Assembly: GCA_932294295.1 (NCBI GenBank)
Contig: OW028584.1
Coordinates: forward strand, 33,117,969 to 33,181,968
Origin: Alitta virens
Taxonomy: Eukaryota > Annelida > Polychaeta > Phyllodocida > Nereididae
Length of the DNA stretch: 64,000 bases
Direction: 5' to 3'
The notes beneath the pieces were generated by a model that had not been told where the DNA came from, searched no databases, and saw only the letters and a list, made by a program, of their open reading frames with translations. The translations under genes were made by a program, and so were the position numbers. Numbering within the stretch: the first letter of the stretch is position 1; each line of letters begins with the position of its first letter. Positions 1 through 64,000 of this stretch are shown piece after piece.

Positions 1-109
1 ACACCTGGTCAGCTGACCTTTTGATCAACTGACTGACCTGAATTAGGTCAGAAACTTTTCAACAAGAAGCAGCAATGGCAGCCCAAGCAGGGCTGTCATG
101 TCATGCTTG

Positions 110-613
110 TTAATAGACAATACAACTAGTTAAAACCAACTTGGAAGCCTCAGTTGTCAGTGCCACACAACTATAGCGCTTGACGTCCGACTGGCCCAGT
201 TTAACTTTAAAAGGTCCAAAACAATCAAGTCCTACGAATGTGAAGGGGGGGCTTTCTGCCTCAATTCTCTCCGGAATATGATCCGCCATTTTTTGATGAC
301 CAGTATCCGCAAACAATCTCTTACACTTTTTACACTTGTGAGCAACACCTTTTGCCAATTTGCGGACTCTTGTTATCCAAAAACGTTTCCTGACTTCACT
401 GACAACCCATTCACGACCCAGATGAGCTGCTGCATGGGTTTCCTGTACGATGGGATGAGCAACAGGGTTATCACCTGGAATAAGGTAAGGATGTTTACTG
501 CATTCAGGAATGTCAGAATACTTCAATCTGCCTCCTACCCTGATACCATTCTGGTCATCAAGAACCGAATCGAATTTCTTCAAAGGTGATGTTACAGAAT
601 TTCCACGAGACAA
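110..613 (-). pseudogene. BEL/Pao integrase fragment
   Basis: This 167-residue open piece holds the integrase zinc-binding region: two histidines in a HAAAHLG block, then KCKKCKRL. It is followed by the start of the catalytic core, where the first acidic residue sits in GLDCFGPF. The core then loses alignment and stops at 110, before the remaining catalytic residues. The fragment is therefore inactive. It lies downstream of RNase H on the minus strand, as expected for BEL/Pao pol. Confidence 0.85.
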
Positions 614-747
614 GTCCTTGATCTCTTTGGCATTCGACTTTTCCTGGATATACTTGATAATACACAGCTCTGCTTTGTCGATCTCATGAACTGTGAGACT
701 GGCACCAGAAATAGGACAAGAATACTCTAGCTTATCTCTCAGTCAGA

Positions 748-2344
748 TCAGCCAGGCAATTGCACATTTAAGTCTGTACCAGTCAGAGTAATACTCTGCT
801 GCAATGGATGGTCTTCAGGATGAGTAGATGTCAGGTGACACACGTCAACTTTGGTGACTTTGACTCCAGGATCATCTTCAGGCAATGACGAATCACACAT
901 ATTGATGTTCCGCTCACTTTTGTATGACCTCAGGAATTCAGGACCTTGACACCATACGTCCACATCCATGTTTTCTGCACATTCACCCCTGGACACCACA
1001 TCTGCAGGGTTTAGCTTACCAGATATGTGCAACCACTGACTGGGACTTGTGAGCTCATGAATTCTGCTGACTTAATTACTCACATAAATCTGGAATCTAC
1101 GTGACTCATTCAGGATGTATTTGAGGACAATCTCGCTGTCTACCCAAAAGTAGGACCTTGCCAGTTCATAATCCAGCTCTCTTCTGAGCATAGCATCAAC
1201 CTCATCTGACATCACGGCTGCCTGAAGCTCCAAACGTGGAATGGTAACACTTCTGAGTGGAGTTACTCGAGTCTTAGCAGTTATCAGCGATATATTTATA
1301 CTGCCATGCTTGTCTATACTTCTCAGGTAGGTACAGCAGCCATAAACCTTCATGCTAGCATCACTGAAGTTATGCAATTCCAATACAACATCTGACTCAT
1401 TGAATGGCATAACACATCCAGGAAATCTGAACTTGGTTAACTTTGCCAAATCTTGCAACCAGACATGTCACTTGTGTTGTAGTTCTGGAGGAACAATTTC
1501 ATCCCAGGACAATATAAGTCGCATGGCTTCTTGAAAAATGAGACGACCCAGCAAAATTACTGGACTGACTAGTCCCAGTGGATCATATGTTGATGAGACC
1601 ACACTCAGCATTTCTCGTCTAGTCACCTTAGGAGAATCTGCAACATTCACATCAAAATAGAAATGGTCATCTCCAACACACCACTTTACTCCTAGAGCTT
1701 TGCTGTTCACCTCCCTGTTTAGATCTTTAACTTCCTTGGCTCTGTCCTTCATGGGAATATGGCACAATATTTCAAATTTTGTAAGCTTGAATCTGCCATT
1801 ACTGAGCAGCTTAGTTGTACCATCAATAACAGCAATCACCTCATCTCTATTGGCCACTGACCTCAAACAATCATCTACGTAGAAACTTCACATTATTGTG
1901 TCAGCTACAACAGAATCAGGATTGACAGTGTCATACAATACCCTCCTCAATGCATAGGTTGAGCTAGCAGCACACCATATCCCACCGAACACGTTCCTAG
2001 TCATGCGATAATTTTGCATGCTACCATCTTCGTCGAACCAGAGGAAGCGGAGAGCATTACGGCCCTCTGGTGGGATAAGCACCTGGTAGTACGTCGGCCA
2101 TAAATGCATACCGATATTGACGGAACCTCAGGAGAACATGCAGGAGTTTGTTGTTCAGATCTGGTCCCTGGTAGCACTTGTCGTTCAGCGACTCACCCTC
2201 ATACTTGGCCGTGCAGTCAAAGACTATTCTTGTCTTTCCAGGGTTCTTGTCTGTAATAACTGCTTGGTGAGGTAAATACCACACCTTATCATAACATGTT
2301 TCATTATCAGGTACGCTTTCTGCATAGCCACATTTCATCATCAT
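748..2344 (-). pseudogene. BEL/Pao reverse transcriptase and RNase H, broken
   Basis: The open pieces at 2057-2344, 1888-2109, 1468-1866, 1072-1458 and 748-1032 are consecutive parts of one BEL/Pao pol. The reverse transcriptase palm is recognisable by WYLPHQAVI, GKTRIVFDC and YEGESLNDK. The catalytic YVDD box is encoded at 1870-1881. An in-frame TGA at 1888-1890 lies just upstream of it, and a frame change lies near 2060-2110. The connection region has ALGVKW and STYDPLGLVSP. RNase H is recognised by HNFSDAS, IPRLELQAA and FWVDSEIVL. The 748-1032 piece carries NPADVVSRG, the usual link to the integrase. Confidence 0.88.
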
Positions 2345-2433
2345 ACTGGGACATCAGATTTTTCTTCATCAAATTTGTTGTGATTGATTTAAGTCTAGAA
2401 GTTGCCACACTTATGTTGTTTGGAATCTATATA

Positions 2434-3055
2434 TTACTCTATCCATGGTATGGGGAGTTCATAATGTCCACTTACTTTATGAACCTTACTATCCCACAAT
2501 TCCAAACTAGTATTTGAGAGATTTTTATTTTCAATATCCCACATCTTCTCCACGTTCTCATCTAAAGAAATTGCGCTTACAAAATGTGAGATTGCTTTTG
2601 TACTGGCTGATGGCATGTGGCAAGCGGGACCATTGACGGACCATCCGAACTTGGTTCTCACAGCGAACGGCTCATCTTGGGCACCCTGTCTCACTTCTAG
2701 GGGAATCAGCACTGCAGCACAATCCTGTCCAATCAGTATGTCAACATGTTTACATCCTGGTACATAGGTAATTCTGCAAGGTGAGAATACACTTTGACAT
2801 TCACATCACAACTTGGAACAGGTATTTTGTCAACAACTAACACATTTGACATTCTCAGTGAATTGCTGCCATGACTTCAAAGTCTACAAGTGTTGAGGTC
2901 TTTTCCTCTGTACCATTAAGTGTACTTAACATGTACTTAGTGTTTCGTCCCTCGATATTCAGTCTCCGCACTAAACCGCTGGAGCAGAAACTGCTGGTTG
3001 AGGCTGTGTCTAGAAGAACTTGAGCATCAACATCATCATTCACCTTTACACACAC
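2434..3055 (-). pseudogene. BEL/Pao aspartic protease (A17-like) region
   Basis: The piece at 2855-3055 contains VLLDTAST, the aspartyl protease active-site box of the A17 family. The piece at 2434-2712 has PFAVRTKFGWSVNG, the conserved block between protease and reverse transcriptase in BEL/Pao elements. The two pieces are separated by stops, so no protease could be made from this copy. Position between zinc knuckle and reverse transcriptase agrees with the family order. Confidence 0.8.
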
Positions 3056-3067
3056 ACATTCGACAGG

Positions 3068-4690
3068 TTAGTACACATTTGAACATGTTGAAGTACTCGC
3101 ATTAGTAACTTGATTAACATCATTACTAACACCATTGTCGCTATTTCTGTTACTGCTAGTAGACTGAGATATGTGAATATACCTAGAATGGCACTTTCCA
3201 CATCCTGGAACTGTACATGTGTAATCTTTCCTACATTCACTTATCACAAAGACCATGATCAGTTACTAATTTCAGTCTATCTACCGGCTTCATACCTTAG
3301 AATGTACTACAGTATAGGACAGACAGACAGACAGACAGAAAGTATTTATTTTGACCATAAACTTACAATTTAAATAAACAAAAATAATCAAGGAAAACTG
3401 GTTATATTATGGTCATAGGAGACATGCACTAAGGCCAAAAGCCGCTGACGTGCATGCCACCTATGAGCCATTTGGTGTTATAATATATGAGTATTGGCTA
3501 CAAATGAAAGGAAAATCATGGTAAGGATTGCAAGTGCTACAAGCAGGACAGTACCAAATTTTTACCTATATTTACATTAATTGTTTTTAATCACATGTTC
3601 GCTGATGGGCTACCTTATACCCTTTTTAGATAGAATGATAAACCATGAAGACTATGTGTGCTCATTTTATCTATGATAATTTTTGGTGCTTGATTAATTA
3701 GTTGTGGTAATCTATTTTTGATTGAGCTTTTTGACAGTTGGTACCTGAGCCAGGGGATTACTAATAGATGTCTGTCTCTTGTTGGATAGGGGTGAATATC
3801 TAACTGCCGGGGAAAATTAAACTGCTGAAAGTAGTGTGGTAGATTTTGGTTAGTAAATCTGTGGTAAAATTTCCACTCCTGTAAATGCAAGATATCATCT
3901 AATTTTAATAAACTAAGTTGTTTGAAGAGCGGATTTGTATGGGAATTATACTTGCTTTTTCTGATTATTCTTATCGCTCTTTTTTGCAGTTTCATTAACC
4001 TATTTGATTTTAATCCCCAAAGTAAAACACCGTAAAGTAACTGTGATAAGACAAGAGAATTATATATTACAAGTAATGTTTCAGTTGGAAGAAACCGTTT
4101 AACATGAGGAGGTCTCTTCCATTTAGTACCTGATTGTTCACTGGCAGTTGTGCTGAATGAAGTGGAGGTCTTGACCTGCTGAGGCATCACTGGCTTGAAC
4201 CTGCCGGCTTCTGAAGACTTGCTACCAATTCTACCATAGACTGGGTCAGTGGCCTCTTCTGCTTCCCTACCAACAAACTTGACAAACACATCGAAACCAG
4301 GATACACATTATTATCATGCCTATAGTCTATAGCATGTCGTTTCCACCGGAGCTGAAGATAATGTTGAAGACGAATTACGACCTCGAATATATACGACTG
4401 ACTGTCAACTTCTGATATACGATTCATCCGTGACAGGGTTATCTGACAATTCTGCAATTCATTTGCCAGATGTTGTAGATCATCTGCAGACTTGATGGGT
4501 TTGCCGTTACGGATGTCGTGAACCATCATTGCCGAAGCGTCTCATCAGGATCTCTCGTGCTTGTTTGTAGCCTTCATCACCATCAAGAAGAATGCAAGAC
4601 TTAATAGCTTCTTTTGCCCTGCATTTTGTGTATTGGAGTAAGCGTGTAAATTTAACTTTACTATCACAGTTAACTTTATCCATTGTTATA
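3068..4690 (-). pseudogene. BEL/Pao gag (DUF1759-like) split by a LINE insertion
   Basis: The upstream part (about 4112-4690) has a DUF1759-type gag core: RLLQYTKCRAKEAIKSC and YKQAREILMRRFG, with a frameshift near 4530. The downstream part (about 3068-3310) has RLKLVTDHGLC and, after a frame change, a Cys/His cluster CRKDYTCTVPGCGKCH that marks the zinc knuckle. Between the two parts lies about 790 bp of LINE sequence. The gag reading frame happens to run on into the LINE frame, which gives a 304-codon chimeric open frame at 3615-4529. That frame is an accident of insertion. Confidence 0.8.
3319..4107 (-). mobile_element. 5'-truncated LINE (non-LTR retrotransposon) 3' end
   Basis: The minus-strand frame from about 4107 to 3615 encodes the C-terminal end of a non-LTR reverse transcriptase. 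It has the IYNSLVLSQLLYGVLLWG block, then LQKRAIRII, then a conserved tail ending at a stop. The 3' UTR carries AATAAA-like sequence and ends in a short (ACAG)n tract at about 3319-3339 on the plus strand, which reads as (CTGT)n on the element strand. Such microsatellite tails are typical of some LINE families. The element sits inside the BEL/Pao gag, so it is the younger insertion. Confidence 0.75.
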
Positions 4691-5004
4691 AATGTGCATC
4701 ACAAAATTAGGATTATTGCTATGTATATGTACTAACTGCAAAACACATTCAGATAATCATATGGTGGACCGCATGCTAGTGGCATCTAATGCCTTAATGT
4801 GGGTCTCCATAGGCTATCATAATGTATTTGTTGCATAATCCATACTTGCACTATATTTCTGTCCAAATAAAAGTCTTCTGTATCTTTGTATCCACATAAT
4901 AATACTGCAGTGATATTCACTTCAGTCATTTGCCCAGGGGCACATGTGTGTAATGTTCTTTAAAAAAGGGAAAAGCTTGATTTGGGAGCAACACAGTTGC
5001 TGAA
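4691..5004. other. Non-coding spacer, nothing recognised
   Basis: This 314-bp stretch lies between the truncated BEL/Pao gag and the Crypton remnant. I see no coding signal, repeat end or RNA gene in it. Confidence 0.5.
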
Positions 5005-6436
5005 TATTCCGACTCAGTCACTTTTCCAGGCCAATAGGAGCAGCAGATATGATCAGGATATTAAAACTGAAAATGCATTTGCTGATTCATTGTAGGATAG
5101 GATACCTGCTAATACACGAAAAAGCACTGAATCTGCAGTTAGGACATATGAAGCTTGGCGTTTGTGGCGAGAGAATAGGGTGGAACCCTCGCAGAATCTA
5201 GCTTTCCCATACCCAGTTTATGCCCAGACATGGTCTAAAACTCAGATTTTCGTAAATGGGATTATTGACTGGCAAGGTATGTCACTTATTTTGTGGTATT
5301 TAGACTGTTTAGGAAAATATGGTAATGAAATAATTTAAAGAAAGCAAATTTGCTTTTTTTTTTCGGTGTTGTCAGTTTTCAAAGGTAAGCACTCAGCATG
5401 TTCAGCAACTGAAATGGTTTATGAGCTGTTTCATGATGTTTTATGATAATTTGGTAAGTAAGTAAATATAGTCCAGTGGCGGATCCAGGAAGCTTTTAAA
5501 GGGGGGGGGGGGCGACATAAAAAATGCAAGGAAAGTAGGCCAACATTTCAGGAAATATAGATATCATTAGATAGGAAATATTCTGTAGAGTAAGAATTTT
5601 GAGCACCCTCTTGATCCTGCAATGTGGTGTTACAATTGAATTTTGCCACTTATTCCCACCCATATGAAGTTTTGTACCAGATACTACCTGCCTAGGGATC
5701 TATTAGTTTTATTTAGATTATGTTATAGTACATTTTTTTTTGTCATTCATAGGTTTAATGATGAAGCCAGAACAGAGGATGGCAACCCTTACTCGCCGTC
5801 TTCCTTGACCTGTTTAATTGCTGGTATTCAACGTTATGGCAGGGACGTCTTGAAAATTCACGAATTTAGGCTGTTTGATAAAGGAAACTCCCTGGACAGA
5901 AGGCGAAAATTTTTGCTAGCAAATGGAGAAGGGCGCCACAAGGACGAGATAACTGAGGAACAAGAAAGACAATTATGGAACAAAGGTATTTTTAGCAGGA
6001 AAATAGCCACTGGATTACTCAACATCGTTTACTTTTATAACATGAAAGTATTTGGATTCCGTTCAGTAGATGAACATGAACATTTAATGCAAGAACAGTA
6101 TGAGTTTGGCAATATTGGCCCCAGATGTATTGTACCAATGTTTAATTAATATCTCCGGAGACTGGCAGATTCTATAGGAAACCACTGCAAAATAAACCAA
6201 CTGGAGAAATACATTTCAGTAGGCAAGTGGTAGGAAAGAACACATTAGCAAAATGTATCCCTAACATGATGAGAGAAGCTGGCATCGACATCACAGGCAG
6301 GAACATCAGTGGTGACAGTGGGAAAGTTACATGTGCGACACGGTTATATCAAGAAGGATTTGATGAACAGGCCATAAAGGGGCGTACAGGTCACATATCT
6401 GATGCTGTTCGGGAATACAAAAGGCCATCCCAGTAA
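5005..6436 (+). pseudogene. Crypton-type tyrosine recombinase (DUF3504-like), broken
   Basis: Three blocks resemble Crypton-derived DUF3504 recombinases. At about 5102-5276 is the N-terminal block NTRKSTESAVRTYEAWRLW, with an in-frame TAG just before it at 5093-5095. At 5753-6149 is the core, with DGNPYSPSSL and ITEEQERQLWNKG. At about 6149-6436 is the C-terminal block ending GRTGHISDAVREYKRPS, which holds the likely catalytic tyrosine. A donor-like GTATGT follows 5275 and an acceptor lies at 5751-5752, but their phases do not match. A frameshift lies near 6147, and a stretch before it looks deleted. In the C-terminal block the usual His and Arg positions read Asp and Lys (GDSGKVT). The gene looks dead; domestication is unlikely with these breaks. 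Confidence 0.75.
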
Positions 6437-6919
6437 ATGTTTGCAGCTGCCCAATCCCATAAACACTCCTCCTGCCCCTAAAACGCCTGCCACATGTACT
6501 GCTGTTGAAGATGAAGTTGACTGTGCTGCTAGTGTTCCAGCAGGGCAGAATTTTCTTGAAATCACTGTCCTTTAATGTGTTGGCAAAATTGTTATTTCAA
6601 GAAATGGAAAGAAACTAAGACTTAATCAAAACAGTTTGCGAGTTTACAGTTTGTTTGACTAAGTCACTCATGATGTCACGGATTAAGTTTAAAAAAACTA
6701 TTCTACGTTATTATTACAACGATAATAAATCGGGGCTCAAAATACTTGACATTAGGCATCCGTTGGGTTACACCTAAATCAGGGTTAAAGTACTTTCTTC
6801 GTAGCTGGCAACCATCCAGATTTTCACGGAGGGGTTAACAAATTAAAATGCATAGCGGGGACCACTGAATTTTGTAATATTTTTAAATTAAAATGAACTA
6901 GGCTCTAAATCCGCCACTG
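5474..6919. repeat. Inverted pair of hAT-like ends around the Crypton core
   Basis: CAGTGGCGGATCCAG at 5474-5488 and its near inverse complement ending ATCCGCCACTG at 6919 face each other. The outer 11 bases match perfectly, and a G run follows the left end. Flanking octamers are alike only in part (ATATAGTC versus ATATTCTG), so a target duplication is not proven. The N-terminal Crypton exon lies outside this pair. The two ends may therefore be separate repeat fragments. Confidence 0.4.
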
Positions 6920-6955
6920 ATATTCTGTCTAAATTATACTACCATCTTTTTCAGG

Positions 6956-7087
6956 TACTATTTTTTGGGGAACATTGGCCTTGCCAAGTATGAGAATGGA
7001 ACCCCTTGGCAGAAAATTGTATTAGTGTTTGCAACATTCAATTCTATTGCGAATCCATTTGTTTACACCATGTTAATGCCAGTTTAA
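6956..7087 (+). CDS. Last exon of a possible class A GPCR (helix 7)
   Basis: After a good acceptor (pyrimidine tract then AG at 6953-6954), a 43-codon open frame ends at TAA 7085-7087. It contains FATFNSIANPFVY. The NSxxNPxxY pattern is the helix-7 signature of rhodopsin-like receptors, and the hydrophobic run before it fits that helix. The protein would end only a few residues later (TMLMPV), so the cytoplasmic tail would be very short. Frame implies that the upstream exon ends in phase 2. I see no upstream exon in the window; it would lie beyond position 1, with the transposon cluster filling the intron. An AATAAA follows at 7103-7108. The match is short, so a chance hit or pseudogene is possible. 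Confidence 0.5.
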   Translation, partial: YYFLGNIGLAKYENGTPWQKIVLVFATFNSIANPFVYTMLMPV

Positions 7088-7102
7088 AGAAAAAGTTTAA
7101 CT

Positions 7103-7108
7103 AATAAA
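7103..7108 (+). terminator. Polyadenylation signal AATAAA
   Basis: AATAAA lies 16 bp after the stop codon of the putative GPCR exon, at the distance expected for a very short 3' UTR. Confidence 0.4.
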
Positions 7109-7792
7109 CTAATATAGACTGTACATTCGTTTTTATTACATCAGTTATATTTGCAAAACTGTCAAACATTGTTACATTTATGAAAAGATATTGTCAGACA
7201 ATTATGTTTCAAGAGATAATAGACTTGAAAATCATCATAAAACAATTGCATGAATGCAATAATGTTAAAAATATAAAATAGTGCTGATAGCACAAGTCTT
7301 GTGAATCGCGATAAAAATCTACAATATTATCGAACTACATGAAATAAATATATTTCACTGGATAAATGATGTTATTGACAAAGACAAGACACCACAATGA
7401 TGTCATATGAATATTAAACTTTTACAATGAACCATAAATGGGGCGGCTGTGTTTTTAAGTTCCATGGGTAACTCCTTAGCTGGATATCACATCAGAAGAT
7501 ACATAGGTGGCATGTAGGCAGGATACTTACAATAGAAGTGTGAGAGTGTATGTTTTTTCACCGTTCTCGTAAACTGAGACTTTTCGACTACACAATTAAT
7601 TTTTTTATTATTGACTTCATTAATGCCATAAAAGTTAACATTTCATTGTCTTTCATTCTTTGATAGGAAAAAAACGTTTGTCAGCTTCGTCATTAAACAC
7701 AGCCTTCATTGCATACAGTCTGACATAAGTCATTATTTGATGGACAGCACTACAGCAAGATTACAAATATATACGAAGTAGCATATAACTAT
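7109..7792. other. Intergenic, AT-rich
   Basis: This lies between the 3' ends of the convergent GPCR exon and the minus-strand TRP-like gene. It probably holds 3' UTR of the latter. No other feature is seen. Confidence 0.5.
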
Positions 7793-9490
7793 TCACAGTG
7801 AATGGTGAACTTCTATCAATACTTTGTTAGTTTTTATTATGAAGATTTTGTTAACAAGATACCTGTGAATATTCCTCACAATTGGTAAGTTTCTTAGCCG
7901 TTCCTCCAGAATGGAAATTATTGTGGCCCTTTGGGCATTAACAATTATATCACTGTGTTGGTTGAGATGAGCAACTGTGTCTGCGAATATGGCAATGACA
8001 AAGTTAAGCAATATAATTTCACAGATTATGTGCACAGACATCTCTAAAATGGCATAAAATGGATTTTCAGTTACAGTTTCAATATCTACTGGACTGTTAC
8101 CAACAATTAAACTGTAATTTAAATAAAATACCTTAATGATTCCTAAGGGCTGGAATTTTGAAAAGACAGTGAACAGAATAGAACGACTAGATCGTACTAT
8201 GGTAAGCCAGAAAGTCATCTCAAACACAAATGAAATAAAACAGAACAGAACAAAGTTGCGGGCGAGTCGCTGAATGATAATGACGTAATGGCCAACGTAT
8301 GGCAAAGTTTGAATGAAAAACATTATCAGCCATGGTAGTAGGACATCAATGCTTAAAAGAAAGTATTGTTGGATTTGTGGAGGTAGGAATGGTGAGGCAA
8401 AGCACTTGGCTAGTTCATTGCTGTATGCTATCATCATGATTACATACAATGTTGCAAGCAATAGCTGGTAAAATCCAATATGAGTGATGCCATTTTTCTT
8501 GCCTGCAGGCACAGCAACTATTGCACTCCATTTTTTCCACAACAGACTGACTTCTACTATATCGAATAACAAACCAATAAAAGCATGACTGAAAATATAC
8601 ATTGCAACAATACAATGTAGAGCAGTGGCATGGGTATCCACAACACAGACCTCTGTGTCCATCAATGTCTGATTGAGTCTTTCAGGAGAACAGGAAAATG
8701 GTCCTTCTAAAGTGTATTATATATGGGCGCTAATAAGAAGGAATCTCGTAAGGGCCCACATTATCAGGAATGGTAAATTGACCATGATTTTCTTCATCAA
8801 CCATGTCACTATAATGCCTGAGCGAAAGAATCTTGTTGCACTGTCATTCTGTAAAGATTCTACAGACATGAATGCAGTTAAATATAGTAAACTGTAAGGT
8901 CTTCTGTTCTCGCCTTCATACTCAGTGACATCAAAATAACTAGTTTGATAAACTCCTGACTGTTTCTCTTCAACTTTACATATCTCAAACATAGCCATAA
9001 ACAAATCCCAGGTGTCTAACTGTGCAGCATACTCAAGTGGATTTAGATTTTGCTCATTTGAAGTTTTTATCATCTTTTCAAATACATTTGGTGGTACAGT
9101 TATCATGATCCATTGAAAGCTTTTGATACATAAATATTCAGCCTCCTGCCCACTCAAATGACTTCTTAGGGCCAAACAATGTAGTGCATTGTTACCATGA
9201 CTGTCGCAAGCATCAATCTCGGCACCATAATCCAATAGCACTTTGATAACATCAAATGCAGCAAATGCCACAGCATAGCAAATTGAAAGTTCAATGTTAT
9301 ATTCTGCATTTTGGTTTCTAAACTTTTTATCATGTGAATCAGTGTGCGTGTCTAGTTTCCCATGCAGTAGTTTATGTCCTCTGGCTTTGCTAGTCCTCTG
9401 CAAAATTTGTTCAACGACTTCATCATTATTTGACATGATAGCCTTAATCCAATCATGGTCTGTGTAAAATTCATAATATTCCAGTGTCAT
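7793..9490 (-). pseudogene. Ankyrin/TRP-like channel paralog with one in-frame stop
   Basis: From ATG at 9488-9490 to the stop at 7793, one frame of 566 codons covers the whole length of the intact paralog at 10849-12552. It has the same order: ankyrin-like N-terminus, six hydrophobic segments, S6 block LLNFVIAIFADTVAHL, and a C-terminal IEVHHSL. The only break I see is TAA at 8717-8719 (codon 258), in the extracellular side of S1. The paralog has TAC (tyrosine) at this place, so a single base change explains it. The gene has no intron. It could be a young pseudogene, a null allele, or a base-call error; readthrough seems less likely. It is head-to-head with the intact gene, 1.36 kb away. Without the stop it would be a plasma-membrane cation-channel-like protein. 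Confidence 0.8.
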
Positions 9491-10848
9491 GGCTGTTTAA
9501 GACTTTTTTGGTTCCTATGTTAACTGACTAAATTGAATGAGGTAACAATGCCACAACAGTTCGGTAAAGCAGGAAAGCTCAGCATGATGGCAATAAAATA
9601 CGGCTTCTGGTAATCTACCTGTTCACGAGAGGTTTACAAATAATAGCTGCATGCGTTATCAATTAATTTCTAATGGGATATTATTTGATGATTCAGTCAA
9701 ATGAGATGACGGCCACGTTCGCAAGGAATGAAGTAAGTGCATTCAGCAACTCCGTTAAAAGCCTCTACCGGGTGAGGTAGTAATGTTAATTAATGACTGT
9801 TTTGGTGACTCACGTACACAATACGCTGACATCCATTGAAAGGAAACAGTTGGATTTTATTATCCCATAAAGACATCCATGATTTGTAGTAGAATGTTGG
9901 CTGTGTCTGTAAAACATTGCATAATATAGATTTAAACTCATTCGTATAAAAATTGATGGACTCGTCAAATCCTCTTCGGCAATGTATTTCAGCAAATTTT
10001 CCAACAATTTTAAAGCAAAAGATTTAAGAAAAAGAAATGTTATCTAATCTTAGACTAAAGTTATGAGACAGTTTAAATGTGAAGGTTCAAATGATTGGCT
10101 GTCTCGAGCAGTGCTGAACACATCTAGTCCAACTTTCTTGCTGTTTTCTTGCTGTCGTCTTATTTATTTTGTCTTCAATGTGTTTTACACCACAAGCTAT
10201 CCACCTTTACATGCTTTATAACGCTTAGGCATGTATATGTAAGGAACAATAGTGGACTTACACGTATGCATTGATGTACCAGTTTCACACTGTGAGGCAG
10301 CGTCACGGATACAAGGGGCGCTGTTGCATCACAGGTCTGGTGTTTGTTTTATTGATGATGCCATCTAGTATTGTACATTGGTAACGTCATGTATTTCCAT
10401 TTGCACATAATCGTGCCTCCTCCACTGGAGAGCAATCTTGTGACATCACCAACGTGAAAGTCCTCTTTTTTAGACATATTTCTATATATATTTATATTAC
10501 ATATACTATTGTAGGTATATGAACAGAAGCACATACAAGCATTATAAATTTTATTGAACAAGCGTCCAGATTGCTTTGCTGGATTGTGTATAAAAACAAT
10601 AATTTTGGGCCTGTAGGTAATGATATACTAATATTTGTACAGATGTGGACTACACAATTATGTTCCTAATGGATTCCATTAATTCATTAGCTCATGTGCA
10701 AGAATAAAAGCGTTTTATTAATAAATTATTCAGATCATTGCTTGTAACAATAATTGACTGTATTTGTCAGTCAAGCTGTGTAGATACACCTCATAACTTG
10801 TCGGAAACCTACGACACAACAGGAAAATATTATAAATATTAAAAAGAC
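9491..10848. promoter_or_regulatory. Divergent intergenic region between two TRP-like genes
   Basis: These 1,358 bp separate the start codons of the two head-to-head paralogs, so both promoters must lie here if the coding exons are first exons. No coding signal is visible. A TATA-like AT-rich stretch lies just before each start (for example TATAAATATT at 10831-10840). I cannot assign specific sites. Confidence 0.4.
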
Positions 10849-12552
10849 ATGGAATGTTACACGCAGTGCAGGGATAAAGATTGGATCGAAGCTCTAATAT
10901 CCAATGATGTGGAAAAAGTGACCAAAGTTTTAAAATGGTGCAATAAATCAAGAAGACATGACCTTTTGCACAGTTCATTGTGTACTAAGTCTGACACGAG
11001 CGATGAAATATTTAAACAACAGGTAAAGGAACATAACATTGAACTATCGATTTGCTATGCTGTGGCATTTGCTGCATTTGATGTTGTCAAAGTGCTGTTG
11101 GATTATGGTGCAGAGATTGATGCTTACGATAGTCATGGTAATAATGCACTACATTGTTTAGCCTTACGGAGTCATTTAAGTGGACATGAGGTTGAAAATG
11201 ATTGTGTGAAAAGTTTTCACTGGATCATGAAAAATGTATCAACTGATACTGTAAATGACATGCTGAAGACTTCAAATAAAAGGAACTTTAATCCCCTGGA
11301 ATATGCAGGACAGTTAGATGCTTGGAAACTTTTTCCGCTCATGTTTGACTCACTAATGATTGAAGAAAACCACGCTGGTGTACATCGCACTAAAGTTTAT
11401 GACGTCACTGATTATGAAAGTGAGAACAGAAGAGTATACAGTTTAATGTTTATAACAGCTTTTATGTCAGTTGAATCTTTGCGGAACCTTAGTGCTACAA
11501 ATTTCTACCGTTCAGACATCATTATGACCTGGTTAATGAAAAAGATCAAGGTGAACCTTCCATTCATGTTAGCATGGGCCCTGACCAGACTTTTCCTGAT
11601 AGGTGTCCATGTATACTACACAATGGCAGAATCCTCCACTATAACCATGCTAAATGACCATGAAAAGGGAAATTCAACAAATGTAAACAATGAGACTATG
11701 TTCGTCGTCCCACGACCATCAATAATTCAGGGTTTTCTTGCTGGTTACATTGTTATTCACTCAGTGTTTGGCATATTATTTGATGTTTTTGAGACCATTA
11801 TCTTCTGGGATAAATGGATTAATTTTGTCATTACACCCAGGGGTATGAAAAATGGAATGGCACATTTGGTGTTCTATCAGATACTACTCTTTGCAATTTA
11901 CATTGCCATGACAATTGCTTATTGTAATGAACTTGCATGCTACTTTCACTATCCATTTTTGCCACAATATATTCTAAGTTTCCTTTTTGCAGCAATTGAC
12001 TGTTTATTGCCATGGCTTATTATGTTTTTCGTACAGCTACTACCTTATATTGGTCATTACGTGATTATAGTACAACAACTCGCTCGTGATTACTTGAAGT
12101 TCTGCTTTATTTCGGCGATGTTTGAGATGGCGTTCTGGCTAACAATCTATCGATCAAGTCATTCAATTCTGATGAAACCATTCTCAAAGTTTCAGCCATT
12201 GGATTTCACTAAGCTAGCATACTTGGTTCACAGTCTTGTGGTTGGTAACAGTCCACTTGATGCTGTGACGGCATCAAGTCATCCGCTATACGCTTACATG
12301 GAGATGCTTATCTTCTGCATTTGTCAAGTGATATTGCTAAACTTTGTCATCGCTATATTTTCTGACACTGTTGCACAGTTAAATAGCCACAGTGACATTC
12401 TTGTTAGTGCCCAAAGAGCTGCAGTAATTTTCTTGATTGAAGAAAGACTGAGGAAACTACCGTTAATGAAAAGCATCTACAAATTCCTTGTGAAAAGGCA
12501 CTTTAAAACTAAAAAAGGAAGAGTTTTCATTGAAATTCACCACTCTATATAG
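10849..12552 (+). CDS. Intronless ankyrin-repeat TRP-like six-transmembrane channel
   Basis: This single-exon frame encodes 567 residues. Residues about 62-107 look like ankyrin repeats (VVKVLLDYGAEIDAYDSHGN, then NALHCLA). Hydrophobic segments lie near 236-258, 293-314, 339-358, 376-395, 413-432 and 484-506. A re-entrant, pore-like loop lies near 442-475 with GNSPLD where TRP channels have their selectivity region. The S6 block LLNFVIAIFSDT matches the TRP family, where LLNLLIAM.. is usual. Possible N-glycosylation sites (NST 275, NET 281) fall in the S1-S2 loop, which would be extracellular. It is short for a TRP channel because the ankyrin domain is small. I infer a cation channel at the cell membrane; ligand and selectivity are unknown. 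The absence of introns suggests origin by retroposition followed by local duplication. Confidence 0.8.
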   Translation: MECYTQCRDKDWIEALISNDVEKVTKVLKWCNKSRRHDLLHSSLCTKSDTSDEIFKQQVKEHNIELSICYAVAFAAFDVVKVLLDYGAEIDAYDSHGNNALHCLALRSHLSGHEVENDCVKSFHWIMKNVSTDTVNDMLKTSNKRNFNPLEYAGQLDAWKLFPLMFDSLMIEENHAGVHRTKVYDVTDYESENRRVYSLMFITAFMSVESLRNLSATNFYRSDIIMTWLMKKIKVNLPFMLAWALTRLFLIGVHVYYTMAESSTITMLNDHEKGNSTNVNNETMFVVPRPSIIQGFLAGYIVIHSVFGILFDVFETIIFWDKWINFVITPRGMKNGMAHLVFYQILLFAIYIAMTIAYCNELACYFHYPFLPQYILSFLFAAIDCLLPWLIMFFVQLLPYIGHYVIIVQQLARDYLKFCFISAMFEMAFWLTIYRSSHSILMKPFSKFQPLDFTKLAYLVHSLVVGNSPLDAVTASSHPLYAYMEMLIFCICQVILLNFVIAIFSDTVAQLNSHSDILVSAQRAAVIFLIEERLRKLPLMKSIYKFLVKRHFKTKKGRVFIEIHHSI

Positions 12553-12811
12553 AATTTAGTACGTTGCCTTTTATCAATGTACCTCGACAACTTAATTTGA
12601 GCTTTTCACCACTATTTATGGTCCTGTAATGCAACTTGTCTTCTAATGATGATTGATGAATAAGAGGAAGTTTCAATATAATAAATAATTGTGCATTTTC
12701 CCCCCAATGACCTTTTTGTAAATGCCCATAGGGCCGCCATGTGTCTCCTTACTGAGGACCAAGACAAATCAACTTCTGCTGAAAAGTTTGTATTTGAAAA
12801 AAAGCATCTGA
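12553..12811. other. Spacer between TRP-like gene and its truncated copy
   Basis: Presumed 3' UTR and short spacer. No coding similarity to the TRP-like family is seen before about 12812. Confidence 0.5.
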
Positions 12812-13432
12812 GCATCTTACAGAAATGAACTTGCTAAATGTTTTACTGCATCATTTCTATCATTAGAAATACAAAATTACCTTTTATTGACATCTTGCTA
12901 CCATGGTTATTTTATCCAAATGTTACCCTACATCGGTCACTATGTTATCATAGTTCAACGACTCGCTCGAGACTTAATACAATTCTGCTTTGTATCATTG
13001 CTGTTTCAAGCTGCATTTTGGCTAACACTGCTTCGATCAACTCACTCTGTTCTGAAAGATGCTTTTCCTGAATTTTTACCACTCAATTTTAATGATGGTC
13101 TATACCTGATTAACCGTGTTACAAGTGGAAACTCTCATGTTGATGCATTGACTGCTACAAAGAGTCCCTTCTACATATATTTTGAAATGCTAAGCCAAAT
13201 AATCGGAAATACTATACTATTTAACTTAGTCATAGCTATATTTTCTGATACAGTTGCACATCTTAATAACTACAGTGACATCTATGTATATGCGCAAAGG
13301 ACTGCTGTGTGTGTCACTGTTGAAAATCGTATGAGAAATCTACCTCTGCTGAAAAACTTTTATCACTACATGATAAAGAAAAACTTCATAGTTGAGAAAG
13401 AAAAGGTGCTGTTGGAGGTTTGCCAAACGTAA
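12812..13432 (+). pseudogene. 5'-truncated third copy of the TRP-like channel
   Basis: Similarity to the two neighbours begins near the end of S3 (a YRNELAKCF-like block at about 12818) and runs to the C-terminus at 13432. Ankyrin region, S1, S2 and most of S3 are missing. Around 12890-12915 the frame shifts: IDILLPWL is in one frame and FIQMLPYIGHYVII in another. From about 12910 the frame is open for S5, the pore loop (TSGNSHVDA) and S6 (LFNLVIAIFSDTVAHL). The last residues differ from those of the neighbours. It is in the same orientation as the intact gene, 260 bp downstream, as a tandem copy would be. Confidence 0.8.
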
Positions 13433-15376
13433 AAATTTGGTGCGCAAACAGAAACCCACCTGAAAGAGGTATCAGGCAAAACAATTTGATAATTACAGGC
13501 GTAGATGTTGGCCAGGAGGACCCTAAGATTGCACTTGGAAACTTTCTATCAAATCACTAACTCAACAATGGCATGAATTTGTTTAATTTTAGGTCATATA
13601 TACACCATGTAAATATTTCACAGTCATTGTTAATTCTTATAAAGCTACCACTCAACATAACTTATATGAGTGAATGTACCTCTTTTATACCTACTTTTTT
13701 CTGAGCTCATCACTAAAAAGACAGGAGTGAATGTATTTATACATTATGAAAATGCACTTATGATGCACTGTACTAACTGTAATTGAAAACTTCATATTTT
13801 TTCATAACTGTATAATGATATAATCGGTAAGGTTTAACATGTAATTTGAACATTCTAATACACAATAAAAACCAATTTTGTTGTCCATTTAAGGTCTTAT
13901 GCAAATGACATCCAGCCGAGATGCAGCTCAAATGCATGTACACCCTTTTCACGTGGCAGCCATATTGGAATTTTTGTCTCATTGACCAAATATTTAATAT
14001 AATACATTATCATGATTATGATGTCATTACTTGACCATTGTAATTGCACTCTATAACCTCACCATGGCCATTGTCTATTGATGACATCACAATATTATAT
14101 CTTAGTGCAAAGAGGTCAATGAGCCTGAATGGGGCAAAAATGCCAACATGACTGCAGCGTGAAAAAGGTACTAAAATGGTAAACCATTAGCAGGACTGCA
14201 TGGTCAGTGTCCGGGGGGGGGGGGGGGGGGGGGTTGGAACAGATTGGCGGCGCCAGTGTCACCAGCGTTTCACCTTTGACAACCCATGTTAATCCAATGG
14301 GAATTCATTATAAATCACACAAGCAACAAGTCTCAAACTTTGCACCGTTGTAGTGTAGACCTCAATCTATCTTCCCAACAAAAAGTGCCCAAAAGCGCCC
14401 CACGTTTTATTACCGAAAATCTGCGTGGTTTAGGCCACTTTGAAGCCAATCTCAGGCTATCGAGTTCCTAAAAATAGCACTCAGTTGGTGACGTCATAAT
14501 ACTGTAGTATTATGACGTCTGCATGATCAATGACCACTGACGTCAGCCAGTGATTCAATTAGATATTATCTATTAGTAAATATAGACTTTATATCGACCT
14601 GTGTTAATTTTGAGGTTAGCTAATCAATTAGCACCTAGATATCTACATCTACATTGTAGAATTCTAATATGTAGCTGTCAGAAAATTATATATACCAATG
14701 CTGCCTTCTTGTCTCATGATTGTTTTCACCATTACACATCCCACTTTTGCACAACAATTTAGTCCTAATTTACAATAAATAATTTAAATATTAGTTTCTC
14801 ATGCCAGCAAAACTCAGTATGTAAACATACCCAGTGTGTTTCCAATGTTTTAGTCTGGATTTTCTCTCAATGTTTGATATATTTTTTAGTTATTAATGTC
14901 TGATAAAATTATTAGTTAACGCACAAATTTGCTATGCCCTGAATAATAAAGGCTTATTTTAAACTATTTGATTAGTCTTAGCAAATTGCACTTTGACAGA
15001 CAGTGCAGCTATACATGTTGCAATCGTTTAATTAGAATCCATGTAGGTTTTTAAATTTTCAAAATCGAACAATAGATAACAATTTAAGAGGCAAAAGAAG
15101 TCAGAGAATTGTAATGCGTTTCTCAGCCGTCAGGGGCGCTGTGGTCGCTTACAACTGCCCCCGGTGTGATAAAACGTCATCGCGAAAATGTTTGGAGTGG
15201 CTCGCGCGAATGTAATCGATTCAAGAATTTGTCATATCTGGTGGGTTCTTAAACACTAGCACTGTTAGAATTGTTACAGTAGAAATGTTCTCCAAGTTTG
15301 AAGCTGGATGTACTCGTTACGAAATTATGGACATCGCCACTGTTGAACCGACGACGTTGTTATGACGTGATGACGT
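13433..15376. other. Non-coding region with a 21-bp G run
   Basis: No gene is seen. A run of 21 G lies at 14213-14233. The rest is AT-rich, with no repeat that I could match elsewhere in the window. Confidence 0.5.
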
Positions 15377-15478
15377 AGTCTCGTTCTGAATAACTAAAGT
15401 GAGTGTAACAGGCGCTGTGATTGACCAATGATATGGGATGAAAACGGCGATAATAGTTGCTACTGCCGAAAGACTGCA
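15377..15478 (+). repeat. Dispersed repeat, first copy
   Basis: The text from AGTCTCGTTCTGAATAACTA to CTACTGCCGAAAGACTGCAT recurs at 21407-21485 with a shorter middle. The copies share both ends and the GGCGCTGTG block. Family unknown. Confidence 0.75.
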
Positions 15479-15521
15479 TGCCAATATCCATCAAAAATAG
15501 CTTCCAAAAATCCGGCAGTGG

Positions 15522-15561
15522 ATATTTCCATGGAGTTATAGCACTAACTCCATGATATTTC
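15522..15561. mobile_element. Probable P-type transposon excision footprint
   Basis: Positions 15529-15545 read CATGGAGTTATAGCACT, the outer 17 bases of the terminal repeat of the P-type element at 45729-54308. They are followed directly by AACTCCATG (15546-15554), the outer 9 bases of the opposite end. Perfect 7-bp copies of ATATTTC flank this 26-bp insert (15522-15528 and 15555-15561). Drosophila P transposase cuts with 17-nt staggers and leaves such remnants. The match to 17 nt and the 7-bp duplication make this a likely scar of a past excision. Confidence 0.75.
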
Positions 15562-15729
15562 CATTATGTGAAAAGATCGATGTGGCTATTTTCTTATCCG
15601 TATTTGGCGATAATACGAATTTCTAGTTTCCGGCAAAATCAACAGAGGGCGCAACCAAATTTTGTAATGCAATCTTGTCGGTTGAAAAAATAATTCGAAA
15701 TAAACAGCACTAGCTGATGCTTTTGATGT

Positions 15730-16591
15730 TCCTAAGGCAGGGGCGGACTGGGATGAAATAGTGGCCCTGGAAATTTGAGTAACAGTGGCCCAGATGTATC
15801 TCTGGGTATATATATATATTTAATATAATTATGCAATGTGCATGACAGGCCGCAGGAGTTGTAGAATTAGTACTAAAATGATACTTTGAAGTTTGATGCC
15901 ATTTTCAAGTAATAACAACCATAATCGCGATCGTTCCGGTTGAGCGAACACATCGTTTTTCGTACGTACACATGTTTACCTTGCTGCGGCGCCAAAGGCA
16001 TTTTTCTGTGACGTCATCAATAAAAGTTCTGTCAGCGTGGATCATGACCAGCTGATGACGGCGCATTGATTTCTCACCTAAGCGCCATGGCCAATCACAG
16101 TTTGTTAGAGCTCGTTGCCTAGCAAATGACCTAGTAATTAAAATAAGCTCTGCTCTGATTGGTCGAACGTTCATTTAGTTGGCTAGCTTTATGGAAAATC
16201 AGGGCAATGGACGTAGCTCCCATGGAACATTCAAAACCATAGTTCTACTGCGTGTCTTGTCTTGAATCTCATAGAACTGATGATTAACAGTGTTCTAACG
16301 TGAGTTTCTTCAAATTTGTTGGGTAGATCTGTATCATCTTAAGTTAAGAATCATTTTTGCATAAGTAGGACATTATAGGATTTTGCGCATCATGGTCGTG
16401 CAGATTAATTAGGACAACATAGTTCCGATCCGGTCATTTGAGAATAGTACGTCAGTAGATTTTGTTTTTGGCCAATCTCTAAACATAAAAGCCCTACGGG
16501 CGGCCTATTATTATTTTTTTTATTTTTACACCATCGGCCCACCGGGAAATCTCCCGGCCTCCCGGCGGCCCAGTCCGCCCCTGTCCTAAGG
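15730..16591. mobile_element. Non-autonomous hAT-like element with 8-bp target duplication
   Basis: The ends at 15738-15752 (CAGGGGCGGACTGGG) and 16569-16583 (its exact inverse complement) form 15-bp terminal inverted repeats. They are flanked by perfect 8-bp duplications TCCTAAGG (15730-15737 and 16584-16591). The 846-bp element has no transposase frame. An 8-bp duplication and CAGGGGCGG-type ends are hAT features. Confidence 0.85.
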
Positions 16592-18170
16592 GATTTACAG
16601 TGAGTATTCGTCCTAAAAGTTTGTGATGACTAGCCACACATGTAAAGTGTTGTACATAAAGTATTAGCAGCGACAAGTGCGCAGTGTCAAACCACAGAAC
16701 TATAGTTCTATGATCAAAGTAGATGGAGTATCAGTCGTCTATCCTGTGATAGTTTTTGAATTCTTGTGTGTAAATCTGAAGCTATTATAATAATTAATGG
16801 TGTAGTTTTTAATATATCAAATAGAACTAGGTGTTTTATTCTAACAAGATTTATGCAAATACATAGACATTAAGATGTGCTATTGTTTTATTTGTAGTAA
16901 TTACTGTAAATTTACCATTTATGTGAACTTTTCATTTATGATGTTCACCAATATGTACACCTAAAAATTAATATGTGCTACAGGTTGAACTTTATGACCA
17001 ATTAGTTGGATTTTGTTAGTTTTTTTAAGGATTTTCAGATTTGCGACCTGAACAGAATCGTATGAATTAGTCTTATTAACAGATTTGTTCTTAAAGTCCT
17101 AACTTATTATTGTTACCATTAGACAAATAAAATGAATAACGTTGTCACTTTATAAATTCTTTTCTTAAATGTGGTAAAGATTTAATATAGAATTAATAAA
17201 TAAATGCTGGTAATTATGTTTATTATCAATGGCTTTTATGAGAGAAAAATTGGAACCTTTTTTTTTTTAATAGCTCCTTTTAAAAATTTAGTCTACCAGG
17301 ATTCTTAATTATACCACAATCTTGAATTTAAGCCGGACTGTTCATTTGATAAATTCCGGATGTTGTGCATATTACAATGTCTTTACAATCAATGATGGTA
17401 TGGAGTTTAGTTTTGCCTGTATCACATGATATGTGTATCTGATGGTTTAATGATATGCATGAAGCATTATAGGTAATATTCATATGTAGTTGTACAAATG
17501 TAATAATGTAATAATAAACTGAATTTAATTTTAATGCATCTGTTATTTCCCTTTTTATTTACATATTTGTATATCATATACATATATTGCGGGTGCTCAT
17601 TCGTGGCAGGGGCGGATTCCCAAATATTGCTAATGCACTATTTGAGCTGTTATTCTGCATCTGGCAGGAAGTTCCTGGAATTAATATATAGTCATTCATC
17701 TGTGTCCTCTTGAGTGGGTATTTTGAGGCAAAGCCAGAGACGTTAATCATTTTTGTTAATATTAGCTCAGCTCTGACAAAGCCGCTCAAGCCTATAATAA
17801 AGAGAACTGCAATGCAATGGATCTAATAATAAATGATCAACAAAATCTAAGTATATATTAAAATTTAATATATTGGGAACTTTATTCATATCACACAAGA
17901 AGGGGATGATTGCTTTAGGCCTATTTCATCAATATAGATTATATCTGTAATTCAAAGCTCATGCTCCAAGCTCCATCCACAACTTTTACAAGGGGGGGGG
18001 GGGGGTCTTCGTTACACAAAATAGTAAACAAATGGTAAATTGTGATTATTATTATGCAAAATAACGTTTATTATATTATTATATGTGTAACTTTTTTTAG
18101 CAACCATGTCTGATGCAGACTTTTGAGTTACAAAAAACGTGATAGAGGTCGCCACAGTAAAACTACTACT
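16592..18170. other. AT-rich non-coding, one solo hAT-like end
   Basis: No gene is seen. CAGGGGCGGATTCCC at 17607-17621 resembles a hAT end but has no partner in the window. A G run lies at about 17992-18004. Confidence 0.5.
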
Positions 18171-18237
18171 GAGCGATAATTCACACTCGACCTGAGCGAT
18201 AATTCGCACTCGAACTGAGCGATAAATCGCACTCTAA
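18171..18237 (+). repeat. 23-bp minisatellite, three units
   Basis: Three tandem units begin GAGCGATAATTC or GAGCGATAAATC at 18171, 18194 and 18217. Confidence 0.8.
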
Positions 18238-18245
18238 TTTACAAG

Positions 18246-18410
18246 TCATAGGAACTTTGGGCAAGCTGGCCCATAGGCTAGCTGATTCGCCCACAGGCTA
18301 GCTGATTCGCCCAAAAGCTAGCTGATTCGCCTAAAGGACATAATATCCTGCCCAATATGCAATCTCGGTAGATATTGGATATTGGCAGCAACATCAGGTG
18401 AGAAGGCCAA
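18246..18410 (+). repeat. Dispersed repeat with 20-bp tandem units, first copy
   Basis: Units of the type GGCTAGCTGATTCGCCCA repeat about three times at 18270-18331. They are followed by a block (GCCCAATATGCAATCTCGG and GATATTGGAT) that recurs at about 22965-23075. The family is not recognised. Confidence 0.7.
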
Positions 18411-19539
18411 GGCAAAAGGTGAAAATTTTCTGAATATAGGCCAAGGCCAAAGGTTTAGGCCAAGGCAAAAAGTGTTTCTCACTGAAGTATGTAATGCTAA
18501 AAAATACTATGGCCCAGCCTGCAAACTAAATAGTAATTTCACAACTTAATGATATTAAATAATGGACCAATTTTGTGCCTGCATGTGTCATGTTAATAGC
18601 CAAAACAGTAAAATAATGTTAATAATTCCAGGTGTCTAGAAGTGAGACATTCAATTAGTGTCAAATAGTGTTAATTTTAATCAAATACAGATATTCCTGA
18701 GCACTGTCTTGTAACAGATGTAAGGAATAAATAATAATTGCAATGATGCTAATAAAGAAAATTCACTTTTTGAAGGTTTTGAGTTTGTATGAAGCATTAA
18801 CTAAAAAAAACGCCAAATCTAACACTTGGGACATACATGTCACAGTTTGACTTATTACAACCAAAATAAATATCTGCATGTTTTTTGGTCATAGCCCATC
18901 TCTCTTACCCAGAAAAACCTTTCTGTACAAATTAACTTTTATAGTTTCCTATCTCTGCAATGATAATTTTTTGCCATATTTTCATCATTACATATATATA
19001 TAGCCATTTGTTGTGGTCAAAAGAAGCAGCAGAAATTACAAGGAAGAATGTTGCATATTTCAAAGTAATATCTTGCCCAGCTAAGAAATTTCTGAAATTA
19101 TTTTGTTCCTTATTAAAAAAATTTGGCCTATTATGATGTTATTTATTATTCCAACCACCAGACCTAGAAATTAAATTAAAATAGGATACAGGTAATACAT
19201 GGAGGAAGTATATTGCTGAGATAATTTTCAAACACACTGATCATTTAAAAAGGTGGAATACCAGAAAAATGTATGCCTTAGGATAGCCCCAGGATGACAC
19301 TTTTTGTGCTGCAGACACATCCATGAAACAAGAATAAAATAAATAAATAAAAAGGGAAATATCAGCTGGCCTATCAATGAAAAGAAAGCAGTCAGGGCTA
19401 AAAAACATTAAAAATAAATAGGCCTAGCTAGGTAGGTCCTAATGATGAACTTTTTTTTTCTGTGAAGATACTGCAGAGGCTATAGACCTGTGAGACTATT
19501 GTTTAGTGACATCTTGAACAATGATCTAGCTAGGAATGT

Positions 19540-19656
19540 TCAGTGTCAGCAAAATTTAGTTGCAGATATTATGGGTATTCAAATCATTGGAGAGTCTTGA
19601 AGTCTTTGTAGATTTGAATACCCGGAATATCTGCAACTCAATTTTTGCTGACACTC
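19540..19656 (+). repeat. Long hairpin (46-bp arms, 25-nt loop)
   Basis: The left arm 19540-19585 and right arm 19611-19656 are near inverse complements. Perfect blocks include GGGTATTCAAATC with GATTTGAATACCC, and AGTTGCAGATATT with its complement. A few mismatches lie mid-arm. It could be a foldback MITE or a small-RNA precursor. Confidence 0.65.
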
Positions 19657-20609
19657 AACATATAGACGTTTTTATATGTGTATTTTCATAAGATACAATA
19701 TATTTTATGTAATTATATGATATCAGGTATTTTTTTGGTAATTTAAATTATTTTTATGTTACCCTTTTGTATCCAGTGCTGTGTTTATGTATATAATTAT
19801 ATTTTTGAAGATCGATATTGTTCGTCAATGAAGTTACTTTTTTTTTTATAGCAGAAAAGATTTTTTGTACCCCGTTTAATATAGACTGGTACTACAAGTG
19901 ACAGCTAATTACACAAAACTATCTTCATAGGCCTCATGTCAGGTTCATCCCGGAGCAGAGAGAGTTCTAGGAATATATATTAGAAAAGGTGATTGGGAAT
20001 TTTTCGAGGAAAGTTTAAGATATGTGGAGTTGAGGGAATAATGGCTGGTTTATGAGACTGTAATTTGGCTGAGGAAAATATGAGGACAGGCGAGGAAATC
20101 CCTAAGTCAGGGTAAATGGTTGGGGGGGGGGGGCGGTATTTCCTGGGGGGGGGGGGGGGGTAGTTAGGGCAATTCGGGGATATCCAAGGTTAATTGGGGG
20201 AATATATAGGGTTATCCTGATGGTATTTGATATTTCCGATATTAAAAGATATTATGTGGGGGTGGGGGTGTATCCTTTCATGAGGCCTCTTCATGAAGAG
20301 ACAGAATTGATAATTCCTTAAACTTGCTCAAGAATGGATATGAAAATTTTTTTGGTCAATATGTGGCTAAACTATCTACTACTGGGATTTTTGTGAGACA
20401 AATGGTTAATTGAAAACGTGTTTTATATTTGAATCCTTAATTTTATTTTCTCGACTTCTCCAGATGACTTGTAATACTAAATATGTTATTACCTATATGT
20501 GACACCTCCCATCCACTAGATGGACATAAAAATAAAAGAACACCTCAATGTGTGCATTAGGTACATCTCAATAGTTTTCCATTGTTAGTATTTTTCTCAT
20601 TATTTAATT

Positions 20610-21111
20610 CCTTTCTACGGAAGCCATTTAAGGACATGAGGAAAAAAAAAATGTAATTGTATAAATGATGTAGTCAATTGTATATACGAAATACTAAATC
20701 GTATATACGAAATACTAAATCGTATTTACGAAATACTATTCGAAATACCAAATTGAATATTCGAAATACCAAATCGTATAGACGAAATACTAAATTGTAT
20801 ATATATACAAAATAATAAATCGTATATATATACAAAATACTTGACCTGATTACTTTCTATTACTATATCTTTTTACAATTTAGATTTAATTTTTTTATTT
20901 ACTATTTCGTTTTTTCAATTTACTATTTGATTTATACAACTAAGTATTTTCGTATATACAATTTAGTTGTATATATAATTTAGTATTTCGTATATATACA
21001 ATATACTAAGTATTTCATATATACAATATACTACTTCGTATATACAATTTACTGTATCATTTATAATTTAAAAAAAAATTCTCATGTCCTAAAATGGCTT
21101 CCGTACCTTTC
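20610..21111. mobile_element. MITE with palindromic arms and 6-bp target duplication
   Basis: The element spans 20616-21105. Its ends share 25 bp of inverted repeat with one mismatch, starting TACGGAAGCCATTT and ending in GGACATGAG. Perfect 6-bp CCTTTC duplications lie at 20610-20615 and 21106-21111. Inside, the left half holds tandem CGAAATACTAAATCGTATATA-like units. The right half holds their inverse complements, so the whole element could fold back. No protein frame. Confidence 0.8.
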
Positions 21112-21221
21112 ACTCAAAGTTTCAGGTTAGAATATATATTAATTATTTTATTTATTATTTATATTTTTTTAGCAAGTTCAAGGTTTTGAGAAATATACAT
21201 GAAATGTGCACACTAGCACTG

Positions 21222-21395
21222 TTACGCACGACACGACGTCGTCGTGCACACTAGCAGTTATACGCACGACGTCGTCGTGCACACTAGCAGTTACATGCAC
21301 GACGTCGTCGTGCAGATTGCACGACGTCGTGTATATTGGCTACAATATGCACGACGTCGTGTATATAAGCGCTTGTATACACGACGTCATTCGTA
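21222..21395. repeat. Array of ACGACGTCGT palindromes
   Basis: The 10-bp palindrome ACGACGTCGT, or extensions of it, occurs at least five times in 170 bp, with partly tandem spacers (CACACTAGCAGTTA). The first spacing is about 36 bp. The stretch is CpG-rich inside strongly AT-rich DNA. Confidence 0.8.
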
Positions 21396-21406
21396 TAGCC
21401 CTAGCC

Positions 21407-21485
21407 TAGTCTCGTTCTGAATAACTAAAGTGAGTGAAATAAAAGGCGCTGTGGTTGGCCAATTGCTACTGCCGAAAGACTGCAT
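21407..21485 (+). repeat. Dispersed repeat, second copy (partner of 15377-15478)
   Basis: It shares its two ends and centre with the first copy, as described there. Here the middle is shorter. Confidence 0.75.
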
Positions 21486-22825
21486 TATATAGGTGTCTGA
21501 GCGAAATAAAATAGATCCTATCAAATAATCCAAAATCGACTCGCCAGATAATTTTAGTTCTTGCCTGTCCCATGAGAGGTCGCTGCAATACGGGCCTTAA
21601 ACAGCATGATACCAGTTGCGGAACGGCGGATTTTAAGCCAGAATAGTGATTTCATTTACAAAATTTAACAGAAATTTTGCTGTTTATGATTATTACAATA
21701 ATATTTTGATTTTAATGCATTTAATTATTAATCAAAATAAATGTAGGTACATGGATACAAACAATCCATGTACAGTGCAATAGTTACCTACAGGTATTAA
21801 TATAAGTTTTAATGAGTGTAAAGATGGAAGTAATCGCTAATAATGATGATGAAAGTGAATTATGGCTTAATGACGCATGTATCTTTTTGATATGGATTTG
21901 TCAATAAAAGTTTATATATAATTATATAAAATAAATTATTATAAATATAGATTAAGCTGGCATGATTGACAGTAATTATAAATACTTCATGTCTTTAATT
22001 GGCATGTTCATCATCATTGTCATCATTGTGGTGTAATTAATTTGTATGTTTTTTTAATATCTATATACATTTATAAATTTTATTTAAATTTTCTAAATTA
22101 TCTGATTAATTTATTTAATCCTAACATTTTGTAAAAAAAAATTATATAACTGATTTTGTAAAATACGGAGTTGTAATTTAACAATTTTTCCAATCGATGA
22201 AGCAGATGAGAAATGGGTGATATATATTGATACTTGAAATTTGGAGTCAGGGAAACCAGTTAACAGAGTGGTAATTATTTTGTATTGCCCTTGCCTAATT
22301 AAATATGTGTAACTGCTGTATCTAACAGATAAATAAATCCAGAAACATTTATTTCTGTCTCATGAAACATTCCACTGATCTCAGCACTTTCTGGTATTAA
22401 TAATAAAAAAAAATTTAAAACAGTAAGGACACATATTTCTACTCATAAAAAATTGCAAACCATACATGTCCAGTGTTTTCAATAATATCTGCATAGCTTG
22501 TTTTATTATTATTGAAGAAAAAAAATGATTTGAGAGCTCTCTATGGATTTTGTAGATAACAATGAAAATTTCAGTACACGAAGGTAGGGGTGCGGACATT
22601 CAAATTTTATGGACTTAAAGGATATAACCTGAAATTAGAAATTTTCTTCTTGAGAAATTAGAAATCCTCTTCTTAAGAGATGTCAACGTTGTTTTCTTAT
22701 CATAAAACACATAATTTATGCTACATGTGAGTGAAAACAGACTGAAAATCTAATAATTATTTACGAAGATATGACATTTTGAAATCAGTGGACAGAATTT
22801 TCCAGTATATATTAGCACCGGTCGG
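21486..22825 (+). repeat. 1.3-kb duplicated block, copy 1
   Basis: It matches 23112-24418 in order along its length. Shared landmarks include ATAGGTGTCTGAGCGAAA, CGGGCCTTAAACAGCATGAT, GTACATGGATACAAACAATC, CATTCCACTGATCTCAGCAC and GTGGACAGAATTTTCCAGT. Differences are small indels and substitutions. No protein frame is conserved. Confidence 0.85.
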
Positions 22826-22925
22826 AACGATCTGCAAGGTCCGCAATTTACTGAACGTACTCAGCGAAGCTTTCTGGGAAAAGCCAGGGAGTGATATTAG
22901 AAGTATTCGCCGGTAAGCCAAATAA

Positions 22926-23110
22926 CCATATATTCTTTCAATAAGTCATAGGGGATTTCGGCGAGCCAGCCCAAAGGCTAGCTCGTTGCCCAAAAACCTA
23001 CTTATCGGCCCAAAGGACACAATATCCAGCCCAATATGCAATCTCGGCAGATATTGGATAATGGCAGCAACAACTTTATGGCAATATTCAAATAGTCAAA
23101 ATATCCCCAA
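22926..23110 (+). repeat. Dispersed repeat, second copy (partner of 18246-18410)
   Basis: It lies between the two 1.3-kb block copies and carries CAATATGCAATCTCGGCAGA and the GGCTAGCT unit. Confidence 0.65.
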
Positions 23111-23111
23111 A

Positions 23112-24418
23112 ATAGGTGTCTGAGCGAAAAAATAATAGATCCTATAAAATTATCCAAAATCGGTTTGCCGGATATTTTTAGTTTTTAAAATCATGAGAGG
23201 TCGCAATACGGGCCTTAAACAGCATGATACCAGTTGCGGAATGGCAGATTTTTAAGCCAGAATAGTGATTTCAATGAATTCAATGGTTTAGTGTGCTTTG
23301 TTGATTCTGTGTGAAATGCATAAATTCAAAATCATTGCTATGTTTTCATTAATTACAAAATTTGATAGAAATTGTGCTGTTTATTGATTATTGCATTAAT
23401 ATTTTAATTCACAGTATGTGCATTTTTATTGTGTGTACCTCCTTTTTAATTATTAATCAAAATAAATGTAGGTACATGGATACAAACAATCCATGTACAG
23501 TGCAATAGTTACCTACAGGTATACCTTAATATGAGTTTTAATGAGTGTAAAGATGGGAGTATTCGTTAATAACGATGATGAAAGTGGAATTATGGCTTAA
23601 TATAATAAATTATCATTATAAATACTTCATGTCTATAATTGGCATGTTCATCATCATTGCCATCATTGGGGTGTAATTTATTTTTTTATCGCTACATACA
23701 TTTATAAATTTAATTTTTTTAATTGTCTGATTAATTTATTTAATCCTAAAATTTTGTAAAAAAAAATTTAGAATCAGTTATATACCCAAACTATATAATA
23801 ACTGATTTTGTAAAATACGGAGTTGTAATTTAACAATTTTTTCCAATCGATGAAGCAGATGAGAAATGGGTGATATATATTGATACTTGAAATTTGGAGA
23901 CAGGAAACCAGTTAACAGAGTGGTAATTATTTTTTATTGCCCTTGCCTAATTAAAAATGTGTAACTGCTATATCTAAGATAAATAAATCCAGAAACATTT
24001 ATTTCTGTCTCATGAAACATTCCACTGATCTCAGCACTTTCTGGTATAAATAATATAAATATTTTCCTATAAATCTCTACTAGGAGGTATCAAAGTCACC
24101 GTAAATGGAGTTGTAAAATTTTTTTAAACAGTGAGGACAAGTATTTCTGCTCATAAAAATTGCAGCCATACATGACCAGTGTTTTCAATAATATCTGCAT
24201 GGCATATTTTATTATTATTGAAGAAAAAAAAAAGATTTGAGAGCTCTATATGGAAAATTTCAGTACACAACGTTGTTTTCTTATCATAAAACACATAATT
24301 TATACTACATGTAAGTGAAAACATAGTGAAAATCTAATAATTATTTACGAAGATATGACATTTTGAAATCAGTGGACAGAATTTTCCAGTTTGGGGCCCT
24401 TTTATATTAGCATCGGTC
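23112..24418 (+). repeat. 1.3-kb duplicated block, copy 2
   Basis: This is the partner of 21486-22825. It has its own insertions (for example around 24040-24110) and lacks part of the 22550-22680 segment of copy 1. Confidence 0.85.
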
Positions 24419-24482
24419 GTGAGTTGATATAGAATTTAAAGTTATTTAATATCAGATATTTAAAAATGTTCTAAAAGTAAAA

Positions 24483-24550
24483 GAAGTCAGAATTGAACTT
24501 TAGTTACCCGCACAGAAAGCAGGCATGCTAACCATTACACCAGTTCTATT
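24483..24550 (-). repeat. tRNA-like sequence (decayed tRNA or SINE head)
   Basis: On the minus strand TGGTGTAATGGTTAGCATGCC resembles a D-arm with A box. A 5-bp anticodon stem (CCTGC/GCGGG) encloses the loop TTTCTGT, and GTTCAATTC resembles the T loop. The T stem and the acceptor stem do not pair well, so it is not a good functional tRNA. Confidence 0.5.
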
Positions 24551-24599
24551 TATAGTTTCTGTTTTTAGTGGGCCTATAATAAATGGGCTTGCAACGCCA

Positions 24600-24770
24600 T
24601 CTGTCGTAGGTCATACAGCTGACCTCACAGTTAGCTCACACTAAACTCACAGTAGTGAGATCACCACATGATCTCATCATGATTTCACTGTGATGTGTCA
24701 TGTTTGACATCACATGATGAGTGTCTGGTGAGGTCACAGTGATCATGACATGAGCTCACTTCTTGACTAG
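24600..24770. repeat. Palindrome-rich TCACAGTGA stretch
   Basis: Motifs such as TCACAGT, TCACTGTGA, ACATGATGAG and their complements recur on both strands and could form many alternative hairpins. Origin unknown. Confidence 0.5.
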
Positions 24771-25026
24771 GCAAGCATGCTGATAAACGAGTTTGAGACA
24801 GAACACATTGCATTGGGTCTTTCTAGCAGGGTGCGGCACAAAACTAGTCGCACCTAATAAATCAATTTAACTACATGCCTTTTGACTTGTTTTGACCATT
24901 AAAATATGATACATGTAGATATAACATAGAAATCATGGAAGAATATGCGACATTTTTCAGTGGACTTCATTGAAAAGCATAACTAGACTGTTTGTAGGAC
25001 CTTTGCGTAGATCTAGTCGTATTCGC

Positions 25027-25455
25027 GCCTAATATGGGTCACCTAACAAGCCCTACATGCTCCCCCTCTTCGAGGAGTGTGTGTGTGATTAGGGCTTTAT
25101 GTCCTGTATTTCTGCACCAGTTAGGCTAATTAGGACAGGCAGAGACTATGGCAATGAGACGAAGGAGGAAACAGCCATCCAACTTAGGCTCGACCGGGAA
25201 TCGAACCCGGGACCCAGCGGTTGGAAACCCAGAGCGCTACCTCTGAGCTAGGCCCCCGCCTACTGAGGAAGTTGTTATTCGGTCAATGCCACGTAGGCGG
25301 TTGCTGGAGAATTGGACACAGATTGATAAGCTTTAGAAGCTTAATTGTACGTAGCAATGTTTCATTCAAGTAATTTTGAAAAAAAATCTTTTGGGGGAAA
25401 CAACTTCCTCGAAGAGGGGGAGCATGTAGGGCTAGTTAGGTTACCCATATTAGGC
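25027..25455. mobile_element. 429-bp element with 50-bp inverted ends and a tRNA-like core
   Basis: The arms 25027-25076 and 25406-25455 are inverse complements at 48 of 50 positions. The core holds a tRNA-like sequence on the minus strand (about 25188-25258): a TAGCTCAGAGGTAGCGC D-arm and a GGTTCGATTCCCGG T-arm. The acceptor stem does not pair. No clear target duplication flanks the arms. Confidence 0.65.
25188..25258 (-). pseudogene. tRNA-like sequence inside the inverted-repeat element
   Basis: Good A-box and B-box (GGTTCGATTCC) matches could still bind RNA polymerase III factors. The loop TTTCCAA would give anticodon UCC. The anticodon stem is imperfect, and the 7-bp acceptor halves are not complementary. 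I therefore call it a tRNA-derived SINE or pseudogene. Confidence 0.6.
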
Positions 25456-27068
25456 CCCATGTGGTTTGTTAATTAAGGCCTTGATCCCCTGCCTGGTGCC
25501 TCTGACTATGAGTGCAGTGAACCGTGGCATTGGGATTAAGGGTAATTAGGGAGAGCAGAGACTATGAGCAGACTTTGAACAGTGCACATCTCATTGACGA
25601 ATGTACAATATTGATGTACGACATTGGTGTACAATATTTTGTGTTAATACATTCAGCCCAGTTATTATTGTAATATTATATATCTATATTTGCTCATTAT
25701 TTTCTCCAGCATACAGACCTTACTATTGTTTACTTTGTTATTTTCATTTTGTTTGTGTGACTTTATGTCAGTTGTCGTACAATAAATGAATGGAACCTTT
25801 ACAAGAATGTGTCATTATTCCATGGCATTACACAATGTACACATACTCATTACATCCATCATTTTGCTGATTACAGAATGATTCTAAACATCAGATATTC
25901 ACAAATTCCAGATTATCCCCTACTGGAAAAGCTAACCTCAGTTTTCAAGTTTTTTTTCTTCCTTTTATTACTCTCAGCTATACACTCTTTTAGATGACAT
26001 TCACATGTTATAAGGATGAAACATTTTCAAATTCATTATGTGTGAGCCAAAGTATTTTAATAAATTCAAGATGCACTTGTTTAATTATTAGTTGCCAAAG
26101 GATAATTCTCACAGGAGCAAATTATATCTAAAGATGTAATCTTTACGATTTTGAAGAAAATTTTAAGTCAGTCAAGCAACAAAGACGATTCGAAATGTCT
26201 AAAAATAATTTATTAAAATTGCACAACAAATATGTAAAATTTCAAAAATTAAGTTTGTTAACACTGGACGGAATGCACATTTGTATCACAAACAAAAGAG
26301 ATCATCAAGTTTTTTTGTTATAAAAACCAATTCTATACAAATATATCATGTACATTTTATAATATATACAGCTTTTCCTTGACAACTATTCCCTAATGAA
26401 GCCTAAAAAAATAGTATAATTACTTTAATTGATGGCTGAGTAACATAACATAACAAAATAATAACCCACAAAGCACGTAACTCATAGTAAAGATTTATCA
26501 ATATTTGTCCGTTCTGAAAACCAAATGTCAAGCATAAGATTTTTAACAAGTTGAGGTTTCTGTAGTGCGCTAACTCTGTTTCATTGTAAACATTGGTAAA
26601 AAAAAAGATCGGAATTCAAATTCGAACTTTCTCACTGATAAAAACACAGCTCGGTAACAATTTAACGGAGTTTTACACATCAAATGATATTTTGTTTTCT
26701 GGTCCTCATAAGGGCCATTTGTCATGGTCACAGAGAAACAACAGAAGTTAAAATAGGAAATATAACTAACATTGACATCTAATTTGTGTTTCTCCATGAC
26801 AAATATGTGAAAATAACACCACAAAGCAAGTGGAAATACACTTTGAATTATACTATATAAGATACGTACAATGTATCTATCTTTGGTCGGCTAACAGTAA
26901 ATCAACATTAGTGTCTTTTAACAGTTAGAATTAAAGTTGGGGTTTTGGTAATTGCTTATATTTCTGTTCATTTGGTGATCTGCCATGCTTTTGACAAAAC
27001 AAAACGACCCAAAAATAAAAAGACATTAAATTTGAATCTTGTTATAGTTGCTTAACCCATTTTGGTAT
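25456..27068. other. Intergenic, AT-rich
   Basis: No convincing gene is seen. The part next to 27069 probably holds the 3' UTR of the IQCB1-like gene on the minus strand. Confidence 0.5.
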
Positions 27069-30000
27069 TCATGTTTTTATCTGTACGTCAAAATTTATCC
27101 AGTTCTCCTCCTCCGCCTCCTCTTGATATTCATCCCCTAATTTCCGCCACCACGGTTGCTGTAGTAACCGCAACTCTTCTTGATGATTCTGTCTCGCTTT
27201 AGTTGCTATAGGAACGGAAGTACTTCTGTAGCTTTCTACATCTTTCTCATCAGCATCTTCCAGCCGAGGGGCATCTGAAGATTTAAGTGAAAAAAAAAAA
27301 ACACTCTCTAATAAACACAAATATGTTTTAAGTGTGTGATTATGATTGCTATTACAAAGCCTTGGAAGTAATATCTAATGTCTGATGTCTCAATGCTACT
27401 GATCTGAAGATTAGTCAGCTTATGTGACCAGCTGCCAGAGGCAGACCAGCAGCTTTGACAATGACTTTATTTTCAATTTCAATTCTAAGTTACCGGAACA
27501 AAAAAAAAATTACAAAACAGTAATTTGAAACAAATATATAAATATTATAATCTATAAAAATAAATTCTAAAAGTCCTGAGAAAGAATTTAATACATTAAA
27601 AAGACAATGAAATTTCTTAATAGCATTGAGACATTAGACATGATTTCTCACTCACGTCAGCGATGCAAGACCAAGCTGGCTTAATCTCTTGTTGCTGTAA
27701 CGTTCGTGAGAATCAAAGTCAAACATCACACTTTGGTAAGTGCTCGTTTTAACTCCCAATTTAGCTGGGCTACTCCCAATAGTGGATTTTCACGGAAGGT
27801 TCTCTGTATTTCCACCAGGTGGCTAAAACAGAATACTGCAATTCTATTGGCTGAAAAAGTTCCCGCCCTTGGCTGTGATTGGCTGAAGCAAAGTACATCC
27901 TAGCAGCAGTATTTTTAGTGCATTTTAATGTATATTTGACAATTTATCATTTAGTTGATGTTTGTTATTTTTCTGAGAAAGTTATATTTATGGAATCAGT
28001 TAGTTAATATCTACTGTGTCTGAAAAGCAAAATGAGTAATAAGAGGAGAGGAAAGACTTATGTCTTGCTGAATTCAGGGCTGTTCAGTGAAAAGACTCTA
28101 TTATACGTACCAACCAGCAGAGAAGCGTTGAAGTCGAGCATAGCAAGCATATTATTTCTCTGATGTTCTTTCTTACGGATCATTCTAGACTTCATGGCAT
28201 GTCGTTTCAAGAGCGATTGAACTTTCTCGTGAAGTTGTTTTCTCTCATCTTCTGATCCTGCTTTCACCTTTTTGCGAAATAATTTATCAGTTTCATGAAT
28301 AATAGGTCATTCTCATAAATCTCTGCAACAAATTCATTATATAGCAGTGTTTGTTGAGATGATGACATGGACATTGAAATTCTCCACTTGAAATAAACTG
28401 CAATAAACTGATAAACCGTCTTTAGAGCTGACGCGGTGTTGGTACACTGTCAATGATATAAAACATTTGTTTAACAAGTAATAAATCATAAACTTATAAG
28501 TTGTATAATCATGTTAATGGGGGATTTCAATATAGTGGCAAATTTTCAATGTCGTCGAGTGTAGATTAATTTCTTGTCTTGATTATCTTTTACTGTGTCA
28601 GCATCAAATTTCAAGCACACAGTTCCCAATAAAACCCCAACGGTTAATAAAACATTGAAAGTCAATGAACACCTTTCAAGTACATAAATATACATAGTGT
28701 CATTTGGTTGCTGAAACTATCCTTCATAAATAAAGCATGTGATTTAACCAATCTATTCATATTTACTGCCAATTTTTGTTTTTGACGTACGAAACAATAC
28801 CATAGGAGAGTCCCCAAATTAGAATTATTATTGTAACAATATGGCCGAGTGACTTTTGTGACATCAACATGGAACACAATGAGGTGTTATTTATCAACAG
28901 AGCTGGCTATCAGTAACTGCACCAAAACCATTGTTGATGACATAGCCATACAATGGGGTCAATGACTGCAGTTAATGACGTCACATTTAGATGAAGTCAT
29001 CAAACAAAGGTTAAGCAACAGATTACCCAGATCACCCACTCTCATAATTAGGACGCGCTAGGCATGCTGGGAATGCAGGCGCAGGGTTGATAACATCATT
29101 GTTAATAAAATGATGACGTCACATTGGACTTTGTCAATCCTGTGTGCGTGCCTCTTTCCCCCAGCATTCCCGGCGTTTATGATGTAAACTATAGAGAGTG
29201 GCGCTTCTTGGTAATATTCTTTGGTTAAGCGTAGTTGCTGAAAGCTCCCTCTATTGGTAAATAATACCCCATTATTAATCACGTGTTTCTTATTGGCTCA
29301 ATTTGCTGCGTCATGTAACATTTTCGGCAGAACAAAATATATTTCTTTCCTACTGTTTATCCTACCCAACATTTTGGGAACTGTTCAGAACACAAGTAAA
29401 CAATGAACCGACCACAATGTCGATATGAAATTCTCTTAAAGGAGCATAATATTATCTAGATATAATATATATAGCCTGCAATCTCACTTGTCATATATAT
29501 TGCACTATTGATAAACTGAATAAACTAGTAAAGTTGACATAAAAAAAAATAGCAGCTGAATGATTCATTCGTCTCTCTCAGCCTTGTAACTGCTGAGTAA
29601 TCGCAGGAAAATGGACTGTCAAGCCGAATGGACAGAGCATACATTCTAGATAAAACTTATCCTGTGTCTGCACAATCACTGAGAAACCAATTTTCTTCCA
29701 TTTTCTCTGCAAATACTGGGTCTAGATATACAAATGATGGCTCATTTTGTTGCTTACCTGCTCCTGTAACAGAATATCATAGCGTCATTGTAGTCAGACC
29801 ATTCTTTTGCCTGTGTTCTAACCAGTTCTCAAAATCTCCATGGGATTAACATTGGTTGAAAAATACAAACAATGCAGAAAATATTTTTATGATTAACACA
29901 TAAAGACAATCAGAAACATGTCACTAACTAATTCAATGATGATGTCATAAAAGCACTGCACAACCTAGTGATTAATGTAGGGGCACTTTTAACCTGAATG

Positions 30001-33000
30001 ACGTCAAATGCATAAATTGAATATGTGTCGTCACAAACATACAGCAGCGGTAGCCCCATGGGACTGGCTTATGCTGTGCGCTGGCCCTGCTTGCGAGGCA
30101 GTCTCTTCAGGCCACAGGCGGCGGTGATCATTTTCAAGGCAAGAACGCAGCTTATGATTGTTTACATTTGTTTTTCTCGAGGGCTACCGCCCCCAAACCC
30201 CTGCTACTCTACAATATTTTTTTTTTATTGTGTACTAGCACGAAGATTGGTTCAAAATAGTGATTATTTTCATATTTAATGGATGCCAAATATAGGCATA
30301 AATTTGGGTCCGCTATACTGCACTAAACCCTGTTAGTCAAGCAGTTTCAATGGTACACCAGACAGAGTGTAATTTCCATACCGGGTGGTCTTCCCGCCTT
30401 TTTGCTATGTTCTCCATCAGTTCTACTCTCCTTTGGTCAGTCAGTCCAGGTGGACGTTGCCAAGCGGGTGGTTCGGCTTTCTTCCCTTCAACTCTTTTGA
30501 GCCACTGCCGGACCTAAAAATTTCAGTCACTTTATATATATCTTTTTGTAGCATTTTAGCCTAGACAATGTTCACTTTGGTTGGTCAGACACAGTTATAG
30601 CAGTTTGTATATCAGTAGGAAAGAACGTGATATCATTTTGATGTCTATATAATAAAAAATGAAGTCAATAAATTGTACTAATTTTTGTTGAACATATGCT
30701 TCAACCTTTCCTAAAGATTCTGAGCTTAACATAAAAAGCAACTGGGAATAGTTATTAAAAAAGCAAAGAAAGGATGTGTTTAAGAAAAGCAAGTGGGGCG
30801 GTGGGTGGTCAGAACATTAACCAGTTCTATCCCCCCCCCCACATCCCACTACACTTTTAAATGTAACAGCTCTATTTAAGTATCAAGCATGGTTAAGGAT
30901 GGCGAATTTCGCGGGTTGTGATAAATTTCGCTGATTCAGAGTGTAACAAACAGATCAGCTAGTTTCAATAAAGAAATTTGATTTTTTTGAACACAATCAT
31001 AATTTTAAGGGTTGATAAAAGTATTACAGAAATATACGCACCCCTCTCTGAAGCTTGATAGCAGCTGATGTCTTCATTTGAACACCATATTTTTCATTCA
31101 GGGATTTTCTCACGAGATGTCCTCTGTACCACGCCTGTATTTTTGTGGCACATTCGTGTTGTTCTTTCGCTAGGAATTTGTTAATTTCTCCTGGAAAAGT
31201 AGTGCATGAAGTTTTACGACAATATTTAGTAAAATAAGGCTTTTATTTGTAATGTTAACAGTGAAGTTAAAATAATTTCTGCAGCCAGGATAGGTTCAAT
31301 TGTTACAGTAGAAATGTGTTCAATGCTTCACATTAGTATGTGTGTTTGATGCTTCACATTAATAGAAATGTGTTTGATGCTTCACATTAGTAGAAATGTG
31401 TTTGATGCTTCACATTAGTATGTGTGTTTGATGCTTCACATTAATAGAAATGTGTTTAATGCTTCACATTAGTAGAACTGTGTTTGATGCTTCACATTAG
31501 TATGTGTGTTTGATGCTTCACATTACTATTGATAATAAATATGTATAGTGAGATAATTTTGAGCCAATAGGTGGAGCTTCATGGCGGTCCTTATTGCCCA
31601 TTACGTCATCACACAAAGGTTCAAGGACCGGTATGTAGCTGCCCCTGTTGACTCTAAAGTCCCTCATTGTAGAGCAGTGTTGTGGTCCAGTGCTCAAGAC
31701 ACCAGCCGGGTAAGCTAAAGGTCCCTGCTTTGATTCCCAGCCCAGGAACTCTCTATAATACATTTAATCTAAGCTGCAATTCATTTGCATGAGACGTCAA
31801 GATAAAGATAAGATAAGATATGATGAAACTTTATTTACAGTTGGTGGTGATATAAAAACGGGGTATGCTAATGTTAAAATGGTGGTGCCCGGTACTTGGA
31901 GTCTATTCTGAGGCAAGTAACAGACTCCATCCATGGGGTAAAGTAATTGGTGTGGACTCCAAAAAGTCTTATCATTACATCTACCTGCAGATGATCATCT
32001 ATTTAATTAATATGTGCCATAGCAACCATTCACAACAGCATTACCAGGGCCCATGAATGCAACTTAGAAAGAGGCTGAATGGCAGGTCACATGACCTCAT
32101 AGAGTATGACCTTTTTGAGTTCTGAACAGTGAGAAAAAATGTAGGGCAGCATTTTTTTTTAGGATGAAGATTTGAAATAAATAGCAAATTTCAATCAAAG
32201 TTTAATTCCAGGCCATGATGGATGCAAAAACAAGACCAGGCTTATTGTGACTAGCATATAGTGCATAGCAGATCGTGAAAAAACTTGCACATTGGTGGGG
32301 GAGAGGGGGGGGGGAGTTGACTAATTCAAGCGCATAAATTGCTGGACCCTTCAGTCAAATTAAAATATACTGGGCCAAGGGGGTGGGGTTACTGGCATGG
32401 AGGCAGCCATGGACAGAATTAGTATTATTACTCTTTGCTGTTGTTCGGCCTTGATCAAGTGTTTCAAAATGCTAGAAATATTTAGTGTGGTACACCAGTA
32501 TTATATTATTCAGACCAGTAGCATTGAGAATTTATACAACACAATATAATAAAATATAGAAAAATACCACCAAATATTACTGTTCGACAACACCACTACC
32601 ACAAGTTGATTGCTCATCAACAAGTGACCTACAAGTTGTCGAGTTTAATCTGCCTCCGTACCCAAGCATCACCTGTCATATCTTGTACAGGCATGACCCA
32701 TTCAGAGGCTTTAGTTAATAGTTATGCATCAAAACATACTAATCAAATACAGCATACCCAGAGAATTATAATGTTTCAATGCCAATGGGTTTGAAGGTCA
32801 ACTTATATGACTTATGACCAGCTGCCAGGGGCAGACATAATGATGAGATAATAAAGCTTGGATTTCACATTACATTAAATAGCTACCCTATGGGTAGGTC
32901 CTTTGATTGTCTTTACATATTCAAGTTGTTAATTCAAGAACCATTGTTTGCACATTGTATTCAGCTTTGTGGTGAAACTGACACATCAACAGTTACAACT

Positions 33001-34940
33001 CTCTCACCGACATTTTCAATAAACACATTATGGAATATTTATTAACATTGACATCTCATTGAGTGTATTTGCGAAAGAGCATAGAGTGCTCCGTTGTAAT
33101 GAGTGCTCCGTTGTAGTGCTCCGTTGTAATGAGCACTTTCTAATCATGTGCATGAGAATGCACGTCTTTTGAAATTTGCCGGCAAAATTTTTTATGACAA
33201 ACAAGTTAGATGCAAACTTTCAACAGGTGGCAGCACCTGTCAGCCTAAGTACGCCATCTAGCAGTAATATATCACAGTAATACAACTGTATAAATATATT
33301 GTACATGTGTTATACCTGATGGCAGAATCTCCATAGCCTGCAATCGTCTCGTATGCAAGGCTCTCATGGCTTTACGTCGCCTGATAATTAACTGATGATG
33401 AAGTAACGATTGCAATCGTCTCTCCTCCTTCTGCTCCTCCTGACTTTGCTTTTTGGCTCTACAATTGCAATTGGAATTATTTCAATGATATGATTGATAG
33501 TCTTCATAGAGATCAACATGTTGTAGTTAGTAATACATAAATACACTTATAGATTTAAAAGATTGATTTTAATAACTTGACTAATTCTTCTCATCGTGCT
33601 TTTTGGCACTAAAATTGCCATTTGAACGATCTGAGTAAACTTTTCGTTCTAATAACTAATAACTACAGAATAAATAAGAGTCTCCTTAGACGCTAACTTT
33701 TTTAATGAATTTAGCAGCAACTTGTGAAGATCACTCAAACCGTCCAAACAACATGTAGCAGATAAGTATTGTTTGATGATGTCATCTATTTTGTGATGTC
33801 ATCCATGTAAAAATAGTGTAGTGACATCATCTTATTGCCTTTTTATTTACTACGGTCATAGTGCCCGCTGTAGGCTGTTATTTTGTCTCCTCATTGAATT
33901 TAAATTGAAATAATAACACTGTACATACATTGGCGAGCAATCACATAATGTAATGACTTACAACAAACCAGCTTAGCTTGTCCAAAATTACATACCTAAA
34001 GCTTTTCTGAAATTTCGCAAAAGCCTTGTCCGCTTTCTTCAGTTTCTTCCTGGTATAATGGCTCTTCCATGCCGCTTGTATTTTTACTGCGGCAATTTCA
34101 TATTTCTGTAAGGATCAAAAGGAAAAATTTAAAGGACTATTCTACATAATTATTACAATGATACTAACAACAACTGTCTGTTCTTATTCTTCATCTTACT
34201 CAAGAATATGAACGAGTTGTGATTGGTATATATATCGAGGGGCAATAAACTAATTATTATATGCTAAAATAATGCTATGTAAAACAAACAGACAAGTAAA
34301 TTAAATCCGTAACAAAGACCAGTTTCTGCAGTAAAATATATGTGTTTGATACCCACAAAGTAAGGTGACATAACAGCGAAGTTTATGGAAATATTACAGA
34401 AAAGTAACAATAATATTACATAAAAATGTCAGGATAGCCTTCTGCTACAAAGCATCAGGTTCTTTCTGTGCATGTCAGCAATGTAACGTTACTAAATAAC
34501 ATTCAGGTGTAACAAAACCTAATCATGATTTTACTAGACAACAGGAAACTTATAATACTTATATGGTTAATCAGGCTTCATAACCTGAATATTACTTGGT
34601 AAAATTATGAGTTAACATACTCGGCCAATAAAACCTGGCCATAATATAGGTTCAAGCCAACTTATGATACATAAATATACTGCATTTACATAGTCACAAA
34701 CAAAATCTGATGCTTTCCGAGCGTAAGTTTCGCTAATGTTTCTTAAGCTAATAGTATGATTACGTTGCCTATTTGCCAGGTATTTTCTAGGGATTAAGTG
34801 AAGATAGCAAAGTTTATAAACAACAACAAACCCTGAGTTCAGCTTTTTGGGCACTTCCTGATTCCAACAGATACTGCAATCGACGCAAATCTCTTCCGAA
34901 TCCGCTGCTCTCCCACCTCATCAGAATTGGTCGTAAACCT
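27069..34940 (-). CDS. IQCB1: IQCB1 (nephrocystin-5)-like protein, C-terminal half
   Basis: Seven minus-strand exons join in phase: 34832-34940, 33996-34105, 33316-33458, 31042-31190, 30382-30513, 28111-28267 and 27069-27274 (TGA). They give about 335 residues. Three IQ calmodulin-binding motifs are visible: AAVKIQAAWKSHYTRKKL, ATKIQAWYRGHLVRKS and AAIKLQRGVRQWLKR, the last spanning an exon join. Then come PGLTDQRRVEL and a C-terminal PWWRKLGDE block. This order and the PWW block fit vertebrate IQCB1, a cilium base protein that binds calmodulin and CEP290. The vertebrate protein is about 600 residues, so the N-terminal half is absent. The 34832-34940 exon is assigned by phase only. The acceptor at 28268-28269 is weak. 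No further exons are seen above 34940, where the SLC4 gene begins. Confidence 0.85.
30047..30190. repeat. GC-rich insert with short inverted ends, in an IQCB1 intron
   Basis: GCGGTAGCCC at 30047-30056 and GGGCTACCGC at 30181-30190 are exact inverse complements around a GC-rich 124-bp core. It may be a small MITE or SINE fragment. No target duplication was found. Confidence 0.4.
31306..31527 (+). repeat. 28-bp minisatellite, about eight units, in an IQCB1 intron
   Basis: Units read GTGTTTGATGCTTCACATTA followed by alternating AGTAGAAAT-like or GTAT-type tails. The alternation of two tail types suggests a two-unit expansion. Confidence 0.85.
31797..31860 (-). repeat. Retroposon 3' tail
   Basis: A (AAGAT)n tract is followed by AAACTTTATTTACAG and TTGGTGGTGA. 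The same arrangement occurs at about 40830-41050. On the minus strand this reads as an AATAAA-type 3' end with a (TCTTA)n tail. Confidence 0.55.
32815..32920 (+). repeat. Member of a dispersed GACCAGCTGCCAG family
   Basis: GACCAGCTGCCAGGGGCAGA, then CATAATGATGAGAT and a TAGGTCCTTT-type end, match 54798-54908 and parts of 27424-27450, 40530-40625 and 58083-58130. A short piece is inverted at 39727-39750. It is probably a SINE or MITE family. Confidence 0.6.
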
Positions 34941-35171
34941 CTACAAAATGCATTAAACCTTATGAGGCATTATACCTCTTACAATGTAGGTCCCAAGGTT
35001 TACAGCATAGATGACGTCATGTTATGTGAATCCAGGTCTCCCATTGGCTGGTTGAAGTACTGTCTTAGGCATTGGGAATCCTGCATTAGCAGAACATTGA
35101 AGTTTAGTTTCCAAGTCCTAGCTCTTCTGTAAATGATATTGTAATAATTCACGTCTTTTGTTGTATTGCAG
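34941..35171. other. Junction where two opposed genes both lose their 5' parts
   Basis: The minus-strand IQCB1 gene would continue 5' to the right of here. The plus-strand SLC4 gene would continue 5' to the left. Neither continuation is seen. No repeat boundary is obvious within the 231 bp. Confidence 0.5.
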
Positions 35172-38100
35172 AACACAAGACCAGACCTCCGAGGTTGGAT
35201 AGTCAATCCTATGGGTATTCGAGACCAGTGGTGGACAGTCTTTATAGCAATTATTCCTGCTCTTTTGGCAACAATACTGATCTTCCTGGACCAGCAAATT
35301 ACTGCTGTTATTGTCAATAGAAAGGAACACAAACTTGTGGTGAGTCGATAATGGACATAAATTTAAAATTATTTCTGAATAAAATTTTTATGCTACCACA
35401 GTGAAATCAACTATTGAATAAATATCAGCCAACGAGACGTGAAGATTCTTCCAATCCGTGTGTGCGAAACATCAAAAAGAAGTTGCATCGATTTAAATGG
35501 AACCTAAAACTTTTCATCATGAAGCTATCATCACCCATTTGCACTAATTTTTCCCCTGGAAAAGATCCACGTGCATGGAGCTGGCACAGTGACCTTTGCC
35601 CTGAATAGCCTAAATTTGTTTGGTTATTCATCTCCTTTCTCATTGGATGCAACAGATACATATTGCACAATCAGAGAAGGCCTTGCTATATTTAGAATAT
35701 TGTGTCATAATGTCATGGTCTACCAGAGGTAAGCACCTGCAAGGCCCTCCATTGGAGCAGCAAGGCAACAGTTGTAATCCTCCGCAAATCTAACTCAAGG
35801 GGTCGAGAGAGTGACACTTTGACATCGTGGAAACTATGGTTGCCATATAGCGAGACTTTTAAAATTTTATCAGATAGCGAGACTTTTTAAATTTTATTTT
35901 AGACAGGTAACAACATGAGAATTTAGTATGTGTTAATTTACTTCTATTCAATTTATTGGCACAATGGAGCATGTAAGTTACGACCAAAGTATAGTCATTT
36001 TGTAGTGCAATCCAAGCTTTTGCTGTACTTTTGGGACCAACCGCCACCATATTGGAATTAGCAGTCTAAAGCTCTCGTTCTGAGCTTAAAACTTACTTTA
36101 GGTTGCTCTTTATCCGAAAACCAAAACCATGAGTTGTAAAGCTGTAATTGTTTAGTAATCCACCCTAACTTAGCAATTTCAAAAAGCGTTCTGGACGTGG
36201 TTCATGGAAGTTGCTTTTTCGTACTCTCGAATGCACGAGCTATTTATAGCTATCAGCTACAAAAGATAGTGTTCTTTTCTTTTTGGTATCTTAAATACCA
36301 TCTCTGGCTCGATTTCTCTGGGCAAAATCACATCACCCTTTAAGTTACTTTTTTTTTTCGGATTACAGAAAGGCCACGGTTATCACCTGGATCTGGCCAT
36401 TTTGTCTATTTTGATTGCAATCTGTGGAGCTCTGGGTCTTCCGTGGTTTGCTGCTGCAACTGTTCGTTCCATCACTCATGTCCGGTCTTTAATCCGGGAA
36501 TCAGACTTACGGGCACCCGGTGAGCGGCCCCAATTTTTAGGGGTCAGGTAAAGAAATTATGCATGCTTATCATTATTGTTTAAAAAAGTTATACAATGTA
36601 GCAGTATCTATGCATTGCTCCCATTAATTTTTGCAAATATAAAATAGTTATTGTTTTTTTCTTGTTTATGCCAATAGAATTTAATACTGGGAATTAATTA
36701 TAATTAGTAATTTTTGATAAACATTTTTTACTTATATTTTCGCTATTTTTGTATATATATCTGAAGTCATAAACTCTTTTAAGATAATACTATTTTTGTC
36801 AATTCTTATTTTTGACTGAGTATATGGAGGGTGAGCCTCATTTATAAGCATAAAACAGCATGGAATTTTACTATTCAGAAATTCACATAAAGATCTATGA
36901 TCTATATATTATTGTATTTCCAGAGAACAGAGACTAACTGGGGTGGCCATCCACATCTTAATAGGCATCTCTGTTCTAATGACAACCGTCTTGAAACACA
37001 TCCCCATGGCCGTCCTTTATGGAGTGTTTTTATACATGGGGGTGACTTCACTTAGTGGTGTACAGGTAAGTTCTTTCAATAGACAGATATGTACTGTATA
37101 AATTATATATCGATTCAATTTGATTCGGACTGACCAAAATCTATAAGCATATGTATATCCGGGGGAATTTTAATATTTTTTTTTATAATAGATATATGAT
37201 TTCAAAAAGAGGTTTATTGTCCCCAAAAAGTATTGGGAGACAGTCAACTTTTAAAGTTTAAAGCAATTTCCAACAGAATTGTGTACTCTTTTGTAAAAGA
37301 ATATCATATACATCATACATTTGTCATGGTTGATATCAATGTGGAACATTTTTAATGATGACATTTATGGTAAAAAAATTTTCATCACATCCAAATACAC
37401 TTTGTCTTAAGTGTTTGGAACCTTTAAATTGACTATTTTATAAATTTCAAAAGTCGTATATGGTAGAGATCATGCGAATAAATTGTTGTTGATTTTGAAA
37501 GTTATATGTACACTGTGTGCTGTCACCACAAAGCTCAGCAACCTGAGTATGTACATGTTTTGCCTGGTTTACTCGCCTTAACTAAAGTAATCTATGTCTC
37601 TTTTCATCTATTGGCTGCCTTATGGTCAAAACTAGGAGACTCAAGCTGTCACCAGTTTTCCATGGACTATTTACCAAATGACTTTCAATTTACATTTTAA
37701 CATTTAATTTTTGTATTGTCCAGCTTTTAAAAGCTGCTAATCTTCTAATAAATATATAAAATGAAAATGTAGGCGATTATAGTCTGGAACCACCACTAAG
37801 CAGTTTCAACAGACTTTACATAACACCCTTGGCAGGCCAATCCAGAGTCTTTCTCAACTCCCTGGGGAGTATTCAGCCTTGGACATGGGGTTAACCGCAT
37901 GGGCTTAAGAGCTCACACCAGTGCCATCACTGTGAGTGCCTAGTGCCAAGTACCCATTGCACCTGGGTGGGGTGAGGCAAAGGTTGATGAGGATCTGCCC
38001 AACTCCTCGATATAATCATAGTCATAGTATTAAAGTCTAGCAATTAGATTACAGACTTATTAGACGTTCATGTGCTGATTTTACGCAAATCTTATAAAGT

Positions 38101-41100
38101 GCAAATCTGACAAGCAGGTATCTCAGAAACATTGCCTAAACACAAAAAATATGAATCAATTTCTCTTGTTTTTTTAATAGAAGATTTCTTTAGTCCATAC
38201 ACAGCCTATTGGCTACATCATTTAACCAAATATTTCGTTTAACTTGGTAAACTAGCAAAGAATGTCTGTAATTAGGTCGTTGGGCTTTGGGGTGACAGCG
38301 CACAGTGTGTATGTACAATAACAAATATCCTTCATATTTTGTCACAGTTTGTGGATAGAATCTTAATCCTTCTGATGTCGAAGAAGTACCAACCGGATTA
38401 CGTATATCTTCGCCATGTGGGAATCACACGTGTTCATATCTTCACTGTGATTCAGATCGGAGGCATGGTCATCATGTGGACCTGCAAATCTATCAGGATG
38501 ATTTCTATTCTCTTCCCTCTGATGGTATGTATTGTTTTATTGTTTATTGCTTATTGAGTAGATAACTCATCCCAAAGGCATAATTAATGCAGCTGTAGGG
38601 ATGAGGGTGATTACAGAACAAAATGTACGGAAGAAATCAAGTAGAACTATAGTAGATGCAGAAAGTCAGCATAATTTTGAAAATTGTAGATGTTAACATA
38701 AACCGAGCATGAATAGCAATTAAGATCACATTCATCTATGTATGTCTGCAATGTTGTCACCTTGATATAGGATTTGTATCCATTGACACTACGTGTGTAT
38801 ATTTTTTCTTTGATACTCTTTGGCATGTTATTGAAGATAAGTGGATTTGTTTGATATGTACAGGGTGCGGATAAACAACTTGCACCAATTGACGACGTCA
38901 CCATGCTGGTCAATGCTATAAGATTACAATAAATTGGGCACTTGGTTTCTTTCATTTATTCATTGTGTAAATTAGACTCTGATATTGATCAGTATGGCAA
39001 CATCCTCAAGCTGGGCAAGTTTCTTTTGTCAACACCATCTCAAGAACAGTTGATCAACATATTTTACAGTAATTCCAAAGTTTCATTGCATTAGTTACAG
39101 TTTCCTAACTTACTAAATTACTTTGCTTTTCATTTGTAGCATTAACTATTAAATATAATATAATTAATTATATAATTTCCATCTATCCATAATCCCAATT
39201 ATAGCACATCAAACGATTACTGATCATTCTGAAGATTGTTGATACGATATAACACTTTAAAAAGCACTCAAAATATGAATGAATGTGATTATGATTTTAA
39301 AAAGGGCGAGAACTAACACCCCCTCAATATAAAGCCCTCTTTTAAAGATTTGGTCGTTCCTAATTGAAAGGTTCTGCTCTGTTCATGATGAGCTCCTTCC
39401 TTTTTCAGATTCTGGGACTCTGTTTTATCCGCAAAGCTCTGGAATGCTACTTTACGCAGAATGAGCTTTATTGGCTCTATCATCTTTTGCCTGAACGCGA
39501 CATCAGGAAGAAAGATGATGAGAAGAATGAAGAAAAGCCGGGAATCATTGAGAAGAAAATGGATCCTTTGGATAAGTTCAAGGTAAATAATTAGCTGTGT
39601 GGCTGAATGGTTCAGACATTTTTCATGAGCTAATTCACACATAGATGTGAATTGCATGAGATGTTAAATTGGAGGTTAATTGTACTGTCTAGTGTAACAT
39701 GGTGTGGAAATTTTAGCATTATGCATGCCTCTGGCAGCTGGTCATTTACGGTGAGACATTGAAAAATAGAATGAGAACAAGGTAATAGTATTGTAATATG
39801 ATTCCAGTGCATAACTACTACACCCAGCTAGGAAGCTACTCCTCTTTAGCTCTACTTGTACAAGTGTTGTAAAGCAACCACACTTAATGGTGGAGAATCC
39901 AGTCTCCTGTGCCCTCATGGAGTAGGTTGTTCAAAATAGAGGTAAATGAAACTTAGAGGTCCACTGTCTGTCAAAATTACTATTTTCTAAAACTTCATCA
40001 AATGATTGAAAATAACCTTATTTGATCAAGGCACACTAAATATGTGTATGCTAATGAATCTATCAGGCATTAATTACAAAAAAAAATAATAATACATTGA
40101 AAGAAATAAAACCAAAACATTGGAAATACAATGGAAATGGCATCATCACCCATTGTTGAGTATTGTGACTTCATCACTTGGTTTCTTTACATATTGGATT
40201 TTTGATGGCATGAAAAATTAAATACTAGGCAAAGTTTATTTATTTTATAGAGAGATAGTGAAACCAGCAAGGCTCTGGATGGTACGTAATCAGTATTAAG
40301 CAGACAATGAAGTGAATGCAATAGATTTTGGTTGCTGTAATATTGAGTGACAATCCATCTTTAAGAATTGGCTGAAACTGTTGGACATTCCGGTCAGCAT
40401 TGTATTACATTTTCCACTGAAATGTAATTGCCCAGTAAGATCTCTACAATCATACCATGGGATGGTCCAACAATTTGTGTTATTGCTTTATTGACCCAAT
40501 ACAATGCAATGTATCTGTATCTCTACTGAATCAGAAGATGTAATGATGAGATGATCAGGCTGCTTTGAGTCCACATCATGTTACAGATCAACCCCATGGG
40601 TGGGGATTTGACTTGCATGTAATGTATTGCTGTAATATTGGAAAGTTCAGGTTTAATACATTCAGCTGGAGTGGTGCACCTCTGATGCTCGAATTGACAA
40701 TATTGATTTTAATAAATCTTTTGCCCTAGGCTGACGAAGACCATTTGGAAAGTCGATCAAGCATGGACAGTGGAAGTGGCTACCAACCACGGTGAGATAA
40801 GAAATACTACTAAGATTTTATCCAAAGTTAAGATAAGACAAGACAAGATGAGACAAGATGAGATAAGATAAGATAAGATAAGACAAGATAAGACAAGATA
40901 AGATAAGATAGATAAGACAAGACAAGATAAGATAAGATATAAGATAGATAAGAAAAGACAAGACAAGATTAGACAAGATTAAACAAGATTAGACAAGATC
41001 AGATTAGACAAGATAAGACAAGATAAACTTTATTTATAGTCGGTGGTGACAAGATAAAACCAACAACACAAGCTATAAAGCTTTTGACCGACAGGTAAGA

Positions 41101-43633
41101 GTAACACAATAAGATGAAAGTGTGCAATTATTTACAGATGATGTATGAGAAGAAAAATCATATAAAATTTAGCTTGACGTTATATATTAACAGAAAAAGG
41201 TAAAGGAAGATACAATTAGCACAGATTAATGGCTAAGAATAACAGACATGAGCCACACTGGCATTGATTTAGCACAGGACAGTCTAACAGTAGCCTTTTA
41301 AATTCTGATATTCCTGAAGCATTCTTTACATTTGATGGGAGACTATTCCATAGGGAAGCAACTTGATAGAGGAATGACTTACTTCCTTACTTGAAACTTG
41401 GATGAACTAGAGAAGGATTGGACACTTCGAAAGTAAGAAAACAATACTCATTATAAGGTGTTTTAAAAGGAATCAAATTCGCCCAGAGCTGGCCCAAGAC
41501 CCCCTAATGCTGTCTTAATTACCTAGTAAATTTGATGTACACACTGTGCTTCAATGAGCACACCCCTCATCAGTGATGTCCCTGCATCAGCAGCAATGAG
41601 CTCCCAAAATCAAAAGTCAAAGTTTTTAATTTCTAGTTGTACATCCTTGGCATGATCCTAGAATTCTTAAATTGTTTTTACAGAATTTATAGGCCTAATA
41701 TTAAGGAAGTTATGGTCTAAAACTAGTCAGATTACAAAGTTATATTATTTTCATATGCAATCTTAATCTCACAATAACTAGATGAGGCCATATCCACCTG
41801 AAAGCTGAAAACCTTTTCTTTGTGATGATTGTTATGTCATATGTGTCCTAATGTGTCAAACTGAGATACAGACCTGTAAAGATTCATAATTTTCTGTGCA
41901 CAGATGTGTCATGATATATTAGCTAAAGTCAAGATGTTTTTCTGTTTAATATTATTAAAACAGAGTGCAACAATGTTCTACTTCATAATTTTGTCACAGA
42001 TTCACTTATGATTGCGTTTTCTGTGAAAAATTTGCTTTTGGTTGCATATTTAACATATAAATGTGAATACTGCAACATACAATTGGCAGCTCCCTAACTC
42101 TCTATCAAATTATGTAGTATAATATATTATTATATATACATTTTTTAAGTACAAAACACAATGAATAACAATTTTCAACTTTATATATATAGTTATAGAG
42201 GAAGATATTGAAGGCCTATATGAATACTTATTTAGCACCCCTTCCCATTGTTTCCCCCATGGAATCAGTGAGGGGGAGTTGTAAAACTTGACTCATATTA
42301 CAGCATCATCAATTAGTCATTAGGACAGTCGCGAAACACAGTCTGAACCTTTGAAGTATCCAAGTGTCCGATCCTTTTCTAGTTCATCCTAGTTTGAAAG
42401 TCTTTTTACTAATATAAAATTGTTTCTCATTGAATAAGGAGTGCATTGCCTTTCAAAAAAGTTGGATTCAATCGAAAGTAACATGCCATTGATAACTTTG
42501 AACACCTATTCTACTAATTAATGTTTTCGACTCACAAATAATAGTTTTTTTACCAGTTTCTTTTAAAATATCTTCATAATATGACTGATAATCATTGCAT
42601 ACAAGACTCAGTGCTCTCTCATTTAGTTTTTCAATTTTCTCATCATTTGTTATGTTGAAAGTGTTATAAGCTACTGAGCAATACAGGCAGTTTGATATTA
42701 TGAAAGATTCATATATGTTTAATTTTGGTAAAGTTGTCAAAGCTTTTGCATAAACTTTGCAATAAATTTATTTGTTTGGCAGCTTTTTTGCATATCAAAG
42801 ATACATGTTAAGAAAAAGATAACTCCTAGAAGCTTAACAATTTTTTTTTATAATTTATGATGTTCCCACTTATTTCATATTTTGTGGAAATCTCATTTCT
42901 GCTAAAGCATATCGCTTGTACTTTGGCGGGGTTGGCTTTTATGAAACTACGCTTAAACCATAATAATGCTGCCTGCGAGGCACGTTCTAAGGTATATTTG
43001 ATCTCAGTTGGGTTGAATGAGATACAGAGAGAGTGTTGTCATCTGCATAGTTATCATATGGTTATAGATGTCACATATGTTTTTGAGTAATATTATAAAA
43101 TCATTTATGAAGGCATTAAACAAAAGCCATCCTGTTACTGACCCCCGTGGAACACCTGTTTTCAGAGATAACCCAGTTACTTTTAATATTTCCTATCTTT
43201 ACAGTCTGTTTTCTTTTAATTAGGTAATTTCTTATGTGTATGTATGATTTGACAGAAAAACAATAAATGTGAAATTAAGTTGTTTATCAGGTTTGACATG
43301 ACATTGCAATGTGCAGTTAATTTGAATTGTATATATTATCTATGGATGCATATCATATCATGTTCACATATTCATATATTCATGTGTAGCTTTCAAATTC
43401 TGATTAAATTACATCAGAGATATATTTTTGTATTATGATATGATTTTAACACATTGGTTTTCAGGGTCCGTCGCCAATCGATGGATGTGATTAACAGATT
43501 TAAGGATCAGAACCAGAACCAGAACCGTCTCGGGGACAACGTGTCTTCTAATACACCTTCTCGTCACGATTTGAATGACGTGGAGAAAGCGACCTACGAT
43601 GAGCCGTTCCGCGAACGACAGTTTTCTTTCTGA
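35172..43633 (+). CDS. SLC4 Na+-coupled bicarbonate transporter, C-terminal part
   Basis: Seven exons join in phase: 35172-35339, 36369-36547, 36924-37065, 38348-38524, 39409-39582, 40730-40791 and 43465-43633 (TGA). They give 356 residues. Hallmarks are [16 protein letters not shown], then [40 protein letters not shown] and [11 protein letters not shown]. These are the late membrane helices of SLC4 proteins, which move bicarbonate across the plasma membrane. The basic-acidic stretch [19 protein letters not shown] resembles NBC-type members (SLC4A4/5/7/8/10) more than anion exchangers. The cytosolic tail is rich in Asn/Gln and ends RQFSF. The cytosolic N-terminus and early helices are missing to the left. 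Polyadenylation signals lie at 44589-44594 and 44785-44790. Confidence 0.88.
40251..40290 (+). CDS. Possible alternative terminal exon of the SLC4 gene
   Basis: After an acceptor-like TTTTATAG, the frame continuing from the 39409-39582 exon reads [12 protein letters not shown] and then TAA (40288-40290). The donor-like GTACGT at 40282 would leave phase 1, which does not fit the next exon (40730, phase 0). If real, this exon would therefore end the protein. NBC-type transporters often have alternative C-termini. Evidence is weak. Confidence 0.25.
40530..40625 (+). repeat. Member of the dispersed GACCAGCTGCCAG family (partial)
   Basis: It shares TAATGATGAGATGAT, CATCATGTTACA and CCCCATGGGTGGGG with the copy at 54798-54908. 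Confidence 0.5.
40806..41480 (-). mobile_element. LINE 3' end with (AAGAT)n tail, in an SLC4 intron
   Basis: On the minus strand, 41440-41210 encodes a LINE C-terminus recognised by [14 protein letters not shown] followed by CQCGSC. A 3' UTR ends with AATAAA near 41030, then a long degenerate (TCTTA)n tract, seen on the plus strand as AAGAT/AAGAC repeats at about 40830-41020. It is inserted antisense to the SLC4 gene. Confidence 0.7.
42430..43190 (-). mobile_element. Degenerate LINE reverse transcriptase fragment
   Basis: In shifting minus-strand frames I see [20 protein letters not shown], the conserved GxPQGSxLGPLLF block of non-LTR reverse transcriptases. Further on are [14 protein letters not shown] and [13 protein letters not shown] at 42740-42468. 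Stops and frameshifts are many. It may be the body of the element whose 3' end lies at 40806-41480, or a separate copy. Confidence 0.7.
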
Positions 43634-45721
43634 ATCTTATAAATAAACGGCGGACAAAAACAACATATTCTGTCATAATACTCGATCGGACAGTGGTGAA
43701 TTGCTGTACTAGACTATAATAGCAAATTAAGACTTTGACTGAATGACATAAGTAGTAAGTGCAAAGTGGATTCAACTGACATCACCGCTGTGTGCTTACT
43801 ACTCAAATATATACTTGAAGTTTGTAGGTATTTGCTGTATTTACATAGTGATGATCGTTTGGTGGATGACGTATACATGTAGTAGTAATATGATGTATTA
43901 TAAAGAAATAATAAGAAGACATTTTGGAGTTATATTTGAGTGATGTACTTCCAATTTGTTGCATAAAAGTATGGAATTGACTTATTTAAAAACTGTACTA
44001 TTGTTTATTGATTTTTTCCATGCTGATAAAAAATGAAGACTTTCCTGTAGATATTTAATTGAATAATTGACCCTCAAATAATTTTGAAAATATTTAAGGA
44101 AATTAGCTATCATGAAGGATAATGGAGAAATACGAAATCATTGATATAGGCATGATTTACTTCATTGAAGACATTTTTAAAGAGATATTTCATTGTACTC
44201 ATAGAACTGGCATAATATGGCAAGATTGTATGATACGTGTACTATAGTAACTTGCTGAGGAAAATGCTCACTCACAGTAAACATTGATCATTATTATAGG
44301 ACATTACAAAAGAATGTATTTAAACCTTTTTGGATAGATTCCATTAATGCAGAACTACATTTAATTTACTGCTTTATAACTTTATGAAATATAATAGCGT
44401 TATGCTGCTAGAGAAACAGCAGAAAATAATATTTTACGATAGTGAACTCCAAGGTATCTGTTATTTACAGGATCAATTATCATTTTGAACTTGAAAGTTG
44501 AATGTAATTCATCGCTAACATTTGTATCTATTTTGTGCCATGGAGGTGCCTATATCGTGTTTATTTTATTATATATTTTTTAAGCAACAATAAAACGTAT
44601 ATGCAATTATTTTAAAATCTCCATAGCCAAAAACTGTTGTTGTTATGTACACAATTTTCGTTAATGTAATAAAATGTTTTTGAGTTACGAACACAAAACT
44701 TTCTTAACGATATGACTGTCCTGTTGAACAAGTATATCTGTATGTGACATATATAGCTACACATTTGTCTTAAATTTCGTTGCCAATAAAGTTATATATT
44801 CTACACCAAAATTGTTATAGCCAATCAGCATGCACAGAGGGCATCACATGACAGGGTCAATAATATACAATTACTGCACAGCAAGCCAGATATAATAGGC
44901 ATCCTACCCAATATCATGTTTCCACGTGCACACAATTATTTATTCTATGTCCTGCTTGGTGTTATCATGTATTTTCATTGAGTTTGAAATGGCTGAGAAA
45001 AAAATACTCAAGAATTAAAGATGCACTGTCTGTCTAAATGACAGTGGCCAAAATCTATTGCATTCAATTCATTTTCTTCTTAATACTGATCACCTACCAT
45101 CTGAGTTTTGCTGGGTTCACAGTTTCTCTATGAAATAAATACACTTCACTTGGCATTTAATTTTTCATGCCATCATAAATTGCCGGTTTTTTACATTGCA
45201 TGGTCTTTTATGGCCAATGACATGAAAACGAGGAACAAATGATACATTTTATTAAACAGCTCCTTCGACTCTGAAGTTACGAATCAGGAACACCCTCCAG
45301 TTCCTTCCTATGCATAATTAGCTAAAATGTAAACAAAGCTGATCGAGTAGATTCCTGTGATATTTCATAATTTAGTTCAATCTAGACAATTTTAGTTGTT
45401 GTATTCATCCTTTAAGCTTTAACTTCTTGCTTTATATCTTTCCAATGTTATCTGTCTGCCTTTTTGCTTCATCATCATGGCCGTTTGTTATAGTCGCATG
45501 ATCACAATAATCTAACAGCAATACCACTGTATAGTGTATGTATGATATATATACTATATATTACATATATATATATATTTTATTGACTTGTGGATGTCAA
45601 ACAGATATATGTATATCACACTTTAGCTTCAGACAAAAAAAAACAATCTGACTGTGACAATATATAAACTCTGATTCTATGTATGTTTTAATGCCACTGG
45701 TCTGATTAAGCGCAGTGCCGT
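43634..45721. other. SLC4 3' UTR and intergenic
   Basis: AATAAA at 44589 and 44785 suggest a 3' UTR of about 1 to 1.2 kb. The rest is AT-rich, with a short TA-rich tract at about 45545-45585. Confidence 0.5.
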
Positions 45722-45728
45722 GTCAAAT

Positions 45729-45756
45729 CATGGAGTTATAGCACTAGAGACGCAAC
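45729..45756 (+). repeat. Left terminal inverted repeat of the P-type element
   Basis: 28 bp, one mismatch to the right end. The outer 17 bases also form the scar at 15529-15545. It lies 119 bp before the transposase start codon, so it may overlap the promoter. Confidence 0.9.
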
Positions 45757-45847
45757 TGTGCTGATTTTGTGTTAGGCGCCAAAATATGTTGCGGCGCGCA
45801 TGCGCGAGTGTGTTCGTGCATTGGTTCCTTCCTGTTGTTTGCTCAGC

Positions 45848-48800
45848 ATGGGAGGTGCGAACTGTGCTGTGTTCGGTTGCCACTGCAACAAAGCCAAAAG
45901 CCGTGGACTTACGTTTTTTCGTTTGAAAACACTGACTGGACAGCCAGGAGATCCCGCAGAGAGGTCAGAGGAGTGGCGACAACGATTGTTTTTCTTGTGC
46001 AAGAGGGATCCCCCCTTCAACCATGACACTGCTCACATGTGTTCCAGACATTTCTCGCAGGATTGTCTGCAGATGACAGGTTAGTTGTTTACTAATGTGA
46101 AATTTAACTGGATCATAGTCTATTTATTCATGATTAAATAAGACAATTTAACAAATTTAGCAAAAACTAGGGGAAAATGCTAGTGCATGTGCTGTCGTAA
46201 ACACTCGGCGTGGCTTAAAAAGGAGTGTCGGAGCAAAACTGACCATGCCACTAGGTTGAAAATGAGTTTAGGAATGTAAAAACCTTTGAATTTTTCAGAT
46301 CGGACAAATAATAACAATTTTTATGCACAAAACCTGTGATGAGATATAATGATAATGATTGCTGTCAATAGAAATACAGTCAAACCTATGCTATGTTAAA
46401 CGGTCACCTAAGCAAGCATAAAACTTAAAAGTGAATGAGCAATGTGGCCATTCAACTGACGTATGTTGTTGCCAATCGTTGGTCACCTATTACCAATGTA
46501 CATAATATTGTTGCTGCAGGCAATTTAAGATAGCAGTGGTGATATGCAGGTCATTCAACTGACTGCTTAAGATAGGTGAGGGTGGCCATTTAAGGGGTGA
46601 GACAATGTATAAAGGTGGCCCTTAGGCTTAGGGCAGGTTTGACTGTAGTCTGTTAAATTAGAAGAAATTTTAAAAATTAGGCAACAGTTCTGGACTGATA
46701 CCTTTTTTTAACTTGCTTTACTAGCAAGGGGCTACAAGCTAGTTCCTTATAGCATGCCCACACTTTTCATGCCTGGCAACACAACAAAACAGAGAAAACC
46801 TCCTGTAAGATCATAAAATGTTGTGTTATCTCTGCTTTTGAATTCGGAGGTATTTGTTATTGTCAAATGTTGGGTTGTATATTTTACATTTACCGTTGGT
46901 TTTGCATTTATAGTTATTTGTTTTTTGTTTGTCACACGTTTTTTTCAAAACACTGCACGTGCGACAGTGAAACTGTGAGCCTGTGGCAATCAGCAAAGTT
47001 ACTGCAATCAATGCTTGAAATCAAATCTTTTCATTCAAAATGTTTTGATTCTGCCCCTAGCTGGTGTTATTATCGCCTGCAACTTTGCTGACAGCTACAA
47101 CTTCGCTGTCGTGCACTGTATCAGCTAGATTTGCCAAAGTAAAGACAACCTAACTGAAATACATGTGACTTTTCGGTTCATATATTATTGAGGGCTAATG
47201 TGACATATTCAATAATTTAAATATTGTAGTCTTTTACTTAACCAGAAAATGAAGTAAGAAAAAGAGTCACAAAGGAAAAAAAATTTGATAAGAGAAGAAC
47301 ATTTGGTTGATTATTATGATAGTTGATCTATGCAGCACACCAGGTCATTATACTCTAATACTGGAGAAGTAAGATGTCTGTAATTTGTTTTGTTTCAGGT
47401 TGAGAGGCCACCTCCACCTATTCCAGAGAGGGTCTGGTATGAAAGCCTGGATGAGGTTAGGAGGGATGCTTCAGCGTTAGTTGTGCCATGGGTACACCTG
47501 AACAAATCAGAAGGACATGTGTGTGTCGGCAAACTGCACGACAGCAAGTTTCTGTATACCAAAATAGATATCTCTGCTGATTTCACAGCAGATGTATTCA
47601 TACGAGGTAATGTATTGCTATTTTTATGACGTGCAGAATTGTATTTCCTAATAGGAACAATTTCCAAAAAATGAGACAATAACTTATTCATACTGAATTT
47701 GCAGGTTGCAAGATATTGCAAGAGGATGTTGCAAAGATTGGTTTGAAGCAGCTCCTGTATAATGTGGAGGCTTTGTCACTATGTCCTGGTGTTACAGAGA
47801 AAGAACTCCAAAATCAACCTGAAGTCCTCCATGAAAAGTGGTTTCGTGAAACCTACTTTGAAGGTACGTGTTATCAAAGCTTTGCTTAAAATTGGCATTA
47901 TTTGTATTATATATATAGGCTTGTCAAAATGCCTTCTTAGTCTGACTAATAATTTTCACTAGGCTACCAAAAAAAGTTATTATTCTGTAATGTCTATACA
48001 CATTTTTGCTCACACGGAGGTAGAGCTTTGATAAAAAGTGAGTTCCTGGGAGTACATAAAAATATAGATTTAACATTTGCATATCAAAGCCAAGGCTTGT
48101 AATTGGGCGAATTTGGTAATCAAATATTGGTAAGAAATGAAAGTTCTAAAAAAAGTTGTTTTTTCATACAGGTGGTGCCGTTATCTCTGTGATACGTGCC
48201 AAGGAATGTTCCCAGATCAGTGACCATCCTGGGAAAACATGTGTGAAGTGTATGGATACAAGAGCTCTACTGCTGAAGAGGAATAGACCCGGACCTGCCC
48301 TTCTTCATCCAAAGGCGCCAATGTCCAAATTAAAGAACAAGAATCTGCTTGTAGATGAGGTGGCCAATCTGCGCCGACACCAAAAAGAACTGGAGCAGAA
48401 AATAGCAGATGAGAGTGTCAATGTCTCAACCGATGTTCATGAAGACCTGCTCCAGTTTTATAAGACCAAGCTGGTGAAAGAGCAGATGAGCCCGTTTGTA
48501 CGCTTGTTTTGGGAAGAGCAAGAAAAAGCTTTTACCCAGAAAAATAAAGGTAAGGCATGATATTTGTATCTTTCTAACACATGTTTAAATTCAGATGCAA
48601 ATTTGTATAACTTTTTAATCCAATATTTTGGTTTTTTATCCAGGAATGAGATGGCATCCTATGCTCATCAAGTTTGCCGTCATGTTGCGACACCAGAGTC
48701 CAGCTTTATACAAGACTCTGAGAGAAACTGGTGTTTTACGTCTCCCAGGAGAAAGTACGTTGCGGGACTACACAGGCGTCTTTCCCGCTGCGCCAGGATT

Positions 48801-51031
48801 CCAACCACACGTTCTGCAGGACCTGGCACTCAAGGCCTCAACTTTGGCTGGAAAAGACAAGTTTGTGTGTCTACTGCACGACGAAATGAAAATCTGCAAG
48901 GATCTTGTCTTCAGCAAAAAAACAGATTCCCTCATTGGCTATGTCACCTCAGAGCAGTTCGACCCTGGACAAGTGAGTATTATGTTTGTAACAAAAAAAT
49001 TTTGAGCTGGCAAATAATTTTCCTGAAATTCCAATTTACAATATACACTATTTCAATGGATATATCATATAGTCGGAAGAAGTATTGAAAGAAAAAAAGA
49101 CCAAGATTTGCATTACGCTCATGCTACAGTACCTCCTAGACCTGAAAAATAGTCCTGGTTATTAGTGTTCATTATTTACTGTGTTTCAGGACATTGATAA
49201 AAATTTAGCTGAAGATGTTCTCCTGTTCATGGTTGTGGGTGTAACTTCTGACATCCACGCATCCATCGGATACTTTGGCACAAAGGGGGCAAAGGCTGGA
49301 GTGCTGTACAAGCTTTTCTGGGACGCAGTGTGTTACATCGAAGTTTCCTGTGGTTTGAAAGTAAGTTTAATACTGACATCAACTACTGTGTACTGTGCAT
49401 GATGCAAGTGACTCTTTGGATGCAATGAGCATAATATATAATTGTACATTTTCAGGTGTTGGCCTCGACTTCTGACAAAGCGTCAACAAACATGAAGTTT
49501 TACAGCATGCATGGCGTGGAGTCTTCCAGTGAGGTGACATACAAGACACTTAATTTGTATGCGGAAGATGAGCGCTATATTTTTTTCATCTCAGATGTTC
49601 CCCATCTTCTGAAGACGCTCAGGAACAACTTGTTCAATTCACGGGGAAACAAAGGCAAAAGGCTCTTAAAGGTTATTATACTAAACTTATAGTTTGCTTG
49701 CAATTGATCTGCATGTTCAATTTATTGGCTGATTTGTAATGCAGCATATATTTAATTTCAGAAAGGGGGTAGCTTTCTTACCTGGGACATGATCATTAAA
49801 TTCTGGGAAAAGGACATCAGTGGACACATGTTTCGAACAAAGATTACTTATGATCATGTCTTTCTAACTCCGCAAAGTAAAATGAAAGTGAAGCTTGCTG
49901 CCCAGGTAAAATAGTTTAAAACGATGAAAATAGAATTTTCTGATGGTTTTTTTTCTGTGTTTGTTGATTGAGTTTCAGCTGTTCTTTCTGTAATTAATCA
50001 CAGGTAACTATTTTTAGGTTCTGAGCGAGTCTTTTGGCAAAGTTCTTGAGGAGTATGGTGATGCTGATGTGCAAGAGATGGCCACTCTTATCCTGCTGAC
50101 GGACAAATTCTTTGATGCGATGAATGTTCGCTCACATTCAGAGGCGGCCAAGAAACGGAAACCATTCTGTGAGCCGTATACATCTGGTGATGATGATAGA
50201 TTTCAGGTAAATTTGGTATATCATCAATTGAATAATCTAAGTAGTAGATGTGCATCTTTGAATTTCACATCAAAGCTAATACAAATATCCTGATTATTTG
50301 CATTAAGCAGGTATTATTTAAGCATTTGTAAAATGTGTAAAATAAAATATCAAGGTTTCTTAATTCACAGTGGTTGGAGGAAGTTTTCCTAAAGTACTTC
50401 TTTGACTGGGACAAAGAGGTGGCTGCCATGACCAATCTGAAAGCTGCACAGAAAGCTAAATTTTTCATCAGCAAACCCACTTTTAATGGATTAATTATGA
50501 CAGGTACGGGTTTACAACAAAATCATTTATCAATTGTTTTTCAGAAATTTAAAATTTATCAAAGGTTTTTCAGCAGTTTCATGATAATAACGTAATGCAT
50601 TGTTTATTTGTTATTATTTTGTAGTGCGCTCCATAACAGAAGCAACTCGTTTTCTGCTGATGCAAGGTGTAAATTTCGTTTACACAAACAGATTTTGTCA
50701 AGATCCTGTTGAGGAGGCATTCGGTCGCCATAGGGCAATGGGACGACGTAGTGATAACATGAACCTCCATATGTTTGGGTACGTACGAACATTAAAACAG
50801 TGAAAATTCTATACTTTTATTTAGGCAGTCATAAAATTGCATGGATCTATTTGTTTAATACATTTCTTTTATAATATTTAAACTTGCAGACATCAGGAGA
50901 GATCACTGCATCTTCAAGGACTACTACAACGTCAGTTCAAACCAAGGGGAAATGTTACCATCAGCCAAAATGAAGAAATCGAGATCTTTGATGCAAAGTT
51001 GCCAAAAATCACCAGGAAAAGGAAACTTTGA
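45848..51031 (+). CDS. THAP-domain P-element-type transposase, about 820 residues
   Basis: Exons: 45848-46079, probably 47246-47253, 47399-47606, 47705-47863, 48172-48549, 48644-48972, 49190-49360, 49456-49671, 49762-49905, 50018-50206, 50371-50503, 50625-50778 and 50890-51031. All have GT...AG ends and open frames. Without the 8-bp microexon, exons 1 and 2 do not join in phase. Residues 1-77 are a THAP zinc finger (C6, C11, C65, H68, with W43). A coiled-coil-like stretch lies in exon 48172 ([16 protein letters not shown]). RWHP and LLHDEMKI (D near 408), [14 protein letters not shown] (D near 542) and [11 protein letters not shown] (acidic near 752) match the RNase H-like core and C-terminal acidic block of P transposases. 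It would bind the element ends and cut and paste them in the nucleus. The many introns resemble THAP9 more than the Drosophila P element. Confidence 0.9.
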
Positions 51032-51449
51032 ATATTTATTTGGCCCTACATATGTGGACATGTATGCATTGTCGTCATTAAATGCATTATAATAACCTTA
51101 ATCAATATCAGACGGACTACCTGATTTTTAATTTGAGATTCATGTTTGGGCAATGTTTGGAATTGTATTGAGATATATGATATAATGGATAAACAATTTT
51201 AACTTTTAGGAGCAGTTTTTACTGTGAATTCTGTTAACTTTGTTTCGAGTTGTGAAAAAATGTAACTTTGGCAGACTCAACATTGGGAAGGTTTACTATG
51301 TTATAACACTATTGCTAATTGGAATCTGACATTTGTCGCTATGTAAAATTCGCCCGATAGGAAAAGTTTGCAACAAAAACAGGTTATGCTAGCCTTTACT
51401 GAAAGATCATTTATGTGATATCGTGAATGAGGTCATATAGTTTTATGTT

Positions 51450-54176
51450 CTAGTTTGTCAGATTTTTTCGAAGAGCTTTTTGACGTTTCAATATATGGTG
51501 CTGCCTGCGAAAGTTTTCCATTACCTGACGGCAATAGCCATTTATCCTGGTTTTAGTGTAGGCTGTGACAAGATTAAGAAATACTTTATCCTTTAATTTT
51601 TCACAGTTACTATCAATGGCTTCTTGAAATATTTTGCACAATCTTTCATCATTGCAGACTTCACCAACAATGCCATCAATAGATATCATAGTGACATTTT
51701 TGCCTGTGTATTTTCTCTATTCAAGTTTAGTGAACACTGGTATAATGCAGGGCTCCACCGACAATAATCCTCCCCGCTGCTTGGTACAGATCAGTTGTGA
51801 TGTGCATTCTTCACTTTCTTGTGTAATGCTCTTTATGATATCAAGTTCTTGATGTTTAAGTTGCCCATCTGCTTGGTTCTGAGCTATTTTTCTTGCTCGG
51901 TGAAGAGCAAACCCTGCAATATACTCAATGATATCCTTGTCCTCATCACTAACAGGGTCTGGATCACTTGGAGTTGTAAGGGGCAGGTTGAAGTTCTCAT
52001 TCAGGAGATCGTTCATTATGATTCTTGATAAACTTGCCAAGACTGGTTTTGGTACTTGTGGACTTGCACATTGCTTTATGTATTGATGGTACTTGGACCA
52101 TGCTGCCTCGCGAGATTTCACCAAAAATGGTTTCTTGTCTTTCAGACAACAGTTTAGCCACTGTAGATCATTCAGCAAGTCTTTGCAATGAAAAAAAAAA
52201 GAGTAAATGTTTAATGTAGAATTATGTGATTCTATAATGATCACTGCAGGTGCAACACGATGTATGAGTATGCTTGATGAACTTTTAGCACTGCCTTTCC
52301 TTAAAATATGTGAGATGATATCAACATATATGAAAGATAATAAAGACCATGAATTGTATATAAAATGACTGTGTTGGTATATTGATTTTTAATAAAATAT
52401 TGATTTTGGCATTCAGCATTTCCAGGTATAAACCATAGTTGGGAGTCAAATTTTGGTATAAATCCCATTGATAGGCTAAACAAATAAAAAAACATTGGCA
52501 AGAGGGGGGGGTCTGGATTTTCAGAACCTTTCCACCCCTTCTTGCTTTCATTTTGGTAAGAAATAGGCCTACATTGAGTACTACAGAGAATGCAATACAT
52601 AGAAACTAAACCAGCACTTGAAAAATCAGGTAGTGTTGAAAACTCTGGACCCATACAAAGAGATTGTCTGGATTTTCAGAACCTTTCCACCCCTTCTTGC
52701 TTTCATTTTGGTAAGAAATAGGCCTACATTGAGTACTACAGAGAATGCAATACATAGTAACTAAACCAGCACTTGAAAAATCAGGTAGTGTTGAATACTC
52801 TGGATCCATACAAAGAGTAAATAAACCCTGTTGCTTTAACATAGTTCAAAATATTCACCTTTGCTGCTTTTTGCTCTGAGAGCAGTTTTAAAGGCCTCGG
52901 GTAACATAATGTCCTGAAGTATTTCATCTCTGCCTTTTCTGACATGCTCAACAGACAACTGAGCAATGTTCCGTGGTCCCTATAAATAGGTGATACATTT
53001 TGAAGTTTATTTGATTCCAATCTCTATACTATAAGCAATGATAAGGACAAAATATCTTGCATCTATTTAAGTATGTGTAGAATTCACAAATCAGCACACA
53101 AGAAATGAAAAATTTATGTCAATTCAACACTTTATTTTAGACACATGTATTTAAATAAGTCCCATGTCAATATTAAGGACTACAATAATATAAAACAGTA
53201 ACAGTGCAATCTTAAATCGAGAGTTGTTCCATTTTTCAAGTGTGGGGTGGGGTTGGGGGATTAGGATGTATTTTTATTGACCTGCTGCCCCACTTACGTA
53301 GATAAATATATATTGTGGGCAACCCCTCTCTATCTTGCAGACCTGTCTGTTTTTTGTTTAGAAAAAGCCTTACAGTCGATTCCACAGTACGAATCTGTAC
53401 ATGTATTTAATTCCCAGTAATATTTTTATCTTCAGAAAACTATTTTGTCTCTTTAATAAGGATCTATCCAAGTGATGCTCTTTTGACATTACAATAATAT
53501 ATATCAATCTACATAAGTGGGGCAGCAGGTGCATTGGCTTGTTTACTCGTCAAAGTACGCACTGCATCAATCTCATTTTCTTCTTCTTCGTCCAATGCAA
53601 GATTCATGCATTCCCATGGGTTGTCCTGTCAAAAAAATAATTAAAAATTGTTAAACAGACAATGGCAATAACATTGACCTTGCACGACAATTCAATAAAC
53701 TTCTGTTTGACTTGACCCCAAGGCCACACTTGTTTGATCTTTAGCTTCTCCAATCCTCTCGGGGGCAATTTTTTTTATTTCTGATAACTAATGTAATTTC
53801 CAGTATAGATATCTACATATATGATATATGAAGTTTATGGGCTGTCATAAACCAAACTGAAGTGACACAATTAGCTGTCACGGATAATAGCTGTCATGGG
53901 TAATCAACTTGACTGGATATAAATTACAAATATTAGTATTCAGTGATATATATTTGCACATAACCCCCCCCCCCCACACATACACACTTATATATGATTT
54001 TGTCAAATTGTATTCAGCCGTGATTTTGCTTGTGCATCCTGAGCCTTGCCGGTTACAATAACGACTCAGGAACTAAGCTTAAGCACTCAAACTACTTAGG
54101 AACTCTCTATACAAAGCTTTCAAGTGTATATGTAGTATCAAAATGAAAAACATACCTCAAAATCAGCCTCAGCCAT
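51450..54176 (-). CDS. Second, convergent gene of the P-type element; function unknown
   Basis: Minus-strand exons: 54156-54176 (MAEADFE), 53509-53625, 52859-52979 and a last exon 52180 down to a TAG at 51717-51719. The same frame continues open to 51450. Exon phases fit for 1-2 and 3-4. Exon 2 can end at its own TAG, giving a 45-residue acidic peptide, or splice from a GTGCGT donor inside it to exon 3 in phase. The long form has LLNDLQWLNC, REAAWSKYHQY, EYIAGFALHRARKIA and KQRGGLLSVEP. The YIAGF and RGGL blocks resemble the C-terminal parts of several transposon-encoded proteins. The tail after the TAG (VFLNLVTAYTKTRINGY, ALRKNL) looks like part of the same protein. I do not recognise a function. 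It starts 132 bp inside the right terminal repeat. Confidence 0.65.
52511..52817. repeat. 155-bp tandem duplication inside the element
   Basis: Two direct copies, starting GTCTGGATTTTCAGAACCTT at 52511 and 52666, are nearly identical. They lie in an intron of the minus-strand gene. High identity suggests a recent event. Confidence 0.9.
53280..53535. repeat. Inverted repeat at the end of minus-strand exon 2
   Basis: CCTGCTGCCCCACTTACGTA near 53281 and its near complement near 53512-53533 form arms of about 35 bp around about 190 bp. The right arm contains the end of exon 2 (codons for PAAPLM and the stop). No target duplication was seen. Confidence 0.65.
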
Positions 54177-54219
54177 CTCTCGTGTCCCTTCAGCAATTTG
54201 TTTACACAGCGCCGGAAGT

Positions 54220-54308
54220 AACTAATGCACGAAGACGGTGGCGCCGCCACAACCTGAACATAAATTGCCTTGGCCAATTGGTTGTGTCTCTAGTGCTATA
54301 ACTCCATG
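54220..54308 (-). repeat. Right terminal and subterminal repeats of the P-type element
   Basis: The 28-bp terminal repeat (54281-54308) and the subterminal motif (54220-54233) lie 0 and 75 bp from the right end, against 0 and 84 bp at the left. A GGCGCC also occurs near both ends. Confidence 0.85.
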
Positions 54309-54315
54309 GTCAAAT

Positions 54316-54797
54316 GAAGCCGAATTGCACCACAACAAAATCTGTTCGATCCACAATCATATATTGCTTTTTGCCACCGCCAATTTATCTGCCTTCTCCT
54401 GCCCTCTATCTCTCTTAATACGTTTTACAATAAGAAAACACATACGGAATCAGTATGAACTATACTAAATCATAGACTGCTGCACTGGCTGTAATGTATA
54501 TAATCGCTATTAAAAATTTTGAATCGAGCGACGCTCTTCATGACGTTCGCATGACGCTAGCGAACGTGCTTCTCTACATTCTAAAAAAATAGGATGATAC
54601 ATAAACTTTTCGAAGCGATGACGCTCATCGTGACATTTGCCTCGCAGTTCGAGAATCTCACGTGAAAAAAAAAATGCGGGGGGTACACTTTGCGCATGCG
54701 TCAGATTGACATTTTGCTGAATTCTACAATAATCGTGGATCGGGTGACCTCCTGCCAGTTAGATCATACGGCCAACTGCCTCTGGGCCTTCGGCTAA
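54316..54797. other. Non-coding flank of the P-type element
   Basis: No gene is seen. The stretch is richer in CG dinucleotides than the rest of the region (about 54520-54720). Confidence 0.5.
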
Positions 54798-54908
54798 TAT
54801 GACCAGCTGCAGGCAGACATAATGGAGAGATGACAAGATGGGTTGGATCTACCTCATGTCACACATTTACCCCATGGGTGGGGTCTTTTACTTGCCTTTG
54901 CATAGACA
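54798..54908 (+). repeat. Member of the dispersed GACCAGCTGC family
   Basis: It is the fullest copy with 32815-32920. It holds GACCAGCTGCAGGCAGACAT, a GATGACAAG-type middle and CCCCATGGGTGGGG. Confidence 0.6.
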
Positions 54909-57900
54909 ATGAACACAAGTCACCATCAATTATAAGGGGAACCCAACAATACAACTCTCCTTAATTATATAATTTCTATTGAGTAATTAAAGCGACATTT
55001 TTACTGATTATTTTTCAAATTCCAAGTTAATAAAATATATAGACATGGAGCCAGTTATTAATCTACAGCACATTTCATATTTCATTGTGTATTGACATTG
55101 CATTGTGGGTAAATGGCACCTAATCAGCAGATAAGATAATAGGGGTCTAGATCAAGTGCATAGATGACCTTTTATAAAATTTATAGATTGCATGAAGTCT
55201 TCAATACATATTACTGATAGAAAGTATGTCAATATATGTATTACTAAGCAGAAACTAGGAGTTCCTGAAATTTGATATTATTGCTACGTACATATTATAA
55301 ACTCATATAATATGCTGTAATGATACTCATATATAATGATATATTAACTGATTTAATTTTAAGAAGAAAAAAAAAAGTTTAGTTTTTAGCTACGTTATGT
55401 TATTTTAATTCTATTCTTTCTAAAATATAAATACAATCAAATAGAATCCAATGCAAATTAATGCAACTTATATATTGCTATGCAATTGCGTTTATGAAAT
55501 TCTCAGTTCAAGTCTGACTATTGAAAAAGCATGTTTGTAATATATCTTATATATCTGATATATATTATATATATTATGTATATTATATATATTATATACA
55601 TTTTATATATATTATAGATATATATATATATTAAATATAGGCCTATTATATATATGTATATTATATATATCCATGGATACTCTACTCTTGTCTCCATGAT
55701 ATATCATAGGTTTCCGTAGCTTTGTCCCTGAGGCGTAGCCAAGTTGTATGAAGTGGGGCGGGGAGGGGGGGGGGGTCAGACCTACAGCCTTCCTCCCTAT
55801 ATGCCACACTTTTTTTTTTTCATCTATATCATGATAAAACTTTGCAAAATAATTTATCACGATCAGTTTATACAAATCTCTTGCTATACTTGTTTTTCTA
55901 TATATTGTTATAAATCAATCACAATAATTTATCACGATATTTATTTTCATATATATATACTTACTACGTTGGCATGACTACCCCCCTCTACCCCCCTCTA
56001 CATGATACGAAAATCAAAACATGGTATATGCTCATCGTATGATATTTATATCTATAGTTGAATTGCAAAGAAATTTATGAAGGTTATATGTTCGGCCACA
56101 ACAGGTGCAACTGTATCATAGCCTCACAGACAGTTCAGTGACCAAATATGATAATATCTCAGAGTAGGGGATTACCAAAGGTTTCAGTTGTGCAACGCCT
56201 CATTAACGCCTTATTGCTGGGACAACTGGTCTATGCTACACACATTCGCCGGCTAGCTGGCTAGCTATGTACATAGTTAGCTGACTCAGAGGTAGGTTTT
56301 TTACTATATTTTATGAAATTCACGAAATTGTTAAAAGAATGTTGAGTTAATTTTCAAAAATAATTTCATATTAACTTAAATTCAATAGTCAATTTGATGA
56401 ATACTTTGAATCTGAATCATGTGGAAAATATACATTTAATTAGTTGCTTTAGAAACATTGCTTTGAAATTGAAAATGCTATGTTATCAGGTGTGATTTCT
56501 AAAAGGACATAATTTGATAGTGTATTTTGTTAAATAAAATGCTTTCAATTTATTTATTTTGAAAATTTACACAAATATGGTTTACTGAGCTAGTCAGTTT
56601 GAAATCTTACAAACGTGCTAATTGTGGTTTGTTTAACATAAAACAAATTAGAAATGTACGTGTGCTATTTACGAAACTGTGGCAAAGGTGCTATTAATAG
56701 AACTGTAGTACTTGGCAGACTATTAAATTATCATATTCACATATACATATTTTTTTTGTTATTATTTTTGTTAGTTATATTATCGAGTATAAAGGGATGG
56801 CATTTTTGTTAACTTTTGTTTTTCAATTACCTAAATTCAATCGAAAACATAGACTGCGATGCAACAAAACCCCCAGCGAATCCCACATAGCACAGGCATC
56901 ATTAACATCTGGCAATGTGTGAACAATGTTAGCAGCACACATGTGTCAATGTACAGGAGATATAGCACTAAGCAGAGAAATGGAAGTGTTTAATTGTCCA
57001 GTGTGAAATGGAATGAATGCAAATATAATGTCATGATAATTTATAAGAAAACTTTAACATAAATAAATGGATAACAAGTAAAGCTCTCTTTAAAAGAGAC
57101 CTGTACTAGACTTGTGTGATAATAGTCGATAGTAGATATTAATGACATGTAAATATATTATTAGGGAAACAATCTTTCCCTGGACAGGACAGGAACTGCT
57201 GCAATCAGAGTGCTTTAAAGCAGATCAAAGCCCCAGAAAACTCAGCCACTGTTGCTTACTGCAAGTAGCTAAACTTTTAGGCCATGTGGTCATTCAATCA
57301 ATCGCCTGAAAGAACCATGCTGTTTAGCTTGTTCTACTGCAGTAAAATTCCATGGTTACCAGTTCAATTATGACTAAAACTTTAATGTATCAACTTTGGA
57401 AGTGGTAACCAAGGACTGTATCTAAATTTAAGCTGAACTCTTGAATTCAGATTAAAGTTGAGCATCATATTCATTTGCATTTAACTAAATAAAATTTAAA
57501 TACATGAATACAAGTCTTAAACATGTCAAAGGTATATACATTATCAATTGATATTATCTTCAACATTTACTGGATTGTTGGGTTGCTGATTTGCATTACT
57601 TATATGGCATTTTAAATTAGTTTTATATATATTACCAAACAACAAACACCTTACATGTGTATTAACTACATAACATTAACAAAACAATGCATAGATTATT
57701 ATGCAACTATAATCATTATGAAATTGATAATTGCAAACAAAAACTGTTGACTGGTTTGAATATGGCAGTACATGTACGATGATTAAATATTATAATTATA
57801 TGCACTTGAATTCAACAACCTTTTGTAGTAGTCTTTGCAAAAGTATGGGATGCTTACTAGGGAATATGTAAGCAGCAACACAATTTCTAGCATTTTACAG

Positions 57901-59044
57901 TATTATTATTATGTTGTTAGCAAAATTTTACTGATTTAAGGATCATAGTGTCATTGAAAGAGTACACGGTTTTCATATTTTCCTTGTTATATAAAATTAT
58001 ATATCATTAATCGTCATGAAACCCCAAAAAGGTATCTCTACACTAAAAAGTTGACGATGTCTCACTGCCATTGTATGGTCTGAAGCTTAGGCAGACATAA
58101 TGAGGAGATGATAAGGTTATGTTTACTTTGGATTTATAATTTTCTATATGTAAAAATATACTATACACACATGCTTGTTGGTATGGGATGATTATTGGGG
58201 CTAGAGCGGGCCTTCTGACACTATTTATTTAACAATTTGGGCTGATTGTTGGGGGGGGGGGTTCTCTGATTCCACCCCCCCCCCCCTCTCCTCTTTCACA
58301 TGCCCCAGCATCATTCTGGTCTTATTTTTAATTTTAACTTTTTTTTTTTCAGGATGAAATGAAGAGGAGTTTATTATGGGTGAACTCGTTTTTTTTTAAC
58401 ATTTTTATAATTCACACGATAATTTGATCAAAATTTCGTCATTCTCAAGAGGTAAACATTTTATCATTCTCAAGAGGTAAATTATATCAAATTCTAAGGT
58501 TTTTCTTCAGCTGATAATTTTTTTTTTCAAAAACATCGTCTTTAATATCAATAATCTAAAGTGATAATTTTTATCATTTTTCTGGGAATGTTGAAATTAC
58601 GAAATTACTTAACACTGAGGTTACCAACGATGGTGACTAACCTAAAAAAAAAAAAAAAATATTATATATATCCCCAGCAATTATATATTATACATGTATT
58701 AAATATATTTAATGCATTAGGATGTGATTCACAGTGGAACTTTGCTATTGAGACCATTCTTAATGCATTGTTTTAATCATGTAGAGGTTCCAAATAATGA
58801 GGTGGTCTTAATAGTAAGGTAGCACTATACATTTATATCCATTCTTATTCAGGGATTCATTTCTTAATATCTGTCACCTGTTTCACAATTTCTTTATTAG
58901 ACAAGTTTTTTTGTAAAGAAACTGAAATTGCTAGTCATAACAGCATGTGATTTTCATTAAAAAATATCCAAGAATATCCTTGGTTAATGAATGTGAAAAT
59001 GCCATGTATTTTCAATTCGTTGTTTAAACAGCTTTGATATAATT
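54909..59044. other. AT-rich non-coding with simple repeats
   Basis: No gene is seen. There is TATATA-rich sequence at about 55540-55670, a G run at about 55763-55776, and a facing G run and C run at about 58252-58288 that could pair. A partial dispersed-family copy lies at 58083-58130. Confidence 0.5.
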
Positions 59045-59186
59045 GGCATGTGAATTTCATTAGAAAACAATTTTTGTTTGAAAATATGTTGTGCCTTGAA
59101 GTCTAATGGTTAAGACATAAAAATCTGCATGTTTATCAAGAATTGGGAAAATATTTCATGCCAATGGTTACATTTATTGACACAAA

Positions 59187-59229
<43 letters not shown>

Positions 59230-60215
59230 GAACAATCATCAATCCCCCATGAAACCAATGTACTGTATACAGGCAATGTTCTTCATAATCTTATTTACAA
59301 CAGAATTGCTGTTATTAATATATGGGTTAAATTGCTAGTTATATGGCATGTGAATTTCATTAAAACAAATTTTAGTGGTATGTTAAAAATATGTTGCCTT
59401 GAAGTCTAATGGTTAAGAAGGCATAATTTTGACATCCTCATTTTCATTATCTAGATCTCTGAATTATACAGTCTGGGAAAACACTTTATGCCAATGGTTG
59501 CACTTATGAAAACGATGAAATTGCTAGTTATATGGCATGTGAATTTCATTAAAACCAATTTAATGGATGTATGGACAAATACTCTGGAAATATGTTGTGT
59601 TTCAGAATTTTAGTGGAGCTTTACACATTCATTTGGTGGAAGTCTTTATGAAAACAGTTAAATTGCTAGTAATATGGCATGTGAATTTCATTAAAACCAA
59701 TTTTAGTGGATGTATGGACAATTACTCTGAAAATATGTTGTGTTTTGGTGGTTGACATATTAATTTGGTGGAAGTCTTATGGTTAAGACTTTCTGGATGG
59801 GATATTGTCACAAGGTGGCAAGATTTTGACATCATCATTGTCATTCATTGTTTAAATCTATTATATGAAGTGATAATGTAGAATGGGAAAACATGGTTAT
59901 ATTTACCAAATCAGTTAAAGTGCTAGTTATATGGCATGTGAATTTCATTAAAACTAGTTTTAGTGGTATGAATATAGTTTATAGTTTTAAATCTGCTGAA
60001 AGTAGAAAATTTCATATAGCTCCCCTGTGAATTTGCTGTAGTGTAATGAGACTTGGCAGTAGGGATGGGTCAAAAATGACAATCTGAAATAATGCAGATA
60101 AGGAACTCTGCAATATTTTGTTTACCAATTTATTTTTGGCCACATTTTATGAGAAAGGTTAAATATTGTTAAAAATGCTAGTTATATGGCATGTGAGTTT
60201 CATTAAAATATGTTT
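59045..60215 (+). repeat. Diverged tandem repeat, six copies of a GGCATGTGAATTTCATT core
   Basis: The core, often preceded by TTGCTAGTTATAT, occurs at about 59045, 59345, 59534, 59676, 59933 and 60188. Spacing runs from 142 to 300 bp. Several copies also share TGAAGTCTAATGGTTAAGA. An (AT)n tract lies inside at 59189-59226. Confidence 0.75.
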
Positions 60216-60479
60216 GTGACATGCATGGACAAGAAGTCCGAAATGATTTATTGTCATCCCGTCTGATGTCACACATTTCCAACAGGCTTTATAGAATGCA
60301 TTTTCCTGAAGTCTAATGGTTAAGAATTGACAGTTTGGGATAACAACAAAAATCAAGTATCTAAATTTTGAAATCCCTTTTATAGAAAATATGAATTTGT
60401 TGTGATATTCTGTCTGTCAGCATTCAAATTGGTGACTGCGAAATTGCAAAATATGTGTATCATATATGGCATATATATG

Positions 60480-63400
60480 TGCTGATGATAATTATTGACA
60501 TATCATCGAAAGGCTCTGAGAAGTGTATCAGTACATCCCCTTCATCCATCCAGCATGCTATTAATTCCTAAGTAATGGTTAGATCAGTCCAAATGTAATG
60601 TGCTGGCTTATGAAATGTAATTGCATAATTTATCATCAAAATACCCTGAGAAGTTTATCTAGATGTCCCCTTCATCCAGCCAGCATGCTCTTAATTGACA
60701 ACTAATGGCTGGATCAAATGCAATGTGCAGTTTTACGAAATTTATTTCCATAATTTTCATCATAATACCCTAAGAAGTGTATCTGGATGTAACCTTTATC
60801 CAGCCTGCAGGCTCTTAATTTTTAAGTAATGGTTGGAGAAATCATTCCTTCAGAATGTAATGTGCACTTTGATGAAATGTAATTTCATAGTTTATTGTAT
60901 TATATCCTGAGATGCATGTCTGTATGTCTCCTTCATCCAGCAGCACGCTCTTAATTGATGAGTAAGATTGGATCATAATCTATATCATCATCATAATACC
61001 CAGTGAGACTTATTTGAACATTCCCTTCATCCAGCCAGCGCGCTCTTAATTGATGAGTAAGATTGGATCATAATCTATATCATCATCATAATATCCAGTG
61101 AGATTTATTTGTACGTCCCCTTCATCCATTCAGCACGCTCTTAACTCATGAGTAATGGGATCAAATATAATGTGCAGTTTTATGAAATGTACTTGCATAA
61201 TTTATCATCATATTACCTTCAGAGCTGGATCTGGAAATCCCATTCATCTAGCCAGAATGCTCTTATTTCATGGGTAAAGTTTGGATCAGTCCAAATGTTA
61301 TGTGCAGTTTTATGAAATTTAATTGCATGATTTATCATCATAATAACCAGGTAGCATAATCTTGATATCCCCTTCATCCAGCCAGCATGCTCTTAATTCA
61401 TGAGCAGAGGTTGGCTCAGTCCAAATGTAAGTGTGTGCAGTTTGATGAAATGTAAGTGAATAATTTATCGTCATAATACCCAGAGAGGTTTATCTGGATG
61501 TCCCCTGCATCCAGCCAGCTCTTAATTCATGAGTACTGGTTGGATCAGTCCCAATGTAATGTGCAGTTTGATGAAATTTAATTGCATGATTTATCATCAT
61601 AATATCCAGATATCATAATCTAGACATCCCCTTCATCCAAATTTACTGTGCAGTTCGATGAGAATAAATGCATGTTTCATCATCAAAATTACCTGTGAAC
61701 TTTATCTGGATGTTCCCTTTATTCAGCCAGCATGCTCTTCATGGGTGAGTAATGATTGGCTGAGTCCAAAAGCAATCTGCAGTTTCATGAAATCTCATTT
61801 CATAATTCATCATCATAACAACCATTGATACAAATCTGGAAATCCCCTTCATCCAGCCATTTCACAATTCTACATCATAGTATCCATTGAAACAAATCTG
61901 GAAATCCCCTTCATCCAGCCAGCATGCTCTTAATTTATGAGCAGCAGCTGGGTCAAATGTAATGAGCAGTTTGATAAAATTTAATTGCTTAATTCACCAT
62001 CATAATACTCAAAGAGCTTTATTGTGCAGTTTGATGAAACTTAATTCTATAATTTATTATAATAACCACATATCATAATCTAAATATCCCCTTCATCCAG
62101 CCAGCATGCTCTTAATTCATGAGCAGTGGTTTGATCAGTACAAATGTGCGCAATTTGAAAAAATGTAAGTGCATAATGCATCACTAAAATACCCTGAGAG
62201 GTGTATCTGGTTATCCCCTTCATCCAGCCAACATGCTCTAAATTCATGACCAGTGAATCAGTCCCAATGTATTGTGCAGTTTGATAAAATTTAATTGCAC
62301 AAATGATCATCATAATACCCAGAGATATTTATCTGGACGTCCCCTTCGTGCAGTCGTCATGCTCTAAATTCATGACCAGTGAATCAGTCCCAATGTATTG
62401 TGCAGTTTGATAAAATTTAATTGCACAAATGATCATCATAATACCCAGAGATATTTATCTGAACGTCTCCTTCGTGCAGTCGTCATGCTCTAAATTCATG
62501 ACAAGTGAATCAGTCTTAATGTATTGTGCAGTTTGATGAAATTTAATTGCACAATTGATCATCATAATATCCAGAGATATTTATCTGGACGTCCCCTTCG
62601 TGCAGTCGTCATGCTTTAAATTCATGACCAGTGAATCAGTCCCAATGTATTGTGCAGTTTGATAAAATTTAATTGCACAATTGATCATCATAATACCCAG
62701 AGATATTTATCTGGACATCCCCTTCGTGCAGTCGTCATGCTCTAAATTCATGACAAGTGAATCAGTCCCAATGTATTGTGCAGTTTAATGAAACTTAATT
62801 CTGTATTTCATTATAATATCCAGGTACTAAAACCTGAATATCTCCTTCATCCAGCCGCCATGCTCTAAATTCATGACAAGTAAATCAGTCCTAATGTATT
62901 ATGCAGTTTGATAAAATTTAATTGCACAATTGATCATCATAATACCCAGAGTTATTTATCTGGACGTCCCCTTCGTGCAGTCGTCATGCTCTAAATTCAT
63001 GACCAGTGAATCAGTCCCAATGTATTCTGCAGTTTGATAAAATTTAATTGCACAATTGATCATCATAATACCCAGAGATATTTATCTGAACGTCCCCTTC
63101 GTGCAGTCGTCATGCTCTAAATTCATGACCAGTGAATCAGTCCCAATGTATTGTGCAGTTTGATAAAATTTAATTGCACAAATGATCATCATAATACCCA
63201 GAGATATTTATCTGAACGTCTCCTTCGTGCAGTCGTCATGCTCTAAATTCATGACAAGTGAATCAGTCCTAATGTATTGTGCAGTTTGATAAAATTTAAT
63301 TGCACAATTGATCATCATAATACCCAGAGTTATTTATCTGGACGTCCCCTTCGTGCAGTCGTCATGCTCTTAATTCATGACCAGTGAATCAGTCCCAATG

Positions 63401-64000
63401 TATTGTGCAGTTTGATAAAATTTAATTGCACAATTGATCATCATAATACCCAGAGATATTTATCTGAACGTCTCCTTCGTGCAGTCGTCATGCTCTAAAT
63501 TCATGACAAGTGAATCAGTCCTAATGTAATGTGCAGTTTGATAAAATTTAATTGCACAATTGATCATCATAATACCCAGAGATATTTATCTGGACGTCCC
63601 CTTCGTGCAGTCGTCATGCTCTAAATTCATGACAAGTGAATCAGTCCTAATGTATTGTGCAGTTTCATGAAATCTCATTTCATAATTCATCATCATAACA
63701 ACCATGGAGACAAATCTGGAAATCCCCTTCATCCAGCCATTTCACAATTCATCATCATAGTAACCATTGAAACAAATCTGGAAATCCCCTTCATCCAGCC
63801 ATTTCACAATTCTACATCATAGTATCCATCAATACAAATCTGGAAATCCCCTTCATCCAGCCAGCATGCTCTTAATTTATGAGCAGCAGCTGGGTCAAAT
63901 GTAATGAGCAGTTTGATAAAATTTAATTGCTTAATTCACCATCATAATACTCAAAGAGCTTTATTGTGCAGTTTGATGAAACTTAATTCTATAATTTATT
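60480..64000 (+). repeat. 126-bp satellite array, continuing past the window
   Basis: Units recur about every 126 bp, well ordered from 62325 to 63660 and more diverged from 60480 to 62080. Constant parts are CCCCTTCNTSCAG, CATGCTCT, GTGCAGTTTGAT and ATCATCATAATACCCAGAG. A block from 61781 to about 62079 recurs from 63661 to the window end, offset by 1,880 bp. An extra 62-bp subunit in the second copy shows a higher-order structure. Confidence 0.9.

Follow-up and report, generated by a model that had tools for sequence, protein, structure and literature searches.

The stretch of DNA analyzed here, hereafter the window, spans 64 kb (C12:33117969-33181968) of the 671-Mb genome of Alitta virens. 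It harbors a P element of 8,580 bp (45729-54308), the 28-nt inverted arms of which pair at 27 of 28 positions in the repeat scan; the end pattern, with one free position, matches twice in the 64-kb window and not once in 100 shuffles. Two convergent genes lie inside these ends: the plus-strand gene starts with an ATG 119 bp inside the left end, and the minus-strand gene facing it starts with an ATG (54176) 132 bp inside the right end (Table 1). An earlier note had described the ends, their perfect GTCAAAT duplications, the 8.58-kb unit and the two gene starts, all of which are borne out by the repeat scan and the sequence. It had also called the two-gene element apparently complete; this holds for the layout, but an in-frame TAG at 51717-51719 disrupts the second gene of the window copy.

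Table 1. Features of the two-gene P element (positions in the window)
Feature	Position	Strand	Basis or remark
Left 7-bp target-site duplication GTCAAAT	45722..45728		sequence read
Left terminal inverted repeat, 28 bp	45729..45756	+	repeat scan, pattern search
Left subterminal inverted repeat TTCGTGCATT, 10 nt, +84	45813..45822	+	
Catalytic subunit gene, 13 predicted exons, 844 aa	45848..51031	+	
Exons 1-7	45848-46079, 46725-46804, 47399-47606, 47705-47863, 48172-48549, 48644-48972, 49190-49360	+	
Exons 8-13	49456-49671, 49762-49905, 50018-50206, 50371-50503, 50625-50778, 50890-51031	+	
Partner exon 4, C-terminal domain module	51450..52180	-	in-frame TAG; best-supported exon
152-nt unit, two copies, spacing 155, partner intron 3	52511..52817		repeat scan
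Partner exon 3	52859..52979	-	inferred splice sites
Fold-back sequence, 251 bp, 35-nt arms, partner intron 2	53280..53530		repeat scan
Partner exon 2, acidic	53563..53625	-	inferred
Partner exon 1, ATG at 54176	54156..54176	-	inferred
Right subterminal inverted repeat, 10 nt, +75	54224..54233	-	
Right terminal inverted repeat, 28 bp	54281..54308	-	repeat scan, pattern search
Right 7-bp target-site duplication GTCAAAT	54309..54315		sequence read; perfect match to left one

Two sibling copies, on C4 and C7 (L039 and L040), match the window copy at 99.2% identity across the first 6.9 kb, share its ends and are flanked by 7-bp duplications of their own, GTCTGAC and GTTGAAT, respectively; in both, the plus gene and exon 4 of the minus-strand partner gene are open. 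Both of these fully read siblings (2/2) hold the two genes within matching ends, in agreement with the earlier note's expectation for full copies. At the tandem unit in partner intron 3, the C4 and C7 copies are shorter by 147 and 155 nt; at the fold-back sequence, they align without a gap of 5 nt or longer, so that the fold-back probably predates the spread of the copies. We also observed clustered copies of the window family and of related families, several of them broken, in G000:C12:1.3-2.6 Mb. The fold-back inside a partner intron might be read as a trace of a nested, unrelated element that supplied the minus gene. The chance of this is negligible, given that the repeat scan of the window uncovered no inverted-end pair around the minus gene alone, in line with the earlier note's reading of one unit, and that the arrangement recurs in divergent families, in two of which (L043 and L071) it lies inside their own ends.

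The open multi-exon THAP transposase of the earlier note was recovered in the plus gene, where 13 predicted exons join into a stop-free frame of 844 aa. The THAP and DDE residues are intact, and all predicted introns follow the GT-AG rule. Pfam domains over the cut-offs are THAP, TNP-like RNaseH_N and the GTP-binding insertion domain. The THAP domain occupies residues 6-92 (PF05485 profile positions 1-87, E = 3e-7), with C2CH residues read from the sequence as C6, C11, C65 and H68, and is completed by the 80-nt predicted exon 46725-46804, which provides its MPTLF end; the N-terminal THAP domain of the P superfamily, with C2CH and an AVPTIF-like end, is thus present. The RNase H DDE core and the GTP-binding insertion match PF21787 (6e-26) and PF21788 (1e-11), and D432, D526 and E776 align with the DDE positions of the fly P transposase, which we take to be catalytic. 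The top PDB match of the protein is the catalytic chain of the Drosophila P transposase (6p5a_A, E = 1.2e-8), and the helix-turn-helix domain Tnp_P_element (PF12017) scores 18.1 bits (E = 0.0037) against a cut-off of 23. The protein ends 68 residues past E776, without a C-terminal domain (CTD), and its gene has its own stop codon after a basic tail. Two homologues from other contigs (P0002 and P0003) end 67 residues past their catalytic Glu; in this genome's fused P transposases, 264-265 residues follow it. The usual P layout, with core and CTD in one polypeptide, is absent here, and the CTD is encoded on the opposite strand.

By homology, the minus gene, which we call the partner, encodes the C-terminal domain of a P transposase. 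Its exons 1-3 were delineated from splice sites and stretches common to the copies. The protein homology extends 88 codons past the TAG, and the alignment with P0001 (47% over 245 columns), the one partner homologue among 1101 candidates from protein databases, crosses it. Exon 4 is stop-free in 9 of 13 close loci (L009-L021, 94-100% identical over the exon); the stops fall in L009, which is the window copy, and in L016, L017 and L018, the open stretches of which span the position of the window's TAG, with their stops elsewhere. A stop at this place is found in the window copy alone among the 13 loci. A profile of the partner family hits chain 6p5a_B, which is the CTD in the Drosophila P transposase structure (E = 2.4e-6), and the CTD homology of the partners is seen by profile, profile-profile comparison, Pfam (one family) and fold. 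P0001 carries a precomputed PF22824 (THAP9_C) match, which was absent from our own Pfam scans of P0001 and is thus taken as supporting only. Pfam scans of the window's partner returned nothing related; MHC_I_2, IFT122 and similar names were chance matches with scores under the cut-offs. The longer-protein search yielded no partner homologue among 1178 candidates, no relatives were found on viral contigs, and none of the 39 THAP9_C matches in the genome coincides with the loci from the partner search.

Two readings of the minus gene can be weighed against these data. Two-gene eukaryotic transposons exist, and the transposon could have picked up the partner as an accessory gene of unrelated origin, comparable to the second proteins that certain Kolobok elements encode, one of which is described on the complementary strand (PMC9587614). 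The several lines of CTD homology largely refute this idea, leaving it very unlikely. Alternatively, as the two halves add up to one P transposase, trans-splicing or an unseen splice might join them into a single normal message. We regard this as more improbable still: the two genes face each other from opposite strands, the plus gene terminates at its own stop, and the partner begins separately, close to the element end on its side, with several predicted 5' exons, as does that of L043.

A genome search with the plus protein produced 118 matches, which merge into 29 loci; with 54 of 819 candidates scored, the counts are a lower bound and no census. A convergent partner is present at 27 of the 29 loci (one of them partial), a convergent fragment at one and none at one, and no same-strand partner match lies within 9 kb of any of the 29. 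The window family accounts for 14 of 14 loci (partial at C4:10299291), in line with the earlier note, and a second family, with its own partner (L071) as the query, for 12 of 12; at C7:14340343, the convergent partner was matched by the window-partner search. The fragment, at C7:29451547, is a convergent exon 3, and the locus at which no partner was found is degenerate (C6:25122149, L072). L072 is a P-type copy in which one segment is repeated; alongside lies an ORF that, from our reading of the translation, resembles reverse transcriptase. In the control, 28 of the 39 fused-type CTDs (THAP9_C) sit downstream of a THAP match and on its strand, none sits opposite one, and the remaining 11 have no THAP match within 7 kb among the 150 THAP matches listed. 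Compared with the same 150 listed matches, the 82 partner matches divide, with double counting possible, into 7 convergent, 4 same-strand downstream, 4 same-strand upstream and 68 with none. Three of the four downstream matches are exons of the C2:62349684 copy near the THAP match C2:62344604, and this copy includes a THAP exon of its own, C2:62355779, on the opposite strand; the fourth, C6:15961032, belongs to a locus (L074) with opposite-strand RNase H exons. Of the 23 partner loci of divergent families, 7 have a THAP match facing them at up to 7 kb and 15 have no THAP match, again among the 150 listed. The THAP match at C3:38438407 is on the partner's own strand, on the side opposite to the fused layout; at C6:15961032, both strands carry one.

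The convergent split occurs in at least 6 divergent families (window, L043, L071, L044/L074, L073 and C7:14335854/14340343), and L033 may be a seventh. In three of them (window, L043 and L071), paired ends and 7-bp duplications enclose both genes. The L043 family has perfect 31-bp ends, GTTTAAA duplications and a subterminal inverted repeat of 11 nt at +85/+87, with the transposase on the plus strand and the partner, its last exon 27% identical to that of the window, on the minus strand. The L071 family has perfect 30-bp ends, CAAATTC duplications and convergent genes, with no subterminal inverted repeat of 9 nt or more, and its partner exons are open in 12 of 15 close loci. A second, outer pair of ends at L071:123-7819 (25/25 CTTGGAGGAATTAGAGAAGGAGAGG), with perfect GTTGTGA duplications, also encloses both genes; the inner element stops 39 bp short of the outer right end, as if inserted into a related element. 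L044/L074 and L073 show the same convergent gene order, and no ends were found for them. Partners of the four aligned families are 23-34% identical to that of the window family, and those of L071 and L043 are 21% identical to each other over the aligned part. Partner-like open frames at C8:32373854, C1:66743876 and C1:12876041 (298-332 aa, 29-34% to the L071 partner) suggest further candidate split families.

The fused L063 and L064 each consist of one open frame of 816-818 aa, with core and CTD (including THAP9_C) on the same strand. Many fused P transposase copies (L063, L064 and the THAP9_C loci) were seen, such that fused and split P elements coexist in this genome. In a tree of 15 of 16 rows (L033 was dropped as too short and L031 left out), a long branch separates window, L043, L044, L071, L073 and L074 from the fused L063 and L064. 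L072 and P0005-P0007, placed in neither the split nor the fused group, also fall on the split-family side, so that the tree allows, but does not prove, a single origin of the split. Substitution rates are weak evidence, since near-identical copies differ too little: dN and dS are 0.017 and 0.048 for L010-L019 and 0.014 and 0.053 for L043-L054, dN/dS exceeds 1 for L019-L021, L045-L047 pairs have zero synonymous changes, and dN is the larger value in several L048-L053 pairs, with few changes involved. In comparisons across families, dS is saturated.

Collectively, homology, gene order, common ends, 7-bp duplications and recurrence in at least 6 families demonstrate a split architecture, and the window element is very probably a P-superfamily cut-and-paste transposon with its transposase divided between two facing genes. 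The plus gene would provide a catalytic subunit, comprising THAP, the RNase H DDE core and the GTP-binding insertion and ending just past the core, and the minus gene would provide the C-terminal domain as a separate protein. The two proteins would meet and co-assemble in trans at the inverted ends, where the partner, presumably binding both the catalytic subunit and the end DNA, would take the place that the CTD has in the Drosophila transpososome. A mobile copy would then need both genes, and a need for both subunits, as we propose, would explain why both are kept. As the start of either gene lies a short way inside the corresponding end, each end may act as a promoter, possibly under THAP binding. 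The split would predate the divergence of these families or have arisen more than once. We consider it likely, if with less assurance than the split itself, that these elements form an ancient P lineage with an obligate two-protein transposase, core and CTD being expressed from facing end promoters, in which both ends and both genes are needed to jump and convergent transcripts may limit transposition.

The main rival holds that the partner is a CTD-derived regulator and not a needed subunit, the detached CTD competing with or repressing transposition. A truncated P product is described as a known repressor in flies (PMC7776569), convergent transcription could allow antisense control, and the window and L043 partners are 27% identical, compared with 34-53% for most transposase pieces. 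However, the catalytic proteins with examined C-termini have no CTD of their own, so the partner fills a gap and does not add a second copy, and its exons are often open, in 9 of 13 window-family and 12 of 15 close L071-family loci. Regulation by a free CTD thus appears unlikely, although it is less improbable than the other alternatives. If the two-subunit reading is true, these elements represent a eukaryotic DDE transposase that is naturally split, a two-component, switchable system in which the separately made CTD can be added, removed or swapped to ask about its role in excision and integration. The split further suggests that mobility can persist, and families diverge, with the parts of a transposase encoded on opposite strands.

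Among known systems, maize MuDR also has two convergent genes, each beginning near one end, but it belongs to another superfamily, generates 9-bp duplications and has a second gene that is not known to be a piece of the transposase; the duplication of the window element is 7 bp and not 9 bp. Galileo is not known to carry more than one transposase gene and differs from the window element by its long terminal inverted repeats. As here, the target duplications of this P-superfamily transposon of Drosophila are described as 7 bp (PMC2775673). Kolobok elements reportedly encode a DDE transposase and several accessory proteins, one of them encoded on the complementary strand (PMC9587614), but their second proteins are unrelated and their target duplications are TTAA, which the window element lacks, having GTCAAAT, with other 7-bp duplications at related copies. 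The inverted ends and 7-8 bp duplications of the P superfamily are found here, with 7 bp in the window copy, its two siblings, L043 and L071, and subterminal inverted repeats are present in the window element and L043. The Drosophila P element and zebrafish THAP9/Pdre2 share with the window element THAP, the DDE RNase H core, the GTP-binding insertion, terminal and subterminal inverted repeats and target duplications. In these two, the CTD, which in Drosophila P is homologous to the partner family, is described within the same protein, and duplications are 8 bp (PMC7776569, PMC10983969), unlike the two convergent genes, separate CTD and 7-bp duplications reported here. In the Drosophila transpososome, the CTD sits on the looped transferred DNA strand as part of the core's own protein, and the fused L063 and L064 of the present genome have the same domains, but with core and CTD in one same-strand frame. 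No P element with a separate CTD gene is described in the titles and abstract openings listed by searches of the open-licence literature. Two-gene eukaryotic transposons and 7-bp duplications in the P superfamily are already known, whereas a P transposase split between facing genes appears to be new, as the earlier note had suggested of a dedicated convergent partner gene, to which our analysis adds the CTD identity of that partner.
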